Below, in pieces: positions 1 to 64,000 of a stretch of DNA of 64,000 bases. The notes below the pieces were generated by a model that was given only the letters and a program-made list of their open reading frames with translations, was not told where the DNA came from and searched no databases. Both the position numbers and the translations under genes were made by a program. Position 1 is the stretch's first letter, and each line of letters begins with the position of its first letter. Source of the stretch: an uncultured Bacteroidales bacterium (GTDB lineage Bacteria; Bacteroidota; Bacteroidia; Bacteroidales; Muribaculaceae); the NCBI GenBank assembly GCA_902792895.1, contig CADBBK010000014.1, positions 56,970 to 120,969 on the forward strand, read 5' to 3'.

Positions 1-308
1 TTGTTGACCAGAAGGTAAGGACCGCTTTCTTCCAGGTAGGTCAGACCAAGATTGAGCTCCTCGAGGCTACTGCCCCCGAGAGCGCAATCGCTAAGTTTAT
101 CGAGAAGAACGGTGGCCGTGGTGGCATCCAGCACGTTGCCTTTGCCATTGAGGATGGCGTACAGAACGCATTGAACGAGGTACAGGAGAAGGGTGGCCGC
201 GTTATCGACGCACAGCCCCGCAAGGGTGCTGAGGGCCTGAACATTGCCTTCCTGCATCCCAAGACCACCTGTGGCGCATTGTTGGAGCTCTGCGAGAAGC
301 CCGAGTAA
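1..308 (+). CDS. mce: Methylmalonyl-CoA epimerase, C-terminal part (5' end outside window)
   Basis: Reading from base 3 gives about 101 residues ending at TAA 306-308. The enzyme interconverts (R)- and (S)-methylmalonyl-CoA in the succinate-propionate pathway. The fragment shows the vicinal-oxygen-chelate fold signatures of the family: a stretch with GGIQHVAF, whose His is a metal ligand in known epimerases, and a C-terminal LHPKTTCGALLEL with the ligand Glu. It lies directly upstream of the carboxyltransferase and carrier genes of methylmalonyl-CoA decarboxylase, the usual Bacteroidales arrangement. The start is not visible. The stop codon is followed at once by TTAG-rich repeats. Confidence 0.9.
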   Translation, partial: VDQKVRTAFFQVGQTKIELLEATAPESAIAKFIEKNGGRGGIQHVAFAIEDGVQNALNEVQEKGGRVIDAQPRKGAEGLNIAFLHPKTTCGALLELCEKPE

Positions 309-392
309 TTAGCTTTTAGCTGTTAGCGATTAGCTTCTAGCCTACAGGCTATGGGCTTTGAGCGATTAAAAACTGAAAACAGAAATTTAAAA
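309..392 (+). repeat. TTAG-rich spacer after the epimerase stop codon
   Basis: Directly after the stop the spacer reads as degenerate 7-8 nt units containing TTAG or CTAG (ATTAGCTTTTAGCTGTTAGC and onward). It then has a short inverted pair (AGCCTacAGGCT) and an A-rich stretch with ATTAAAAACTGAAAAC before the ATG at 393. The plan matches the spacers at 2999, 3557, 26985 and 34984. Confidence 0.6.
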
Positions 393-1961
393 ATGGGAAA
401 ACAACTTGATAAAATCCAAGAGCTGATTGAGCGTCGCGAGAAAGCGCGCCTGGGCGGTGGTGAAAAGGCCATAGCCAAGCAGCACGAGAAGGGCAAATTC
501 ACTGCCCGTGAGCGCATCAATATGCTCCTTGACGAGGGCAGCTTTGAGGAACTGGACATGTTCGTTCAGCACCGCTGCACCAACTTCGGCATGGAGAAGA
601 AGACCTATGACGGCGACGGCGTTGTGACCGGTTTCGGTACCGTAGGCGGTCGTCTGGTTTACGTCTTTGCCCAGGATGCTACCGTCATTGGCGGCTCGCT
701 GGGTGAGACGATGGCATTGAAGATGTGTAAGGTGATGGATCTGGCCATGAAGCAGGGTGCTCCTGTTGTCGGCCTGAACGACTCGGGTGGTGCCCGCATC
801 CAGGAGAGCGTCAATGCTCTCGCAGGCTATGCCGAGATTTTCCAGCGCAATATCAATGCTTCGGGTGTGATTCCCCAGATTAGTGCCATCCTTGGCCCGT
901 GTGCCGGTGGTGCCGTTTACTCCCCTGCCCTGACCGACTTCATCATCATGGCCAAGGGTATCTCGTTCATGTTCCTGACCGGTCCCAAGGTGGTTAAGAC
1001 CGTGACTGGTGAGAACGTGACTCAGGAGCAACTGGGTGGTGCTGGTGTACATGCCAGCAAGAGTGGTGTGGCTCACTTTGCAGCCGAGACCGAGGAAGAG
1101 GCCATCGCCATCATCCGTCAGCTGTTGAGCTACATGCCCAGCAACAACATGGAGGAGACTCCCCGTGTGGAGTGCACCGATCCTATCGACCGCGTGGAGG
1201 ATGCCCTGAACAACATCATTCCCGAGAGCGCCAATGACCCCTACGACATGTACCAGGTCATCAGCGCCATCGTCGACAACGGTGAGTTCCTCGAGGTCCA
1301 CAAGGATTTCGCCAAGAACATCATCGTCGGCTTTGCCCGCTTCAACGGCCAGGCTGTCGGCGTTGTTGCCAACCAGCCCAACTGCATGGCAGGTGTGCTC
1401 GACGTGAACGCCTCGAAGAAGGGCGGCCGCTTCGTGCGTTTCTGCGATGCCTTCAATATTCCTCTGGTAACCCTCGTTGACGTGCCTGGCTTCCTGCCCG
1501 GTACTGGCCAAGAGTACAACGCCGTTATCATGAACGGTGCCAAGTTGCTTTACGCCTACGGCGAGGCTACTGTGCCCAAGGTGACTGTAACCCTGCGCAA
1601 GAGCTATGGTGGCTCGCACATCGTGATGAGCTGCAAGCAGCTGCGTGGTGACCTGAACTACGCTTGGCCCAGCGCCGAGATCGCTGTGATGGGTGCTGCC
1701 GGTGCTGCCGAGATTCTCTATGCCAAGGACAGCAAGAACTTCAAGACTCAGGCCGAGGAGGCTAAGGCTGCTGGCGACGAAGCCAAGGCTAAGGAACTGC
1801 TCGAGGCTGGCAAGAAATTCATCCAGGAGAAGGAAGACGAGTACAACAACCTCTTCTGCACGCCTTACAATGCAGCCCGCTATGGCTACATCGATGACGT
1901 GATTGAGCCGAGGAACACCCGTTTCCGCGAAGTTGACCAACCCTGCCAAGAAGCACGGTAA
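393..1961 (+). CDS. mmdA: Methylmalonyl-CoA decarboxylase carboxyltransferase subunit (acyl-CoA carboxylase beta family)
   Basis: A 522-residue biotin-dependent carboxyltransferase. It moves CO2 from (S)-methylmalonyl-CoA to the biotin carrier, giving propionyl-CoA, in the Na+-pumping decarboxylase complex. Two crotonase-like carboxyltransferase halves are visible: the N half has the GGSLGE and LNDSGGARIQE motifs and the oxyanion-type GPCAGGAVYSPA; the C half has VDVPGFLPGTGQE and KSYGGSHIVM. Length is normal for the family. An ATG at 351 is in frame, but the 14 residues it adds come from the repeat-rich spacer and are unlike the family, so ATG 393 (MGKQLDKIQEL) is preferred. Its neighbours supply the gamma, biotin-carrier and beta subunits. 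Propionyl-CoA carboxylase beta is the alternative name, but the OadB/OadG neighbours favour decarboxylase. Confidence 0.93.
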   Translation: MGKQLDKIQELIERREKARLGGGEKAIAKQHEKGKFTARERINMLLDEGSFEELDMFVQHRCTNFGMEKKTYDGDGVVTGFGTVGGRLVYVFAQDATVIGGSLGETMALKMCKVMDLAMKQGAPVVGLNDSGGARIQESVNALAGYAEIFQRNINASGVIPQISAILGPCAGGAVYSPALTDFIIMAKGISFMFLTGPKVVKTVTGENVTQEQLGGAGVHASKSGVAHFAAETEEEAIAIIRQLLSYMPSNNMEETPRVECTDPIDRVEDALNNIIPESANDPYDMYQVISAIVDNGEFLEVHKDFAKNIIVGFARFNGQAVGVVANQPNCMAGVLDVNASKKGGRFVRFCDAFNIPLVTLVDVPGFLPGTGQEYNAVIMNGAKLLYAYGEATVPKVTVTLRKSYGGSHIVMSCKQLRGDLNYAWPSAEIAVMGAAGAAEILYAKDSKNFKTQAEEAKAAGDEAKAKELLEAGKKFIQEKEDEYNNLFCTPYNAARYGYIDDVIEPRNTRFREVDQPCQEAR

Positions 1962-1993
1962 TATCCCCCTGTAATCCATCAATGCACACTGTT

Positions 1994-2998
1994 ATGAGTA
2001 AAAAAGCATTGACATTATTGCTGCTCTGCGCCATCCTCGCACTGCCCACGTTCGCCCAAGGACGCCGCAACGTGCGCATCAACGAGGTGATGGTGCAGCA
2101 GGACAGCACGGGCGGCAACGGCTGGGTCGAGTTCTATAACTCGTCCTACAGCTCCACTGCCGTTGAGCAGATGTTCATCACCACGCTGAGCCGCGAGGAC
2201 ATCCAGAACGTCTTTGACAAGAACAAGGGCAACAAGAAAAAGCCCAAACAGATTCTGGTTGAACTTTGCGAGGCCCAGCCCATGGATATCTATGAGATTC
2301 CCCGTGGAGATGAGCGTAACACCAAGATTGCTCCTCGCGGCCACTTCGTCATGGAGGCTGACGGCGACCCCAAGGCAGGCACGTTCCACATGCCTTTCAC
2401 CTTCAAAGAGGGTCAGGACAATTACATTGCACTGTATGACGTGAATGGTGACCTGGTCGATGACGTGACGATTCCCGCCTCGCTCAAGCCCGGCGAGACT
2501 TACGCCATCAAGGCCGAAGGACGCCTGCCGAGCGTGCTCGGCGATGGCAAGACCGAGTGGACCGTAAAAGACGGTAAGACCATCGAAACGGCTATCACCA
2601 AGGGCAACTACAACATCCGTGAGGTGAACGAGAACATCGAGGCTTTCCACATCAAGGATCCCCATGGCTACTGGATCGCTCTGCTCGCAATGTCGGTTGT
2701 GTTCATCGCCCTCGCACTGCTCTACATCTGTTTCAAGTTGTTCGGCAAGTTTGCCAGCAAGAATCTGAAGGATGATGACAAGCAGCAGGCCGCTGCTCCC
2801 GCAGTAGCCCAGGCTGCCGCAGTACCCGCTACCGGCGATGCCGACGGCGAGACAATGGCTGCTATATGCTTTGCACTGTATCAGCACCTGAACGCCCACG
2901 ACCAGGAGAGCGGCGTGTTGACGCTCACTCCCCGTGACGGTTCCACTTGGGCTTCCAGGGCTGGCCTGATGCGCGAATTACCCGTTATCAAGAAATAA
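1994..2998 (+). CDS. Secreted lamin-tail domain fused to OadG-type decarboxylase gamma subunit
   Basis: About 334 residues. A signal peptide (MSKKALTLLLLCAILALPTFAQG) is followed by a lamin-tail-like beta domain (RINEVMV...WVEFYNSS near the start, NYIALYDVNGDLVDDVTI further on). Next come one transmembrane helix (about residues 225-250, YWIALLAMSVVFIALALLY) and an OadG-like cytoplasmic tail with an Ala/Pro/Lys linker. OadG subunits anchor and assemble Na+-pumping decarboxylases. The position between the carboxyltransferase and biotin carrier genes supports that role. The periplasmic lamin-tail part is an addition relative to the 80-100 residue OadG of Proteobacteria. An in-frame ATG at 1982 is an alternative start; 1994 gives the cleaner signal peptide. 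Confidence 0.8.
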   Translation: MSKKALTLLLLCAILALPTFAQGRRNVRINEVMVQQDSTGGNGWVEFYNSSYSSTAVEQMFITTLSREDIQNVFDKNKGNKKKPKQILVELCEAQPMDIYEIPRGDERNTKIAPRGHFVMEADGDPKAGTFHMPFTFKEGQDNYIALYDVNGDLVDDVTIPASLKPGETYAIKAEGRLPSVLGDGKTEWTVKDGKTIETAITKGNYNIREVNENIEAFHIKDPHGYWIALLAMSVVFIALALLYICFKLFGKFASKNLKDDDKQQAAAPAVAQAAAVPATGDADGETMAAICFALYQHLNAHDQESGVLTLTPRDGSTWASRAGLMRELPVIKK

Positions 2999-3124
2999 TC
3001 ACTTATTCAGTTTGTAAGTTTCAAGTTGTTAATTTCAAGTATGGCTACCATTGCCTGACATCGTTTAGATAAAGGTGTCATTACTGACAACTAAAAAACC
3101 GAGAACTAAAAACTTTAAACACAA
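2999..3124 (+). repeat. Repeat-bearing spacer between oadG-like gene and biotin carrier gene
   Basis: The spacer has TAAG/TTAA units after the stop (TTTGTAAGTTTCAAG, TTGTTAATTTCAAG, a 15-16 nt period). It then has two AACTAAAAA units before the ATG. It resembles the next spacer in the operon (3557-3637) block by block, so the two spacers are related to each other although the genes they separate are not. Confidence 0.55.
3104..3116 (+). promoter_or_regulatory. Start-proximal AACTAAAAACTTT block (biotin carrier gene)
   Basis: The block AACTAAAAACTTT ends 8 nt before the ATG at 3125. The same block lies at nearly the same distance before oadB, the threonine aldolase gene and luxS. No Shine-Dalgarno sequence is present. 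A-rich upstream sequence is known to help translation in Bacteroidetes, so a translational role is a reasonable inference. Confidence 0.5.
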
Positions 3125-3556
3125 ATGAAGGAATACAAATATAAGATCAATGGTAACGAGTACAATGTTGCCGTCGATAACATTGAGGGCAACATCGCCC
3201 ATATTCAGGTCAATGGCGTCGCCTATGACGTTGAACTGCCTGAACAGCCCAAGGCCGCTCCTGCCGTGAAGCGTGTTGCCGTGAGCGACGCTCCCGCTGC
3301 CGCTCCCAAGCCTGCACGCAAGGCTGCTCCCGCTGCTGCCGGCGGTCACGTGATTGAGTCGCCGCTGCCCGGCGTCATCAAGGACATCTTTGTTAAGGTT
3401 GGCCAGCAAGTGAAGGCCGACGACGTGGTGTGCATCCTCGAGGCCATGAAGATGGGTAACGAGATCCACGCCGGCGTTGACGGTACCGTTAAGAGCATCG
3501 AGGTATCGAAGGAGGATTCGGTACTCGAGGGTAATACAATCATGGTAATCGGCTAA
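3125..3556 (+). CDS. mmdC: Biotin carboxyl carrier subunit of methylmalonyl-CoA decarboxylase
   Basis: A 143-residue carrier protein. The N-terminal 45 residues form a small beta region, followed by an Ala/Pro-rich flexible linker (about 42-72). The C-terminal biotinyl/lipoyl domain carries the biotinylation motif EAMKMGNEI, with the modified Lys at about residue 109, plus the typical SPLPGVIKDIFVKVGQQV entry. The biotin arm shuttles carboxyl groups from the carboxyltransferase (393-1961) to the membrane beta subunit (3638-4792). Length and architecture match OadA/MmdC-type carriers encoded as separate proteins. Confidence 0.93.
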   Translation: MKEYKYKINGNEYNVAVDNIEGNIAHIQVNGVAYDVELPEQPKAAPAVKRVAVSDAPAAAPKPARKAAPAAAGGHVIESPLPGVIKDIFVKVGQQVKADDVVCILEAMKMGNEIHAGVDGTVKSIEVSKEDSVLEGNTIMVIG

Positions 3557-3637
3557 ACACAGTTGTAAGTTTTTAAGCTGTAAGTTTTTAAGTATGCTTA
3601 CGGCTAAAGACTGAGAACTAAAAACTTTAGAGCTACT
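3557..3637 (+). repeat. Repeat-bearing spacer between biotin carrier and oadB
   Basis: After the stop there are four TAAG units with alternating 8- and 7-nt spacing (TAAGTTTTTAAGCTGTAAG and one more copy). Then come GGCTAAAGACTGAG and AACTAAAAACTTT before the ATG. AAGTTTTTA in the first half is the reverse complement of TAAAAACTT in the second half, so the spacer can fold back on itself. Confidence 0.6.
3616..3628 (+). promoter_or_regulatory. Start-proximal AACTAAAAACTTT block (oadB)
   Basis: Thirteen-base block identical to the one before the biotin carrier gene, ending 9 nt before the ATG at 3638. Confidence 0.5.
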
Positions 3638-4792
3638 ATGGTACTGCTTGACAATTTCCTGTTCACCAAGTTGCTGGATTTCTGGCATTTTACCGGATTC
3701 TACAACTTTGAATGGACTAACCTGATCATGATTGCGGTGGGACTGTTCTTCATCTTCCTCGCAATCAAATACGACTTTGAGCCCATGCTTCTCGTGCCCA
3801 TCGGCTTTGGTATCCTGATTGGCAACATCCCCTTCCAACCGGGCAACGAGATTGGCATCTATGAGGACGGCTCGGTGCTCAACATCCTATACCAGGGTGT
3901 GCGCAACGGCTGGTATCCACCACTCATCTTCCTGGGCATCGGCGCGATGACCGACTTTAGCGCTCTGCTGGCTAATCCCAAGCTCATGCTTGTGGGTGCT
4001 GCTGCGCAGTTCGGTATCTTCGGCGCCTACATGATTGCCCTCGCACTTGGTTTCATGCCCGACCAGGCAGGTGCTATCGCCATCATCGGTGGTGCCGATG
4101 GTCCTACCGCTATCTTCCTGTCGTCCAAGCTGGCCCCCAACCTGATGGGTGCTATTGCCGTGAGTGCCTACAGCTATATGGCGCTCGTGCCGGTGATTCA
4201 ACCGCCCATCATGCGCCTGTTGACGACCAAGAAGGAGCGCACGATGCGCATGAAGCCCGCCCGCAAGGTCAGCCAGCTCGAGAAGATCGTCTTCCCCATC
4301 TTCGGCCTGCTGCTCACCTGCTTTGTGGTACCCTCTGCTATCCCCCTGCTGGGTATGCTGTTCTTCGGCAACCTGCTGCGTGAGAGTGGCGTGACCAAGC
4401 GTCTTGCCAACACTGCCAGCAACGCGATGACCGATATCGTGACCATCCTCCTCGGTATGACGGTGGGTGCCTCTACTCAGGCCTCGCAGTTCCTGACCAA
4501 GGAGACCTTGTTCATCTTCTTCCTCGGTTTCTGTGCCTTCATCATCGCCACCTGCTCTGGTGTGCTGTTCGTGAAGATCTTCAACCTCATCCTGCCCAAG
4601 AGCAAGAAGTTGAACCCGCTTATCGGCAATGCAGGCGTTTCGGCAGTGCCCATGGCAGCACGCATCAGCAACGACCAGGGCCTCAAGGCCGATCCCAGCA
4701 ACTACCTGCTCATGCACGCCATGGGTCCCAATGTGGCTGGCGTAATCGGTTCGGCAGTTGCCGCCGGTGTCCTCCTGGGCTTCCTGGGATAA
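3638..4792 (+). CDS. oadB: Na+-translocating decarboxylase beta subunit
   Basis: A 384-residue polytopic membrane protein of the OadB/MmdB/GcdB family. The family decarboxylates carboxybiotin and exports Na+, so the pathway to propionate yields a sodium gradient. Around nine to eleven hydrophobic segments alternate with short loops. Family-conserved regions include GIGAMTDFSALLANPK, the glycine-rich AIIGGADGPTAIF (the Asp is essential in characterised OadB) and NPLIGNAGVSAVPMAAR near the C-terminus. It ends the operon and is followed by a strong stem-loop terminator. Length is close to the roughly 380-430 of the family. Confidence 0.94.
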   Translation: MVLLDNFLFTKLLDFWHFTGFYNFEWTNLIMIAVGLFFIFLAIKYDFEPMLLVPIGFGILIGNIPFQPGNEIGIYEDGSVLNILYQGVRNGWYPPLIFLGIGAMTDFSALLANPKLMLVGAAAQFGIFGAYMIALALGFMPDQAGAIAIIGGADGPTAIFLSSKLAPNLMGAIAVSAYSYMALVPVIQPPIMRLLTTKKERTMRMKPARKVSQLEKIVFPIFGLLLTCFVVPSAIPLLGMLFFGNLLRESGVTKRLANTASNAMTDIVTILLGMTVGASTQASQFLTKETLFIFFLGFCAFIIATCSGVLFVKIFNLILPKSKKLNPLIGNAGVSAVPMAARISNDQGLKADPSNYLLMHAMGPNVAGVIGSAVAAGVLLGFLG

Positions 4793-4812
4793 CACGGTGT
4801 TTCTACCCACTG

Positions 4813-4850
4813 AACAAGTCAGGCGACCCACTCGGGCCGCCTGATTTGTT
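4813..4850. terminator. Terminator between oadB and smpB
   Basis: Arms AACAAGTCAGGCG and CGCCTGATTTGTT (one G-T pair) with a 12-nt loop, then a short T-rich stretch. The genes on either side converge, so it can serve both strands. Confidence 0.8.
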
Positions 4851-4879
4851 ATTATGGCTGATAATGGATGTATCGTGAA

Positions 4880-5347
4880 TTACTGCTTGAACATGCGGTC
4901 GATGGTACGCTTGTCCTCGCGCTCCTTGATGCTCTGACGCTTGTCGAACTGTTTCTTGCCTCGAGCAATGGCAATGACCAGCTTGGCCAAGCCGCGCTCA
5001 TTGATGAACAGACGCAACGGGACAATCGAGAAACCAGGCTGCATGGTGTCCTTGGCAATGTGGCGGATTTCCTTGCGGTTCAGCAGCAATTTACGGTCGC
5101 GGTGGGTGGTGTGGTTATTGTAGGAGCCGTAGCTGTACTCGGCAATATACATGTTCTTAACCCAGATCTCACCGTTGATGACCATGCAGTAGGTATCCGT
5201 CAGGCCACACTTACCCTGGCGGATGGACTTGATCTCGGTCCCCGTGAGCACGATACCGGCGGTAAACGTCTCGATAATCTCGTAGTCGAACGTCGCCTTG
5301 CGGTTCTTGATATTGATAGTATTGGTGTTGGGCTTCTTGGATGCCAT
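4880..5347 (-). CDS. smpB: SsrA-binding protein SmpB
   Basis: 155 residues, the normal size. SmpB binds tmRNA and delivers it to stalled ribosomes in trans-translation. Recognisable are the N-terminal [29 protein letters not shown], the basic [16 protein letters not shown] and the C-terminal basic tail [15 protein letters not shown], which enters the ribosomal A site in characterised SmpB. The next gene upstream (5362-5910) is 14 bp away on the same strand, so the two may be co-transcribed. Confidence 0.95.
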
Positions 5348-5361
5348 CGGTCAGATACTTT

Positions 5362-5910
5362 TTATTTAACAACAAACAGGTTGAGGATTGCCGTCAGCAG
5401 CAAGGGTATGCCAAGCAGCAGTGCTGACGAAATCACGACAAACTTGGTGACCTTCTCTTTCTTGACAAACAGGTGGTCGGTTCCACGGTAGGCCATCCAT
5501 GGCAGATAGGCCATCAGGAAGAGTACCGGAGTGAAATCACTGGGCAACAGGTTGCGCAGGATGAGGAGCAACACAAGGAAAATCAGGTTATACAGGATAT
5601 AGTCGTTAAGCCTTGCGGTGGCTCCCTGTGTCTTGACTAACTCGGGATAAAAGCCGCCCAAGAGATAGACGATAATGTAATAACTGATAAAAAAGGTCGA
5701 GAACATGACAATACCGTTCATCAGCGAGGTGCTGAAGCCAATCGTCGTGTCGTAAAGCATGGGCACAAAGCATGACAATGCCAACAGTCCCAACAGCGGC
5801 TGATAGACAGAGTGAAGCACTTTACCCGTGGGGATATTGGATTCATTGATTACTTCCCACCCGTAGCGCGGGGCGGTAATCACACAAAATATGTTATGCC
5901 AGATACTCAT
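5362..5910 (-). CDS. Yip1-like integral membrane protein
   Basis: About 182 residues from the internal Met (MSIWHNIFCVITAPRYGWE), which starts with the short amphipathic Pro/Trp segment typical of bacterial Yip1-domain proteins. The ATG at 5940 would add ten residues without family support. Five hydrophobic segments follow, and a basic C-terminal loop (VKKEKVTK) precedes the last helix. No catalytic motif is visible. Assignment to Yip1/DUF1282 rests on the N-terminal segment and helix layout only. It lies just upstream of smpB on the same strand. Confidence 0.55.
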   Translation of the reverse strand: MSIWHNIFCVITAPRYGWEVINESNIPTGKVLHSVYQPLLGLLALSCFVPMLYDTTIGFSTSLMNGIVMFSTFFISYYIIVYLLGGFYPELVKTQGATARLNDYILYNLIFLVLLLILRNLLPSDFTPVLFLMAYLPWMAYRGTDHLFVKKEKVTKFVVISSALLLGIPLLLTAILNLFVVK

Positions 5911-6029
5911 ACCAAAAATTGCGGGTGCAAAGATACACATTTATTTACAAATACAAACTGAATTGAGGAAATTAAATTTACAATAGCAAAAACTATGCCA
6001 CATTTTTACTGATAGAAGAAAAAATCAAG

Positions 6030-6037
6030 TATCTTTG
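6030..6037 (+). promoter_or_regulatory. -7 box TATCTTTG for the nitroreductase gene
   Basis: Matches TAnnTTTG, with an upstream T-rich stretch near 6004 at the -33 position. It lies about 68 nt before the ATG at 6105. Confidence 0.6.
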
Positions 6038-6104
6038 CAAACGACAAATAAACAAGATCATCTATCACTCTTCTTTATTCACATTATCACAACATTCAAG
6101 TATT

Positions 6105-6698
6105 ATGAACAAAATCATCATTTTAATGGCTGGTGCATTGCTCATGCTGGGCTCATGCACCCAAAACAAGGAGGCAGCCATTGAAAACATCATGACGCGC
6201 ACGAGCATTCGCCAATACACCAACCAGCCTGTTGAGCAGGAGAAAATCGACATCATGCTCAAGGCAGCCATGGCAGCGCCCACCGCTGTGAACCTGCAGC
6301 CCTGGCATTTCATCGTCATCGACGACAAGGAACTCATCGGCCAACTCTCGTCCCAACAGCCGACCAACGCTCCGCTGCTGATCGCTGTATGCGGCGATAC
6401 TGACAAGACCACCATGCCTGACGGCAAGGGCAAGCTGCCCGACTTCTGGATCCAGGACGTGTCGGCTGCAACCGAGAACCTGCTGCTGGCAGCCCATGCC
6501 CAAGGACTGGGTGCTGTATGGACAGGCGTCTATCCCATTCCTGAACGCACTGCCGAGGTAGCACGTGTGCTCCAGTGCCCCAAGAACATCATCCCGCTGG
6601 CTGTCGTCCGCGTCGGCTATCCCGCCGAGTCTCCCGCTCCCAAAAACAAGTTCCGTGAGGACAACATCAGCTACAACAAATTCGGCGGCAAGAAGTAA
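6105..6698 (+). CDS. Nitroreductase-family lipoprotein
   Basis: 197 residues. A lipoprotein signal (MNKIIILMAGALLMLGSC, Cys at about 18) is followed by a complete nitroreductase domain. MTRTSIRQYTNQPVEQEKI gives the FMN-phosphate-binding RxSxRxY pattern, MAAPTAVNLQPWHF the second FMN motif, and AHAQGLGAVWTGVYP the C-terminal flavin-contact region. Family members reduce nitro compounds, quinones or similar substrates with NAD(P)H. A lipidated, envelope-located form is unusual but recurs in Bacteroidales. The physiological substrate is unknown. The gene stands alone between convergent terminators. Confidence 0.85.
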   Translation: MNKIIILMAGALLMLGSCTQNKEAAIENIMTRTSIRQYTNQPVEQEKIDIMLKAAMAAPTAVNLQPWHFIVIDDKELIGQLSSQQPTNAPLLIAVCGDTDKTTMPDGKGKLPDFWIQDVSAATENLLLAAHAQGLGAVWTGVYPIPERTAEVARVLQCPKNIIPLAVVRVGYPAESPAPKNKFREDNISYNKFGGKK

Positions 6699-6717
6699 TC
6701 ATCTGCCTCTCTACCCT

Positions 6718-6756
6718 AACAAGAAACTCGCCCATGCATGTGGGCGAGTTTCTGTT
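6718..6756. terminator. Terminator between nitroreductase and EpsG-like gene
   Basis: Long stem with arms AACAAGAAACTCGCCCA and TGGGCGAGTTTCTGTT (one bulged A), loop TGCATG. It separates convergent genes and probably works in both directions. Confidence 0.8.
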
Positions 6757-6776
6757 ATTAGTAAGACAATCCTTCA

Positions 6777-7934
6777 TCAAAACAGGAAGGTGTGATACAG
6801 TTCGGGATAGTATATGCTGGCCGGATTCAACCCAGCCTTGAGAATTTCATAGAAAGCATAATAGAAATTGAACACGGCCATGGCAGCAAAGGGCAACCAT
6901 TTGCGCTCATGCCACAGGTAGTATAGCGTGTATCCCACCATGACGAGGAAACAGCCCCGCATGAGTTCGCCAGGACGGCTCAGGTACTGCGTAGTATTGG
7001 CCAGCAGATTGATATAGGCCATATACACCAGCATAAAACGGTACATCGCCGACATATACACATCGGAGGCAAAACGACGTTTGAGGGCAGGATAGTACCA
7101 CATCACCACGAAGCAGGACAACAGCGGGAACAACCGCGAGGGTCCAATCACTGGCCTGAAAGCGTATTCCAAATCGTGGGACATGAACAAGCGGTAATAG
7201 TGGCCGTAATGGAGCACATCGGCAAACTGGCCCAAGCGGTCAAAAATCCACTGAATCCATTGTGGGAAAGTGCCCAACACGACACAGGCGGCCAGCAATG
7301 CAAAAGGTACCCAGCGCTTGATGTGATGCACTCGCACCAGCGGCACTAAGGCCAAGGGTATGAACAACACACACATCTTGTGGATGCAGATGGCGATGAT
7401 GGACAACAAGAGATATTGCCAATACTTGCGACGCACAATTGACTCCACCATGATAACGAACAGACATTCAACTACCGACTGCCTGATGAAACCCATCCAG
7501 AAGATGTAATAAGGACCCATGAAGATGCACAACGCAATCCAGGGCAGCAGAATCTTGCGGTGACGCAGGGCATAGGTGAGCAAAGCAATCTGCACGGCAG
7601 CCCAGAAAGCGAAATAGAGCGAGAAATGCAGGCCCGCCCTCGCCATGAGATGGGTGAGCAACGCAAAAAGCGGTTCAAAGTTTTCCCTGGAAAATTCACC
7701 CAGCGACTGCATGCTCACATAGTAGCTGTAGTACATGTTGTAGTCCCAGCTGGTCTGCCAGCGCAGCGCCGAGATGACAACATACAGCAGGACACCCATC
7801 ACGATTTCCCATGACCAACAGGATAAGGGTGCCCCACCCTTACCTATTATCCGCTGTTCCCTGTCGCTGACATGTTTACCCAGCCATGCCATCGCTATGG
7901 CTGTTCCGGTATAGACTATCAAGCTGAGTATCAT
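6777..7934 (-). CDS. EpsG-family membrane polymerase-like protein
   Basis: 385 residues with about ten hydrophobic helices. The pattern fits the EpsG/Wzy-like family: an N-terminal helix then a soluble loop with RWQTSWDYNMYYSYY, followed by FEPLFALLTHL and GFIRQSVVECLFVIM, the Arg-containing helix typical of the family. Such proteins polymerise or export exopolysaccharide. No other polysaccharide genes surround it; it sits 24 bp downstream of sprA and may be the last gene of that transcript. A role in glycan decoration of secreted proteins is only a guess from position. Confidence 0.75.
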   Translation of the reverse strand: MILSLIVYTGTAIAMAWLGKHVSDREQRIIGKGGAPLSCWSWEIVMGVLLYVVISALRWQTSWDYNMYYSYYVSMQSLGEFSRENFEPLFALLTHLMARAGLHFSLYFAFWAAVQIALLTYALRHRKILLPWIALCIFMGPYYIFWMGFIRQSVVECLFVIMVESIVRRKYWQYLLLSIIAICIHKMCVLFIPLALVPLVRVHHIKRWVPFALLAACVVLGTFPQWIQWIFDRLGQFADVLHYGHYYRLFMSHDLEYAFRPVIGPSRLFPLLSCFVVMWYYPALKRRFASDVYMSAMYRFMLVYMAYINLLANTTQYLSRPGELMRGCFLVMVGYTLYYLWHERKWLPFAAMAVFNFYYAFYEILKAGLNPASIYYPELYHTFLF

Positions 7935-7958
7935 GTTATGAGAGGTTCAGCAAACGGG

Positions 7959-10900
7959 TTATCTGACAAGTGACATGTTGATCGAGAGGCCATAATTGCT
8001 GCTGGTCGTCGGATAAGAAGTGTTCGAGACAAGCGGTGTGTTGGCCTGGTAATCAAAGTAAGCGCCCATAGTGATGCGCTTGCTCACAACGTAGTTGGCT
8101 GTGAAGTTGACACCCCAAGTGCGGGTGCCGCTGGTGGGCTGAGCGGTATTGGTCTCATACTTGCGGATGAGGGCCGTGTTGCTCGCCATCTGCACATTGA
8201 GGTTGATGGTCAGGTCGTTGTTCACATTCTGCTGCTTGGTCTTCAGTTTGAGCACCTGGTTGAAGTTAGCGATCTTGTAACTGAGGCCCAGCGAGAACTG
8301 CTTGGACATGGCCTCAACCAGCTGTCCTGCCGACGAGTTGAGCGTCAAAGTACGCTGGTCGTTATACTGTGCATTGAGCGACATGTCGTTGAAGAAGGTC
8401 GCCGTGAAGCCCAGGAAGGGAGCGAACTTCTCGGTCAATGTTACCGACGAGATGTTGTAGGGCGACGACGGTATAGCACCACCAGTCAGTACGTCCTGCG
8501 TGAAACCAAGGCCGTTGCCGATGGTCACCCAATCACTGAACGAACTGAACTGACCGACGCTGTAGGTACACTGGTAAGCATGGTTTATAGCGAAGGACTT
8601 GAAGACCTTCTTGAAGAACGGTATGCGCATCAGTCCATCATAGGTCACGCGCCAGTTGGGCAAGATGGCCTTAAATCCCGGGAACGGATTGAGGTCAATC
8701 TTAGCGGCATCCTTACCCGAATAGGCAGCCATGAAGGCAGGAATCAGCACATCACTGCTTGATGCGTTGATGGCACCGTTCTCGAGGCTGTAGGTCTTGC
8801 CGGCCAAGCCGTTTTCGAGGCAGAAGCCAACTTCGGGATAGGTCACGCCCATATAGCGCTGCTGCAAGCGATCGGCCACAACAGGAATATTCTCCAGGAA
8901 CTTGTCGAAGGTAGCGCTCTTGTAGTCATTCTTCGACGATACGCTCTTCAGAGCCGTTGCCAATGCAACATGAGTCTTAGTGTAGCTACCACCGTAGATA
9001 ATGGTCGGATTCTCGTACATGAACTGAATCTGGTTGGTACGGTTGTCCGTCCGGTTACCGGTAAGAACAATCTTGAGGCCGGAAATCGGCTCAATCTGCA
9101 CCTCGGCATTGAACTCCTGCGTCTTGGCATAAAGGGCAGGCGTGGTCTGAGTACGGTCACCCTTGAGCCAGTTGCGATCGAGGGCCTTCTGGATATAGGA
9201 CTGGTCTACAAAGCCGAAGGCAAAGTCCAGACCAGGCGCCATGACATCGTAGTGTGTCGATTGTCCAAAGATGTCACCGATTTCGGGCATGTACTGGGGC
9301 ACTGAGAGCGATGTGGTCATCTTCCAGCGGACATTGACACTGCGCACGCTCATGAGGACACGACAGGCATATTGTGCAGCCTCGGTAAAGAAGTTGTGGA
9401 CTTCTTCTTTCTGGACCTCGGTAATCGTGAACTTCAGATTCTCATCGCTGAGGGTCTGGATAATCACGTTATCCTTATCCTTGACTTTATATTCAACCTT
9501 GAAGGGTTGATCATCGGTAGTCGTGGCTTGCACCTTGACATTCTTGACACCCAGTTTGTGGTTAATGACCACGGCCGAGTCGGGGCTCAACTTTATCGTA
9601 CGGCTGAACTTCTTAGGCTTTTCCTTCTTGGCGGGTTTGCTGCGCTTGGTGTTCTTGCTCGAGAATCGCTCATCCACCTTCTTGAGGTAAGGAATCTTGG
9701 TGTAGAACTGGTCCAGACTCAGTCGGCCATCAATCGAACGCGACGTCTGATTGATGATGTTGTTACCCGATGAAATACCTTCGATGACAGTACCACGGTC
9801 CCAACGATAGGTCGAGTTATAGGAAGCGTTGGCTGTAATCCAGCTCAAGAACGGAATCTGCGAGAACGGAGCCTTGTAGGTGGTCGTGAACGTCTGGTTG
9901 TAGGCCCACGGAGTTCCCAGACCCCTAATTGAGGCCATCACGGAGTCGCGCCAGTCACGGTACTCATCGGGGAAGAGTTTCCTGTTGACCTGACCGATAG
10001 GCTCCATAATGTGGGCCGTGGTGTTGCTGTTGAATGACATCGACAACGACTTGGTAAAGTTCCATGACAGGGCAAACTGTCGATCCCACAAGAAGTTCTT
10101 GCTGACCGACACCGGAAGTTCGATGTCGATACCGGTCTCGTTACGCGTCTGCTGCTCGTAGTAATAGCGCGAGATGTTGGTGCTGAATGCGATATTGGTG
10201 GGCAACCAGTGGAATTCCCAGTCGCGGAAGAACTTCATGTCCTTGTTCTTCTCGTTGATGAAATGCGAGAAGGGCTTGAAGGGTTTGGCATAGGGAGTCC
10301 AACTGTATTGCATACTACCGCGGTAGTCGTTGGTGTTCTCGTACACATTCTCGGGATCATTCAAGTGCTGCTTGTTGAACGAGTAGCTGAACGAGAAGTT
10401 AGCGGGATCCCAGGGCATGGGATTCTTCATCGTCTTGACATCGAACTTGAGGCCGGAGATCGAGAAACTCTTAGCCGTACGCTGAGTGACAGCAAACTCC
10501 ATGATGCTGTCCTTCTGCTCCTTGGTCTCGCAGATGTCTACAGCCTCCTTGAGCCTTACGTCTTGGTCAAGAGGATTGTACTTGGGCGTCGTGCGCTCAT
10601 TGCTATAAGAATAGTAAATCGGCGCATGGAGTTTGGCCTTCTCGGGGATGAATCGTCCCAAATCAGACTGCACAGCGATATTGTACTGGTCATAATTGTC
10701 CAATCGACGGTTTGACAGGCTCTGGTCAACCGACCCGAAGCCCTCAGTCTCCTTGTGGAAACCCATGTTGAGCGTTGCGATATCACTCATGTTAAGCGTC
10801 ATTGACGCCTGTGCTGCCCAGCCGCCCTCACTGTCGAAGTCGGTCACGCGAAGCTCATCTACCCAAACAACGCAGTTCTTGGTCGTGGGCGAATTGTTGC

Positions 10901-13900
10901 GCACACCGATGAGGATTACCCTCACCTTGCTCAACGAGGGATTACCCATCACATAAACCTTGTTGTTGGGATGGTCATCGTCAACATCCTGGTAGCGGAT
11001 AGCATAACCCACGCCCGACATACCGGCCATCTTGGCGGCATTGCGGTGCTTCTTGGCTTCTACCAGGACATCGAGGTTAAGGTCGAGCATATTTTCCTCG
11101 GGCCACACTTTCAAGCGGTCAGTCGAGCTGTTGGTGCTGTAATGGCCGGGAGGAGTGACAGTCAATGGAATCTCATACTCATAGTAGTTGTTCTTCACGT
11201 CGGAACCGATGCGAATAAACATCGACACGTCTCCGTTACGCAGGTTGGTCTCATTTCCGATCGTTGCCTCGTTGTGGACAAACATCTGGAGGCGCTTATA
11301 GGTGCGCAGGTCCATATCGGTGTTGCGGTAAACGCCACGGGCATCTCCGGCATCAAGGTCATTAATAGTGAGCTGCATCGACTGCTCATTGAGCTGGGTA
11401 ATCTGGGATTGTCCACTGTCAATAATACGCGACACGCCAGGAGGCAGCACATAGTTGACAGGCTCGCGCGAGGCATTCTCCTCGATGTTTACCGTGTTGA
11501 TGCTGATGGTACCGTTAGCGGGCTGATCACCACGCATGTTCAGGTTATACTTATAGTTACGCCACTCACCACGCACGAGTTCCAGCGAAGCAAAACGCAA
11601 GTGAGTCGTAGTACTGAAGCCCGTCATGTACATGCGCATGAAACGAATCGTAGAGAAGTCCTGAATGGAACCGACTTTTTTCTGGAAGTTTGACAGAGGA
11701 ATGGTGAACTGATACCAAGTAGCCACCTGACGCTCACCGTTGCGGGTGGTTACACTGGCCACCTGCTTATCGGTAATGTAGTTCATGCCCACACGCATCG
11801 AGTCGGGGTGAATAGCGACCTTGTACTGGAAGTATCGCTCGTACTCATTGAGGGTGTTATCCTGGTTGATGTCCTCGACATCGGGCGTGGAACGCGATGT
11901 CTGGTACTGGGTATCGGCCACATCGGTCTGGGACAACGAGTTGCCTTCAGTGCCATTATAGTGCTTGTACCGTTCGAGGATCGAGCTCTTCTGCTGATCG
12001 TAGTAATTGCTGCGGTAGAAGGAATAGTTGTCAGATGCCGGGTCGTTGAATGGCGAAAACGGGTCTTCCTGCATTGCGGCTATCGTGCTCTCGGAGAGGA
12101 CATTCCTCAGTTCGTCAAGGAACCTGGTATAGGTCTCGTGCTGTAACTCCTCGGTAGTGGACAATCCGTCAAGACCCACGTCCTGTAGAATGCGGGCGCC
12201 ATTGGTATTGTCAAAGGCGTAGGTCAACGAGGTCTGCGATGACACCTTACCCCAAACGGTATTGGTCACATAAGTGTTATCGCCGTTAACCGGAAGACCG
12301 TTCTCATAGCTCTTGAGACCGTCTTTAAGGATATCCTCACTCACCTCACCCAGGTTGAAGTACAGTGAGCCACCATCTTGATTACCCAGATCGGGATCCA
12401 TGAACGGGTCAAGCAACCAGAACTGGATGTACTCAATATTGGATTGCTCGAAGTTGGTATTATCAATCTTGCGCATGATACCACCCCAACGCTTTTCAGG
12501 TTCCTTTAGCGTTCCATCAGGAAAGACATTGGTAGCATCCAAGTTGTACGGACCACGCTCTTGAGGATAGAATGACAGGTTAAGGGTTTGGATGACCGAC
12601 GACTCGCCATAGTTGAGTTCTCGGCCAGGGAACACCTCGCTGAAAGCCACCTCACGGGCATAGGGATAGGACAACGCTTCAAGGTCGTTCTTGATATAGC
12701 CGGGAGCATAAGATGAATTGCGCTGTGTGAACAGGCGGTCGACATAGTACCACGACAGCAGCGCACGGTTTTTGCCGTAGGAAATATCATTGCTATTGGC
12801 GGCTTCGGGGAACAGGCCATTGGGATCATAGGGCGTAGATGCCAAGAACCACGAGAAGGGCGACTTCATGTCAATACCCGACTGTGTGGACTCAAAGTCA
12901 TCGATATAGGAGCTACCTGAATTGGAACCACGCTTGGCCTGATGAGGAACAAGTTGGGCAAACTCACCCTTAAAGCTTACACTGGAAGGAGCCACGGCAT
13001 TGACAGTGGGTATCTTGTTGAGCAGATTGGTGAGCCACATGAACTGGCTGTTATAGGACATGTTTACGCCCCATATCGTGTTGTTGACCAACTCGCTACC
13101 GATAGCCACCTTGTCACCGATGGCTTTTTCACCATAGTGCATGACAGTAGCACCAACATGGAAATCCTTGTTGATGGCATAATCCAAGTCCAAACCTAGC
13201 AGTGTCTTGCGTTGCATACTGAATGTGGACTGGTTCTCGAGCGAAACGCTAATGTTGGTGCCCGCATCGATGATGCTCTGGTTAGTGATGGTTACCGTAC
13301 CCATCGTGTAGTCCACGGTGTAGTCACTGTTCTCGGTCAATGGCACACCACCGGCAGTCACGACAACCGAACCTCGGGCCACATTGGTGGCGTTAAGCTT
13401 GATAACACTACCCGAACTCGACTGGTACTCACCCGCAAGGATGAACTTGTTCTTGTCACTGAACTGCTGCGCCACTGTCAACGTGGAGTCATACAGCTCG
13501 GTGTAGATATACTTTTGAGCGATGGCATCGTCCTGGAACTGAGTGCGGAGGTGTTCGCCAAAGGGCTCCACAACCGGGAAAATGACCTTACCGGTCGAAG
13601 CCTGGATCGTATAACCCTCCAGGTAGTCAAACTTACCATCGATGTTGGTTTCCTGGTTGGCATCCAAGCGGTCCAGATTCATCACCTGCAGCAACGGCGT
13701 GCCATTGATGCGTCCTGCGGGGATGTAGGTCAACTCATTTCCCGTAGTGTCGCTCAAGTACTTGATGTTGAGCTTAAAGTTGTTCTTCTGAATCTGGTAA
13801 GCACCCAGGGCATAGACGTTCTTCATCGCAAGATCCCACATCGGGAAAGCAGGCGAGGAAGTGGTGCTCTTGAGCATTTTCACATACAATGACTGGTCGG

Positions 13901-15419
13901 TCGAGGTGATATCGCCCGAGAATTCACCCACCTGATAGGTGCGGCCGTCGTAGGTATACTCGTAAGCAACGGCAAGGATTTCATCGCTGGAGAGGGCAGA
14001 CTTGAGCATGATATAACCAAGGCTGGCATTGAGCGTGTACTCCGACGAGGAGAGCAGTCGGGCGCTCTCGATCTTCTCGTAGTCCTTACCACCTTCAAAG
14101 CCGTAGTCATGCAGCGGCAGCAGGGCCGTCGAGGCCTTGCTCATGTAGCGGGCATCGGGGTACATCTCCTTGATCTCGCTCATCAACGTGTTGGCGTTGT
14201 TGGAGGGCATGGCACCAGAAACCCCTTTCCAGTGAGAGTTGCAGATGTTTTTCTCATCACCCTCACCCACATCCATAAAGGCCATGATATTACGTGACTC
14301 ATTATAGTTGTTACGCTTATTGGTAATCCACACCTCGATGCGGGTGATGTGCATACCTGAGGACACCAGCGGCAGTTTGGAGCACCACTCATCGTAATGG
14401 TCACGGAAGAAGTGCGAGAGGAAGAAGTTGCGGTTTTGGTCGTACTTGTCAGCGGTAATGGAGAACTCATTGGTCTGAGAACCGCCTCGGGTGCTCACCG
14501 TCTGAGTCTCACTGTTCTGCTGAGACACGAGTGCCGTAGCAGTAAGTTTACCAAATTGTAACTTGGTTTTGATACCGAACAGGGCAGCGCTACCGTGAAT
14601 CAGCGATGAACCAGTGGTCATGCTCACGTTACCGGCCTCAATGTTCTTGATGATTTCATCCTCCTTACCCTCATAGGCCAGCTTCAAGTTCTTGCTGTCG
14701 AAGTCAAACGTAGCGCCAGTGTTGTAGGACATATTGAAGCGCATCTTGTCGCCTACCGACGCCGTGATGTTGGCCTGGATCTTCTGCTCAAAGTCGAAGT
14801 AGGTCTTGCGGCGCTGCGACACCGACAAGGCAGGGTTATCGGTTGAATTGCTCTTCACACCCATGTTGATGACTACCGATCCAGTGGTCTTCAACTGTAC
14901 GCCACCGGGGCCAAAGACGCTTTCCAGCGGGCCCATACCGAACTGCATGTCTAGGAAGTTAAAGGGGTCTTTCTCCTTATCCTGGGCACTCTCGGCATTT
15001 TTCTGGCGGTAGTACTCCATCATCGAACGCCTGAAGTCCATGTTGCTGTACTCGTCGGGCGACATGATGTAGGGGGTGACAATATCTTGGTCACCCAAAC
15101 GCGTATGGATGACATAGCAACCCGTCTCGGGGTCAAATTCGACTTCGGACGTGATATTGGATGGGGTTTTCAGGTCAGCCGAGTATTCTCCGATCTGCTG
15201 CACGTCATCGTAGGTCTTGGGAATCGTGGGCTTGACATTGAAGTGCAGGTCGATGGTCGGGGTGCTCTGTTGCTGTGCCGAGGGGCGTGTGTCAGGAGGC
15301 GGAGGGGGTGGCGGCAATGTGCTGGTCACATATTGTGCCAGCGACGTGATATTACCCGCCCCCACAGCTATGAGAACGCCGATAACAATCAGAAATATTA
15401 TTTTTTTTCGGTTCAGCAT
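7959..15419 (-). CDS. sprA: SprA, type IX secretion outer-membrane translocon
   Basis: 2486 residues, in the usual 2300-2500 range. SprA (Sov in Porphyromonas) forms the 36-strand outer-membrane barrel through which type IX cargo leaves the cell. A hydrophobic signal near residues 7-29 is followed by a seven-proline run (about 36-42). The rest has the repetitive, aromatic-rich alternating pattern of barrel strands (for example NMSYNTGATFDF, FSFSYSFNKQ, GVNFTANYVV) with large periplasmic and plug segments, and it ends in a beta strand (YGLSINMSLVR). The frame is uninterrupted. It follows ruvA by 69 bp. Two secreted S8 proteases lie upstream in the same direction. No other type IX component is in the window. 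Confidence 0.95.
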   Translation of the reverse strand: MLNRKKIIFLIVIGVLIAVGAGNITSLAQYVTSTLPPPPPPPDTRPSAQQQSTPTIDLHFNVKPTIPKTYDDVQQIGEYSADLKTPSNITSEVEFDPETGCYVIHTRLGDQDIVTPYIMSPDEYSNMDFRRSMMEYYRQKNAESAQDKEKDPFNFLDMQFGMGPLESVFGPGGVQLKTTGSVVINMGVKSNSTDNPALSVSQRRKTYFDFEQKIQANITASVGDKMRFNMSYNTGATFDFDSKNLKLAYEGKEDEIIKNIEAGNVSMTTGSSLIHGSAALFGIKTKLQFGKLTATALVSQQNSETQTVSTRGGSQTNEFSITADKYDQNRNFFLSHFFRDHYDEWCSKLPLVSSGMHITRIEVWITNKRNNYNESRNIMAFMDVGEGDEKNICNSHWKGVSGAMPSNNANTLMSEIKEMYPDARYMSKASTALLPLHDYGFEGGKDYEKIESARLLSSSEYTLNASLGYIMLKSALSSDEILAVAYEYTYDGRTYQVGEFSGDITSTDQSLYVKMLKSTTSSPAFPMWDLAMKNVYALGAYQIQKNNFKLNIKYLSDTTGNELTYIPAGRINGTPLLQVMNLDRLDANQETNIDGKFDYLEGYTIQASTGKVIFPVVEPFGEHLRTQFQDDAIAQKYIYTELYDSTLTVAQQFSDKNKFILAGEYQSSSGSVIKLNATNVARGSVVVTAGGVPLTENSDYTVDYTMGTVTITNQSIIDAGTNISVSLENQSTFSMQRKTLLGLDLDYAINKDFHVGATVMHYGEKAIGDKVAIGSELVNNTIWGVNMSYNSQFMWLTNLLNKIPTVNAVAPSSVSFKGEFAQLVPHQAKRGSNSGSSYIDDFESTQSGIDMKSPFSWFLASTPYDPNGLFPEAANSNDISYGKNRALLSWYYVDRLFTQRNSSYAPGYIKNDLEALSYPYAREVAFSEVFPGRELNYGESSVIQTLNLSFYPQERGPYNLDATNVFPDGTLKEPEKRWGGIMRKIDNTNFEQSNIEYIQFWLLDPFMDPDLGNQDGGSLYFNLGEVSEDILKDGLKSYENGLPVNGDNTYVTNTVWGKVSSQTSLTYAFDNTNGARILQDVGLDGLSTTEELQHETYTRFLDELRNVLSESTIAAMQEDPFSPFNDPASDNYSFYRSNYYDQQKSSILERYKHYNGTEGNSLSQTDVADTQYQTSRSTPDVEDINQDNTLNEYERYFQYKVAIHPDSMRVGMNYITDKQVASVTTRNGERQVATWYQFTIPLSNFQKKVGSIQDFSTIRFMRMYMTGFSTTTHLRFASLELVRGEWRNYKYNLNMRGDQPANGTISINTVNIEENASREPVNYVLPPGVSRIIDSGQSQITQLNEQSMQLTINDLDAGDARGVYRNTDMDLRTYKRLQMFVHNEATIGNETNLRNGDVSMFIRIGSDVKNNYYEYEIPLTVTPPGHYSTNSSTDRLKVWPEENMLDLNLDVLVEAKKHRNAAKMAGMSGVGYAIRYQDVDDDHPNNKVYVMGNPSLSKVRVILIGVRNNSPTTKNCVVWVDELRVTDFDSEGGWAAQASMTLNMSDIATLNMGFHKETEGFGSVDQSLSNRRLDNYDQYNIAVQSDLGRFIPEKAKLHAPIYYSYSNERTTPKYNPLDQDVRLKEAVDICETKEQKDSIMEFAVTQRTAKSFSISGLKFDVKTMKNPMPWDPANFSFSYSFNKQHLNDPENVYENTNDYRGSMQYSWTPYAKPFKPFSHFINEKNKDMKFFRDWEFHWLPTNIAFSTNISRYYYEQQTRNETGIDIELPVSVSKNFLWDRQFALSWNFTKSLSMSFNSNTTAHIMEPIGQVNRKLFPDEYRDWRDSVMASIRGLGTPWAYNQTFTTTYKAPFSQIPFLSWITANASYNSTYRWDRGTVIEGISSGNNIINQTSRSIDGRLSLDQFYTKIPYLKKVDERFSSKNTKRSKPAKKEKPKKFSRTIKLSPDSAVVINHKLGVKNVKVQATTTDDQPFKVEYKVKDKDNVIIQTLSDENLKFTITEVQKEEVHNFFTEAAQYACRVLMSVRSVNVRWKMTTSLSVPQYMPEIGDIFGQSTHYDVMAPGLDFAFGFVDQSYIQKALDRNWLKGDRTQTTPALYAKTQEFNAEVQIEPISGLKIVLTGNRTDNRTNQIQFMYENPTIIYGGSYTKTHVALATALKSVSSKNDYKSATFDKFLENIPVVADRLQQRYMGVTYPEVGFCLENGLAGKTYSLENGAINASSSDVLIPAFMAAYSGKDAAKIDLNPFPGFKAILPNWRVTYDGLMRIPFFKKVFKSFAINHAYQCTYSVGQFSSFSDWVTIGNGLGFTQDVLTGGAIPSSPYNISSVTLTEKFAPFLGFTATFFNDMSLNAQYNDQRTLTLNSSAGQLVEAMSKQFSLGLSYKIANFNQVLKLKTKQQNVNNDLTINLNVQMASNTALIRKYETNTAQPTSGTRTWGVNFTANYVVSKRITMGAYFDYQANTPLVSNTSYPTTSSNYGLSINMSLVR

Positions 15420-15488
15420 GAACAGTCCTCAGTTCTCAATCGTCAGCTGCCAGCCATGAAAAGAGGGGCCGACAGTTGACTGCTAAAG

Positions 15489-16079
15489 TCACATCATTTT
15501 GAGCGCTTGCTTGATTGCAGCCTCAACACTCAATGACGGATTGCTGGAAAACAGCGACTTAAGTGCCTTTTGCGATGCTTGCTGGGTGAATCCCAACATC
15601 ACAAGGGCAGCAAGTGCTTCGTCAAAGACTTCACCAGCGGCGCCATTAGTTTGTATTAATAACGTATCACCAGTGGGTTTTATTTTATCCTTGAGGTCAA
15701 CTATTATTCGTTGGGCCGTTTTTGCACCGACACCTTTCACCGCCTTGAACATCGCCACATTGCTCGAGGCAATGGCCTGCGAAAATTCGTCTACGCTCAT
15801 CGAGGACAGTACCATGCGGGCGATATTCGGGCCGACACCCGATACCGATATCAGATGCAGGAACGCCTCGCGCTCTTGTTTGGCGGCAAAACCATACAAC
15901 TGGTGGGCATCTTCGCGGATGACCTCATGGACATACAGCCTCACCTCTTCGCCCTTGTGGCTGACCAGAGCGTCATAGGTCAAGAGCGAGATGTTCATCA
16001 TGTAGCCGATGCCATGGTTGTCGATAACGGCATAGGCAGGAGTGAGTTCGGCTAACAAGCCTGAGATGTAATCTATCAT
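15489..16079 (-). CDS. ruvA: Holliday junction branch-migration protein RuvA
   Basis: 196 residues. RuvA binds four-way DNA junctions and loads the RuvB motor. It shows the N-terminal OB fold (MIDYISGLLAELTPAYAVIDNHGIGYMM), the helix-hairpin-helix pair (LISVSGVGPNIARMVLS and VKGVGAKTAQRIIVDLKDK) and the C-terminal UBA-like RuvB-contact domain (ALAALVMLGFTQQASQKAL). The start ATG overlaps the TAA of the upstream S8 protease by one base (TAATG), which suggests translational coupling. ruvB is not adjacent. Confidence 0.96.
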   Translation of the reverse strand: MIDYISGLLAELTPAYAVIDNHGIGYMMNISLLTYDALVSHKGEEVRLYVHEVIREDAHQLYGFAAKQEREAFLHLISVSGVGPNIARMVLSSMSVDEFSQAIASSNVAMFKAVKGVGAKTAQRIIVDLKDKIKPTGDTLLIQTNGAAGEVFDEALAALVMLGFTQQASQKALKSLFSSNPSLSVEAAIKQALKMM

Positions 16080-18208
16080 TATTGTTGGTGAATTATCTTG
16101 TTAATCACTATACTGATGTCGGCCAGGCCGATTTCATTGTCAAAGTTGGTGTCGGCACGCGTCAATGTCACTGCTTTATCGGTATGTCCTGGAGCCAGGA
16201 TGATATTGATGATGGCCATGATATCGGCCACAGTCACCTCACCATCTCCATTCACGTCACCGAGCAGCCGAGGATGCCGGCGGAGTTTATCTAATGCAGC
16301 CCAACTGTCCAGTTTACCACTCCCCCATTGACGAGCATTTCCCGCTGCCACAGCATCATCGACAGCCGATGACTCCTGCAGGATGCGGCGCACATCGGCG
16401 ACTGTCAACGACGGGTCGAGTTGCAGCATCAAGGCAATGGTGCCTGCCACCATCGGCGCCGACATCGATGTGCCCATGTTGGAATAATAAGGATATTCCA
16501 CACCATCGACCACGACAGGCGCCAGCCAGTGCTGCTGGTTTACGCCCTCGTTATAACGGCTAGCCGATGAGAGGACACTATGGCCCGGTGCGCACAAGTC
16601 GGGGCGTTGAATGCCGTTCTCGTCGGGCCCGTAGGATGAAAAATAGGCAATTTGTCCGAGATGAGCCTTGGAAATCGAGCATGTATCACCATGAGCGTCA
16701 ATATAATGGTCACGGGTACAGTAAGCGCCGACCGAAATGACGCTATCGGTTGTTGCCAGGTCACTGATGGAGCCCACAGAGGAACCTCCGGTGATACCCT
16801 CGATGCCGAAGGTATAAAAATAGGTGTCACGCGTGCTCCAGCCAACAAGATTGACTGGCTCCTCACACACATATTGAAAACCCAGCAGATGACCAGCCTG
16901 ATTGGAGGTCACATCCAGTTCACAATAAGAGTGGAAGCGCTCTCCCATCACGTCGGTCCCGCCAACAGCGAATTGCGGTTCGTGGCCATTGGCAAAAAGG
17001 ATCTCGCCCGTATAGTAAACCGCAAAATCCGCATCATTGTCGCTCGAGAGAACGAATACGCTGTCCTCAGGCAATGCGGTCAGCAGCGGTGAGGCATATT
17101 CCAATGCACCCGTCTCCCGGTTGATGATTACCAGGCGCGTGCTGTGCTCCTGCAGGGCATCGCTCCACATGCTCACATAGCCCTCGCGCCGCAAGTTGCC
17201 GTTGCGGTGGCGAAGCAATGTGGTCACCGTGTCGCCACGGTCATGGATCGTGCTGCGGAAACAGATGGGCGAATCGCCGTCGTTACCGGCCGACAACACA
17301 CAGATGCGTCCAGGGCCCGACAGCGCCTCAAAAGTCTTGCACAAGAACGACGTGCCATCGTTGGGCCCGTAATTGCTGCCGAAACTCATATTCACCACAC
17401 AGGGCTTCCCTACTCTAGTCGCATAGTCAAAGATATAGTTCAGCGAATTGGCGATATTGACATCGGTCAACTGATTGCCAGGTACTGCACAAGCAACGAT
17501 ATCGGCCTCGGTGGCCACACCCTGCAAGCCGTTGCCGGCATAACTGCCCGCGGCTGTGCCTGTCGTGTGGGTGCCATGGGAAGAGCCGTTACTGTCACTG
17601 GTGAGCGCTGCTATAGCGCCTGGCGTCTCATAGCAGCTGCCAGGCAACGTAAATCCACCGATGACAGGAGCCAATCCCGTAGTGTCGCAGGGCAGATAAG
17701 CCGCTACAACGCGGGAGCGCCCATCGGAACCACACAGGTTGATGTGGTTGAAGTCAATGCCGGTGTCGATAACGCCCACAATAACATCCTTTCCTGTAAA
17801 GGGAGCAACCATGCCACGGCTGTCATGCACCCAGTCAACCCGGCTGCAGTATCGTGCACTATCGTTGCACAAGCTCATCGGCATAGCAAGGGAGATACTG
17901 CTCACGCCCCTCAGCATGGCCACATCATCCAACGCACTGACAGGAACAGTTGCGCTCACAAAGCCGTTGAAGCGTCCATTAACCACAGCACCGCAACGCT
18001 GCAACGACTCGATGATAGTTTCATTATCAGCCAAGGTGATAAAGGCCTGACAGCGGTCCATAGCACGGCCAGACATCGTCAGTGACGGGTGTGCCGCATG
18101 CTGATGGCGCAAGACGCGGGATGCCGCAGTCAACGGACCAGTTGCCCGCACACTAAGCGTGACGAGCATCAGCAGCAGACAAGATGTCAGATACCTTGTT
18201 CTCACCAA
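16079..18208 (-). CDS. Secreted S8 (subtilisin-like) protease with C-terminal dockerin-like module
   Basis: 709 residues with a signal peptide (about 1-22) and a propeptide-like region to about 140. The subtilase catalytic triad is complete: Asp148 (GVIDTGIDFNH), His211 (SSHGTHTTGTAAG) and Ser581 (GTSMSAPMVAG), with the oxyanion Asn in SAGNDGD. Residues about 650-709 form two Ca-binding dockerin type I-like repeats (DVNGDGEVTVADIMAIINI and ADTNFDNEIGLADISIVIN). It is a paralogue of the next gene upstream (18236-20263), 27 bp away, and overlaps ruvA by one base. Likely acts outside the cell; the dockerin partner is unknown. Confidence 0.93.
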   Translation of the reverse strand: MVRTRYLTSCLLLMLVTLSVRATGPLTAASRVLRHQHAAHPSLTMSGRAMDRCQAFITLADNETIIESLQRCGAVVNGRFNGFVSATVPVSALDDVAMLRGVSSISLAMPMSLCNDSARYCSRVDWVHDSRGMVAPFTGKDVIVGVIDTGIDFNHINLCGSDGRSRVVAAYLPCDTTGLAPVIGGFTLPGSCYETPGAIAALTSDSNGSSHGTHTTGTAAGSYAGNGLQGVATEADIVACAVPGNQLTDVNIANSLNYIFDYATRVGKPCVVNMSFGSNYGPNDGTSFLCKTFEALSGPGRICVLSAGNDGDSPICFRSTIHDRGDTVTTLLRHRNGNLRREGYVSMWSDALQEHSTRLVIINRETGALEYASPLLTALPEDSVFVLSSDNDADFAVYYTGEILFANGHEPQFAVGGTDVMGERFHSYCELDVTSNQAGHLLGFQYVCEEPVNLVGWSTRDTYFYTFGIEGITGGSSVGSISDLATTDSVISVGAYCTRDHYIDAHGDTCSISKAHLGQIAYFSSYGPDENGIQRPDLCAPGHSVLSSASRYNEGVNQQHWLAPVVVDGVEYPYYSNMGTSMSAPMVAGTIALMLQLDPSLTVADVRRILQESSAVDDAVAAGNARQWGSGKLDSWAALDKLRRHPRLLGDVNGDGEVTVADIMAIINIILAPGHTDKAVTLTRADTNFDNEIGLADISIVINKIIHQQ

Positions 18209-18235
18209 GAGGGCAGGAAAAACTAAGCCTAAAGC
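18209..18235 (-). repeat. Short TTAG-heptad spacer between the two S8 protease genes
   Basis: On the coding strand the stop TAG of the upstream protease is the first element of TAGGCTTTAGGCTTAG. That is two adjacent units of the same 7-nt family (GCTTTAG) that forms the large array beside proS. Confidence 0.6.
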
Positions 18236-20263
18236 CTATTTATGCATGATGAACTCGATGATGGCATTGATGTCACTGATGCTGATTTCACCGTCATTGT
18301 TCACGTCAGCACGGCGGCGGGTATCATCGTCAACCTTAGAGCCGAGAATAATGCTGATAACCAGATTGATATCGGCAATAGTAATCTCGCCATCATCGTT
18401 CACATCACCATTCTTAGACTCGATGTGGAGCACATAACGCATGCCCTCGTACACATCAAGTTTGCCATATCCCCACCTTGTGGGATCGCCGAGCATCACC
18501 TGAGCATCGGCGTAACTCGTGTTCTGGAGCACTTCACGCACATCGGCAGTAGACAGATTGGGGTTAGCCTGCATCCACAAGGCCACCGCTCCCGTCACCA
18601 CAGGTGCAGACATCGATGTACCCAAGTCAGGGCAATAGGGATATTCCACACCACCGACAAATGCCGACGGCTGCCAGTACTTCATGTTGGGGGCCTCAGT
18701 GTCATAGCGGTTGGCCGAGGCAATCACAACACTGCCCGGTGCGCACACATCGGGACGGTTGATGCCGCTCTCGTCAGGACCGTATGCCGAATAATAGGAG
18801 ATTTCGGTCGGGGTGCTGGAGTGACGGAAATAAATAGTGCCATCGCGCAGGGGGACTGTTTGTCTTGAATTATAGGAACCCACCGAGATTACGCTATCGC
18901 AGGTTGCCAAGTCACTGATGGAGCCACGAGGAGAGCCTTCAGTAGCCCATGTGCTGTAGCCATAAGTCCTGAAATAGGCATACTGTGATGTCCAGATCGT
19001 CAGATCGGTCGCCGAGGGTGTGTAAAACTGCAGGCCAAGCACATAGTAGGCCGAGCGTGAACGCATGTTCAACTTGCACAGCGAACTGGGACGGCCGTTG
19101 CCCTCAATCGTTCCCTGCAGTTCGACTGAACCCACACAGTACTCTGCCAGGATGGAATCATTATCAGACGAGAATACGGCGCTTACATTAGTCGACGTTG
19201 CACCCAGCGCACGCGAGCGGTAAAGCATCTCGCCCGTCTGGCGGTTGAACACGATCAGTCGCGTGTTGAAAGGCTTGTCCTTCAGACTCCAGGCATTAAC
19301 ATAGCCCGAATACTGGGTGCCGCCACTATAACCGCTCATCAGCGTGGTTATTGTATCCTCACGGCTCTTGATAGAGGCATGCACGCACACGTCATCCTCA
19401 CCATCGTTGCCTGCCGAGACGACAAACACACGACCCGGGCCCGAATACTGCTTGAATACCCGATTCAGATAGGACGTGCCGTCATGGGGGCCCACATTGG
19501 AACCCAGGCTGAGATTGATGACGCAGGGTTTGCCCTTGCGGGTAGCATAGTCGTTGATATAGGAGATGCAGTTGGCGACGCGCACGTCGGTCAACTCGCC
19601 CTCAGGCATGCCACACAGCACGAGGTCGGCTTCGGGAGCCACACCGTACCAATCGTTGCCACGATAGCCGCCAGCAGCGATACCGGCAGTCTGAGTGCCG
19701 TGGGTGGTATTCGGGTCATCGGTGGTCAGGGCAATAATCTGTGTCGGGGTCTCATAGCAACTGCCGGGGAGCTGTCGATGATTGACAACGGGGTGTGAAC
19801 CGGTGTCGTCAAGCGGCATGTACACCGCCTTGACACGCGGCGCACCGTTGGCATCGCACAGGTTGATGTGGTTGAAGTCAAAACCGCAGTCGATCACACC
19901 GACAATCACATTCTTGCCCGTATAGGGCATGTCTAAATGATAGCCGGCATGCACATCATCGACATTGGAGAAATAGCGCACGCTGTCACTGCAAGTCACC
20001 AGTGTCAACGCCTTAGACACGTGCTCCACGCCCTCAATATCCTTGATAGTCTGGGGCGAAACGCCTTCAGGAATCTTGACGGTATAGAATCCGTCATACT
20101 TGGCCGTGATGACCACACCCACTGCCTCAAGCAGATAGTCCTTGAGCGTAGTGGTGTTCACCTCGATAAATGCCTCGTAGTAACTGCTGGCGGTATTCTG
20201 TGCCTTGGCACCGCCCATCATCAGCACACAAGCCGTGAGCAATATAAACAACCTTTTCATCAT
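18236..20263 (-). CDS. Secreted S8 (subtilisin-like) protease with C-terminal dockerin-like module, paralogue 2
   Basis: 675 residues. Signal peptide MMKRLFILLTACVLMMGGAKAQ; short inhibitor-like pro-region; triad Asp125 (GVIDCGFDFNH), His188 (TTHGTQTAGIAAGG, with HGTQ in place of the usual HGTH) and Ser550 (GTSMSAPVVTG). Residues about 618-675 carry two dockerin-like repeats (DVNDDGEITIADINLVISI and DVNNDGEISISDINAIIEF). It aligns along its whole length with the downstream protease, indicating tandem duplication. It appears to be the first gene of the transcript that continues through ruvA and sprA, with a promoter near 20306-20313. Confidence 0.93.
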   Translation of the reverse strand: MMKRLFILLTACVLMMGGAKAQNTASSYYEAFIEVNTTTLKDYLLEAVGVVITAKYDGFYTVKIPEGVSPQTIKDIEGVEHVSKALTLVTCSDSVRYFSNVDDVHAGYHLDMPYTGKNVIVGVIDCGFDFNHINLCDANGAPRVKAVYMPLDDTGSHPVVNHRQLPGSCYETPTQIIALTTDDPNTTHGTQTAGIAAGGYRGNDWYGVAPEADLVLCGMPEGELTDVRVANCISYINDYATRKGKPCVINLSLGSNVGPHDGTSYLNRVFKQYSGPGRVFVVSAGNDGEDDVCVHASIKSREDTITTLMSGYSGGTQYSGYVNAWSLKDKPFNTRLIVFNRQTGEMLYRSRALGATSTNVSAVFSSDNDSILAEYCVGSVELQGTIEGNGRPSSLCKLNMRSRSAYYVLGLQFYTPSATDLTIWTSQYAYFRTYGYSTWATEGSPRGSISDLATCDSVISVGSYNSRQTVPLRDGTIYFRHSSTPTEISYYSAYGPDESGINRPDVCAPGSVVIASANRYDTEAPNMKYWQPSAFVGGVEYPYCPDLGTSMSAPVVTGAVALWMQANPNLSTADVREVLQNTSYADAQVMLGDPTRWGYGKLDVYEGMRYVLHIESKNGDVNDDGEITIADINLVISIILGSKVDDDTRRRADVNNDGEISISDINAIIEFIMHK

Positions 20264-20305
20264 CTTGTATTTAGTGTTATTGAACGCAAAATTTGTTTCA
20301 AACTA

Positions 20306-20313
20306 CAAAATTA
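20306..20313 (-). promoter_or_regulatory. -7 box TAATTTTG for the S8 protease-ruvA-sprA transcript
   Basis: Coding-strand TAATTTTG about 42 nt before the ATG at 20263. No other clear -7 box lies in the 1-69 bp gaps of the following genes down to sprA. Confidence 0.55.
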
Positions 20314-20387
20314 CTAAAAAATCGACTCATCAACACATTATTATGAAAAAAACGATGATGGACACCAGTAAAAACAAGGCAAAACAA

Positions 20388-20424
20388 GCCCCGGCGACTG
20401 TCGTGTGAGGACTGCCGCCGGGGC
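20388..20424 (-). terminator. Terminator of the TPR-protein operon
   Basis: Perfect 9-bp stem (GCCCCGGCG / CGCCGGGGC) with a 19-nt loop, followed on the minus strand by TTGTTTTGCCTTGTTTTT. It lies just after the stop of the TPR gene. Confidence 0.85.
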
Positions 20425-20447
20425 GATGGTTCAAATCAGTGAATTGT

Positions 20448-22073
20448 TTACTTCAAGCTCTCGACATACTTGCGGAGGGACTCGTTCTCGGGGTCGTTCT
20501 CCAGCCACTTCTGGTAGTAAATCTTAGCAGTTGACTTGTCACCCTTGTTGAAGTAGTAGGTAGCAAGATAGTTGTAAGCATACTTGTAGTAGCGGGTGTA
20601 GTCGGACTTGTTCTCCTTCTTGTCCAAGATGCTGAGCAGCTCGTTATAGGCACTCAGTGCAGCACCGTTGTTGTTGTCGCCCTCACGGAACTTGGCAATC
20701 TTGGCCTTCTGGTTAACAATCTGAACGTTATCGGGAACCAGCTTGTCCACCTCGTCGATGTACTTCTGCGACTTAGCAAGAGCATCAGCCTTGGTAGCAT
20801 CATCGAGATCCTCGGTGCTGGCGATACCCAGATAGTAGTTGGACAGGGTAAAGAGGTCGTTGGACTTGTTGTTGCCACTGTCAACCAGGCGCTGGTAGTA
20901 CTCGGCAGCCTTGACAAAGTTCTCGGCGTCGGCATAGCTGTCACCCATGAAGCGGATCAAGTCCACATTACCGGGGTTGAGCTCGATGGCCTTCTCGTAG
21001 GCTGCGATAGCCTCCTCGGGATGACCAGCGGTCTGCAGTGCCTGACCGTAGTCGGTATAGTCGCGCACCTCGTAGTTGGAGCCTGCGGGCAGAGCGTTGG
21101 CGAAGAACGACCTACCAGCCTCAACGGCCTCGGGCCACTTCTGCAGCTGCACCAGGTTGTAGAGCTGCATGCGCTTCATGTAGAACACCTTGCTGTCGGC
21201 AGGATTGAGCTTATTGATCAGCTGGGTAGCCAGGTTATAGGAATCCTGGTACTTCTCGCCGAAGAACAGCAGCTGCACATAGCGTACCTCGTCCTGGGCA
21301 AAGTGGTTGGGGTTCTTGATGTACTTGCCGTACTGCTCGGCTGCCTTGGCACCCAAGTTGTCGGCATAGTACTTCTCGGCGAGTTCGCGCTGAACAAGGG
21401 CCGAGTTGGGCACCTTAGCCTGCAGCTCCTCGAGTCGTCCGATAGCCATCTCGGGGTTCACGTTGAAGTAAGTGTTGGCATACTTCACATAGGCCTCGAT
21501 ATTGTTAGGATCCTTGTCAAAAGCCAACTCATAGATACCGGCTGCGTTGCCCCAGTCCTTCTTGTCAGCCTTGGTGTCGGCCTCAAAGATGTAGCTGTCG
21601 GGGTCGTCGGCGTTCCACTTGCGGGCATTCTTGATGCACTTCTCAATGTCCTTGGCATAGGTCGTGGGATTGGCATCATAGAATGCACGCGCGATCTCCA
21701 TTTCCAACTTGGCATCCTTCTTGGACAATTTGCGAGCCTTCTCAAGCAGAGTCTTCACGTCACCACCGTTCTTGAGGGCGATAGCTGCCTGTCCCACGTA
21801 GTTGTAGGGATTCATGGCATTGGCTGCGATACCCTTCTCAAAATTGGCGGCAGCATCTGCGACCTTACCCTGGTGCAGAGCGATCTGACCCAGATAGTAG
21901 TAAGCCTCGGCCTTGTCGGTGCTGGGTGAGTTAAGATTGCGCTCCAGCAGCTCCTTGGCGTTGTCCAGTTTGTCTACCTTGTAGTACTCGATACCGTCCT
22001 TGTAGCCTTGCGCTCCGGCTACCAGCGATGCACCCATCAACATGAGTGATGCAATAAAGAATTTCCTTTTCAT
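20448..22073 (-). CDS. Secreted tetratricopeptide-repeat protein
   Basis: 541 residues with a signal peptide (MKRKFFIASLMLMGASLVAGAQG). The rest is TPR-like helix pairs. Clear units include AEAYYYLGQIALHQGKVADAAANFEKGI and, further on, QTAGHPEEAIAAYEKAIELNP, with the typical Gly-8, Ala-20 and Pro-32 spacing. TPR proteins serve as periplasmic scaffolds; the partner is not shown by sequence. It follows a PstS-like lipoprotein gene and a small membrane protein gene on the same strand and is closed by a strong terminator. Confidence 0.85.
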   Translation of the reverse strand: MKRKFFIASLMLMGASLVAGAQGYKDGIEYYKVDKLDNAKELLERNLNSPSTDKAEAYYYLGQIALHQGKVADAAANFEKGIAANAMNPYNYVGQAAIALKNGGDVKTLLEKARKLSKKDAKLEMEIARAFYDANPTTYAKDIEKCIKNARKWNADDPDSYIFEADTKADKKDWGNAAGIYELAFDKDPNNIEAYVKYANTYFNVNPEMAIGRLEELQAKVPNSALVQRELAEKYYADNLGAKAAEQYGKYIKNPNHFAQDEVRYVQLLFFGEKYQDSYNLATQLINKLNPADSKVFYMKRMQLYNLVQLQKWPEAVEAGRSFFANALPAGSNYEVRDYTDYGQALQTAGHPEEAIAAYEKAIELNPGNVDLIRFMGDSYADAENFVKAAEYYQRLVDSGNNKSNDLFTLSNYYLGIASTEDLDDATKADALAKSQKYIDEVDKLVPDNVQIVNQKAKIAKFREGDNNNGAALSAYNELLSILDKKENKSDYTRYYKYAYNYLATYYFNKGDKSTAKIYYQKWLENDPENESLRKYVESLK

Positions 22074-22207
22074 TGTAGTAACAATTTAATGTTAATATCC
22101 GTTAGTTAGTTTCATTTTGTTGTCATAATAGCAAATTCCGTGCCAATTTGGTTTCAAGCCTCGGAATTCGGTTTTCAGGCCTTCAAGATTATCGGTTCCT
22201 TGATACC

Positions 22208-23194
22208 TTAATTTACCACCTCGACATATCTAACCGGTTCGGCAGCAGGCAGTATGCCGGTCTGGAGGATAATCTTCTGGCCGATCACACCGGTCAAGAA
22301 GGTGTAGAAGCCATGGTCAAGCATGCCGTTGTAGGAGGCATCAATGGCCCAAATCGTGCGCACCAGGGGATAGTCCCCGCTGTTGATGTGCGCCTGATAG
22401 GGTTTCACGCCCTGCACCTTGTCGTCGCCTCGCACGGGCATCACCTTGATGCGGTCGGTGAAGTCAATGACGCTGACCTCGTTTTTGGTCTTGAGTTCCT
22501 CATACTTCTGGTCAATGGGCTTCTCGGCAGCTTTCAGGTCGCTGGTAATCCAGCTCACCCCGATAAAGCCGATGACGTTCTTGTATTGCTCAACAGCGTC
22601 AAACACATCCTGACTCGACGAGCGGGCATAGACGTTGGGGCCAAATTTGCCACCATTGAGGAACTTTTCCTTCATGTAATGCACCACGCCCGTTCCCGAG
22701 CCGTCGAACATCACCTTGATAGTATCGTTCTTCAATTTGGTGGGATACACCTCACCCCAGCGTTTCACCTTGCCAGTGAAGATGTCCCGCAGGTCGTCCA
22801 TCGACAGTTCGGCGATGTCGTTCTGCTTGTTGACGATGACAGCAATGGCATCCACGGCAATCATCTTGGAACGGTAACCGCGACCGATCTTCTTCAGGCT
22901 ATTTTTCTGTTCCGGCGTCAAGTCATGGGAAATAATGATGACGTCCACCCGGTTCTTGAACAAGGAATCCAGGGCGTCATGCTCGTTGATGTACTCAGGC
23001 ATGATGCTAGCCTCAGGGTACTGGTACTCAAACACGGCAATCTCCTGCTCGAGTACACTCTCGAACGACTCCTCGCACATGATGCGGGCAATTCCGCGGG
23101 TGCTGGAACTCTTGGGCATGCTCTTGCCGCAAGAGGTCATCACCAGTGCCGCCAACATGACGGCCACAAGCCATATATTACTTCTTTTCATCAT
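22208..23194 (-). CDS. PstS-family phosphate-binding-like lipoprotein
   Basis: About 328 residues from ATG 23194 (MMKRSNIWL). The lipoprotein signal ends LVMTSC with Cys at about 22. It is a PBP-like domain with PstS features: RVDVIIISHDLTPEQ, DAIAVIVNKQNDIAELSMDDLRDIFTGKVKRWGEV and DGSGTGVVHYMKEKFL (phosphate-loop-like Ser/Gly/Thr run), and further on GVSWIT. The in-frame upstream Met (23341) would lie inside the preceding gene and lacks a signal. The start overlaps the upstream gene by 17 bp, suggesting coupling. No PstABC permease is nearby; in Bacteroidetes such proteins often accompany ExbB/D-TonB genes instead, which are also missing here. Confidence 0.82.
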   Translation of the reverse strand: MMKRSNIWLVAVMLAALVMTSCGKSMPKSSSTRGIARIMCEESFESVLEQEIAVFEYQYPEASIMPEYINEHDALDSLFKNRVDVIIISHDLTPEQKNSLKKIGRGYRSKMIAVDAIAVIVNKQNDIAELSMDDLRDIFTGKVKRWGEVYPTKLKNDTIKVMFDGSGTGVVHYMKEKFLNGGKFGPNVYARSSSQDVFDAVEQYKNVIGFIGVSWITSDLKAAEKPIDQKYEELKTKNEVSVIDFTDRIKVMPVRGDDKVQGVKPYQAHINSGDYPLVRTIWAIDASYNGMLDHGFYTFLTGVIGQKIILQTGILPAAEPVRYVEVVN

Positions 23195-23486
23195 CGTTGT
23201 CAATTTTAGGTTCCTGGGATTTGGAATAGGTAGTATAGACGTTTTCGTCGGGCTCGTCATAGCGGCGCATGCCATAGGTGTGTTCACCCTTGATCTCACG
23301 GTAGCCGCGATAGAGGCCGTAGGCGGCAAATACCGCTGCAAAGAGCCATCTCACCACTTGCCACGGACCGGATGTTGACCAATCAAAGTAGTTGATGGCC
23401 ATCAATACCGCCATGCCTAGATACACAAACACCATAAAGATGCCGAAGAACAGCTTCGCGACTCGATTAACGCCTGTTTGCCTCAT
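23178..23486 (-). CDS. Small two-helix membrane protein heading the PstS/TPR operon
   Basis: 102 residues with two transmembrane segments (LFFGIFMVFVYLGMAVLMAI and VVRWLFAAVFAAYGLYRGY). A charged C-terminal tail rich in Asp, Glu and Lys ends PKIDNDDEKK. No enzymatic motif is visible. It overlaps the PstS-like gene by 17 bp. From memory of Bacteroidales gene order, a protein of this shape sits between ExbD and TonB/PstS-like genes, so an accessory role in envelope energy transduction is possible but unproven. Confidence 0.7.
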   Translation of the reverse strand: MRQTGVNRVAKLFFGIFMVFVYLGMAVLMAINYFDWSTSGPWQVVRWLFAAVFAAYGLYRGYREIKGEHTYGMRRYDEPDENVYTTYSKSQEPKIDNDDEKK

Positions 23487-23563
23487 ATTTAAATCCCTTG
23501 TTTTTAATGTTGATTTTGCCGTTAGACTATCGTAACAGAAAAACGTTTATAACTATCAAACGA

Positions 23564-23571
23564 CAAAATTA
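23564..23571 (-). promoter_or_regulatory. -7 box TAATTTTG for the small membrane protein/PstS/TPR operon
   Basis: Minus-strand TAATTTTG about 77 nt before the ATG at 23486; it is the best -7 match in the spacer on this strand. Confidence 0.5.
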
Positions 23572-23705
23572 ACAAAATCTCTTGACTTGTGGCGAAATTT
23601 GAAAAAAAATTATTCCACTTGACCTCAAAAAATGCTCCATGGCATTCTATAAGAATTGCAAGAAAATGAAAAAAACAATCTAAATAGTATATTTTGCACA
23701 AATTA

Positions 23706-23737
23706 TTTGCGCAATTCAAATAATCTGCGTACATTTG
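23706..23737 (+). promoter_or_regulatory. Complete -33/-7 promoter with no gene behind it
   Basis: TTTG (23706-23709), exactly 20 nt, then TACATTTG (23730-23737). The spacing matches the tRNA-Ser and 36237 promoters in this window. It points into a 70-nt stretch that ends in a terminator. Confidence 0.7.
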
Positions 23738-23741
23738 CATG

Positions 23742-23813
23742 ACCTTAAATCAAACTTTTATTCATACTATTTTTTCCTAGGGCACCTTCGTTGTGAAACG
23801 AAGTGCTTTTTTT
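23742..23813 (+). ncRNA. Candidate small RNA of about 70 nt
   Basis: The segment is bounded by a full promoter (23706-23737) and a stem-loop with seven Ts: GCACCTTCGTT paired with AACGAAGTGC, one bulged C, at 23782-23806, then T-run 23807-23813. The first 40 nt are A/U-rich and unstructured. No coding potential beyond chance is seen. It could also be an attenuated leader whose downstream gene has been lost. The family is not recognised. Confidence 0.45.
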
Positions 23814-23832
23814 ATAACCGCTCCACTTCATG

Positions 23833-23882
23833 CATTTTGCGGTTTTTGCGGTTTATATATAAAAAACGCAAAAAACGTAATA
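23833..23882. repeat. TTTTGCGG / ACGCAAAA imperfect inverted repeat
   Basis: Two TTTTTGCGG-like units face two AAAAAACGC-like units across TATATA, giving an A/T-rich hairpin with arms of about 20 nt and several mismatches. The same ACGCAAAAAACG word appears inside the GH13 gene at about 33749. Confidence 0.55.
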
Positions 23883-23967
23883 ATCGTAATATACGTATTA
23901 CTTGTGTTATCGCAAGTACTAACACAAAATTAATAATATACTACCACCTCAAGGTGGTGTAGTAAGA

Positions 23968-24052
23968 TTTTACGTTTATTGCGGTTTTTGCGGTGCATGC
24001 GTGTACACACGATAAACGCATGCGCACCGTAAGAACCGTAAAAATCGTAAAA
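23968..24052. repeat. Long imperfect inverted repeat (about 40-nt arms)
   Basis: The left arm starts at TTTTACG (23968), continues through two GCGG units and ends GGTGCATGCGT. The right arm is ACGCATGCGCACC and continues to CGTAAAA (24046-24052). By eye about 23 of the outer 29 positions pair, plus an 11-bp inner stem with a GC bulge. Confidence 0.6.
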
Positions 24053-24108
24053 AAACAGATGACAGCAAGAATACTTGCTGCCACCCGTTATCAAGTGAGA
24101 AGCTAAGA

Positions 24109-24150
24109 GTTAGGGGTTAGGGGTTAGGGGTTAGGGGTTAGGGGTTAGGA
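24109..24150. repeat. Heptanucleotide array, six GTTAGGG units
   Basis: Five exact GTTAGGG copies and a sixth GTTAGGA, each 7 nt, without spacers. Confidence 0.95.
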
Positions 24151-24166
24151 GTGTGGCAGATGCCAG

Positions 24167-24271
24167 CTAAAGCCTAAAGCCTAAAGCCTAAAGCCTAAAG
24201 CCTAAAACCTAAAGCCTAATACCTAAAGCCTAAAACCTAAAACCTAAAGCCTAATACCTAAAGCCTAAAAC
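24167..24271. repeat. Heptanucleotide array, fifteen CTAAAGC-type units
   Basis: Exactly 105 nt = 15 units. Types in order: five CTAAAGC, then a mix of CTAAAAC, CTAAAGC and CTAATAC, with the pattern GC-TAC-GC-AAC used twice. Read on the proS coding strand these are GCTTTAG units directly after the proS stop. They are roughly complementary to the GTTAGGG array 17 nt away. Confidence 0.95.
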
Positions 24272-24279
24272 CTAACTAA

Positions 24280-25761
24280 TCAATAGTTGCGGGCGAAGAT
24301 CACGCGGCGCTTGCTGGGCTTGCCGGTATAGATGCACTTACCCTCCTCTTCAACGGCATCCAGAGGGATGCAGCGGATGGTGGCCTTGGTCTCTTCCTTG
24401 ATCTTGTCCTCGGTCTCGCTGGTGCCATCCCAGTGTGCCAGGATGAAACCGCCCTTCTCAATCTGCTCCTTGAACTCTTCCCAGGTGTCGACCTTGTAGG
24501 TCATGCGCTCACGCTGGTTCAGGGCCTTGGTGTAGATGTTCTGCTGGATTTCCTCAAGCAGTTCCTTGACGCGGATCTCGATACCGGCCAGCTGCTCGTT
24601 GGCCTTCTCGAGAGTATCGCGGCGCATCACCTCGACGGTGCCGTTCTCGATATCACGGGCACCGAGCACGAGACGCACGGGAACACCCTTAAGCTCGTAG
24701 TCGGCAAACTTGAAGCCCGGGCGCTTGTTGTCGGCGTTGTCATACTTCACCGAGATGCCCATGCCGCGCAGGTTGGCAACGATGGGTTCAACCACCTTAT
24801 TGATCTGCTGCAGCTGGTCATCGGTCTTGTAAACGGGCACGATGACTACCTGAATGGGAGCCAGGTGCGGAGGCAGTACCAGACCGTTGTCGTCGCTGTG
24901 CGTCATGATCAGGGCACCCATCAGGCGCGTCGATACGCCCCACGAGGTGGCCCATACATCCTGCAGCTTGTTCTCCTTGTCGATAAACTTCACGTCAAAT
25001 GCCTTGGCGAAGTTCTGGCCCAGGAAGTGGCTGGTACCCGACTGCAGAGCCTTACCATCCTGCATCATAGCCTCGATGGTGTAGGTCTCGAGAGCACCGG
25101 CAAAGCGCTCGTTGGCAGTCTTGATGCCCTTGATGACGGGCAGTGCCATGTATTTCTCGGCAAACTCAGCATACACGTTCAGCATCTCGATGGCCTTAGC
25201 CTCGGCTTCCTCCTTGGTAGCGTGAGCGGTGTGTCCCTCTTGCCAGAGGAACTCGGCGGTGCGCAGGAACATGCGGGTGCGCATCTCCCAGCGGAAGACG
25301 TTGGCCCACTGGTTGATGAGCAGGGGCAGGTCACGATAGCTGTTGATCCAGTTGCGATAGGTGTTCCAGATGATGGTCTCGCTGGTGGGGCGGATGACCA
25401 GTTCCTCCTCGAGGCGGGCAGCGGGGTCCACCACGACGCCCTTACCGTTGGGGTCGTTCATGAGGCGGTAATGGGTTACCACAGCGCACTCCTTGGCAAA
25501 GCCCTCCACGTGGTCGGCCTCACGGCTGAGGAAGGACTTGGGAATGAGCAGGGGGAAATAGGCGTTCTGCACACCCGTTGCCTTGAACATATCGTCGAGC
25601 TGGCGCTGCATCTTTTCCCAGATGGCATAGCCGTAAGGCTTGATAACCATACAGCCACGCACTGCCGACTGCTCGGCGAGGTCGGCTTTCACCACCAGTT
25701 CATTATACCATTGAGAGTAGTTGTCGGCTCTCTTCGTTAAATCTTTAAGCTCTTTTGCCAT
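24280..25761 (-). CDS. proS: Prolyl-tRNA synthetase, eukaryote/archaea type
   Basis: 493 residues, the length of the short class (no editing insertion), unlike the 570-residue bacterial type. It charges tRNA-Pro. Class II motifs are visible: motif 1 region [23 protein letters not shown], motif 2 [23 protein letters not shown] and motif 3 [21 protein letters not shown]. These are followed by the anticodon-binding domain ([28 protein letters not shown]) and a C-terminal zinc-type domain ending in Tyr (RRVIFARNY), typical of this class. Last gene of the tsaB-DUF4290-rimM-ompA-proS run. Its stop lies 8 nt from the heptad array. Confidence 0.95.
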
Positions 25762-25792
25762 TGTCTATATGTATATATAATGTTGTTATTGT

Positions 25793-26443
25793 TTACTTCC
25801 CCTTTTGCTGCATGTTAATCCTGCCCTTCTTGGCCTGCTGGAGCATCGTTTGCTCAGGAACCAGATAGATTTCCAGGCGGCGGTTGCGCTTGCGGTTCTC
25901 TACCGAGTTGTTGTCGGCAATAGGGTCGGTCTCGCCAAGCGCATAGGGCACGACATAATCCACACTGCCATTCTCGTCAAACCAGTCATAGATGGCGTTG
26001 ACGCGCTGGCGGGTGAGGTTGAGGGTGTATTCCGAGCTGCCGGTGTTGTCACTGTGCATCACCAGCAACAGTTTGTAGAAGCCCGGATTCTTGATCATGC
26101 GCAGGAATGGCTTCAGCTGAGCCTCGCCAAGCTCGGTGAGGACGGTGTCGTTGGGGTTGAACAGCTGGCTTGCCGGGATGGTGATGACTATCACCTCGTC
26201 GTCGCGCATGATTTCTACCTCGTAATTGGTCCTCTTGAAGGCCACTGCCATATCGTACTGGAATTCCTGGATTTTGTCGGCCTGTCTATCGTTCTTGATT
26301 TCGGGCGACATCAGGTTCTCGTCGAGTGACATCTCATAGATGTCGTCGATGTGGTCACCTGCAGCCAGCGGCAGCGTTGCCGTCATGGCAAGCAGTACCG
26401 TCAGAGTCAGGCGTGATAGATATCGTTGCATGATTCGATCCAT
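25793..26443 (-). CDS. Secreted OmpA-C-like (peptidoglycan-binding) protein
   Basis: 216 residues with a signal peptide (about 1-28, LAMTATLPLAAG). The N-terminal part has no recognised motif. Residues about 105-200 form an OmpA-C domain: LTELGEAQLKPFLRMI, then LTRQRVNAIYDWF, YALGETDPIADNNSVENRKRNRRLEIYL, including the Asp and Arg that bind diaminopimelate in known OmpA domains. No barrel is present, so it is periplasmic or surface-bound. The gene starts 4 bp after rimM and is probably co-translated. In-frame ATG 26431 is an alternative start. Confidence 0.82.
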   Translation of the reverse strand: MDRIMQRYLSRLTLTVLLAMTATLPLAAGDHIDDIYEMSLDENLMSPEIKNDRQADKIQEFQYDMAVAFKRTNYEVEIMRDDEVIVITIPASQLFNPNDTVLTELGEAQLKPFLRMIKNPGFYKLLLVMHSDNTGSSEYTLNLTRQRVNAIYDWFDENGSVDYVVPYALGETDPIADNNSVENRKRNRRLEIYLVPEQTMLQQAKKGRINMQQKGK

Positions 26444-26447
26444 TCTA

Positions 26448-26984
26448 TTAATCGTTCAGGTCCAGGAGCCCTTGGGGCAGGTCCATGACCATCAGGTTAT
26501 TGTCAGTGTCAAATTCTACAATCAGTTCGTCGGTTGCGGGAACCATAACCTCATCGCCGTCGCGGTCGACGATGAAGATAGCGTTTTCGGTCGAGAGGTC
26601 AACGCCGGTAATCTCCCCCACCCTGGTCCCGTCGGCATCACGCAGCTCGTAGCCGATGAAGTAGTCCAGCGGATAGCCGTCGGCATCGGCCTCCTCGCTC
26701 TCGAGACTGAATTCGGTCTTGAGGGCGTAGATGTCGTGGTTGACCAGGCGAGAAGCCTCCTGCTCGTTGTCGATGCCGTCGATGGTGAGCAGGATAGTTT
26801 CGGCGGTCTTGGGACGACACGCGTTGACATAGAACGGCACAAAGATGCCATCCATGTCACTCACCAGGCAAGACAGGGCTCTCACCAGGTCAATGTCCAC
26901 ATCGACCGTGGCCGATATCTCCCCATTGACACCGTGGGGCTTGTTATAGTGCCCGATAGCTATGAGTTCTTCACGCGTAATCAT
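26448..26984 (-). CDS. rimM: Ribosome maturation factor RimM
   Basis: 178 residues. RimM helps assemble the 30S head by binding ribosomal protein S19. The N-terminal domain starts IAIGHYNKPHGVNGEISATV (the family's G-x-x-x-G-x-H-G-V-x-G-x pattern) and the PRC-barrel C domain includes LDYFIGYELRDADGTRVGEIT and VMVPATDELIVEFD. It lies between DUF4290 (upstream, 66 bp) and the OmpA-like gene (4 bp). In the Bacteroidales order I recall, murA lies between DUF4290 and rimM; here only a repeat-filled spacer does. Confidence 0.93.
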   Translation of the reverse strand: MITREELIAIGHYNKPHGVNGEISATVDVDIDLVRALSCLVSDMDGIFVPFYVNACRPKTAETILLTIDGIDNEQEASRLVNHDIYALKTEFSLESEEADADGYPLDYFIGYELRDADGTRVGEITGVDLSTENAIFIVDRDGDEVMVPATDELIVEFDTDNNLMVMDLPQGLLDLND

Positions 26985-27050
26985 CGTTTCGTTAAAGGTG
27001 TTAGGCTTTAGGTGTTAGGCTTTACTAATTGCCAAAAGCTAACAGCTAAA
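26985..27050 (-). repeat. TTAG/CTAA spacer between DUF4290 gene and rimM
   Basis: On the coding strand the spacer reads TTTAGCTGTTAGC after the DUF4290 stop, then GCCTAACACCTAAAGCCTAA towards the rimM start. TTAG units come first and CTAA units second, with the ability to pair. Confidence 0.6.
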
Positions 27051-27647
27051 TCATTTCTTTTTCTTCTTTTTACCGGTAGGCTGTGCAGCCTTCACAATCT
27101 GATACTCATGCAGGTGGTGCATCGCGGGATCCAGGCGTATGGCACCGTGGCTGTAGCGCTCCAGGTCCTTGAAGATCTTGGCATCCTCCACATCCTCGTT
27201 GTTGATTTGGAAAATGAGTTTCTTCATGTGGTTGGCCAGCAGCATCACCAGCGCGTCGCGCTCTTCACCCTCGGGGTACTCGGCAGCCCGCGCAATCATG
27301 CGCTCGATGTTCTTGCCATAGTGGCGGAAGATGATGGGCTGCAGCTCGTAGCGGATGGGCTCAGGCTTGGTTTCGAGATTTTCCTCCTTGATGATGTCGT
27401 CGAAGGGGAAATCAATGTCCAGCTGAAATCCGCTCATGATCATCAGGTGGTCCCACAGCTTGTGCTGATAGTCGGTCTCGGACCTGAGCTGAGGGAACAT
27501 GTTGGCCATGTTCTGGACGATGGTATAAGCGCAGTGGGTGCGCTCGTCGCGGTCCTCGATGGTCAGGCAGTGGTCCACCATCTGCTGGATGTTGCGCCCG
27601 TACTCAGGCAACACCAGTTTCTTGAGTTGTGAGTTGTATGTCAGCAT
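27051..27647 (-). CDS. DUF4290 family protein
   Basis: 198 residues, no signal or membrane segment. The N-terminus MLTYNSQLKKLVLPEYGRNIQQMVDH is the family signature; IVQNMANMFPQL and LWDHLMIMSGFQLDIDFPF follow, and the tail is basic (KKKKKK). The family is restricted to Bacteroidetes and its function is not known. It lies 12 bp after tsaB and upstream of rimM, close to tRNA/ribosome genes, which hints at a housekeeping role. Confidence 0.85.
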   Translation of the reverse strand: MLTYNSQLKKLVLPEYGRNIQQMVDHCLTIEDRDERTHCAYTIVQNMANMFPQLRSETDYQHKLWDHLMIMSGFQLDIDFPFDDIIKEENLETKPEPIRYELQPIIFRHYGKNIERMIARAAEYPEGEERDALVMLLANHMKKLIFQINNEDVEDAKIFKDLERYSHGAIRLDPAMHHLHEYQIVKAAQPTGKKKKKK

Positions 27648-27659
27648 TATGTTTTGTCG

Positions 27660-28379
27660 TTAGTTGTTTGTCGTTAACTGTTCAAGGGCGTTTTTAGGCT
27701 TTGTGGCCTGGAACTCCTTGAGGTAAAGCGGGGTGCTGTAGGCAACATCAATAAAATTCTGCTCCCGATAGGCTTTCTCGGCCAGCGCCAGCATATCAAC
27801 CGCCACGGGCTTGATGCCGCTGATGAAACGCACCCTGTCGCTCTTGAAGACGCCACGGGCCTTGTCACTGCCATTGCCCATCATCACCAGCGTGTAGCCC
27901 TGCTGCAGCAGGTCGCCGAACGAGTTTTCGTCAAGTATCAGCGCCTGCGGCTCCAGCACCGGTTCCAGTGCAGCATTGTAGCCTGCAGTATAGACCTCCA
28001 TGCGGCGGGCGTCAATCATGGGGATATAGAGCAGCGGCTCCTCGTCCTCGATGAAGTGGTTGAACATTGTGCTCACCGTCATCAGCTGCAACGTATTTAC
28101 CCCGATGAGCGGTACCTGCAAGCCAAACGCCAAGCCCTTGGCCTCGCTCAGCCCGATGCGCAGGCCCGTATAGGAGCCAGGCCCGATGCTCACAGCGATG
28201 GCATCCAGCTTGATTTCCCTCGAACGGGCATAATCGAGCATTTCTTTTACATACTGGCTCAACATCGTGGCATGTGTCTGGCCCTCATAGTTCTCACGGT
28301 GGTCCAGCACCTGGCCCTCGCTAGTCAATGCCACCGAGCACACCTCGGTCGAAGTTTCTATGTTCAGAATGGTCGCCAT
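27660..28379 (-). CDS. tsaB: tRNA threonylcarbamoyladenosine biosynthesis protein TsaB
   Basis: 239 residues. TsaB is the scaffold partner of TsaD in making t6A at position 37 of ANN-decoding tRNAs. Visible are the ASKHA-type N-terminus ILNIETSTEVCSVAL, the family block AIAVSIGPGSYTGLRIGLSEAKGLAFGLQVPLIGVNTLQ and PMIDARRMEVYTAGY. Length is normal. The last residues (QLTTNN) are encoded by repeat-like TTAACGACAAAC/TAACGACAAAAC sequence that continues past the stop, so the C-terminus may have been altered by the repeat. First gene of the run to proS. Confidence 0.93.
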   Translation of the reverse strand: MATILNIETSTEVCSVALTSEGQVLDHRENYEGQTHATMLSQYVKEMLDYARSREIKLDAIAVSIGPGSYTGLRIGLSEAKGLAFGLQVPLIGVNTLQLMTVSTMFNHFIEDEEPLLYIPMIDARRMEVYTAGYNAALEPVLEPQALILDENSFGDLLQQGYTLVMMGNGSDKARGVFKSDRVRFISGIKPVAVDMLALAEKAYREQNFIDVAYSTPLYLKEFQATKPKNALEQLTTNN

Positions 28380-28404
28380 CTACTTTATAATACCTAAAAA
28401 CGTG

Positions 28405-28412
28405 CAAAGGTA
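28405..28412 (-). promoter_or_regulatory. -7 box TACCTTTG for tsaB
   Basis: Minus-strand TACCTTTG 25 nt before the tsaB ATG; a TTTG lies 23 nt further upstream (28436-28439). Confidence 0.65.
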
Positions 28413-28501
28413 CTCAAAATTGTTGACATAGACGACAAATCACGGCCATTCCCATCGATTTTTGCCGAAAACAGCATCCGTCACCAGCCTTCTGCCCCCG
28501 A

Positions 28502-30496
28502 TTACAAGGCAAGGCGCAGCCCAATGTGGACAGCGACCTCATCCGGGCCGCCATACACACGCGACGTGTTGCGGCACTCGTTTGCAGGGGTGTACCAGCT
28601 ACTGCTGCGAATCACCCTATCGGTGCCCGAGGCAGGACCCTGCGGATTCACTTGAGGCTCAGACGAATATTCACCATAAAAATCGGCACACCACTCATAG
28701 TTGTTACCACTCATGTCATAGATTCCCAACTCGTTAGGCCGCAGTTGGGCAACCCGCCGGCCATAGGAATAACAGGCATTGTCATAGTACCAAGCCACGG
28801 CATCGATATCATCACCGCCGGCATAGAGACATGCTTTGCTCTTGTTCCCGCCACGAGCCGCGAACTCCCATTCGGCCTCGGTGGGCAAACGGAACGAGCG
28901 GCCGGTCAAGGTATTTAACTTGCTGATAAAGGTCATGCAATCATTCCAGCTCACATTGGCAACGGGCAGTTCAACGCCATGCACACTGCTAGGATTGGTG
29001 CCTATCACGGCTTTCCAGAGGCCCTGCGTGACTTCGGTTTGGCCGATGTAATACGAGGACAAAGTGACACGATGCACGGGATACTCATTTTCGTAGGCAT
29101 CTTCGGGCTGTTCATCGGTAGCACCCATGTCAAACGATCCGCCGTCAACCTTGACCATCTTGAAGGTCACACCATTGACGGTAAACGACTCTCCATCAAC
29201 CTCCATTTGTCCAGAGCCGGCCAGCAGCATGTCAATCAAGTCACTGAGGTCTGAGATATCTGTCACATGGTCATTGTTCACGTCACCAATGCGGCCGGTA
29301 GCAGTGCCCGACAGCAGCAGGTCCACCAATTCGCTGACATCCGAGATGCCGATTTCGTTGTCGCCATCCACATCTGCGTAGTCACGGGCTAATCCCAGTA
29401 CTGCATACTGTCGTGTGGAATAGTTATTCCCATTGGGCGTCAAGGCCGACAGTTGCCAGTAGCTGTCATGGTTACCGCCCCACCCCCAGTTGATGTGGAA
29501 CATGCCGTTACGATAGCCGTCGAGGACAAACGCATGACCACCATTGCTGGCGTCGCTGCCCATAAAGATGATCGGACGCCCCTCGGCCAGCTCATCATAC
29601 ATCATCTGGTCCCAATCGGCATCGTTGGAGGCGTCTCGCATCCAAGTCGTGGCTGAATTGCTGTACCCGAAGTAATAGTTCATGGCAAAGGCTATCGTCT
29701 GGAAGACAGCGTTGCTCACCTGTGTGCCATAGTCCATCTCGACCGACTGGCCACAATAGCGCATCAACTGAGCCACGGCCGCGGCCTGTTCGGAGTTGTA
29801 ACTGTAATAGTTCGGGAGCATCTGGTCCCAATCAAAAGAAGTTGGCGGCAGAGCAGGCAGATTGATGCCCCGCTTGGAGGTGTAGGCAGGAATACCAAGG
29901 CATTCGGCCGATGGATAACGGTGGTAGTACATCACTTGAGCCATCGCAGTGGCCACACATCCCGTGTAGGTCGGATAATTGCCCACTTTGGGACACTGGC
30001 GATTGAAGGGTTGCGTCTGGTCCCATGCGGTCGAGAGCATGGGTGAAATCTCGTTCAAGGGCGCATCGCGGCGAGGCGCACCCGAGGCATCGGGATGTGA
30101 TTGCAGGTATTCCAGTTGTGAGCAATAACCGTCGAGCCAAGCCCGCATGTTGCAAGGCAGGGCATCGATGTCAAAATGGCCTTTCTCACTGTATCCCAAC
30201 ACCGGAATCGCTCCGTCGTCAGCCGAAACGACAACCCACCCGCCGTGGCTGTTGTCGGCAAAGACATAATATAGCGGGCTGTGATGCCTGGCATCAGCAT
30301 TGCGGGTGTAAGCCAGCGAGAGATCCACAGCCGAATTGCCGGACCGAATTGTTGATTGATTTTGCATCAAGAAATCCGTGGCAATGGCTCGAGCATCATC
30401 GGCATTGAGTGTCGCAGCCTGAATGTTCAACATGCTGCCAACAGCCATCGCAGCCACAACAAGCAGCAACGGCAGTAATCTATAGTTTATCGACAT
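28502..30496 (-). CDS. Secreted C10 (streptopain-type) protease - dockerin - SUMF-domain fusion
   Basis: 664 residues, one continuous frame. Signal peptide about 1-27; Spi/C10-type prodomain about 28-145 (YYVFADNSHGGWVVVSADD). The C10 cysteine protease covers about 150-370, with catalytic Cys180 (YTGCVATAMAQVMYYHRYP), His321 (SNGGHAFVLDGY) and WGWGG after it. Two dockerin-like repeats lie at about 375-428 (DVDGDNEIGISDVSELVDL; DVNNDHVTDISDLSDLIDM). A formylglycine-generating-enzyme (SUMF) domain covers about 445-664 (GGSFDMGATDEQ, IGQTEVTQGLWKAVIG, RLPTEAEWEFAARGG). In the C-terminal active region one Cys is kept (ECRNTSR) but the usual GGSW is SSSW and the second Cys position is not seen, so the last domain is probably non-catalytic. 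Confidence 0.9.
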   Translation of the reverse strand: MSINYRLLPLLLVVAAMAVGSMLNIQAATLNADDARAIATDFLMQNQSTIRSGNSAVDLSLAYTRNADARHHSPLYYVFADNSHGGWVVVSADDGAIPVLGYSEKGHFDIDALPCNMRAWLDGYCSQLEYLQSHPDASGAPRRDAPLNEISPMLSTAWDQTQPFNRQCPKVGNYPTYTGCVATAMAQVMYYHRYPSAECLGIPAYTSKRGINLPALPPTSFDWDQMLPNYYSYNSEQAAAVAQLMRYCGQSVEMDYGTQVSNAVFQTIAFAMNYYFGYSNSATTWMRDASNDADWDQMMYDELAEGRPIIFMGSDASNGGHAFVLDGYRNGMFHINWGWGGNHDSYWQLSALTPNGNNYSTRQYAVLGLARDYADVDGDNEIGISDVSELVDLLLSGTATGRIGDVNNDHVTDISDLSDLIDMLLAGSGQMEVDGESFTVNGVTFKMVKVDGGSFDMGATDEQPEDAYENEYPVHRVTLSSYYIGQTEVTQGLWKAVIGTNPSSVHGVELPVANVSWNDCMTFISKLNTLTGRSFRLPTEAEWEFAARGGNKSKACLYAGGDDIDAVAWYYDNACYSYGRRVAQLRPNELGIYDMSGNNYEWCADFYGEYSSEPQVNPQGPASGTDRVIRSSSWYTPANECRNTSRVYGGPDEVAVHIGLRLAL

Positions 30497-30536
30497 GAGT
30501 GTTCTTGGATGGAAAAAGATAATGTATTAAATAATG

Positions 30537-31577
30537 TCATTGTTTGCGGGGTATCGCGGCGATGAGGGCGGTGACGTCGTCGGGGCGGGTGGCCCAGCTA
30601 GTGACGAAGCGGCAGTTCATCAGGTCGCCCACGGGGAACCATTGCTCGAAGACGAAGTCTTTCTCCAAGCGGGTGATGGTGTCTTTGTCCAGGAGGACAA
30701 ACTGCTGATTGGTGGGTGAATTGCTGTACATCTTGTAACCCTTGGCGACGAAGGCATCACGCAAGCGCATAGCCTGCTCCACGGCATGGCGGGCAATCTT
30801 GAAGTATAGGCCGTCCTGCATCAGCGTGTCGAACTGGATGCCCAAAAGTCTGCCCTTAGCCAACAGGGCGCCGTGCTGCTTTACCGTGGTGAAGAAATGG
30901 TCGGGCGCCGGAGCATAGGGGTTGGGAAAAACCACGGCCTCACCACAAAGGGCGCCGCACTTGGTACCGCCGAGGTAAAACACATCACACAGGTCGGCCA
31001 GCTGCTCGATTGTCACATCACAGCCCTCGGCCATCAGGCCGTAACCCAGGCGCGCACCGTCGATGAACAACGGCAGATGATACTCACGACAAACGTCACT
31101 AATGGCCGTCAGTTCAGCGAGCGAGTAGATGGTGCCCATCTCGGTGGCAAAGGTGATATAGACCATACCCGGGAACACCATGTGCTCGTAGGCAATATCA
31201 GCATAGAACGCTTCGAGCCACTCTCGCAGCTCGCAAGCATCCATCTTGCCATCGTGGGAGGGCAAAGCCAGCACCTTGTGGCCTCCAAACTCGATAGCCC
31301 CTGACTCGTGGACATTGATGTGGCCGCTCTCGACGGACAACACTCCCTGATAGCCTCGCAACAAGGCATCGATGACGGTGGCATTGGTCTGGGTGCCGCC
31401 GACGAGGAAGAACACATCGGCATCGGGTTTGCAGCAGGCAGCACGGATTTTCTCCTTGGCTGCGGTGCAGTAATCATCCAGTCCGTAACCCGTCGCACGT
31501 TCGTCATTAGTCTCTATCAGGCGCTTGAGGATGGCCTCATGGCAGCCGTTATTGTAATCGCTCTCAAAGGATATCAT
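30537..31577 (-). CDS. ltaE: Low-specificity L-threonine aldolase (PLP-dependent)
   Basis: 346 residues of the aromatic-amino-acid beta-eliminating lyase/threonine aldolase fold. The reaction is threonine (or allo-threonine) to glycine plus acetaldehyde. Seen: the N-terminal SFESDYNNGCHEAIL and VFFLVGGTQTNATVIDALL (phosphate-binding region), GHINVHESGAIEFGGHKV, PLFIDGARLGYGLMA with the PLP-pairing Asp, and DVFYLGGTKCGALCGEAVVF with the Schiff-base Lys. A bacterial serine/threonine-specific variant cannot be excluded. Upstream lies copy A of a 200-bp element shared with the next gene, and an AACTAAAAACTT block 9 nt before ATG. The C10 fusion gene follows 40 bp downstream. Confidence 0.88.
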   Translation of the reverse strand: MISFESDYNNGCHEAILKRLIETNDERATGYGLDDYCTAAKEKIRAACCKPDADVFFLVGGTQTNATVIDALLRGYQGVLSVESGHINVHESGAIEFGGHKVLALPSHDGKMDACELREWLEAFYADIAYEHMVFPGMVYITFATEMGTIYSLAELTAISDVCREYHLPLFIDGARLGYGLMAEGCDVTIEQLADLCDVFYLGGTKCGALCGEAVVFPNPYAPAPDHFFTTVKQHGALLAKGRLLGIQFDTLMQDGLYFKIARHAVEQAMRLRDAFVAKGYKMYSNSPTNQQFVLLDKDTITRLEKDFVFEQWFPVGDLMNCRFVTSWATRPDDVTALIAAIPRKQ

Positions 31578-31586
31578 CTGCGTTAC

Positions 31587-31598
31587 AAGTTTTTAGTT
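31587..31598 (-). promoter_or_regulatory. Start-proximal AACTAAAAACTT block (ltaE)
   Basis: Minus-strand AACTAAAAACTT ending 9 nt before the ltaE ATG; the same block and distance as in the decarboxylase operon. Confidence 0.5.
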
Positions 31599-31607
31599 GT
31601 ACCTAAA

Positions 31608-31805
31608 TTCCGCAGCACTTCAGTTAAACATTTTTATAAGTTCCTGAGAAGCAAAAAGTTGCTCAGGACTTTTCCATGGCAGATTTTCACTTATCTTAGT
31701 GCTGCAATTCAAAACAAGCAAAATCATCAATGGCATGGCAAAAATAAGCATAAAATCTCATTAACCCACCCCATGCGGAGGAATTTTTCACGAAATGGAG
31801 AAATT
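31608..31805 (-). repeat. 200-bp element, copy A (candidate structured leader of ltaE)
   Basis: By eye about 90% identical to 33060-33257 in the same orientation. On the minus strand, in order: a -7-like TATTTTTG (31739-31746), the 5' half of a closing stem GCAGCACT (31698-31705), a hairpin with outer stem TCCTGAG/CTCAGGA (31642-31668), and the 3' half AGTGCTGC (31612-31619). It ends 30 nt before the ltaE start. It may be a structured 5' leader or a small repeat element carrying a promoter. Confidence 0.75.
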
Positions 31806-31913
31806 ACAACCTTAGGGTCGGTAAGGAACGGATAATCATTAATTCGGGGTATTCACCCTTTCTTTTTCTAGATTATCACTCTATTACTCGATAAACGAAC
31901 GGGAGATGGAGCT

Positions 31914-33011
31914 TCAGTCGTTCAGTCTCACCTTTCTCCATTCCGGCTTTATTTGGACAGGTTGGCCCAATGACTTGATTTTCTCACGGGCGGTATCTTC
32001 GTCCATGTCCTCCCAACCCTCTACCGTGATTCTCGACCGTCCGTCAGCACCCACCTTGGCAGGATATTCGGTTATCATCTGCAACACATAGCCATCCTTG
32101 AGGAAAGCATAACTGGTGTATTCATAGATTTCCGCCTCAGTCACCACCACATTCGGATAGAAGCTCAACTTATGATAGCTGATGGGGTTGTTGATGCCGA
32201 TCAGTTCGATGTCGCCCTTGTAGGGGGCGATGGCCAGCATACCCTCTTCTTCCTCGTCGCTCAACAGGTAAAAATAGTCTTCCTGTCCAGGAAGGGTTAT
32301 GAGAGCAATCTTGGTCATCTCGACAAGATAATCCGTCTCTTTTGTGTTGAACCAGCGATACCCGTACTTTAGGTCATCGATGCTAATGTGCGAGAAGTGA
32401 TGCTTGTTGCCATCCCAGGAGAAGACGTGGTTGATATTGCTTTGAAGGTTGAAGTCGTATTCGCTAATGATGAAATCCTTTCCCTTTTTGGGCAGGTTGT
32501 AGCTGACGTGGTTGTCCTCATTGAGAGGGTGAAACTCTTGCTCTAGCCATGCCTCAGGGTACAAGGTGAAGGTCTTGGGGTCGTAGTCGTAGAAGCATAC
32601 GAACTCTATCTCCGGATCAACGGGCTGGCCCAGGACGATGGCAAATAGCCGGTGTCCGTTGTCACGACGCCACACACAAGCCTCCATGTAGCCGCTGTCA
32701 GAGCCACCACTGTCCAGACTCACAAATCCGTTTTTGCGGTCTACAGTGATGCCCCCTCCATACTCCTCATCGGCTTCAAAGGTGAAGTTGGGGTTCTTGG
32801 CTTTCTCTAATACAGGGCTGATGATATAGGCGTGCCAAGTGTCCTGGAATGCCTTGAGCAACTGCACAATTCCTGGGTTGTTGCCCTCCTGGGGCACTTT
32901 GATGTTGCGTATCGTCCATTGGTCGCGTATTTCTTCCAATGAATGATATTCGGTGGCCAACGCATATAGGCTGGTTGTCACAGCCAAAAGAAGCAATAGA
33001 GATTTTTTCAT
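31914..33011 (-). CDS. Secreted protein of unknown function
   Basis: 365 residues with signal peptide MKKSLLLLLAVTTSLYALA. The mature part is rich in aromatic and acidic residues, has no transmembrane helix and no motif I can assign. Notable stretches are GGGITVDRKNGFVSLDSGGSDSGYMEACVWRR, a run DEEEEG near 250 and a C-terminal basic-charged end. It could be a beta-sandwich or propeller-like periplasmic protein; I do not recognise a family. Its upstream region carries copy B of the 200-bp element also found before ltaE, so the two genes may share regulation. Confidence 0.75.
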   Translation of the reverse strand: MKKSLLLLLAVTTSLYALATEYHSLEEIRDQWTIRNIKVPQEGNNPGIVQLLKAFQDTWHAYIISPVLEKAKNPNFTFEADEEYGGGITVDRKNGFVSLDSGGSDSGYMEACVWRRDNGHRLFAIVLGQPVDPEIEFVCFYDYDPKTFTLYPEAWLEQEFHPLNEDNHVSYNLPKKGKDFIISEYDFNLQSNINHVFSWDGNKHHFSHISIDDLKYGYRWFNTKETDYLVEMTKIALITLPGQEDYFYLLSDEEEEGMLAIAPYKGDIELIGINNPISYHKLSFYPNVVVTEAEIYEYTSYAFLKDGYVLQMITEYPAKVGADGRSRITVEGWEDMDEDTAREKIKSLGQPVQIKPEWRKVRLND

Positions 33012-33059
33012 AAACTTTCTTTTTTTAGTTACAAAGAAGCATTTCTATTCTCCCAAAAA

Positions 33060-33257
33060 TCCGCAGCACTTTAGTTAAACATTTTTATAAGTTACTGAGC
33101 AACAAAAAGTTGCTCTAGATACTGCCATGTCAGATTTTTGACTTATCTTAGTGCTGCAATTCAAAACAAGCAAAATCATCAATGGCATGGCAAAAATAAG
33201 CATAAAATCTCATTAACTCACACCATTCGGTGGAATTTTTCGCGTGATGGAGAAATT
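33060..33257 (-). repeat. 200-bp element, copy B (candidate structured leader of the secreted-protein gene)
   Basis: Direct repeat of 31608-31805. Minus-strand features in order: -7-like TATTTTTG (33191-33198), GCAGCACT (33150-33157), perfect hairpin GAGCAAC-TTTTT-GTTGCTC (33097-33115), AGTGCTGC (33063-33070). The 8-bp closing stem is identical in both copies. The inner hairpin is kept in form, but its paired bases differ from copy A. It ends 48 nt before the ATG at 33011. Confidence 0.75.
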
Positions 33258-33303
33258 TGACAAACTCCTCACTCCAAACTCTTAACTTCTAACTAAAAAA
33301 CAC

Positions 33304-33311
33304 TATCTTTG
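33304..33311 (+). promoter_or_regulatory. -7 box TATCTTTG 4 nt from the GH13 start codon
   Basis: The ATG (33316) begins 5 nt after the end of the -7 box, where transcription normally starts, implying a leaderless mRNA. Confidence 0.6.
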
Positions 33312-33315
33312 CAGT

Positions 33316-34983
33316 ATGAATCATCAGAAAAAAGTCATTATCTATCAGTTGATGCCCCGATGGTACACCAACTGCAACGATCATTGTGTCAAGAACGGTA
33401 GCATCAGGCAGAACGGCTGCGGTAAGTTCAATGAGATTGACCTGACTAAACTGCGGTCCATCAAGTCAATGGGTGTTACCCACGTGTGGTACACGGGCAT
33501 CATCGAGCATGCCACGGCCACCAACTATTCCCGCCAGGGCATCAAACCGTGCAATCCCCATGTGGTGAAAGGCAAAGCGGGGTCACCCTATGCCATCCGC
33601 GACTACTACGACGTGTGCCCCGATATGGCAATGAAAGTAAAGGACCGCATGGCGGAGTTTGAGGCGCTGATTGACCGCACCCACCGCGCTGGTCTCAAGG
33701 TCATCATCGACTTCGTGCCCAACCATGTGGCACGCGAATACGCAAGCGACGCAAAAAACGCAAAAATAAAAGATCTGGGTGAGGGCGACAACCAAGAGAA
33801 ATTCTTTGACCCGCAGAACAATTTCTATTATCTCACAGGGCAGCGTTTCGCACCGAGGGATGTGGATTTGGGACAAGGCGACGATGCCTATGACGAATAT
33901 CCTGCCCGCGCAACAGGCAACGACTGCTATAGTGCGTCGCCGAGCCGCAACGACTGGTATGAAACCGTGAAACTCAACTACGGCATTGACCCGTGGAACG
34001 GCAGCACCCACTTCGACCCTGTGCCATCGACCTGGACGCGCATGCTCGACATCCTGCAGTTCTGGGCTGACAAGGGCATTGACGGGTTCCGCTGCGACAT
34101 GGCGCACATGGTGCCGGTAGCATTCTGGCAGTGGGCTATCAGACAAGTCAAATCGTCCCACCCCGGCATCTGCTTTATTGCCGAGATCTATGACGTGGGG
34201 CTTTATCATAGTTATGTGTACGAGGGTGGCTTTGACTACCTGTATGACAAAGTGACGCTCTACGACACGCTGATGGGCATCCTGCGGAACGGTTGGCCGG
34301 CAAGTGAACTGACGCGTTGCTGGCAGACCGTCGAATTTATCGCGGGGCACACCCTCAATTTCCTTGAGAATCACGATGAGCCGCGCCTGGCATCGCCCTT
34401 GTGGTACGGTGACGCTTTCAAAGCACTGCCCGCACTGGTGGTGAGCGCCACGATGACATCGGGGCCGTTTATGTTCTATGCCGGGCAAGAGTTGGGTGAG
34501 CCAGCCACTGATGCCGAGGGGTATAGCGGTTTAGACGGCCGCACGACCATATTCGACTACTGGAGCGTGCCCTCGTTGCGCCGCTGGCACCAAGGAAAAC
34601 CGACCAGCGACGAGCGCCGCCTGCGTGCGCTGTACCGCAAGATCCTGCGACTCGCTGCAAGCGAGCCGACGCTGGCCCAAGGGCAGTTCTATGACCTGAT
34701 GTATGTCAACCAGGACACGCTCGACACGAGGTATCACTACGCCTACCTGCGCCACTGCGACGGCCAGATGACGCTGGTGGTGGCCAACTTCGGTGACCAC
34801 GAAGCCGATATCAACGTACTCGTTCCCCAGCATGCCCTCGACTGTGCAAAGCTGCCTCATGGCACCTATCGCTGCCATCAGCACCTCACAGGAGCTGAGA
34901 CCGAGGTCAAATTGTCGGCCGATACCACCCTACCCGTCCACGTGGCCCCGCACAACGCCGTTATCCTCACCATCAATTGTTAG
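33316..34983 (+). CDS. GH13 alpha-amylase-family glycosidase (cytoplasmic)
   Basis: 555 residues, no signal peptide. The family hydrolyses or transfers alpha-glucosidic bonds. The four GH13 regions are present: DFVPNHVA (about 132-139), GIDGFRCDMAHMVP with nucleophile Asp261, FIAEIYD with acid/base Glu290, and FLENHDEPR with Asp354. A C-terminal beta domain ends the protein. Maltodextrin or trehalose-related activity cannot be told apart by eye. Residues about 142-153 (YASDAKNAKIKD) are encoded by an A-rich ACGCAAAAA repeat unlike the GC-rich surroundings and lie just after region I, so they look like an in-frame insertion. It is followed by TTAG/CTAA repeats. Confidence 0.9.
   Translation: MNHQKKVIIYQLMPRWYTNCNDHCVKNGSIRQNGCGKFNEIDLTKLRSIKSMGVTHVWYTGIIEHATATNYSRQGIKPCNPHVVKGKAGSPYAIRDYYDVCPDMAMKVKDRMAEFEALIDRTHRAGLKVIIDFVPNHVAREYASDAKNAKIKDLGEGDNQEKFFDPQNNFYYLTGQRFAPRDVDLGQGDDAYDEYPARATGNDCYSASPSRNDWYETVKLNYGIDPWNGSTHFDPVPSTWTRMLDILQFWADKGIDGFRCDMAHMVPVAFWQWAIRQVKSSHPGICFIAEIYDVGLYHSYVYEGGFDYLYDKVTLYDTLMGILRNGWPASELTRCWQTVEFIAGHTLNFLENHDEPRLASPLWYGDAFKALPALVVSATMTSGPFMFYAGQELGEPATDAEGYSGLDGRTTIFDYWSVPSLRRWHQGKPTSDERRLRALYRKILRLAASEPTLAQGQFYDLMYVNQDTLDTRYHYAYLRHCDGQMTLVVANFGDHEADINVLVPQHALDCAKLPHGTYRCHQHLTGAETEVKLSADTTLPVHVAPHNAVILTINC
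33741..33770 (+). repeat. ACGCAAAAA-type repeat inside the GH13 coding sequence
   Basis: CGCAAGCGACGCAAAAAACG and the following CAAAAATAAA resemble the hairpin arm at 23861-23877 (shared word ACGCAAAAAACG). The frame is kept. Confidence 0.5.
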
Positions 34984-35036
34984 TGAGGGGTTAGGGCTTT
35001 TTTCAGCCTAATGGACTAAAGTCTAAGGGCTAAAAC
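34984..35036 (+). repeat. TTAG/CTAA spacer after the GH13 gene
   Basis: After the stop TAG come GGGGTTAGGGCTTTTTTCAG and CCTAATGGACTAAAGTCTAA, then GGGCTAAAAC. TTAG units precede CTAA units, and TTAGGGCT can pair with AGCCTAA to form a small T-loop hairpin. Confidence 0.6.
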
Positions 35037-35111
35037 TGCTGAATTCTAGCAATGATAAAAATATTTTTTTTTATTATTGAAAAACGTAGGTGCAGAATGG
35101 GGATAATTGTT

Positions 35112-35119
35112 TACCTTTG
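35112..35119 (+). promoter_or_regulatory. -7 box TACCTTTG for prs
   Basis: TAnnTTTG match 40 nt before the ATG at 35159. Confidence 0.6.
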
Positions 35120-35158
35120 CACTAAATCTTCTAAACTATAAAATAAAGGTATTCTGTT

Positions 35159-36094
35159 ATGGCTGAAATGAAAGTGTTCTCGGGCACAAATTCACGTTAT
35201 GTGGCCTTGAAAATTGCTAAACAACTGGGTGTAGAACTGGGTAAAATCAACATCTCGCACTTTGCCGACGGCGAGTTTGAGGTGTGCTATGAGGAGCCTG
35301 TGCGCGGTGCCGAGATCTATCTCGTACAGTCCACGTTCAAGGCAAGTGAGAACCTGATGGAGTTGCTGCTGATGATTGATGCCGCCAAGCGCGCATCAGC
35401 CCAGTCGGTCATCGCCGTCATTCCCTACTTCGGATGGGCACGCCAGGACCGCAAGGACAAGCCCCGTGTGTCGATTGCCGCCAAACTGGTCACCAACCTG
35501 CTGATTGCCGCTGGCATCGACCGCCTGATCACAATGGACCTGCATGCCGACCAGATCCAGGGCTTCTTTGACATTCCCGTCGACCACCTGTATGCCTCCA
35601 CGATGTTTGTCCCCGACATCGCCTCGCTGAATCTCGAGAACATGGTTATCGCTTCGCCCGACGTAGGCGGTGCCAAGCGTGCCAACTCCTATGCCAAATA
35701 CTTCAATGCCCCGCTCGTACTGTGCCACAAACACCGCCAGCAAGCCAATGTGGTCGAGAGCATGACCATCATCGGTGACGTGAAAGACAAGGACGTCATC
35801 CTCATCGATGACATGGTGGACACCGCAGGCACCATCTGCAAGGCTGCATCGCTGATGAAAGATAACGGAGCCCGCAGCGTGCGCGCCTACATCTCCCATG
35901 CCGTGATGAGCGACCCTGCCAGCGAACGGGTGATGGCCAGCGGCCTTGATGAGCTTGTCATTAGCGACAGTATACCATTTGACACCGACCGCTGTCCCAA
36001 GGTGAGGGTACTGAGCATCGACAAGATGTTTGCCCACGCCATCAAGCATGTCAACATCAAGAAGTCAATCAACGACCTCTTCCTGTTCAAATAA
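35159..36094 (+). CDS. prs: Ribose-phosphate pyrophosphokinase
   Basis: 311 residues, the class I length. It makes PRPP from ribose-5-phosphate and ATP for purine, pyrimidine, His, Trp and NAD synthesis. Family motifs: GTNSRYVALKIAKQLGVELG, YFGWARQDRKDKPRVSIAAKL (flexible-loop region), MDLHADQIQGFFDIPVDHLYA and the PRPP-binding DVILIDDMVDTAGTICKAA. It has its own promoter and a stem-loop terminator (36125-36161). Confidence 0.96.
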   Translation: MAEMKVFSGTNSRYVALKIAKQLGVELGKINISHFADGEFEVCYEEPVRGAEIYLVQSTFKASENLMELLLMIDAAKRASAQSVIAVIPYFGWARQDRKDKPRVSIAAKLVTNLLIAAGIDRLITMDLHADQIQGFFDIPVDHLYASTMFVPDIASLNLENMVIASPDVGGAKRANSYAKYFNAPLVLCHKHRQQANVVESMTIIGDVKDKDVILIDDMVDTAGTICKAASLMKDNGARSVRAYISHAVMSDPASERVMASGLDELVISDSIPFDTDRCPKVRVLSIDKMFAHAIKHVNIKKSINDLFLFK

Positions 36095-36124
36095 CGGCTG
36101 ACCGAACAAGCCGGACTAATTAGC

Positions 36125-36161
36125 CAAATGGACTGATCACATGATCGGTCCATTTGATTTT
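36125..36161 (+). terminator. Terminator after prs
   Basis: Arms CAAATGGACTGATCA and TGATCGGTCCATTTG (one T-G pair), 2-nt loop, followed by ATTTTTAT. Confidence 0.85.
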
Positions 36162-36236
36162 TATATGTCTGCATCTACTATTCACCTATCCATATAGTTA
36201 AGTTATTATCAGATTATAGTTTTTACACATTTTTTA

Positions 36237-36268
36237 TTTGTTGTTTACATTTATTTTGATTATCTTTG
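36237..36268 (+). promoter_or_regulatory. Complete -33/-7 promoter of the propeller/amidase operon
   Basis: TTTG (36237-36240), 20 nt, TATCTTTG (36261-36268); the leader to ATG 36347 is about 75 nt. Confidence 0.75.
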
Positions 36269-36346
36269 CTGCACTCAAGCACTGAAGATCATTAAATTCA
36301 ATAGTATCTATTTTCAATTTGTTTAACTTTAAACCATTCAACCATC

Positions 36347-37243
36347 ATGATGAGAAAACTTCTATTCCTATTGGCGTTGGGTTTCTCGATGAGCGCAATG
36401 GGTCAGGTGCTGAATGTGACCTCGATCAAAAAGGTCAATCTGCCTGACAAAGCTGCAGTGGCGGCAATCAGCCCACAGGGCGACTACCTGCTGCTGACCA
36501 GCTCTACCAACCAGGGCCTCACCAAGTTTGACCTGACCAGCGGGCAGACTCAAGTGCTCAGCACGGCCATGAGCGCCGGCCACAACGTGAAGATCTCTCC
36601 CGACGGACAGACCATTGTCTATCGTGAAGGGTCACTGAACGACAAGCACCTGCGCATGTCATCGCTCAAGAGCGTGAACATCGCCACTGGCGAGAGCCAG
36701 ATGCTCGTCAAGCCCACCCGCGATCTGCAGGGCTATGCTGTTGATGCCACCAGTGCGGTTGCCGTCAACAAGGGCAAGTACAACAAGAAGGCCATCGGCA
36801 ATGCCAAGGCCCAGAACGTACCCGTGCTCTCGATCAACAAAGGCCAGTTGATGATCACCATCAACGGCAAGACTCGCAAACTTTCGCCCAACGGCGAACA
36901 GTTCAGCTACATGTGGGCTTCACTGTCACCCGACGGCACCAAGGTGCTGTACTATCAGGCTGCCCATGGCACCTACGTCTGCAACCTGGACGGCACCAAT
37001 GTCCGCAAAGTCGGCAAGATGCGCGCTCCGGTATGGTATGACGACAACACTATCGTGGGCATGATGGACCTGGACGACGGAGAGTACATCTACGCATCAA
37101 CCATCGTAGCCGCCACGCTCGACGGCACCACTCAGGTGCTCACCGGCGATGACACCATCGCCATGTATCCCCATGCTGCCGACGGCAAGATCGCCTTCAG
37201 CACTCCCGCCGGAGAAGCTTATATTATTAACGTAACCAAATGA
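36347..37243 (+). CDS. Secreted TolB/WD40-like beta-propeller protein
   Basis: 298 residues with a signal peptide (about 1-20, FSMSAMGQ). Repeated blade motifs include AAISPQGDYLLLTS, KISPDGQTIVYRE, SLSPDGTKVLYY and a following DGTNVRKVGKM, typical of TolB/PD40 propellers. There is no catalytic motif. The stop overlaps the start of the amidase gene (ATGA), so the two are translationally coupled and probably act together in the envelope, perhaps as a partner or regulator of peptidoglycan hydrolysis. Confidence 0.8.
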   Translation: MMRKLLFLLALGFSMSAMGQVLNVTSIKKVNLPDKAAVAAISPQGDYLLLTSSTNQGLTKFDLTSGQTQVLSTAMSAGHNVKISPDGQTIVYREGSLNDKHLRMSSLKSVNIATGESQMLVKPTRDLQGYAVDATSAVAVNKGKYNKKAIGNAKAQNVPVLSINKGQLMITINGKTRKLSPNGEQFSYMWASLSPDGTKVLYYQAAHGTYVCNLDGTNVRKVGKMRAPVWYDDNTIVGMMDLDDGEYIYASTIVAATLDGTTQVLTGDDTIAMYPHAADGKIAFSTPAGEAYIINVTK

Positions 37244-40200
37244 TGACCGCTATGAAAAAGATTTTATTACTTGCCGTAGCCGCCATCATGGCAGCAGGCA
37301 TAATGCAGGCTAAGACAGCCGACGAGATACGCATCTACTTGAATCCCGGTCACGGCAGTTGGGGACCCAATGACCGCCCCATGGCGACCATCCCCTATCC
37401 CATGCTGCCCGAAACGGGACGTCCCGACACCAACGGCTTCTATGAGTCGAACACCAACCTGTGGAAGTCGATCCAAACACGTGCCACCCTCATCAAGATG
37501 GGTGTGAAACCCGAGAACATCACCATGTCGAGGTGGTTCAACGGCCCGTACCCCTATGTACAGGGAGCTCCCGATGCCGAAATCTACAACCGTCCCTTGT
37601 CAGAGATCTGTGAGGAAGTAGAGGTGGGCAATTATGACATGTTCCTGTCACATCACTCCAATGCCTTGACCGATGGCTCGTCCACCAATTATCCGCTCAT
37701 GCTATATCGTGGTAATGACGGAGCAGGTGGCGACTTTGCCCCTGGCAGCCGCGACATGGCATCGACCTGCTGGCCGCTGTTCTACACCAACGAGATTGAC
37801 CCGATGACCAGCTACAGTCCCACAAATCCCAACATCCGTGGTGACATCAGCTTCTACGGCAGTTCGTCAACCCGAGTTGACCCCGTGACAGGTATCGCTT
37901 ATACCGGCTATCTGGGTGTGCTCAAGCATGGCGCCCCGGGTTTCCTGGTTGAAGGCTATTTCCACACTTATCAGCCTGCACGTCACCGTGCCCTGAACAT
38001 GGATTACTGCCACCAGGAGGGTATCCGCATCGCTCGCGGTATTGGCCAGTACTTCGGCCTCAATCCCGAGAACAAAGGATACATCATGGGCTCGGTGAAG
38101 AACGTTCAGGAAAGCTTGGTTGACAACCTGTACAAGTTCAATGCAGGAACAATGGACCAGTTTGCTCCCATCAATGGAGCGGTAGTCATCCTGTACAAGA
38201 ACGGCCAGGAAGTTGCACGCTACACCACCGACCAGAACTATAACGGTGTATTTGTGTTCGAGAACCTGGATCCAGGCACCTACACCATAGCTGTAGAGGC
38301 CGAGGGCTTCAAACCTCTGGGCGAATACACGGATCAAACCGTTGACACTCAGTGGCAGGAGCTCATCAACAAGGCTGCTGGCAACATCGTTGTCGAAGCC
38401 AACAAGACGACCTATGTCGTTCCCCTGATCGAGGCAGCAGACTATGAGGCTCCTGAAGACCTGTACGAGAACTATCCCGAGCCTGAGCTGCCCGGTTATG
38501 TGACCGCACCCACAAAGCTCGAACTCACCCGTGACGAGGGCACCGAATACGACTTTGACGGCACCATCAAGCGCATGATCGTGCGTGGTGACAGCACTGT
38601 TGTGCTGACCAATGCCGAGGACGGCACGCCCCACGTTTACCTGATCAACAATGAAGACAAGGTGATTGTCAAGGAACTGAGCATTGTCAATGTTGCTCCA
38701 GTAGAGCCCAACAATGCAGGATTCTACAGCCGCCTGAATGATATCGCCTTCACCGCCGATGGCCAGCTCGTGGGTATCAACTGCGTTCAGACCCAGTTCG
38801 GCGCCGATCAAGTGAATGCCGGATTTGAGCGCGGCACCCTGCGCTTGTACAAGTGGGAAGACTTTGACAGCGATCCCATTCAATGGGTAACCACCCAGAG
38901 CTCTGCCAACTTCTACTACTATCGTGCACAGTCTCTCACCATTGATGGCGACTCCAAGAACTGCACGGTGAACATCATCGGTACCAATGACGCTACCAGC
39001 AGCGCCGGCGGTATGAGATTCCTCAAGCTGATCATTTCCAATGGCCAGATTGCCAGCACGATTTATACCGAGAAGACCATCAGCGCATCCAGCAACTTCA
39101 CCAAGTCGAAGATTGGCGTGCCGCAGATCGTTCTGTCGCCGCGCAACGACGACCAGGTAATGCTCGATGGTGAGAACACCCTGATCATGGAGGTTGATCC
39201 CGCTGATGCCAACGGCACCGATAGCCAGGTGGTTGGACGCTTCACCAGTGATGAGGCCGACGTTCCCGTCAAGGGTACCTCTTTCTTCAAGTATGCCCAG
39301 CACCAGTTTATGGTAACGCCCTATGCCGCACCGTTGAGAGAAGATGGTGTTAACGTAGGTGGTATCAAGTTGTATGACATCACCGCAGGTCTTGATCAGG
39401 CCGCTCTGGTGGCAACGACCAACACCGACCTTGACCCGCTCGCTTGCCAGTTCATGTCAACGGGTGCCAACGTCAAGGGCGAGGACATCTATCTGTACCT
39501 GATGCAGGACAACAAGATGACTAAGTGGCAGGCCAATGCCAATGCTCAGCCCGCGGTCAAGGGTATCTACGCCTATGGCCTGAAGATGGAGGGCGACCAG
39601 TTTACATTCAATGTTAATGACGCCGCCAACAATGCCTACATCACGTTCTATGACGGTCAGGGCAACGCAGTGGCTACAGTCAATGTTCCCAACGTTCATG
39701 AGGGTGAAAACACTGTAACCATCAATGTCAGTGAGCTCGAGGGCGTACAGCCTGGCAGCACTCTGACTTGGGCTGTAACAGTAGCGGGTGATCCCATCAC
39801 CACCATCCAGCGCATCAACGCCGCAGGTCCGACCTACACAGGCCAACTGTTTGTGGCTGTTGACAAGTCGCCGATGAGTCCCAAGATGGGTACCATCTAT
39901 GCTGGCCACCGTCCCAGCAGTGCCAGTGCCAGCAATGGTGTATACGTCTATGATGCTCAGGGTGTTCGCGAGAGCAGCACGCTGTATCGCGGTGGCCACG
40001 AGTGGCGCAGCAACTACCGCATGGCGGTTGATGCCCAGGGCAAGCTCTATGTTCCTGATTGGGGTGATCCCACCTCGGGCATTTACATCGCCGATCCTGA
40101 GAACCTCTCCGGCACCTGGACCGAGTTCTTCATCGGTACCCGCAACAGTGACGGTCTGATTTCCAACAACGGTGTAAATGTTGGCTCTTCGACGCCTGGC

Positions 40201-41004
40201 GTAGGCATCGGTGGCAGTGGTGCCGACACCAAGCTATATGTATATCTTGAGGACTTCGGCAACGGTGTTGGTGTTTACAACATCGGTCAGCCCGACGGCA
40301 GCGTTGTTGATACTTGGAGCACGGCTCCCAGCCAGTATTACAACGTGAACAGCCTTGAGATCAACGGTAATGGTAATGTTGTTGCCGACGGTCAAGGTCG
40401 CGGTGTATGGGTAGCACAGTATCGTAGCGCCGGCCAGAACAACGCTAGTGTTCCCTCGCTCATCTTTGTTGATAATGAGGGCAACGTAACGTTCAACTCG
40501 GGCCGTGCACCCTACTTCGAGATGCTCAATGGTAGTGAACGTGCCGGCTTTGCCATCAACGACGCTTGCGACATGCTTGTCATGAACGATGGTAGCGGAG
40601 TATTGCAGTTCTTCGACCTGACTTGGGACGGCAGCACGCCCGACATCACGCCCAAGTACTCGTACAAGGCTGATGCCCGCAACAGTAGTGGTTCCATCTT
40701 CCAGATGGCATTTGACTATGCCGGTAACCTGGTTTGCTCCGGTAGCAATATCGGTATGTACTCGATGCCGACCGATGAGAACGTTCACACCACTCCTGCA
40801 ATGGGCGTAATCAATGTTCCCAGTGCCGGCAATGACGTGAACTGCGATGGCGAAACCGATATCGCTGACGTTTCCACCCTCATCGACTACCTGTTGGGAT
40901 ATGATCCTCAACCAATCAACCTGAGTGCAGCCGACATTGACACTGATGGTGAAGTAAGCATCGCTGACGTATCGGCATTGATTGACTTATTGCTTAACCA
41001 GTAA
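37240..41004 (+). CDS. Large secreted N-acetylmuramoyl-L-alanine amidase with propeller-like region and dockerin-like module
   Basis: 1254 residues. Signal peptide; amidase_3-type catalytic domain to about residue 275. Putative Zn ligands are His38 (YLNPGHG), Glu69 (FYESNTNLW) and His139 (LSHHSNA), and the catalytic Glu238 lies in FLVEGYFH. Residues about 300-360 resemble a carboxypeptidase-regulatory-like beta domain (NGAVVILYKNGQEVARY). Two long beta-rich, propeller-like regions follow. Residues about 1195-1254 are dockerin-like (DVNCDGETDIADVSTLIDY, DIDTDGEVSIADVSALIDL). It likely cleaves peptidoglycan amide bonds at the cell surface. ATG 37252 (MKKILLLAV) is an alternative start. Translation is coupled to the upstream propeller gene. 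Confidence 0.85.
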   Translation: MMTAMKKILLLAVAAIMAAGIMQAKTADEIRIYLNPGHGSWGPNDRPMATIPYPMLPETGRPDTNGFYESNTNLWKSIQTRATLIKMGVKPENITMSRWFNGPYPYVQGAPDAEIYNRPLSEICEEVEVGNYDMFLSHHSNALTDGSSTNYPLMLYRGNDGAGGDFAPGSRDMASTCWPLFYTNEIDPMTSYSPTNPNIRGDISFYGSSSTRVDPVTGIAYTGYLGVLKHGAPGFLVEGYFHTYQPARHRALNMDYCHQEGIRIARGIGQYFGLNPENKGYIMGSVKNVQESLVDNLYKFNAGTMDQFAPINGAVVILYKNGQEVARYTTDQNYNGVFVFENLDPGTYTIAVEAEGFKPLGEYTDQTVDTQWQELINKAAGNIVVEANKTTYVVPLIEAADYEAPEDLYENYPEPELPGYVTAPTKLELTRDEGTEYDFDGTIKRMIVRGDSTVVLTNAEDGTPHVYLINNEDKVIVKELSIVNVAPVEPNNAGFYSRLNDIAFTADGQLVGINCVQTQFGADQVNAGFERGTLRLYKWEDFDSDPIQWVTTQSSANFYYYRAQSLTIDGDSKNCTVNIIGTNDATSSAGGMRFLKLIISNGQIASTIYTEKTISASSNFTKSKIGVPQIVLSPRNDDQVMLDGENTLIMEVDPADANGTDSQVVGRFTSDEADVPVKGTSFFKYAQHQFMVTPYAAPLREDGVNVGGIKLYDITAGLDQAALVATTNTDLDPLACQFMSTGANVKGEDIYLYLMQDNKMTKWQANANAQPAVKGIYAYGLKMEGDQFTFNVNDAANNAYITFYDGQGNAVATVNVPNVHEGENTVTINVSELEGVQPGSTLTWAVTVAGDPITTIQRINAAGPTYTGQLFVAVDKSPMSPKMGTIYAGHRPSSASASNGVYVYDAQGVRESSTLYRGGHEWRSNYRMAVDAQGKLYVPDWGDPTSGIYIADPENLSGTWTEFFIGTRNSDGLISNNGVNVGSSTPGVGIGGSGADTKLYVYLEDFGNGVGVYNIGQPDGSVVDTWSTAPSQYYNVNSLEINGNGNVVADGQGRGVWVAQYRSAGQNNASVPSLIFVDNEGNVTFNSGRAPYFEMLNGSERAGFAINDACDMLVMNDGSGVLQFFDLTWDGSTPDITPKYSYKADARNSSGSIFQMAFDYAGNLVCSGSNIGMYSMPTDENVHTTPAMGVINVPSAGNDVNCDGETDIADVSTLIDYLLGYDPQPINLSAADIDTDGEVSIADVSALIDLLLNQ

Positions 41005-41038
41005 TCGTCGACAGTAGTCAAGTTGACTAATCATCTAT

Positions 41039-41081
41039 ACGAGCGGCCCGCACAAAACGGGTCGCTCGTTGTGTTATTTTT
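41039..41081 (+). terminator. Terminator after the amidase gene
   Basis: Arms ACGAGCGGCCCG and CGGGTCGCTCGT (one G-T pair), loop CACAAAA, then GTGTTATTTTTC. Confidence 0.85.
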
Positions 41082-41126
41082 CTATAAATAGATGTCTGCC
41101 CTTAGCTGCAATTCAACGGTTTTTTG

Positions 41127-41134
41127 TACCTTTG
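41127..41134 (+). promoter_or_regulatory. -7 box TACCTTTG for lon
   Basis: TAnnTTTG match 50 nt before the ATG at 41184. No heat-shock-type inverted repeat is seen nearby. Confidence 0.55.
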
Positions 41135-41183
41135 GCACTCAATTTGCGTTGATATCATTTAAATTCAACCCATCAAAACGAAT

Positions 41184-43628
41184 ATGATAGATTTTCTAGA
41201 CAATATAGATGCCGAAATGAGCGATGGCGGTGCCCGTGTCGTCCCGATTATTACCGAGATTCACGAGGTGACCGATAACACTGACATTCAGGATGATAAG
41301 GCCGACGATATCCCCATCTTGCCGTTGCGCAACATGGTGCTTTTCCCCTCGATGACCATGCCTGTGTCGGTGGGTCGCGAGAAGTCCATGAAGCTGATCA
41401 GGGATGCAGAGGAAAGTCACTGCTCGGTGGCCGTTTTCTGCCAGTTTGACAGTCATGTCGAGGATCCGTCAGAGAAAGACCTGTACCGCCACGGCACCAT
41501 TGCCACTATCGTCAAGGTGCTGGAGTTGCCCGATGGCTCGACCAACGTGATCCTGCAGGGCCGCTCGGCCTGCCAGTTGGAACGCGTGATCCAGACATCA
41601 CCCTACATGCGTGGAGCAATCACGCTGGTCGAGGAACGCATGCCCCAGCCCCGTGACAAGGAATTTGAGGTGCTGATGCAGTCCATTGCCGAGGTCACCC
41701 TGCGCATGCTGCGCAACATGGGCCAGAACGGCCGCGAGTTGGCCTTTGCGATGAAGAACATCGACAACCCCATGTATCTGATGAACTTCCTGGCCACCAA
41801 TATCGCCTTTGAGCCGGAACAGAAACAGCAGATGCTGGAGGAGCGTGATCTCAAGAAACGCGCCTACCTGTTGTTTGCCTTGCTCACCCGTGAAGAGCAG
41901 TTGGTTGAGATCAAAGCCAACATCCAGTCGCGCACCCGTGAGGAGTTGTCCCAACAGCAGCGTGACCACTTCCTGCAGCAGCAGATCCGCACCATCCAAG
42001 AGGAACTGGGTACCGATATTGATGACATCGAAGAACTGCAGGAACGCGGCAGCAAGATGAAGTGGAGCGAGAGCGTCCAGAAACAGTTTGACAAGGAGCT
42101 GCGCAAGTTGGAACGCCTCAATCCGCAAACACCCGACTACTCGGTGCAGTATGCCTACCTAGACAACATGCTCAACCTGCCGTGGGACACCTACACTGAG
42201 GACAACTTCGACCTCAAGAAGGTGGAGCAGAAACTCAACGACGACCACTACGGACTGGAGAAAGTCAAGGACCGCATTCTGGAGCACCTGTCAGTGTTGA
42301 AACTGCGCGGAGACCTCAAGGCTCCCATCCTGTGCCTGTACGGTCCTCCGGGTGTGGGTAAGACATCGCTTGGTAAGTCCATTGCCGATGCCCTGCACCG
42401 CGAGTATGCCCGCATCTCGCTGGGCGGCTTGCACGATGAGGCCGAGATACGTGGCCATCGTCGCACTTACATCGGTGCCATGCCCGGCCGCATCATCGCC
42501 GCCCTGGCCAAGTGCGGCAGTAACAACCCCGTCATCGTCCTGGACGAGATTGACAAGGTGGGACAGGATTTCAAGGGCGATCCGTCCTCGGCATTGCTCG
42601 AGGTGCTCGACCCGGAGCAGAACGGCCATTTCCATGACAATTACCTGGATGTGGACTACGACTTGTCCAAGATTCTCTTTATTGCCACTGCCAACAGCCT
42701 GGCTACCGTAAGCCGTCCCTTGCTCGACCGCATGGAAGTGATTGAGATCAACGGCTATATCCCCGAGGAGAAGCTGGAAATCGCTAAGCGCCACCTGGTA
42801 CCCAAGGAACTGGAGAACAACGGCTTCAAGAAGAACGAGATCAAGTTTGGCAAGCAGGTGCTGCTCAAGATCATTGAGGACTACACCCGCGAGAGCGGTG
42901 TGCGCCAGCTGGAGAAGAAAATAGCCACCGTGCTGCGCCGCGTGGCACGCCACAAAGCCGGTGGTGATCCCTATCCCACCAACATCAAGGTGGAAAACCT
43001 GAAAGAATACCTGGGCGCACCAGACTACAGCCGCGACAAGTATGAGGGCAATGAGTTTGCCGGCGTGGTAACGGGTCTGGCATGGACCGCCGTGGGTGGC
43101 GAGATTCTGTTTGTTGAGTCATCGCTGGCCCGCGGCAAGGGCGAGAAGCTCACCCTGACCGGCAACCTGGGCGACGTGATGAAGGAATCGGCGGTGATTG
43201 CATTGCAATACTTGCGTTCCCACTGCTCGCTGCTGGGTATTGACCCCGATCTCTTCGACAAGTATAACGTGCACATCCATGTGCCCGAGGGCGCGATTCC
43301 CAAGGACGGCCCGTCGGCAGGCGTGACGATGGTGACCTCGCTGGCCTCGTCGTTCACACAGCGCAAGGTGAAGGACCACCTGGCCATGACCGGCGAAATC
43401 ACCCTGCGTGGCAAGGTGCTGCCCGTTGGTGGCATCAAGGAGAAAATCCTCGCCGCCAAGCGTGCCGGCATCAAGGACATCATCCTGTGCAAGGACAACC
43501 GCAAAGACATTGAGGAAATCAACGAGATGTACCTCAAGGGCTTGACGTTCCACTACGTCAATACCATCAAGGAAGTGCTTGACCTCGCGCTGCTGCCCGA
43601 AAAGGTAAAAGACGCCCTAGAGCTGTAA
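41184..43628 (+). CDS. lon: ATP-dependent protease Lon
   Basis: 814 residues, the normal length of LonA. It degrades damaged and regulatory proteins in the cytoplasm. Order: an extra acidic N-terminal 40 residues; LAN domain ([21 protein letters not shown] onward); coiled-coil region (about 190-320); AAA+ module with Walker [14 protein letters not shown] and Walker [12 protein letters not shown]; and the protease domain with the Ser-Lys dyad in [11 protein letters not shown] and the Lys of [14 protein letters not shown]. It stands alone between terminators. Confidence 0.97.
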
Positions 43629-43655
43629 CAATACTCAACTCCCGTTCAACAAACA

Positions 43656-43695
43656 ACAAGGGACAACTTGATAGATTCTATCGGTTGTCCCTTGT
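43656..43695. terminator. Bidirectional terminator between lon and luxS
   Basis: Perfect 12-bp stem ACAAGGGACAAC/GTTGTCCCTTGT enclosing a second small stem GATAG/CTATC. It lies between convergent genes. Confidence 0.85.
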
Positions 43696-43732
43696 CGTTA
43701 AATGATTGTTGTCATGATTGACGGAATGCGTG

Positions 43733-44218
43733 TCAATCCTCTGGATAGATGAGGTTTTCGGGCTGGATGTCCATGAGGACCTCGATGTAGTATTTGCGGG
43801 CTTCCCACTTGGCCATCGGCAGGTTGTTGAGCATGTAATTGCCGCAGTCATGGGCATTGGCACCGGGAATCTCGCCGTCAAAGTCGGCAATCCAGTGGAA
43901 CAGTTCCTGAATCAGCGGAACGATATCGCGGCTCTGCAAGTCCCCCTTCAGTAACAGATAATTACCTGTGCAGCATCCCATCGGTCCCCAATAGACAACC
44001 TTGTCGCCCCACTGAGGATGATTGCGCAAGTAGGTCGCAGCCAAATGCTCAATGGTGTGCAGGGCACTCTGGCTCACGGCTGGCTCACGGTTGGGCAGCT
44101 TCATGCGAATGTCAAACGTCGTTATCACATCACCGCCAGGAAGATAGTCTTTACGGGAAACATAGATGCCACGCAACAACCTGGTGTGATCAATCTTGAA
44201 ACTTGCAATCTTTTCCAT
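43733..44218 (-). CDS. luxS: S-ribosylhomocysteine lyase LuxS
   Basis: 161 residues. It splits S-ribosylhomocysteine to homocysteine and DPD, the precursor of AI-2. The metal site is complete: HTIEHLAATYLRNH gives the HxxEH ligands and MGCCTGNYLL the Cys ligand. N-terminal DHTRLLRGIYVSRKDY and the C-terminal Cys-rich NAHDCGNYMLNNLPMAKWEA are also typical. It is downstream of the nucleosidase that makes its substrate, 45 bp away, so the two form a methyl-cycle recycling unit. An AACTAAAAACT-type block lies 8 nt upstream of the ATG. Confidence 0.97.
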   Translation of the reverse strand: MEKIASFKIDHTRLLRGIYVSRKDYLPGGDVITTFDIRMKLPNREPAVSQSALHTIEHLAATYLRNHPQWGDKVVYWGPMGCCTGNYLLLKGDLQSRDIVPLIQELFHWIADFDGEIPGANAHDCGNYMLNNLPMAKWEARKYYIEVLMDIQPENLIYPED

Positions 44219-44226
44219 TGATATTT

Positions 44227-44237
44227 AGTTTTTAGTT
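44227..44237 (-). promoter_or_regulatory. Start-proximal AACTAAAAACT block (luxS)
   Basis: Minus-strand AACTAAAAACT ending 8 nt before the luxS ATG, within a spacer that also has further CTAAA words. Confidence 0.5.
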
Positions 44238-44263
44238 TAAGTAAGATTTGTGTTGCGTGATGA

Positions 44264-44941
44264 CTAAAGCCTGCTGATCATGTCCTTGAGCAGGGCAAAC
44301 GACTCACGGGGAGCATCGGTCCAAAAGTCAAGGTACTGCTTAGTGTTGTCGTGGCTGGCACCCGGCGAATCGCTGATGACACGCAGGGCAAGGAACGGCA
44401 CCTTGCTCAGATGGCACACCTGGGCAATGGCTCCAGACTCCATATCCACAGCCAACGCATCAGGGAAGTTGCCCTTGATGCGATTCACCTCTTCTTTCTT
44501 GTCGATAAACTGGTCACCAGAGCAAATCAGCCCCTTGTGGATGTCATCACGCTCGGGCACAAGGTCAAGCAAGCGCTTGGCTCCCTCGAAATATAAGGGC
44601 AAGCCCTGGACCTGACCCAGCTCGCTCTCGGGACCGCACCACACGTCATGGTAGGCGACGCGGGCACCTGCCACCACGTCCATCACATTGACCGACAGGT
44701 CGGCACCGCCAGCGACACCGCTATTGATGACGAAATTGGGGGTGAAATTGTTGACTAACATGAGGGCCCCCATTGCAGCATTGACCTTACCAATACCACA
44801 TTGCATGACCATCACGTCGTGACGGCCCATCTTTCCACAGTGGAACTCCATACCACCCATACGGCTCTCCTCACTATTTTGCAGCAGGGGCAGCAACAGT
44901 TCCAGTTCCTTGCGCATTGCAACTATGATTCCTATCTTCAT
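44264..44941 (-). CDS. mtnN: 5'-methylthioadenosine/S-adenosylhomocysteine nucleosidase
   Basis: 225 residues. It hydrolyses MTA and SAH to adenine plus the ribosyl thio-product; SAH gives S-ribosylhomocysteine, the LuxS substrate. Visible: MKIGIIVAMRKELELLLPLL, CGIGKVNAAMGALMLVNNF, VINSGVAGGADLSVNVMDVV, AVDMESGAIAQVCH with the ribose-binding Met-Glu, and the catalytic Asp region ALRVISDSPG. It comes before luxS on the same strand. The stop TAG is part of a GCTTTAG word. Confidence 0.95.
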   Translation of the reverse strand: MKIGIIVAMRKELELLLPLLQNSEESRMGGMEFHCGKMGRHDVMVMQCGIGKVNAAMGALMLVNNFTPNFVINSGVAGGADLSVNVMDVVAGARVAYHDVWCGPESELGQVQGLPLYFEGAKRLLDLVPERDDIHKGLICSGDQFIDKKEEVNRIKGNFPDALAVDMESGAIAQVCHLSKVPFLALRVISDSPGASHDNTKQYLDFWTDAPRESFALLKDMISRL

Positions 44942-44966
44942 TTTGTCTCAATAAATTTTTGTGCTG

Positions 44967-44974
44967 CAAAATTA
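44967..44974 (-). promoter_or_regulatory. -7 box TAATTTTG for mtnN-luxS
   Basis: Minus-strand TAATTTTG 25 nt before the mtnN ATG; it is back-to-back with the promoter of the DUF1893 gene. Confidence 0.6.
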
Positions 44975-44996
44975 CATAAAATTTCTCTAATTGGAC

Positions 44997-45004
44997 TATA
45001 TTTG
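44997..45004 (+). promoter_or_regulatory. -7 box TATATTTG 4 nt from the DUF1893 start codon
   Basis: TAnnTTTG ends at 45004 and ATG is at 45009, implying a leaderless mRNA. This also argues against the in-frame ATG at 44991, which overlaps the box. Confidence 0.6.
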
Positions 45005-45008
45005 CCGC

Positions 45009-45419
45009 ATGAAACAATTGATAGACATCTTGCATAGCGAAGGCCTGACGCTGGTGGTGAAAAGCGGTGATGGCACAATCCACCGTTTCACCCAGCGCGG
45101 TGTGAAGGACCTGCTGACGCTCGTGACCACTGCTCCCGAAGTGCTGCACAGTGCCATCATTGCTGATAAGGCCGTGGGTAAGGCCGCAGCGGCTTGCATG
45201 GTCCAAGGTGGCGCCAAGCAAGTATGGGCCGACGTGATGAGCGAGCCCGCGATGACGTTGCTGCGAGCATATCGTGTAGAAGCTGAATGCGGCACCCTGG
45301 TGGACCACATCATAAACCGCACCGGCACCGATTGGTGCCCGATGGAGCGCCTGAGCCGAGAGATTGATGATCCTGCCACTATTATCCAAATAATCCAGGA
45401 TTTCGTTACTACACATTGA
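45009..45419 (+). CDS. DUF1893 family protein
   Basis: About 136 residues from ATG 45009 (MKQLIDILHSEGLTLVVKSGDGTIHRF). The fold family resembles a small deaminase-like domain: ADKAVGKAAAACMVQGGAKQVWADVMSEPA fits the conserved core, and DWCPMERLSREIDDP holds a C-terminal Cys. Members are small soluble proteins of unknown role. The upstream ATG at 44991 overlaps the -7 box and is rejected. It is divergent from mtnN and followed by a stem-loop. Confidence 0.75.
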   Translation: MKQLIDILHSEGLTLVVKSGDGTIHRFTQRGVKDLLTLVTTAPEVLHSAIIADKAVGKAAAACMVQGGAKQVWADVMSEPAMTLLRAYRVEAECGTLVDHIINRTGTDWCPMERLSREIDDPATIIQIIQDFVTTH

Positions 45420-45425
45420 GCAAAA

Positions 45426-45451
45426 ACACTGGAGCGATGAAACTCCAGTGT
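45426..45451 (+). terminator. Stem-loop after the DUF1893 gene
   Basis: Perfect 9-bp stem ACACTGGAG/CTCCAGTGT with an 8-nt loop, followed by a modest T-rich stretch. Confidence 0.55.
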
Positions 45452-45537
45452 CCATTCATTTAAACATCACTAATTGTAATTACTGCTGTGTCTTCAGGTT
45501 CTCAGAAACCGGTTCTCGTTTGCTATATAGACACATG

Positions 45538-45571
45538 AAAAAGCCGCTTTGTTACAACAAAAAGGCTTTTT
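45538..45571. terminator. Terminator between DUF1893 gene and prfA
   Basis: Stem AAAAAGCC/GGCTTTTT with inner pairing TTTGTT/AACAAA. A-run and T-run on both sides allow use by both convergent genes. Confidence 0.75.
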
Positions 45572-45651
45572 AACAGTACTTTAACACTGTGATGACGGCA
45601 TGCGGATGCAAATAATCAGTTTAATTCGCAGACTAAGCGAACGGCCATGCC

Positions 45652-46761
45652 CTACAGTTCGGCTTCTTTCAGTTTCTCGGCATTCTCAGCGACGATGAGA
45701 TGGTCGATACAGTCCTGAATGTCGCCGTCCATGAAGGCTGGTAGGTTGTAGATGGTGTAGCCGATGCGGTGGTCGGTAATGCGTCCCTGCGGGTAGTTGT
45801 ACGTACGGATTTTTGCAGAGCGGTCACCAGTCGAGACAAGGGTTTTGCGGCGCGAGGCAATGTCGTCCATGTACTTCTGGTGCTCGTGGTCATAAATAAA
45901 TGTACGCAGGCGAGCCAAGGCGCGTTCCTTGTTCTTGGGTTGGTCGCGTGTCTCGGTACACTCGATGAGGATCTCCTGCTGCTCGCCCGTGTTGGGGTTG
46001 GTCCACATGTAGCGCAGACGCACACCACTGTTCACCTTGTTCACATTCTGACCACCGGCACCGCCACTGCGGAAGGTGTCCCACTTGATTTCGCCCTCGT
46101 TGATGTGCACGTCAAACGGCTCAGCCTCGGGCAGCACAGCCACACTGGCAGCGCTGGTGTGCACACGGCCCTGGGTCTCGGTAACAGGCACACGCTGCAC
46201 ACGGTGGACGCCCGACTCATACTTTAACGTGCCATAGACGTTGTCGCCCGTGATACTGAACACTACCTCCTTGAAGCCACCCACAGCGCCCTCACTGCAG
46301 CTGGACATCTGCACATTCCAGCCCTTGGTCTCGCAGTAGCGGGTGTACATGCGTGCCAAGTCGCCGGCAAACAGAGCGGCCTCGTCACCGCCCGTGCCGC
46401 CGCGTATCTCGAGCACCACGTTCTTGCTGTCCTCAGGATCCTCAGGGATAAGCAGGATCTTGATATGCTCTTCCATCTTGGGCACCTCGGCCTGATTGGT
46501 CTCGATCTCTTCACGGGCCATGGCCCTCAGGTCCTCGTCGGACTCTGTTTCAAGGACAGCTTTGGCCTGCTCGATGTCCTCGAGCAGTTTGCGGTATCGG
46601 TGTGTAGCGGCAAGCAGAGTTTCAAGGCTCTTGTATTCCTTGGTGAGCTTGACATAGCGCCGCTGGTCGGCAATGACACTGGGATCGGTAATCAGTGTGC
46701 CGATTTCCACAAATCGAGCATCGAGGCCGTCAAGGCGCTGCAATAATGCGTTTTCAGCCAT
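45652..46761 (-). CDS. prfA: Peptide chain release factor 1
   Basis: 369 residues. It ends translation at UAA and UAG. The peptidyl-hydrolysis motif GGQ is in SGGAGGQNVNKVNSGVRL. The preceding domain has VHRVQRVPVTETQGRVHTS, and an N-terminal helical domain and the C-terminal DHRIGYTIYNLPAFMDGDIQDCID complete the protein. Length is normal. It is divergent from the sulfatase-like gene at 46826, with the two -7 boxes 22 bp apart. Confidence 0.95.
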   Translation of the reverse strand: MAENALLQRLDGLDARFVEIGTLITDPSVIADQRRYVKLTKEYKSLETLLAATHRYRKLLEDIEQAKAVLETESDEDLRAMAREEIETNQAEVPKMEEHIKILLIPEDPEDSKNVVLEIRGGTGGDEAALFAGDLARMYTRYCETKGWNVQMSSCSEGAVGGFKEVVFSITGDNVYGTLKYESGVHRVQRVPVTETQGRVHTSAASVAVLPEAEPFDVHINEGEIKWDTFRSGGAGGQNVNKVNSGVRLRYMWTNPNTGEQQEILIECTETRDQPKNKERALARLRTFIYDHEHQKYMDDIASRRKTLVSTGDRSAKIRTYNYPQGRITDHRIGYTIYNLPAFMDGDIQDCIDHLIVAENAEKLKEAEL

Positions 46762-46783
46762 AGTACATTTTTCTTTTTGCGTG

Positions 46784-46791
46784 CAAAATTA
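46784..46791 (-). promoter_or_regulatory. -7 box TAATTTTG for prfA
   Basis: Minus-strand TAATTTTG 22 nt before the prfA ATG. Confidence 0.6.
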
Positions 46792-46813
46792 ATAGAAATC
46801 TCTGAATTCTGTG

Positions 46814-46821
46814 TAAATTTG
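46814..46821 (+). promoter_or_regulatory. -7 box TAAATTTG 4 nt from the start codon at 46826
   Basis: The ATG begins 5 nt after the box ends; a leaderless transcript is likely. Confidence 0.6.
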
Positions 46822-46825
46822 TGGC

Positions 46826-48814
46826 ATGAAACGACATCTACCCGTATCATCATCTCCCGTTTGGGGACTGGCGTGGAACTTGCTGGTGGTCTATGTGGCC
46901 TACACCTTGTGCCGCGCCATCTTCCTGACCCTCAACTGGTCACTGTATGCCGGCACATTGAGCCTGAGCCACACCATGGAGCTGTTCGGCGCCGGTCTGC
47001 TGTTTGATACTCCCGCTATCCTGTATACCAATGCAGCAATCCTGCTGATGTTCCTGCTGCCGTTGCACTACAAGGAAAGCCCGGTCTATTACCGGGTGGC
47101 GCGATGGATATATGTCATCGTCAACAGCATCGCTGTGTATGTCAACCTGATGGACTGCGTCTATTTCCCTTTTACGGGCAAACGCACCACAGCATCGGTG
47201 TTCGCCGAGTTCAGCAACGAGAGCACAGGCGAGATGCTTAAAATCTTCGGAGGCCAGTTCCTGAGCCACTGGTATCTGGTGCTGCTGGCAGCCGCTATCA
47301 CCTGGGCATTCTGGAAACTGTTCCGCCCAGTGCCGGAGCACATCCAGCGTCCCACGGGCCTATCGCGTTACTACCTGCTGCGCATCGTCGCTCTATTGGT
47401 GGCTATCCCCCTGTGCATCGCCGCCATCCGTGGTGGTTTCACCAAGGCGACACGCCCCATCACCATCAGTAATGCCAACCAGTACGTCAACCGTCCTGCC
47501 GAAACAGGCATCGTACTCAACACACCTTTCTCCATCTTCAGGACGTTGAAGAAAACGCCATTTGTCGTCCCTGATTACATGAGTGACGAAGAGGCCACAG
47601 CGCTCTACACCCCACTCCACCAGCCCCATGACAGCATCGCCTTCATGCCGCGCAACGTGGTCGTGCTCATTCTGGAGAGTTACAGCAAGCAGCACATCGG
47701 GTTCTATAACAAGACTCTGAGGAACGGCACGTACAAGGGCTTCACTCCCTTCCTGGACTCACTCATCGAGGCAGGAGCGATGACTTTCAAGTACTCCTAT
47801 GCCAACGGGCGTAAGAGTATTGAGGGGATGCCGTCGGTTCTGTCGTCGCTGCCCAACTTTGTCGAGCCGCTGTTCCTCACACCGGCATCACTGAACAGCA
47901 TGTCGGGTCTGGCACGGGAACTGGGAGAGCACAAGGGTTATACCACCGCATTTTTCCACGGTGCGCAGAATAGCTCAATGGGGTTCCATGCCTTTGCTCG
48001 CGCAACGGGTTTCAAACAGTATTTTGGCCGAGACGAGTACAATGCCGATCCCAACTTCAATGGTGATGACGACTTTGACGGCACATGGGCTATCTGGGAC
48101 GAGGAGTTTTTCCAGTTCTATGCCCAGCAGATGAACAAGATGCGTGAGCCGTTCATGACAGCCCTGTTCAGTGCATCGTCCCATGACCCGTTTGTCATTC
48201 CCGAGAAATACAAGGGCCGTTTCCCGCAGGGCGAGCGTCCTTTGCAGGAGTGTGTTGCCTATACCGACTACGCGTTGAAGCGATTCTTTGAGACAGCAAG
48301 CCAGCAACCCTGGTTCAAGAACACACTGTTTGTCATTACCGCCGACCATGTAAGCCAGCAGATTGACCCGTTCTACTGCACCACACTGGGCAACTACTGC
48401 GTGCCCATCATCCTATATGCACCAGGTGACGCATCGTTGCGCGGCTATGACGAGGAACGCGTCGTGGAGCAGATCGACATTATGCCCACCGTGCTCAGTT
48501 ATCTGCACTATGACCAGCCGTACATTGCCTTTGGGCGCGACATGCTCAACGGAAGCGCCGATGAGGGCTTTGCCCTGCACTGGCTGCCCGAGTCCAGCAG
48601 TTATGAGTATGTCTGGGGTGATTATGCGCTCCAGTTCGACGGCAAGCAGGTTACTTCGGCCTACGCCTACCGCACCGACTCAACGTTCAGCAACAATGTA
48701 TTAAACAGCATGCCGCCGGCCATACTGGACCGCATGCAGCGCCAGATGAAATCAGTCATCCAGCAATACATGCAGCGCATGACCAGCGACAAGCTGACAG
48801 TGCCTCGCCGTTAA
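46826..48814 (+). CDS. LTA synthase-family membrane sulfatase-like transferase
   Basis: 662 residues: four or five N-terminal transmembrane helices (to about 200), then an alkaline-phosphatase-fold periplasmic domain. Metal and catalytic regions: VVVLILESYSKQHIGFYN, GRKSIEGMPSVLSSLPN (Ser/Thr nucleophile region, here Ser), FMTALFSASSHDPF, VITADHVSQQIDPFY. In Gram-positives the family makes lipoteichoic acid; in Bacteroidetes the product is not defined and may be a phosphoglycerol or phosphoethanolamine modification of envelope glycans. The first codon follows the promoter almost directly. Confidence 0.85.
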   Translation: MKRHLPVSSSPVWGLAWNLLVVYVAYTLCRAIFLTLNWSLYAGTLSLSHTMELFGAGLLFDTPAILYTNAAILLMFLLPLHYKESPVYYRVARWIYVIVNSIAVYVNLMDCVYFPFTGKRTTASVFAEFSNESTGEMLKIFGGQFLSHWYLVLLAAAITWAFWKLFRPVPEHIQRPTGLSRYYLLRIVALLVAIPLCIAAIRGGFTKATRPITISNANQYVNRPAETGIVLNTPFSIFRTLKKTPFVVPDYMSDEEATALYTPLHQPHDSIAFMPRNVVVLILESYSKQHIGFYNKTLRNGTYKGFTPFLDSLIEAGAMTFKYSYANGRKSIEGMPSVLSSLPNFVEPLFLTPASLNSMSGLARELGEHKGYTTAFFHGAQNSSMGFHAFARATGFKQYFGRDEYNADPNFNGDDDFDGTWAIWDEEFFQFYAQQMNKMREPFMTALFSASSHDPFVIPEKYKGRFPQGERPLQECVAYTDYALKRFFETASQQPWFKNTLFVITADHVSQQIDPFYCTTLGNYCVPIILYAPGDASLRGYDEERVVEQIDIMPTVLSYLHYDQPYIAFGRDMLNGSADEGFALHWLPESSSYEYVWGDYALQFDGKQVTSAYAYRTDSTFSNNVLNSMPPAILDRMQRQMKSVIQQYMQRMTSDKLTVPRR

Positions 48815-48822
48815 AGTTATGC

Positions 48823-49785
48823 TCACTCGCGGGGAAGACGACGGAAGCCCTCGCCCAGGATCTCGTTGCTCTCAAGAATGTTGACAAACGCGTGCGGATC
48901 GATCTGATAAAGCACCGAACGCAGTTTAATCATGTCTGAGCGGTCAAGGGTGACGTAGAGCATCTTGCGCTCAGTGCCCTTGTACAGGCCACTGCCCGTG
49001 ATCAAGGTGCCACCACGCTTGATGTCGTTGATGATGTAGTCGCGGATGGGATCGGGCGTGTCGGTAATAATGAACATCGTCTTGTAGCTCTTCATACCAT
49101 CGACGACAAGGTCAATAACCTTGCCCTCGATGAAGATGATGATAATCGAATAAATGGGCAGACGGATGTCACCGAAGGCGATAAGCGTGCTCAAGGTGAT
49201 GATACCGTCAACGATCATGACCAGAGTACCCAATGAAATCTTGGTGTACTTGTGCAGAATCATCGAGATGATGTCCGAACCGCCACTGGTAGCACCTGAC
49301 CTGAAAATCAGACCAATAGCAACACCATAGATAATGCCGGCTACTACCGTATTCAGGAAATAGTCAGGATGGAACCATCCGCCATGATGGGGAATCTCGA
49401 CCATCGACTTGATCATCGACGGATCAACACTGGCTACGATACCACCATCGTGGATGACGGGATTATAGCCCCACTGGCTCTCAAGCACAAAGGTGAACAA
49501 AAAGATCAATGCCGTGGAAACAATGGTCTTGACACCGAATTTGGGGCCAAGAATCCATGTGCCGATAATGAGCAGGGGGATATCCATGCAGATGGCATAG
49601 AGCGAAATCTTCCAAGGCCACAGGGTGTTGAACACGTTGGAAAGACCATAGGTACCACCAGGCGCCATCAGGTAAGGGTTAACAAACATCACGTCGCCAA
49701 TGGCAAACAACAGGCTACCAATAACCAGCAGGAAATAGGCTATCACCTCCTGCCACAACTTTCTCTTGGGATTAATCTTTAACAT
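48823..49785 (-). CDS. YitT-family membrane protein (DUF161/DUF2179)
   Basis: 320 residues from ATG 49785 (MLKINPKRKLWQEVIAYFLLVIGSLL). The longer frame to 49932 adds 49 residues that overlap the promoter and have no family match. It has about five to six transmembrane helices, with GGTYGLSNVFNTLWPW and IFRSGATSGGSDIISMILHKY typical of YitT. A C-terminal DUF2179 domain follows (DTPDPIRDYIINDIKRGGTLITGSGLYKG, KLRSVLYQIDPHAFVNI). Function is unknown; some members bind or transport small ligands. It is convergent with the preceding gene (8-bp gap). Confidence 0.85.
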   Translation of the reverse strand: MLKINPKRKLWQEVIAYFLLVIGSLLFAIGDVMFVNPYLMAPGGTYGLSNVFNTLWPWKISLYAICMDIPLLIIGTWILGPKFGVKTIVSTALIFLFTFVLESQWGYNPVIHDGGIVASVDPSMIKSMVEIPHHGGWFHPDYFLNTVVAGIIYGVAIGLIFRSGATSGGSDIISMILHKYTKISLGTLVMIVDGIITLSTLIAFGDIRLPIYSIIIIFIEGKVIDLVVDGMKSYKTMFIITDTPDPIRDYIINDIKRGGTLITGSGLYKGTERKMLYVTLDRSDMIKLRSVLYQIDPHAFVNILESNEILGEGFRRLPRE

Positions 49786-49805
49786 ATCTATTCCGAATTT
49801 GGCCG

Positions 49806-49813
49806 CAAAGGTA
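49806..49813 (-). promoter_or_regulatory. -7 box TACCTTTG for the yitT-like gene
   Basis: Minus-strand TACCTTTG 20 nt before ATG 49785. Confidence 0.6.
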
Positions 49814-49961
49814 CTGCAAATTGGGAGTATAAAAAAATTTGCGCCTGATGAAAGCCATAAAAACTTGTTTTTGACACCCGAACACCACTTGAGAATGACA
49901 CATAGCGTCAAGCTTTGGACCAGCCGATCCAAAGTCTATTATAGTGACACGAATGGATTAA

Positions 49962-51629
49962 TCAGTACCGGGTTTTAATGGGTTCTTGTTTTGCCCGATG
50001 GTCAAAATCGATATTATCGAGAACGATTCGAGAGATATCCGCGGGATACTTCTCATTGATGAAACTCAATTCAGGACAATAATACTTGGTATCAATACCA
50101 GCGGCCTCAAACAGGAATTGAGCGAGATAATCAGTGATGATGGGTTTGTGCACCGATTCCTTGATGCGCTTGGCCACATCGGGATACTTGGACTGGAACT
50201 GAGGTGATGTCCAGACCATGAACGGGATTCTGATCTGATAGTCAATAGTAGGACGTTGGGCAGCATTGCCATGGCCCATGAAATCGTCAATCTCATAGAG
50301 TTCCTCGCCATGGTCCGAGAAATAAACGACCAAACAGTTCTTGTCCTGGAACTTCCTGATGATGCTCTCCACGACATAATCATTATAGAGCGACGCATTG
50401 TCGTAGTGGGCAAGCATCTCACGTTCATCCTCAGTCAATGCGCTACTGTAATCGGCTGCGGTGAAGTGTTTGAACTCTGATGGGTAACGGTCGGCATAGG
50501 TATAATGCTGGCCGATGAGATGTATCACAATCAACTGGGGATCAGCAAAATTAGGTATCTCTTTGAGCAAATTGGCATCATGCCCCACCTCGTGCTGATT
50601 GCGATAATCAAACATGATCTCAGACAATGGAATGTCAGTGATCCAGGTATAGCCACCTGTAAAATACTGGTTATCAAGCAAAGCCGTCTTATAGCCAGCC
50701 TTCCTGAAACAAGTGGGGAACAACACATCAGTATTTCCGGGTTCATTAGATCCGTTAGCACTGAATATAGAGAACAACGCAACTCCAGTATGGTCACTTT
50801 GAGATACCACATCATCAAAGACAGACAAAGAACCATCCTCAGCCCTAACAGCCAACAGAGGATTAGTCTGCTTGGGATAGCCATACAATGAAGAATGGTA
50901 CTTGCTAAAGCTCTCACCAACAACCACAATAACCGAGGGAGCCTCATCCTGATGTGAAGAGGCGGTGACATGTCTGTTGATGTCCCTAATACTCTGCATG
51001 TTGCCCAAGATTTCCTTGAACTTGACCGATGCATGGCACAATCTAGTAAAAGAATGTAGCTGAGAAATGGAATTGATACCATCAGCGTTAAAGGTGTGGC
51101 CCGAGGCTACAGAAAGATACGCCGTCACGCCCAATGCTGTGAGTATCATCGAAATAATAGCGGCCACACGGTTGCGTTCAAAACGTCGCGAGAACCACAA
51201 AGAGAACCATATCACGACAACAACAGCGATAATAAGGCATAGCACAGTCCTGATGTCAAGATATGTGGACAGGAACGAAGACGCTTCGGAAGATGTAGTT
51301 TCTGCAACAATGCAAACGACAGCTACAGATAAAAGTTTCTGGAAATTAACCGCTAAGAAGATATCAATAATAGCCACTATCAAGTGTAACGTAACGAGAA
51401 ACCAGAGCACACACTTGCTCAAAGTAGTGTTGCGGAATAAGCGGCAAATGCAAGATTCTACTGTAGCCGAAACAGCCGAGATGCACAAAATGACGAAAGC
51501 CGACAATGCATCATCGAACCGGACTACAGCAATCATATTAGATAAAATGTTGACAATGAAGAGAATCAAGAAGTATTGATTTCCCCATAATTTCAACATA
51601 AACTGCTCAAATTTTTCTCTTGAGGCCAT
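49962..51629 (-). CDS. Phosphoethanolamine transferase-like inner-membrane sulfatase-fold enzyme
   Basis: 555 residues. Five N-terminal hydrophobic helices (to about 170), then an EptA-type periplasmic domain: VIVVVGESFSKYHSSLYGYPKQTNP (metal Glu), SQSDHTGVALFSIFS (probable nucleophile Thr), LIVIHLIGQHYTYADRYP and VVYFSDHGEELYEIDDFMGHG (metal Asp-His). Such enzymes add phosphoethanolamine to lipid A or glycans and can reduce sensitivity to cationic peptides. The exact acceptor is unknown. It has a 105-nt leader with a strong stem-loop. Codon use is more A/T-rich than its neighbours, possibly a later arrival. Confidence 0.85.
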   Translation of the reverse strand: MASREKFEQFMLKLWGNQYFLILFIVNILSNMIAVVRFDDALSAFVILCISAVSATVESCICRLFRNTTLSKCVLWFLVTLHLIVAIIDIFLAVNFQKLLSVAVVCIVAETTSSEASSFLSTYLDIRTVLCLIIAVVVVIWFSLWFSRRFERNRVAAIISMILTALGVTAYLSVASGHTFNADGINSISQLHSFTRLCHASVKFKEILGNMQSIRDINRHVTASSHQDEAPSVIVVVGESFSKYHSSLYGYPKQTNPLLAVRAEDGSLSVFDDVVSQSDHTGVALFSIFSANGSNEPGNTDVLFPTCFRKAGYKTALLDNQYFTGGYTWITDIPLSEIMFDYRNQHEVGHDANLLKEIPNFADPQLIVIHLIGQHYTYADRYPSEFKHFTAADYSSALTEDEREMLAHYDNASLYNDYVVESIIRKFQDKNCLVVYFSDHGEELYEIDDFMGHGNAAQRPTIDYQIRIPFMVWTSPQFQSKYPDVAKRIKESVHKPIITDYLAQFLFEAAGIDTKYYCPELSFINEKYPADISRIVLDNIDFDHRAKQEPIKTRY

Positions 51630-51679
51630 TTCTCTATCTAAAAAGCAGAATTATCTTTATCATGAATGTTGTCTTGTTC

Positions 51680-51728
51680 GTGATTCAGCCCGGAAAAGTG
51701 CTGCAGCAAGCCGGGCGAAATGAATCAC
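51680..51728 (-). promoter_or_regulatory. Leader stem-loop upstream of the phosphoethanolamine transferase gene
   Basis: Arms GTGATTCA + GCCCGG and CCGGGC + TGAATCAC (one arm has 4 extra bases), with loop AAAAGTGCTGCAGCAAG. It lies between the -7 box (51741-51748) and the ATG at 51629, so it would be transcribed in the 5' leader. It could be a regulatory RNA or simply a stabilising hairpin. Confidence 0.5.
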
Positions 51729-51740
51729 AGAAAGGACCTG

Positions 51741-51748
51741 CAAAATTA
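51741..51748 (-). promoter_or_regulatory. -7 box TAATTTTG for the phosphoethanolamine transferase gene
   Basis: Minus-strand TAATTTTG giving a leader of about 105 nt. Confidence 0.55.
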
Positions 51749-51943
51749 GTAATAAAATCCAACTAAGCCCTCAATTCATGAGCATTAATTGAGTTTTCAA
51801 CCGATTAGCGAGATTGACCGGAGCGAAAGACCGAATGAATAAACCCGAATTGTTTACAAACGATATTATTCTATCAATTAAGAATTTATCGGATTTAAAC
51901 GAAAAAAAACTAACTGATATGGTTAAATGTGAGAAAATCTGCG

Positions 51944-51951
51944 TACCTTTG
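51944..51951 (+). promoter_or_regulatory. -7 box TACCTTTG for the deoD operon
   Basis: TAnnTTTG match 44 nt before ATG 51996. Confidence 0.6.
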
Positions 51952-51995
51952 CCTTCACGACAAAAAACACGACAAACACTTAAAATTATATTATT

Positions 51996-52706
51996 ATGGC
52001 AGACAAAACACCTACTCCGCACATCGGCGCCAAGTATGGCGAGATTGCACCCACAGTGATTATGGCAGGCGACCCCTTGCGCGCCAAGTTGATGGCAGAA
52101 CGTTACCTTGAGAACCCCACGCTCTACAACCAGGTGCGCGGCATGCTCGGTTACACGGGCACCTACAAGGGAAAACGCATTTCTGTTCAAGGACACGGCA
52201 TGGGTATTCCATCCATTGGCATCTACTCCTATGAGTTGTTCAACTTCTATGACGTGAAAACCATCATCCGAGTAGGTTCTGCCGGCTCGATGCACCCCGA
52301 TCTGCACATTGGAGACCTGGTGATGGCGATGGGCGCTTGCACCAACAGCGCTTACGCTGAGCAGTTCCGTCTTCCTGGCACCTATGCCCCGATTGCCGAC
52401 TTCGACCTGCTGCGTGCTGCCGTAGAGAAGGCTGAGGAGCTGGGGTACCGCTACAAAGTCGGTAACGTCTATTCGTCAGACACTTTCTACGATGACAGTC
52501 CCGACACCGACCAGTGGCAGAAGATGGGCGTTCTGGCCGTGGAGATGGAAGCACCCGCGCTGTACATGAATGCCGCCCGCAGTGGAGCCCGCGCCTTGTG
52601 CATGTGCACCATCAGTGACTCGCTGGTAACCGGTGAGGTAACCACTGCCGAAGAACGCCAGAACAACTTCACCCAAATGATGGATGTAGCATTTGGAATT
52701 GTATAA
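51996..52706 (+). CDS. deoD: Purine-nucleoside phosphorylase, DeoD type
   Basis: 236 residues. It cleaves purine nucleosides with phosphate to base and ribose-1-phosphate for salvage. Family motifs: [32 protein letters not shown] (phosphate-site Arg/Gly), [42 protein letters not shown] (ribose-contact Met-Glu) and [11 protein letters not shown] with the catalytic Asp. Length matches the hexameric class. It is first of four genes (deoD, flavin oxidoreductase, DUF4494, yggS) with gaps of 20-46 bp. Confidence 0.96.
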
Positions 52707-52752
52707 ATAGCTAAACCATAGTTTTTTACGTTACTACAAATCGAGAAGTATT

Positions 52753-53742
52753 ATGGCTATGCTATCCCGAATCACCGAGCTGTTTGAAATCGACTATCCA
52801 GTGGTTTCAGGCGGAATGGTGTGGTGCAGTGGGTGGGAACTCGCTGCAGCAGTGAGCAATGCTGGCGGACTGGGACTGATCGGTTCCGGATCGATGGGAC
52901 CCGACGATTTACGCGATAATATCATCAAGTGCCGCAAAGCAACGCGCTACAACTTCGGCGTCAACGTGCCGCTGATGCGCCCGCAGGCGCCCGAACTGAT
53001 GGAAGTCATTGCCGAGCAGAAGGTTCCAATCGTGTTCACCTCGGCTGGCAGCCCCAAGAAGTGGACAAGTTGGCTTCATGAGCGCGGCATCATGGTCGCC
53101 CATGTGGTTTCGTCATCGGCATTTGCCGTGAAATGTGAGGAAGCCGGTGTAGATGCAGTAGTTGCCGAGGGCTTTGAAGCCGGCGGGCACAATGGCAAGG
53201 AGGAGACCACGACCATGTGTCTGATTCCTGCCGTGCGTCGTGCCACCAACCTGCCTCTGATAGCTGCAGGAGGAATTGCCACTGGTGATGCCATGCTGGC
53301 AGTGGAATCCATGGGAGCTGACGGCGTACAGATCGGTACATTGTTCGCCTTGACGCAGGAAAGTGCGGCCCATGAGAATTTCAAGCGCCTGTGCCTCAAT
53401 CTTCAAGAGGGAGACACCATGCTGCATTTCAGAAAACTCTCACCCACTCGACTGGTCAAGAACGGATTCCAAAACGCTGTGCAAGAGGCTGAAAACCGCG
53501 GTGCCAGCGAGGAAGAGCTGCTTGAACTCATCGGCATCGGCAAAACCCGCATAGGCATTCTAGAGGGAGACGTCGAGAATGGAGAACTGGAAATCGGACA
53601 AGCGGCAAGTCTGCTTAAAGGTCGTGAAATAGAGCCAGTGGATGTTGTGATGCAGCGATTCGTTCAAGAGTACTACATCGCTCGTAAACAGCTCATCAAC
53701 CAGGCTATGGAAGAGCAAATGTCAAGAAGAACTTTAATGTAA
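52753..53742 (+). CDS. FMN-dependent oxidoreductase (nitronate monooxygenase/FabK-like)
   Basis: 329 residues, TIM barrel of the NMO/FabK superfamily. Seen: PVVSGGMVWCSGWELAAAVSNAGGLGLIGSGSM, NFGVNVPLM, VAEGFEAGGHNG (region around the family His) and LPLIAAGGIATGDAMLAVESMGADGVQIGTLFAL (FMN-phosphate loop). It could be an enoyl-ACP reductase II-type enzyme or a nitronate monooxygenase; the two cannot be separated by eye, and the neighbours (nucleoside and PLP metabolism) do not decide. Codons 1 and 3 both encode Met, so the start is uncertain by two residues. Confidence 0.82.
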   Translation: MAMLSRITELFEIDYPVVSGGMVWCSGWELAAAVSNAGGLGLIGSGSMGPDDLRDNIIKCRKATRYNFGVNVPLMRPQAPELMEVIAEQKVPIVFTSAGSPKKWTSWLHERGIMVAHVVSSSAFAVKCEEAGVDAVVAEGFEAGGHNGKEETTTMCLIPAVRRATNLPLIAAGGIATGDAMLAVESMGADGVQIGTLFALTQESAAHENFKRLCLNLQEGDTMLHFRKLSPTRLVKNGFQNAVQEAENRGASEEELLELIGIGKTRIGILEGDVENGELEIGQAASLLKGREIEPVDVVMQRFVQEYYIARKQLINQAMEEQMSRRTLM

Positions 53743-53788
53743 TACACTTATTTAAATCATCACTTTAAAATAACAATATCATATAACT

Positions 53789-54262
53789 ATGTCACAGTGG
53801 TTTGAATGCAAAGTAAAGTATGACCGCATGATGGATAACGGTGTCATGAAGACCGTATCGGAGCCTTATCTCGTTGACGCCCTCTCGTTTACCGAGGCCG
53901 AAGCACGCATCACCGACAAGATGCAGCCTTTCATCTCAGGTGAGTTCAATGTTGACGCAGTGAAACGCGTGAACTTGAGCGATATCTTTTATAATGAAGC
54001 CGGCGACCGCTGGTATAAGGTGAAGACCAATTTCATCACCATTGATGAGAAGACAGCCGTAGAGAAACGCACTGCCACCTATCAGCTTGTTCAAGCCAGC
54101 GATTTCCAGGGAGCGCTATCAACCTTCATGGAAGGCATGCACGACACTATGGCTGACTTTGAAATTGCCTCAATCACCGAGACGCCCCTTATGGACGTCT
54201 TCCCCGCCGACCTCGACGAGACCCGTGCTGATCGAGAGGCTCGTCAGAAAGCCCAGAACTAA
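53789..54262 (+). CDS. DUF4494 family protein
   Basis: 157 residues, soluble, no signal. The N-terminal MSQWFECKVKYDRM and the central YLVDALSFTEAEARI and WYKVKTNFITIDEKT define the family, which is found in Bacteroidetes and also in phage-like contexts. The function is unknown. It lies directly before yggS with a 20-bp gap, suggesting a link with PLP homeostasis or simple co-transcription. Confidence 0.85.
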   Translation: MSQWFECKVKYDRMMDNGVMKTVSEPYLVDALSFTEAEARITDKMQPFISGEFNVDAVKRVNLSDIFYNEAGDRWYKVKTNFITIDEKTAVEKRTATYQLVQASDFQGALSTFMEGMHDTMADFEIASITETPLMDVFPADLDETRADREARQKAQN

Positions 54263-54282
54263 TAAACATAACGGTTCACATC

Positions 54283-54954
54283 ATGTCGAACATTAAAGAA
54301 AACCTTGAGAAAGTACTAGCTAAAATACCTGCTGGAGTGCGTCTTGTAGCCGTTTCAAAGTTTCATGCAGTTGAAGAACTTGCCGAGGCTTATGAAGCAG
54401 GACAAAGACTCTTTGGAGAGAACCGTGCCCAGGAACTCATCGCCAAGGCGCCCCAGCTGCCTGAGGACATCCGTTGGCACTTTATCGGACATCTTCAAAA
54501 GAACAAGGTGCGCGCCATCATGCCCTACGTGAGCGTGATCGAGAGTATCGACAGCGTGAAACTGCTGGAACTCGTTGAGAAAGAGGCCGCCCGCATCGAT
54601 CGCACGGTAGATGTACTGCTGCAACTCCATGTGGCTAAGGAAGAGACCAAGAGCGGTTTCAGTATCCAGGAAGTCCTGGAGGCTGGAGAGAATAACCTAC
54701 TGACCTGTTACCCTCATGTCAACGTGTGTGGTGTGATGGCAATGGCCTCATTGACAGATGATATGGAACAGGTTGCTGAAGAATTCGACCTCGTTCGTCG
54801 CACCTATTTGACATTAAAGGACGGTTGCTTTGACGAGAGCGAATACTTTAATGAATTGAGCATGGGCATGAGCGATGACTGGCAAGTCGCTGTCAAGCAT
54901 GGAGCGACGCTGGTCCGCATCGGCACAGCGATTTTCGGCCCTAGAAAATACTGA
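54283..54954 (+). CDS. yggS: YggS/PROSC-family pyridoxal phosphate homeostasis protein
   Basis: 223 residues, the usual size of the PLP-binding, non-enzymatic alanine-racemase-fold protein that buffers free PLP. The PLP-Lys is in LVAVSKFHAVEEL, followed by GENRAQELIAKAPQLPEDIRWHFIGHLQKNKVR, the ESIDSVKLLE loop, and the C-terminal LSMGMSDDWQVAVKHGATLVRIGTAIFG phosphate-binding strand. It ends the deoD run; a T-rich stretch follows. Confidence 0.95.
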   Translation: MSNIKENLEKVLAKIPAGVRLVAVSKFHAVEELAEAYEAGQRLFGENRAQELIAKAPQLPEDIRWHFIGHLQKNKVRAIMPYVSVIESIDSVKLLELVEKEAARIDRTVDVLLQLHVAKEETKSGFSIQEVLEAGENNLLTCYPHVNVCGVMAMASLTDDMEQVAEEFDLVRRTYLTLKDGCFDESEYFNELSMGMSDDWQVAVKHGATLVRIGTAIFGPRKY

Positions 54955-55002
54955 TTTCCAAGAAAAAATCATTTAGAATACGGCATTTTGAAAAAAATGT
55001 CG

Positions 55003-55010
55003 TATTTTTG
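55003..55010 (+). promoter_or_regulatory. -7 box TATTTTTG for the MFS transporter gene
   Basis: TAnnTTTG match 58 nt before ATG 55069. Confidence 0.55.
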
Positions 55011-55068
55011 CCAAAATTTATCACTTTTGAACAATATTTGAACATTTATCATCAATTTTAGAACCAAA

Positions 55069-56322
55069 ATGACAACAGAAAAGAAAAACGGAGCATTGGT
55101 GTCAATTATCGCCATGATGTTCCTCTTTGCCATGATTTCGTTTGTGACCAACATGGCAGCGCCTTTTGGCACCATTTGGGATGACCATTACGATTGGGCC
55201 GGTATGATGGGCAACATGATGAATTTTGCAGCCTATCTGTTTATGGGTATTCCAGCAGGTATTCTCATCACCAAAATCGGCTACAAAAAGACTGCTCTGG
55301 TAGCTCTTGCCCTCGGCTTCATCGGCATGGCGGTCCAGTACATATCCAGTACCTTGAGTGCGAGTGATATCAGCACCTATATTGTTTATCTTACTGGTGC
55401 TTTCATCTGCGGTTTCTGTGTCTGCATCCTCAACACGGTGGTCAACCCGATGCTCAACCAGTTGGGCGGTGGTGGCAACCGAGGAAATCAGCTCATTCAG
55501 ACCGGTGGCTCTCTCAACTCTCTGGCAGCAACGTTAACCCCTATGCTCGTGGGTATGCTCGTGGGTGAAACGACCGAGAAGACGACCATGGAATCTGTTC
55601 AGCCGCTGCTGTTCATCGCCATGGCAATCTTCCTTATCTCGTTTGCCATCATTTACTTCACGAAGCTTCAGGAGCCCAAGACCGAGGCCCAGAATGTAGT
55701 AGAAGGTGTGAAAGGCGCACTCAGTTTCCGTCATCTGGTGCTGGGTATCATCGCCATCTTCTTTTACGTGGGTATCGAGGTAGGTATTCCCGGACAGCTC
55801 TTGTTCTACCTCACTGAGCCTGTTGCCGAAGGCGGCGTCCTGGGTAGCGCACCCATTGCCGGCACCATCGCAGGCATCTATTGGCTGCTCATGCTGGTAG
55901 GACGTTTCAGCAGCTCGCTCATTTCGGGCAAGGTATCGCCTAGAACACAGCTCGTCTTCACAACCACCTTGGCTATCATCCTCTTACTTGTCGCCATCTT
56001 TATGCCTGAGGACATCAAGATGACGCTCAAGGGTGCTGAGGTTCCCGTTAAGGTGCTGTTCATTATCCTGTGTGGTATCTGCACTTCAGTAATGTGGGGT
56101 GTTGTCTTCAACCTTGCCACCGAAGGTTTGGGCAAGTACACTGCTGCAGCATCCGGTCTGTTCATGACCATGGTTGTCGGTGGTGGCGTGATGCCGCTCA
56201 TCCAGAACTTCCTGGCCGATGTAGTGGGTGACATCGAGAGCTATTGGCTGATTATCGCCATGCTGGGCTACATGTTGTTCTACGCCCTGATTGGCAGCAA
56301 GCCCTCGAAGACTGCAGAATAG
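55069..56322 (+). CDS. MFS transporter, sugar-porter-like
   Basis: 417 residues, twelve predicted helices. The N half includes SFVTNMAAPFGTIWDDHYDWAGMMGNMMNFAAYLFMGIPAGILITKIGYKKTAL, with the loop motif GYKK after helix 2; the C half includes GIYWLLMLVGRFSSSLISGKVS. The layout resembles the FucP/GluP group of H+-coupled sugar symporters. The substrate cannot be inferred, though transketolase lies next downstream (own promoter). A strong terminator follows. Confidence 0.85.
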   Translation: MTTEKKNGALVSIIAMMFLFAMISFVTNMAAPFGTIWDDHYDWAGMMGNMMNFAAYLFMGIPAGILITKIGYKKTALVALALGFIGMAVQYISSTLSASDISTYIVYLTGAFICGFCVCILNTVVNPMLNQLGGGGNRGNQLIQTGGSLNSLAATLTPMLVGMLVGETTEKTTMESVQPLLFIAMAIFLISFAIIYFTKLQEPKTEAQNVVEGVKGALSFRHLVLGIIAIFFYVGIEVGIPGQLLFYLTEPVAEGGVLGSAPIAGTIAGIYWLLMLVGRFSSSLISGKVSPRTQLVFTTTLAIILLLVAIFMPEDIKMTLKGAEVPVKVLFIILCGICTSVMWGVVFNLATEGLGKYTAAASGLFMTMVVGGGVMPLIQNFLADVVGDIESYWLIIAMLGYMLFYALIGSKPSKTAE

Positions 56323-56350
56323 TCATTATCGACTGATATTCAACCATCTA

Positions 56351-56392
56351 TTTGTGGCCGCGCTAAAAAAGTGCGGCCACAAATCTTTTTTT
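56351..56392 (+). terminator. Terminator after the MFS gene
   Basis: Perfect 11-bp stem TTTGTGGCCGC/GCGGCCACAAA, loop GCTAAAAAAGT, T-run 56385-56392. Confidence 0.9.
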
Positions 56393-56439
56393 GCTGAAAA
56401 AACTATCCACGAAAAACAGACACATTCAAAAAATATCAG

Positions 56440-56447
56440 TATTTTTG
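56440..56447 (+). promoter_or_regulatory. -7 box TATTTTTG for tkt
   Basis: TAnnTTTG match 41 nt before ATG 56489. Confidence 0.6.
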
Positions 56448-56488
56448 TAGCTTGAAAACGCTTTATAAAACCTCAAAATCTCAAGATT

Positions 56489-58519
56489 ATGATTGATTCC
56501 AAGTTGATGACACGCGCGGCAGATAACATCCGCATTCTGGCAGCTTCAATGGTAGAGCAGGCCAAGTCAGGACATCCAGGTGGCGCCATGGGCGGTGCTG
56601 ACTTTGTCAACGTCCTGTTTACCAAGTACATCGTGACTGATCCCGACAATCCATCATGGTTTGCCCGTGACCGCTTTTTCCTTGATCCCGGCCACATGTC
56701 GCCGATGCTTTACAGCGTGCTGCACCTTGCAGGCCGCTACACGACCGACGACCTGAAAGCGTTCCGCAGCTGGGACAGCATCACGCCCGGTCATCCTGAA
56801 CTGGACATTGAGCATGGCGTGGAGAACACCAGCGGCCCCTTGGGCCAAGGCCATGTAATGGCAGTTGGTTGTGCTATCGCCGAGCGGTTTATCGCTACAC
56901 ACTATAGTGAAGTGTTCGCCCATAAGACTTACGCGTTCATCAGCGACGGTGGTGTTCAGGAAGGCATTTCGCAGGAGGCTGCCCGTATCGCTGGCTATCT
57001 GGGCTTGAACAATCTGATCATGTTCTACGACAGCAACACGGTACAGCTTTCGACTGACTGCAACGCCGTGAGCAACGAGGATACCGCGATGAAATACCGC
57101 GCATGGAAATGGAACGTCATCGAGTGTGACGGTACCGACCCCGTTGCGCTTGCCGATGCACTGGACAAGGCCCTTGCCGAAACTGAGCGTCCCACCATCA
57201 TCATCGGCCGCACCATTATGGGCCGAGGTTGCGTGACTGCCGATGGCGAGAACTTTGAGGGCAAGTGCAGTACCCACGGCAATCCGTTAAGCAAGTCGGG
57301 TGCCGACTACGGCAAGACCATTGAGAACTTGGGTGGTAATCCTGAGAATCCCTGGACCGTATTCCCCGAGGTGGCAGCCTTATATGCCCAGCGTGCTGAC
57401 GAGCAGCGTAAGCTCGTAGCCCAGCGCAAGCAGGAAATCGACCAGTGGGCACAGCAGAACCCCGAGGCCATGAAGCGTTTACAGGAATTCATCGACGGCA
57501 AGGCACCCAAGGTGGACTATGCTGCCATCGAGCACAAGCCCGGCATCGCCACCCGCGCGGCATCGGCCAATGTGCTCGCCACTCTCGCAAGAGATGTTGA
57601 AAACATGATTGTATCGTCTGCCGACCTTGCAAACAGTGATAAGACCGACGGTTTCCTCAAGGTTCGTGGCGCATTCAAGACACACGATTTCAGTGGCGCA
57701 TTCCTGCATGCTGGTGTATCAGAGCTTGCCATGGCAGCCATTATCAATGGTATAGCCCTGCATGGTGGCATGATCGCCGCCTGTGGCACGTTCTTTGTGT
57801 TCAGTGACTATATCAAGCCCGCGGCTCGCCTGTCGGCATTGATGGAGCTGCCCGTCAAGTTCATCTGGACCCATGATGCCTTCCGCGTGGGCGAGGACGG
57901 CCCCACCCACGAACCCGTGGAGCAAGAAGCACAGATCCGCCTCATGGAGGAGCTGCAAAACCACCATGGCCGCAACAGCATGCTCGTGCTGCGTCCTGCC
58001 GACGCTGCCGAGACATCGGTTGCATGGAAAATGGCCATGGAGAACAACCTCACCCCCACTGCGCTCATCCTCTCACGCCAGAATATCGACGATCTGCCTA
58101 GCGCATCGGGCAACCGCTACAACGATGCTTTGGGTGCCCAGCGAGGCGGCTACGTCATTATCGGACAAGACATGCCCGACATTACGCTCGTTGGCAACGG
58201 CTCGGAGGTAGCCACCCTTGTCGCCGCAGCAGCCATCATCAAGCAGCAGGGCATCAATGCCCAGGTGGTTTCAGTGCCATCCATCGGTTTGTTCCTCGAC
58301 CAGGATGCCGATTACCGCGAGACTGTTATTCCCGCAGGAGTTCCCGCCTTCGGCTTGACATCGGGTCTGCCCAGCACGCTGCGCCGTGTAGTGCCCACCG
58401 GAACCATTTACGGATTGAACCATTTCGGCGCCTCAGCGCCCTATAAAGTGCTTGATGAAAAGTTCGGTTTCACGCCTGAAAACGTCGCTAAAAGCATCAT
58501 TGCGTCCCTAAAACGATGA
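56489..58519 (+). CDS. tkt: Transketolase
   Basis: 676 residues, thiamine diphosphate enzyme of the pentose phosphate pathway that transfers two-carbon ketol units. Seen: ASMVEQAKSGHPGGAMGGADF (N-terminal ThDP site), EHGVENTSGPLGQGHVMAVG, the GDG-equivalent YAFISDGGVQEGISQEAARIAG, and the C half TKT region FIWTHDAFRVGEDGPTHEPVEQ. The protein is complete and of normal length. It has its own promoter. Confidence 0.96.
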   Translation: MIDSKLMTRAADNIRILAASMVEQAKSGHPGGAMGGADFVNVLFTKYIVTDPDNPSWFARDRFFLDPGHMSPMLYSVLHLAGRYTTDDLKAFRSWDSITPGHPELDIEHGVENTSGPLGQGHVMAVGCAIAERFIATHYSEVFAHKTYAFISDGGVQEGISQEAARIAGYLGLNNLIMFYDSNTVQLSTDCNAVSNEDTAMKYRAWKWNVIECDGTDPVALADALDKALAETERPTIIIGRTIMGRGCVTADGENFEGKCSTHGNPLSKSGADYGKTIENLGGNPENPWTVFPEVAALYAQRADEQRKLVAQRKQEIDQWAQQNPEAMKRLQEFIDGKAPKVDYAAIEHKPGIATRAASANVLATLARDVENMIVSSADLANSDKTDGFLKVRGAFKTHDFSGAFLHAGVSELAMAAIINGIALHGGMIAACGTFFVFSDYIKPAARLSALMELPVKFIWTHDAFRVGEDGPTHEPVEQEAQIRLMEELQNHHGRNSMLVLRPADAAETSVAWKMAMENNLTPTALILSRQNIDDLPSASGNRYNDALGAQRGGYVIIGQDMPDITLVGNGSEVATLVAAAAIIKQQGINAQVVSVPSIGLFLDQDADYRETVIPAGVPAFGLTSGLPSTLRRVVPTGTIYGLNHFGASAPYKVLDEKFGFTPENVAKSIIASLKR

Positions 58520-58577
58520 TTTTTACGATTAAAAAAAATTTTTTTCAAAATAATTATCGTGTTTTCGAAAAAAAGCT

Positions 58578-58585
58578 TAATTTTG
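58578..58585 (+). promoter_or_regulatory. -7 box TAATTTTG for the OmpA porin-like gene
   Basis: TAnnTTTG match 66 nt before ATG 58652, after a very A/T-rich upstream stretch that may act as an UP-like element. Confidence 0.55.
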
Positions 58586-58651
58586 CAGGATAAAACAGAC
58601 CGATTAATGAAATCATAAAAAGTTTAACAAAATATTAAAACCAATTTAATT

Positions 58652-59899
58652 ATGAAGAAATTTGCTCTACTAGCTCTTCTTTTTGCATCGTACCTGGTTC
58701 CCGTTGTTACCAGTGCACAAGAAGTAACCTATGTTGAAGACCCGTCTCAGGGCTACCTGTTCAACCGCATGAAGGACAACTGGTTCATCACTGGTGACGG
58801 TGGTGTCGGTATCATGATGTCCTCTTACGACAAGCACGAGAAGTTTGGTCACCGTATCGGTGCCAAGGCTGACCTGTTTGTTGGTAAGTGGTTCTCTCCC
58901 CTTCTTGGTCTGCGTGGTGGTTTCGACTACGAGCAGATTAAGGGTGCAACCTGGACTGGTAACTACGCAGCCCTCGGTTATCGCTCATGGCCCCGCCAGC
59001 TCGATGGTGGCAAGTATGTTCCCCAGCACTTCAACAACTTCGGTTTGGTTGGAGACGTGCTCTTCAATGTTTCTAATTGGTTAGCAGGTTACAAGCCCTA
59101 CCGCTTCTACAACGCAATCGTGTATGTAGGTATGGCAGTTAACTGGGTATATGCCCGTGACGGTGCTCGTCCCTACTCGGATGGTCCCTGGAAGTATGGC
59201 GCAAACGATGACCCCGACCACAGCCGCAACTACAGCATGCAGGTCGGTCTGCTCAACAGCTTTGCCATCACCAAGAAGTTAGACTTCAACATTGACCTGC
59301 GCTTCGACCTCATGCAGGAGCACATCGACGGTGCTGGTATGGGTTACAGGACCTGGAACGAGTATCCCGGTATCCTGCTCGGTATGACCTACAAGCTGGG
59401 CAAGAGCGAGTGGAACGCTCCCGTTACCGCCGTTTGCCCCGAGTGGAAGTACACCGATGCTGAGGGTGACGCTCTGGTTGCTAACCTGAACGACGCAAAC
59501 CGTCGCATTGCCGACCTCGAGGATCAGCTCAAGAAGTGCCTTGAGAGCAAGAACACTCCTCGTGTTGATGAGGCTGAGGCTCCCCTGGCTACTATCTACT
59601 TCCCCATCAACCGCACCGAGGTTCTGGGCGTACAGCGCAACGTGCTTGACGCTGTTGCTGAGGTCATGAAGAGTGAGAACCGCAACTACCTGCTCACCGG
59701 TTGGGCCGACAACTACACTGGCAACGATCAGATCAACGTTCGCCTGCGTAAGGGTCGTGTAGCTACCGTGAAGAAAGAGCTCGTTAACAAGGGTGTTGCT
59801 GACAGCCGTCTCGAGACCGAAATCAACAACGGCGAGCTGACCAACTATGGTCCCAAGTGCGCTTCTCTCGACCGCGCCGTTACCATCCACCGCAAGTAA
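58652..59899 (+). CDS. OmpA-family outer-membrane protein
   Basis: 415 residues. Signal peptide (about 1-23, PVVTSAQE); N-terminal beta-barrel-like region (to about 260) with alternating aromatic strands; short coiled coil (DALVANLNDANRRIADLEDQLKKCLESK). The OmpA-C peptidoglycan-binding domain at the end has TIYFPINRTEVLG, VRLRKGRVATVKKELVNKGV and CASLDRAVTIHRK. It links the outer membrane to the wall. Codon choice is strongly biased, suggesting high expression. It is flanked by its own promoter and terminator. Confidence 0.9.
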   Translation: MKKFALLALLFASYLVPVVTSAQEVTYVEDPSQGYLFNRMKDNWFITGDGGVGIMMSSYDKHEKFGHRIGAKADLFVGKWFSPLLGLRGGFDYEQIKGATWTGNYAALGYRSWPRQLDGGKYVPQHFNNFGLVGDVLFNVSNWLAGYKPYRFYNAIVYVGMAVNWVYARDGARPYSDGPWKYGANDDPDHSRNYSMQVGLLNSFAITKKLDFNIDLRFDLMQEHIDGAGMGYRTWNEYPGILLGMTYKLGKSEWNAPVTAVCPEWKYTDAEGDALVANLNDANRRIADLEDQLKKCLESKNTPRVDEAEAPLATIYFPINRTEVLGVQRNVLDAVAEVMKSENRNYLLTGWADNYTGNDQINVRLRKGRVATVKKELVNKGVADSRLETEINNGELTNYGPKCASLDRAVTIHRK

Positions 59900-59927
59900 T
59901 CAGATTACTTAACGGTATCAACTCAAC

Positions 59928-59966
59928 AAAAAGATGTTCCGCCCATCACGGTGGAACATCTTTTTT
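59928..59966 (+). terminator. Terminator after the OmpA porin-like gene
   Basis: Stem AAAAAGATGTTCC/GGAACATCTTTTT with inner GCC/GGT, followed by a T-run. Confidence 0.9.
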
Positions 59967-59970
59967 GTAC

Positions 59971-59978
59971 TACCTTTG
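59971..59978 (+). promoter_or_regulatory. -7 box TACCTTTG for the MATE gene
   Basis: TAnnTTTG match 51 nt before ATG 60030, starting only 5 nt after the preceding terminator. Confidence 0.6.
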
Positions 59979-60029
59979 CATCCACATTATATTATATATA
60001 GCAGTTGCTGACTGAGAAGAAAGACATTA

Positions 60030-61454
60030 ATGGCACAAAAGAGGGCTAAAGACTCATTACTGAAACTCATCAGAGAGGGACAGCCGCTGTCAACGAGGCA
60101 GCAGCTGCATCTGACCTTTGCCCTGAGTCTGCCAGCCATTCTAGCCAATGCATCGGCTGTTGTGATGCAGTTCATCGATGCTGCCATGGTGGGGCAACTT
60201 GGCGCCGATGACTCGGCCTCAGTCGGACTAATGGGCACGACGTCATGGCTCTTTGAGGGCGTCTTAAGCGCATTCGCTGCAGGATATGCCGTGCAGGTAG
60301 CTCATCTGCTGGGTGCTAAACGCTCATCCGATGCACGCCAAGTGGTGCGCCAAGCCATCGCGGCATGCCTGATCTTCAGCCTGTTGCTGGCAGGAATTGG
60401 CCTAATAATCTGCAAGCCGCTCCCTGTTTGGCTCGGAGCCGAAGCCCACATCCAAGCCAATGCCACCCGCTACTTCGGCACATTTATGCTTTTTGTCCCG
60501 TTCTTTATGCTCGACATTGTGGCTAGCTCCATGTTGCGCAGCAGCGGCAATATGCGAGTGCCCAGTGTCCTCAACATCCTGATGTGTGTGCTGGATGTGG
60601 TGTTCAACTACCTGCTTATCTTCCCCACTCGTCAGATATCCCTATTGGGCCAAGAAATAACGATGCCGGGCGCTGGTCTGGGAGTGGTGGGTGCCGCATT
60701 GGGTACAGCATCTGCAGGACTAGTGATATCTCTGCTGATGATTTATTATCTAGTGTTCCGCTCCAGTGAACTGCGTCTAACGCTGGATAGAGGCTCATTT
60801 AAGCCCACATGGAAAGTGTTCAAGAAATCGGTCAAGATATCTACTCCAATGGGTCTGCAGCACATCATGATGTGCAGTGCGTCTATCGTCATTACGGGCA
60901 TCGTGGCACCTCTGGGTAGTATCGCCCTTGCAGCCAACTCGTTCGGCATCACGGCCGAGAGTCTATGCTACATGTCAGGTTACGGCATTGCCGACGCAGC
61001 CACCACCCTCATCGGGCAGAGCCTGGGAGCAAATCGCAAGCGCTTGACACGCAGTTTTGCGTGGATTACTGTGTTATCGGGCATGACCATTATGGGCGTG
61101 ATGGCCGTCTTCATGTATGTGTTTGCAACCCAACTGATGGGATTCATGTCGCCAGTGCCTGAGGTGGTGGAACTGGGAGCCCGCTGCCTGCGCGTCGAGG
61201 CCTGGTCTGAGCCGCTGTTTGCTGCTGCCATCATCTGTTACGGCGTGTTTGTAGGAGCCGGCTACACTTTGGTGCCCTGTGGCATTAATCTGGTGAGCAT
61301 GTGGATTGTAAGACTGGGACTGTCGGCCATTATGGTGACCACGATGGGCCTGTATGGCGTGTGGATGGCAATGGCCATTGAGTTGTGTTTCCGCGGCACG
61401 GTGTATCTCTTGTGGCTATCGTCCAAACGGTGGATGAAAAGCGTTATTGATTAG
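60030..61454 (+). CDS. MATE-family efflux transporter
   Basis: 474 residues with twelve predicted helices in two homologous halves. Family landmarks: LPAILANASAVVMQFIDAAMVGQLG in helix 1-2, FAAGYAVQVAHLLGAKRSSDAR, and in the C half GQSLGANRKRLTRSFAW. Members export cationic drugs or metabolites using Na+ or H+. The substrate is unknown. The 3' end overlaps the convergent EamA gene by 11 bp. Confidence 0.93.
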   Translation: MAQKRAKDSLLKLIREGQPLSTRQQLHLTFALSLPAILANASAVVMQFIDAAMVGQLGADDSASVGLMGTTSWLFEGVLSAFAAGYAVQVAHLLGAKRSSDARQVVRQAIAACLIFSLLLAGIGLIICKPLPVWLGAEAHIQANATRYFGTFMLFVPFFMLDIVASSMLRSSGNMRVPSVLNILMCVLDVVFNYLLIFPTRQISLLGQEITMPGAGLGVVGAALGTASAGLVISLLMIYYLVFRSSELRLTLDRGSFKPTWKVFKKSVKISTPMGLQHIMMCSASIVITGIVAPLGSIALAANSFGITAESLCYMSGYGIADAATTLIGQSLGANRKRLTRSFAWITVLSGMTIMGVMAVFMYVFATQLMGFMSPVPEVVELGARCLRVEAWSEPLFAAAIICYGVFVGAGYTLVPCGINLVSMWIVRLGLSAIMVTTMGLYGVWMAMAIELCFRGTVYLLWLSSKRWMKSVID

Positions 61455-62352
61455 CGGGTGTGCGCTTGAACTTCTCGGCGATAATGACACCGGCAAGAAT
61501 GAGCACACAGCCCACATAGGCAATGGCATTAGTCCGCTCGCCGAACCAGATGGCTGCAGCAATCATTGATATGATCGGGCTCAGGTAAAAATAATTGCTC
61601 GCCCGCACCGCGCCGATGCGTTTGACCGTGATGCCCCAGATGAAGTAGGCCGCCATCGAGCAAATCAGTCCCAAATAGAGCAGGTTGCCCCACACTTCGG
61701 GTTGCCTCAACACAGCCAAGTCCATCTTACTGTCTTGGGCTGCAAGCAGGGGCAAAGCCGACAAGACGCCATAGAAAAACAGCTTGCGGGTGATGAACAA
61801 AGTCGAGTAAGTGCGATTCAATCGTTTTAAGGCCATCGAATAGAAGGCCCATACCAGGGCCGCCAGCATAGCCAACAGGTCACCGACCACGCTGTCGCCC
61901 CAGACCAATCCATCCTTCAGCGCCAACATCGCCGAGCCAATGAAAGCGATGATCATGCCTAGGCACGTCAGTAGCGAGATGCGCTCGTCACGATAAAAAA
62001 TGGCTCCCATCAATGCCGTCGTCAACGGGGCAATGCTCACCAAGACGGCCACATCGCTGATCAGCGTGAGCTCCAGAGCGGTGTTCTCAGCAATAAAGTA
62101 AGCCGAGCCACCCGCAATTCCACACACGACAAACAACAACTCGTCACGCCAACCGGTGTAGCGCACCTTGAAACGGCTGACCACCAGCAATGACAGGTAA
62201 GCGATAGTGAAACGGGCCACAAAAATCTCGGTTGGTGTCAGGCCAGCGTCAAGCAGCACACGGGTGTTGAGGAATGAGATGCCCCACACCAGAATCATGG
62301 CGAATGCCGCCACATGATACCAAAAGTCGCTATTCTTTTTTACCTGTCCCAT
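61444..62352 (-). CDS. EamA/DMT-family transporter
   Basis: 302 residues with ten helices in two EamA repeats (ILVWGISFLNTRVLLDAGLTPTEIFVARF and, in the second half, LLAMLAALVWAFYSMALKRL). Members export amino acids or other metabolites. The -7 box TACCTTTG lies 13 nt before the ATG, so the leader is very short. Convergent overlap of 11 bp with the MATE gene leaves no room for a terminator between them. Confidence 0.92.
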   Translation of the reverse strand: MGQVKKNSDFWYHVAAFAMILVWGISFLNTRVLLDAGLTPTEIFVARFTIAYLSLLVVSRFKVRYTGWRDELLFVVCGIAGGSAYFIAENTALELTLISDVAVLVSIAPLTTALMGAIFYRDERISLLTCLGMIIAFIGSAMLALKDGLVWGDSVVGDLLAMLAALVWAFYSMALKRLNRTYSTLFITRKLFFYGVLSALPLLAAQDSKMDLAVLRQPEVWGNLLYLGLICSMAAYFIWGITVKRIGAVRASNYFYLSPIISMIAAAIWFGERTNAIAYVGCVLILAGVIIAEKFKRTPANQ

Positions 62353-62365
62353 GAGAATTACGGTG

Positions 62366-62373
62366 CAAAGGTA
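62366..62373 (-). promoter_or_regulatory. -7 box TACCTTTG for the EamA gene
   Basis: Minus-strand match 13 nt upstream of ATG 62352. Confidence 0.6.
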
Positions 62374-62480
62374 CGATTAAGTTTTCGGTTGTCTACTTTC
62401 AATATTCAGTTTTTTTGTCATTGAGCAGGAACATGTATGCCAACGAGCAGCTAATTGTTGTAAAGATGCGGGAAAAACGC

Positions 62481-62488
62481 TACCTTTG
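62481..62488 (+). promoter_or_regulatory. -7 box TACCTTTG 5 nt from the tilS GTG start
   Basis: The GTG (62494) begins 6 nt after the box ends; a leaderless transcript is likely. Confidence 0.6.
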
Positions 62489-62493
62489 CGACA

Positions 62494-63804
62494 GTGAAAC
62501 ACGAGGAGTTCATCAATAAGGTATTCACGGCCGACGAGGTCCAGTTCATGAAGGGAGCACGTCTGCTGGTGGCACTGAGTGGCGGAGCCGACTCGGTGGC
62601 ACTGTTGCGGGTGTTGCTCGAGGCAGGATGCGATTGCCATGCGGCTCACTGCAACTTTCATCTGCGTGGCGAGGAGTCGATGCGCGACGAACAGTTCGTG
62701 CGGGACCTGTGCCGACGGCTCAACGTACCCTTGTCAGTCACTGACTTCGATGTCACGGCATGGCAGCAAGAGCACGGCGGCTCGGTCGAGATGGCGTGCC
62801 GTGAGCTTCGCTATGCCTGGTTTGAGCAGCAACGCGATCAACAAGGATGCTCACGCATCGCCATAGCCCATCATGCCGACGACCAGGTCGAAACATTCTT
62901 CCTGAACTTGCTGCGTGGCACCGGAGTAAAAGGATTGTCGGGAATGCAGCGGTTAAGCGGTTGCATTTGGAGACCGCTGCTGGGCGTCAGCCGCGATGAA
63001 ATCATCGATTATCTGACAGCTATCGGCCAGGACTATGTTACCGACAGCACCAATGCCGAGAATGACTATCGACGTAACCGCCTGCGCAACATCGTGTTAC
63101 CCGTTATCGATGAGCAATTCAAGGAGAGTCGAGCACGCATCCTCGACACGATGGACAATCTTGCACGCGACAACGACCTGCTGGACGAATTGGTCAACCA
63201 GATTTTACCCAATTACCGCCACATCGACATCGAGCAGATGTGTAGCCATGACCATGCCCCCACACTACTCTATCACCGCATCCGTCACCTGGGTTTCAAC
63301 CACGAGCAGTGCGCACAAGCCGTACAAGCAGCACGCGAAGGGCATACGGGCCGCCAATTCCACGGTTACAACGACCTGCTTGTTGTCAACCGGCACTCTT
63401 TGGACATCAGTCCATCCGATATGCAGCAGGATATCGAGATTCCATTGGATTTAACTACCGGCATCAAGGCACCCGTAGCCATTACAATTACCCGTGGCCG
63501 TGTACCATTCTCCCCCACCCTGTGCGACGGCAAACGCATTGTCGCCTTCAACACACAATTATTGAACTGTCGGCGCATTGTGCTGCGCCACTGGCGACGA
63601 GGTGACAGGATCAAGCCGTTCGGCCTCAAAGGGAGCAAGTTGCTGAGCGACCTGTTTGCCGATTTCAAGCTGGACCACAACGACAAACAAACGGTCTGGA
63701 TCCTTGAAGCCGACGGCGACATCATCTGGGTGTTAGGATACCGTTCCTCAGCACTTTATCCAGTCCAACGAGGCTCCCGGGAATACCTGCTGCTGGCACT
63801 TTAA
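62494..63804 (+). CDS. tilS: tRNA(Ile)-lysidine synthase
   Basis: 436 residues starting at GTG (MKHEEFINKVFTADEVQFM). It converts C34 of the CAU-anticodon tRNA-Ile to lysidine so that AUA is read as Ile. The PP-loop ATPase motif is LLVALSGGADSVALL (SGGxDS). Other conserved parts are AHHADDQVETFFLNLLRGTGVKGLSGM, RPLLGVSRDEIIDYL and ENDYRRNRLRNIVLPVI, then the C-terminal domain ending RRGDRIKPFGLKGSKLLSDLFADFK. No nearer ATG fits the conserved N-terminus. The -7 box leaves at most a few bases of leader. Confidence 0.95.
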   Translation: MKHEEFINKVFTADEVQFMKGARLLVALSGGADSVALLRVLLEAGCDCHAAHCNFHLRGEESMRDEQFVRDLCRRLNVPLSVTDFDVTAWQQEHGGSVEMACRELRYAWFEQQRDQQGCSRIAIAHHADDQVETFFLNLLRGTGVKGLSGMQRLSGCIWRPLLGVSRDEIIDYLTAIGQDYVTDSTNAENDYRRNRLRNIVLPVIDEQFKESRARILDTMDNLARDNDLLDELVNQILPNYRHIDIEQMCSHDHAPTLLYHRIRHLGFNHEQCAQAVQAAREGHTGRQFHGYNDLLVVNRHSLDISPSDMQQDIEIPLDLTTGIKAPVAITITRGRVPFSPTLCDGKRIVAFNTQLLNCRRIVLRHWRRGDRIKPFGLKGSKLLSDLFADFKLDHNDKQTVWILEADGDIIWVLGYRSSALYPVQRGSREYLLLAL

Positions 63805-63835
63805 AATGCTTGTAAAGCGAAAAATCGCCAAAAAA

Positions 63836-63867
63836 TTTGCATAAAACGAAAGATGGCAGTACCTTTG
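63836..63867 (+). promoter_or_regulatory. Complete -33/-7 promoter of tRNA-Ser
   Basis: TTTG (63836-63839), 20 nt, TACCTTTG (63860-63867), 39 nt before the tRNA. Confidence 0.75.
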
Positions 63868-63906
63868 CACCCCAAATGAGTGTGTTTGCTCAGCAAATGC
63901 ACTTTC

Positions 63907-63992
63907 GGAGAGATGGCAGAGTGGTCGATTGCGGCGGTCTTGAAAACCGTTGAGGCTAACTACCTCCAGGGGTTCGAATCCCTTTCTCTCCG
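63907..63992 (+). tRNA. tRNA-Ser (anticodon UGA)
   Basis: 86 nt. The acceptor stem GGAGAGA/TCTCTCC is perfect with G73 as discriminator, as expected for serine tRNA. The anticodon stem-loop is CGGT-CTTGAAA-ACCG (UGA). The long variable arm has stem GAGG/CCTC, and the T arm reads GGGGTTCGAATCCC. CCA is not fully encoded (CA then Ts). A T-run at the window edge (63995 on) may be the terminator. Confidence 0.97.
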
Positions 63993-64000
63993 CATTTTTT

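Follow-up and report, generated by a model that had tools for sequence, protein, structure and literature searches.

Two copies of a repeat upstream of two minus-strand genes

The window, i.e. the whole stretch of 64,000 nt that was analyzed, contains two minus-strand genes that are each preceded by a copy of one repeat. The first gene (30537-31577) encodes a PLP-dependent aldolase (PF01212) that is threonine-aldolase-like, and the second (31914-33011) encodes a protein that was judged by eye from its N-terminus to be secreted and that had no match in Pfam or NCBIfam. Another secreted protein, with a Spi inhibitor domain, a C10 peptidase domain and a formylglycine-generating-enzyme-like domain, is encoded at 28502-30496. 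Copy 1 of the repeat (31608-31805, minus strand) is directed toward the aldolase gene and copy 2 (33060-33261, minus strand) toward the gene of the first-named secreted protein. Both copies align to full-length insertion sequences of the IS612/IS942/IS613 type, and in copy 2 this homology extends 4 nt beyond position 33257, possibly to about 33282.

A first-pass annotation had described 31608-31805 and 33060-33257 as about 90% identical and equally oriented, and this was verified (21 of 199 alignment columns differ), as was the distance of 30 and 48 nt to the minus-strand starts at 31577 and 33011. The -7-like motif that it had reported, TATTTTTG, is present in both copies at plus-strand positions 31739-31746 and 33191-33198. 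The two arms of its closing stem were also located. The stem spans 31612-31705 in copy 1, with the arms 31698-31705 (GCAGCACT) and 31612-31619 (AGTGCTGC) on the transcribed minus strand, and 33063-33157 in copy 2, with the arms 33150-33157 and 33063-33070. A 27-nt core of the repeat occurred twice in the window versus zero occurrences expected by chance, and a search of the window genome yielded only the two copies, the next best match having an E-value of 0.3. The differences between the copies are clustered, leaving an identical run of 77 nt from the promoter through the 5' stem arm (31689-31765 and 33141-33217); only 10 of 20,000 random placements of the differences yielded a run of this length. 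This identity could reflect recombination between the copies instead of selection.

On the plus strand, both copies carry the dead start of a transposase gene, which reads MAKISIKSH and has a stop at codon 10 (31735-31805 in copy 1, 33187-33257 in copy 2). No transposase sequence beyond about codon 24 was found beside copy 1. An intact transposase gene was not found in the draft genome either, and the sole transposase match was the fragment at the repeat locus. Because this genome is a draft of 58 contigs with 96% completeness, a full copy of the insertion sequence could have dropped out of the assembly.

The repeat as the left end of an IS1380 element

Judged by sequence similarity, the repeats are the transposase-start (left) ends of an element of the IS1380 family, namely of the IS612/IS942/IS613 group. 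A promoter-carrying small repeat, which the first-pass annotation had offered as its alternative, was thus the right class. A sensitive DNA search of plasmids yielded 22 records from Bacteroides, Phocaeicola and Segatella, in which the match lies on the transposase-start side of IS1380 elements. Seventeen of them cover at least 80% of the 198-nt query, and the left-end identity in these listed records is 72-81%. Among the matches listed, an IS1380 transposase is annotated beneath the match in 13 of 20 cases (IS612, IS612B, IS613, IS942, ISBf12 or unnamed); the remaining ones are annotated as hypothetical protein, have nothing at this position or are devoid of annotation. A search of phage records gave five matches, all unannotated, and these records (H21-H25) are faecal "Bacteriophage sp." entries with an IS1380 end.

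Four complete elements (L040, L041, L043, L044) were aligned with the repeat. It was revealed that the repeat starts at the IS terminus and that its inner limit lies about 24 codons into the transposase gene on the opposite strand; a further record, L042, is a truncated IS copy. The transposases of full-length relatives match the IS1380 model NF033539 with 312 bits (L012, from the genus of the window) and 361 bits (L041, from Segatella), the cut-off being 180. The outer terminus TCCGCAGCACTT was found in both window copies. They share with the IS612/IS613/IS942 group the left end over the full 198 nt, the terminus TCCGCAnCACT, an outward TAnnTTTG box in the matching place and the outward orientation before a gene. 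In contrast to these complete elements with a transposase, the window copies are left ends with nothing but a dead transposase start. With about 24 codons and a stop at codon 10 they do not encode an IS1380-type transposase, and they are fragments of IS1380 elements, not members of the family themselves.

Many genomes of the genus have a match to this end: an E-value of 1e-6 or better was reached in 48 of 101. With at most 7 candidates scored per genome, the listed matches occupy at least about 110 places. A classification by script covered 72 distinct copies, among them both window copies and those of five plasmid records. Copies with identical last 90 nt were counted once, and three matches with E-values from 0.003 to 0.005 (L028, L029, L036) were excluded. 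Solo ends were defined by the absence of a long transposase match and the presence of at least 300 bp of inner DNA. The first downstream open reading frame was oriented outward in 33 of 35 solo ends and away in two, but seven of the 35 belong to one orthologous set and are therefore not independent. For copies with a long transposase the numbers were 13 outward, one away and one without a reading frame (n = 15), for copies at a contig edge 12 outward and six away (n = 18), and for copies near an edge two and two (n = 4). The counts are unadjusted for one copy (L221) that the script scored as away, although an outward start can be read there. In the single-contig genome G085 the first reading frame reads outward at nine of ten left ends, and an eleventh, 70-nt fragment (L272) faces the opposite way. 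The outward bias is a property of the element as found and not of solo ends alone, and therefore orientation by itself does not show recruitment by host genes. It was dropped as a proof.

G085, which belongs to the genus, contains eight near-identical and two 90%-identical left ends (L262-L273). One of them is interrupted by inserted DNA, the 315-aa open reading frame of which looked by eye like another transposase. In L192, two IS1380 ends (1553-1736 and 2957-3162) lie about 1.2 kb apart in convergent orientation with coding sequence between them.

A short repeat with an IS end might also be a miniature, MITE-like IS1380 derivative that is still mobile when transposase is supplied. An IS-type second terminus, ATCCGCAACTT, is present in L136 at position 5690, about 55 bp past the inner boundary, and several solo ends stop near codons 20-30, both of which speak for such a derivative. 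However, solo ends differ widely in their inner boundaries, inspection by eye revealed no second terminus at the inner side of either window copy, and the genome had only two copies and no transposase that could be found. The window copies are one-ended and just two in number, while a MITE has two inverted termini, no coding capacity and several copies; this reading is not supported for them and is highly improbable. The region from about 5690 to 5745 in L136 may itself be a two-ended miniature IS1380 derivative.

A conserved end in 15 genomes and the closing stem

An IS1380 end was also found upstream of an orthologous gene for a 397-aa secreted protein without a Pfam family, namely in 15 of 16 orthologs with at least 79% identity (L232-L247). 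The single exception, L237, has another TAnnTTTG box (TATCTTTG) instead. The 30 loci listed also include 14 orthologs of greater distance, none of which had a match to the IS end, although one of these 14 (L249) had no upstream sequence. Among the 16 loci, 14 have one downstream gene family in common and 12 have one upstream family in common; L236 has neither. The 15 leaders were aligned (alignment A2), and the mean pairwise identity was 0.91 for the -7 box, 0.87 for the leader up to the stem, and 0.93 and 0.95 for the two stem arms. Identity was 0.74 upstream of the -7 box, 0.39 in the loop and 0.57 at fourfold-degenerate sites of the 397-aa gene. The -7 box, the 5' leader and both arms are thus conserved far above fourfold-degenerate sites, and this conservation is strong, with pairing as a possible reason. 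The distance spanned by the arms is 72-113 nt, the end of the 3' arm lies 12-16 nt ahead of the start codon, and the inner hairpin appeared by eye to be degraded or absent. In 15 of the 16 genomes, the 397-aa gene has a fixed IS1380 end as its predicted promoter and leader.

The wider IS group was analyzed with an alignment of 43 of 44 end sequences (A1); L138 was excluded, as it has an insertion in the hairpin. In A1, 97.1% of the cells of the closing stem are paired, and the fourth pair occurs as G-C (23), A-U (10), C-G (6), G-U (3) and unpaired (1). At hairpin pair 125/139, C-G was found 36 times, G-C four times, and A-U, U-A and unpaired once each. The first-pass annotation had proposed a test for covariation, and the result was divided. 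Over both helices, 26 cells were changed on both sides versus a mean of 7.1 in shuffled alignments, none of 500 shuffles reached 26, and slid controls gave 3-10. The number of pairs with a change on both sides was five, which was reached by 97 of 500 shuffles, and the slid controls gave 3-7. The relatedness of the A1 sequences inflates such covariation counts. A possible further helix near the promoter had a covariation score that was reached by 58 of 500 shuffles, and RNAalifold alone predicted the closing stem only. The closing stem is genuine in the IS group, where it and the hairpin covary by the count of cells. In the 15 leaders of A2, 97.5% of the stem cells pair; one cell was changed on both sides, a value reached by 43 of 500 shuffles.

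The inner hairpin had been interpreted differently. Its paired bases (TCCTGAG/CTCAGGA versus GAGCAAC/GTTGCTC) had been described as differing between the copies but still pairing. At this place, full-length relatives have a single stem of 10-11 bp, namely TCCTGAGCAAC/GTTGCTCAGGA or a similar sequence. The outer half (31642-31668, minus strand) is retained in copy 1 and the inner half (33097-33115, minus strand) in copy 2, so the two hairpins do not represent identical base pairs that changed in a coordinated manner. Compared with the intact relatives, they are remnants of a single ancestral stem whose decay affected a different half in each copy, and compensatory change was rejected.

The idea that a structured leader, either a riboswitch or a protein-binding element, co-regulates the two window genes has to be weighed against an origin of the stem in the insertion sequence. 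The covariation in the wider group and the conservation of the stem arms and the 5' leader in the 15 genomes speak for such a leader. Yet the stem belongs to the IS and is also present in full-length copies before different genes, and a listing of downstream genes, which had likewise been suggested, revealed that copies elsewhere precede many different genes. Rfam gave no match at the gathering score in the window and none at E-values up to 1 in the region 31560-33320. Moreover, the window leaders did not fold significantly better than shuffled sequences on the transcribed strand (z -1.4 for copy 1 and -1.0 for copy 2), and the minimum-energy fold contains the closing stem in copy 1 and lacks it in copy 2. 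The five pairs with changes on both sides were matched by shuffles and exceeded by some slid controls, and the inner hairpin differences are explained by decay. A riboswitch was rejected on the basis of the missing Rfam match, the variety of downstream genes and the folding results, and a structured leader, riboswitch-like or protein-bound, that co-regulates the two genes is very unlikely. What stood of the earlier proposal is the covariation of the closing stem in the IS group and the conservation of its arms in the 15 genomes.

Further folding results concern the two strands. The transposase-sense strand of the window copies folds more strongly (z -2.0 for copy 1 and -3.3 for copy 2), a full-length IS end (L174) has a z-score of -3.6 on the outward strand, and two A2 leaders folded no better than shuffles. 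Neither the counts of wobble pairs nor folding singled out the RNA of one strand as structured. A leader peptide was also considered and discarded, as no reading frame looked conserved by eye.

Outward promoters and the origin of the arrangement

The promoter consensus given in PMC6927303 is TAnnTTTG at -7 and TG, TTG or TGTG at -33. The outward -7 box TATTTTTG of both window copies, read on the minus strand, fits TAnnTTTG and has a TG about 20 nt upstream, so the copies fit the outward promoter of IS612/IS942-type elements, although a TG is too short to weigh much. The -33 side is weak, with the TG only, and reads TTAATGA in the window copies versus TTTCTCA in many relatives. IS612, IS613, IS614, IS942 and others activate cfiA, and activation of the adjoining gene has been described for IS612, IS613, IS942 and other members of the group (PMC9330008).

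The comparison with related genomes bears on the aldolase gene. The gene is present in 56 of 60 relatives, and the best 29 of the 56 loci (L077-L105) were compared. An amylase gene adjoins it divergently in 26 of the 29, with a spacer of 68-221 nt; in the other three it was not found within the stretch. All 26 aldolase-amylase spacers of the genus have TAnnTTTG on both strands. In the window, the amylase-side box TATCTTTG of this ancestral divergent spacer is retained (33304-33311, plus strand). On the aldolase strand, no TAnnTTTG was found in what remains of the spacer (31578-31607 and 33258-33315), and the sole such box in 31578-31900 is that of copy 1. Because the native aldolase box is absent here, the IS end lies in its place and all 26 related spacers have the box, the simplest account and best reading is that the IS end probably replaced the native promoter of the aldolase gene.

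This bears on the alternative that the two truncated ends are inert debris without a present role. The transposase frame is dead in both copies, the inner hairpins have decayed, and the end is widespread in nearly half of the genomes of the genus, all of which would be in line with debris. On the other hand, the aldolase has lost its native -7 box while the -7 box of the IS is intact, the identical run between the copies spans the promoter and the start of the leader, and the orthologous end before another gene was retained in nearly all genomes of that set. Inert debris is therefore unlikely. The two IS1380 solo ends most likely act as promoters of the two genes, and the joint explanation that accounts best for the sequence comparisons, namely that transposase-less IS1380 left ends were recruited as promoters of both genes, is very probable.

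According to this recruitment model, each copy would retain the outward promoter of the IS, with the -7 box opposite the start codon of the transposase. RNA polymerase would begin transcription of the minus strand near 31735 and 33187. The transcripts would first cover a leader of about 125 nt, delimited by the IS terminus, and would then extend across the terminus into the aldolase and secreted-protein genes, which may depend on the IS ends. The arrival of copy 1 would have accompanied the loss of the aldolase's own promoter.

A comparable outward promoter is pOUT of IS10, which is located at the transposase-start end. Its RNA is able to form a stem and is antisense to the leader of the transposase. 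The element in the window is alike in having an outward promoter at this end and a possible stem-forming RNA; IS10 belongs to a different IS family, and an antisense role is putative here. It is tempting to speculate that the left end of the IS1380 group combines promoter and leader in a portable unit, with both the promoter and an RNA stem working. In the IS, its RNA might cover the start of the transposase gene as an antisense or insulating transcript, and when stranded before host genes it might become a conserved leader, the closing stem of which tunes translation in the set of 15 genomes and possibly in the window. This extended version is tentative and less probable than not.

Outward promoters of insertion sequences are known mostly from recent insertions that activate resistance genes under drug selection. 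The window resembles the IS-activated resistance genes of B. fragilis, where an outward promoter in the IS end switches the gene on (PMC9330008; PMC6927303). It differs from them in its targets, an aldolase and a secreted protein, and in the lack of an IS body, and the domesticated arrangement is common to 15 genomes of different species. Conserved solo IS ends were not described in the article titles and abstract openings that were searched, a body of text with most subscription journals outside its coverage. While the class of element is already known, a transposase-less end that is kept as a conserved leader may be new, and the new part would be the loss of a native promoter together with a sister end that 15 genomes have retained over a long time. 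In this rumen-type bacterium a metabolic gene seems to have exchanged its native promoter for an IS end, and with the sister end kept before another gene, the conversion of IS ends into permanent regulatory components of gut bacteria becomes something that can be counted. A further lesson is that a structured leader that recurs before several genes need not be a riboswitch and can be debris of an IS.

A scan of genome contigs yielded 35 loci with relatives of the secreted-protein gene, and the context of the window was compared with that of nine loci with at least 70% identity (L136-L143, L146). Within the stretches compared, pairwise comparison of the ten contexts at an E-value of 1e-10 revealed no further gene family in common. 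In nearly all pairs, DNA homology ends at most 41 nt upstream of the start codon and about 20 nt from the stop codon. Only L142 and L146, with 105 nt in common upstream, and pairs with a common IS end deviate from this. The gene has a different context in each of the ten genomes and appears to wander without visible mobility genes. The IS end lies immediately before it in three of the ten (window, L136 and, diverged, L138), and in L142 it lies 2.5 kb upstream, ahead of another gene. The gene may keep a remnant of its own promoter, as TGCTTCTTTG (plus-strand positions 33032-33041) is a possible trace that no longer fits TAnnTTTG.

The end in L136 shares 84% identity with copy 2 and 82% with copy 1 and has, by eye, a different early stop in the transposase frame, at codon 9, so the two copies are closer to each other than to this end. 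A matching IS end with an identical junction before the secreted-protein gene was found at another locus in another species (G061, L047, contained in L136), and in the window genome rpsL and aat, which flank that site, are 1.2 kb apart with no secreted-protein gene between them. Because of this identical junction elsewhere, copy 2 probably arrived together with the secreted-protein gene. The codon-10 stop is common to both copies, and therefore the duplication that gave rise to copy 1 probably postdates the death of the transposase. As a candidate route for the duplication, a circle joining a resident IS end would yield direct repeats.
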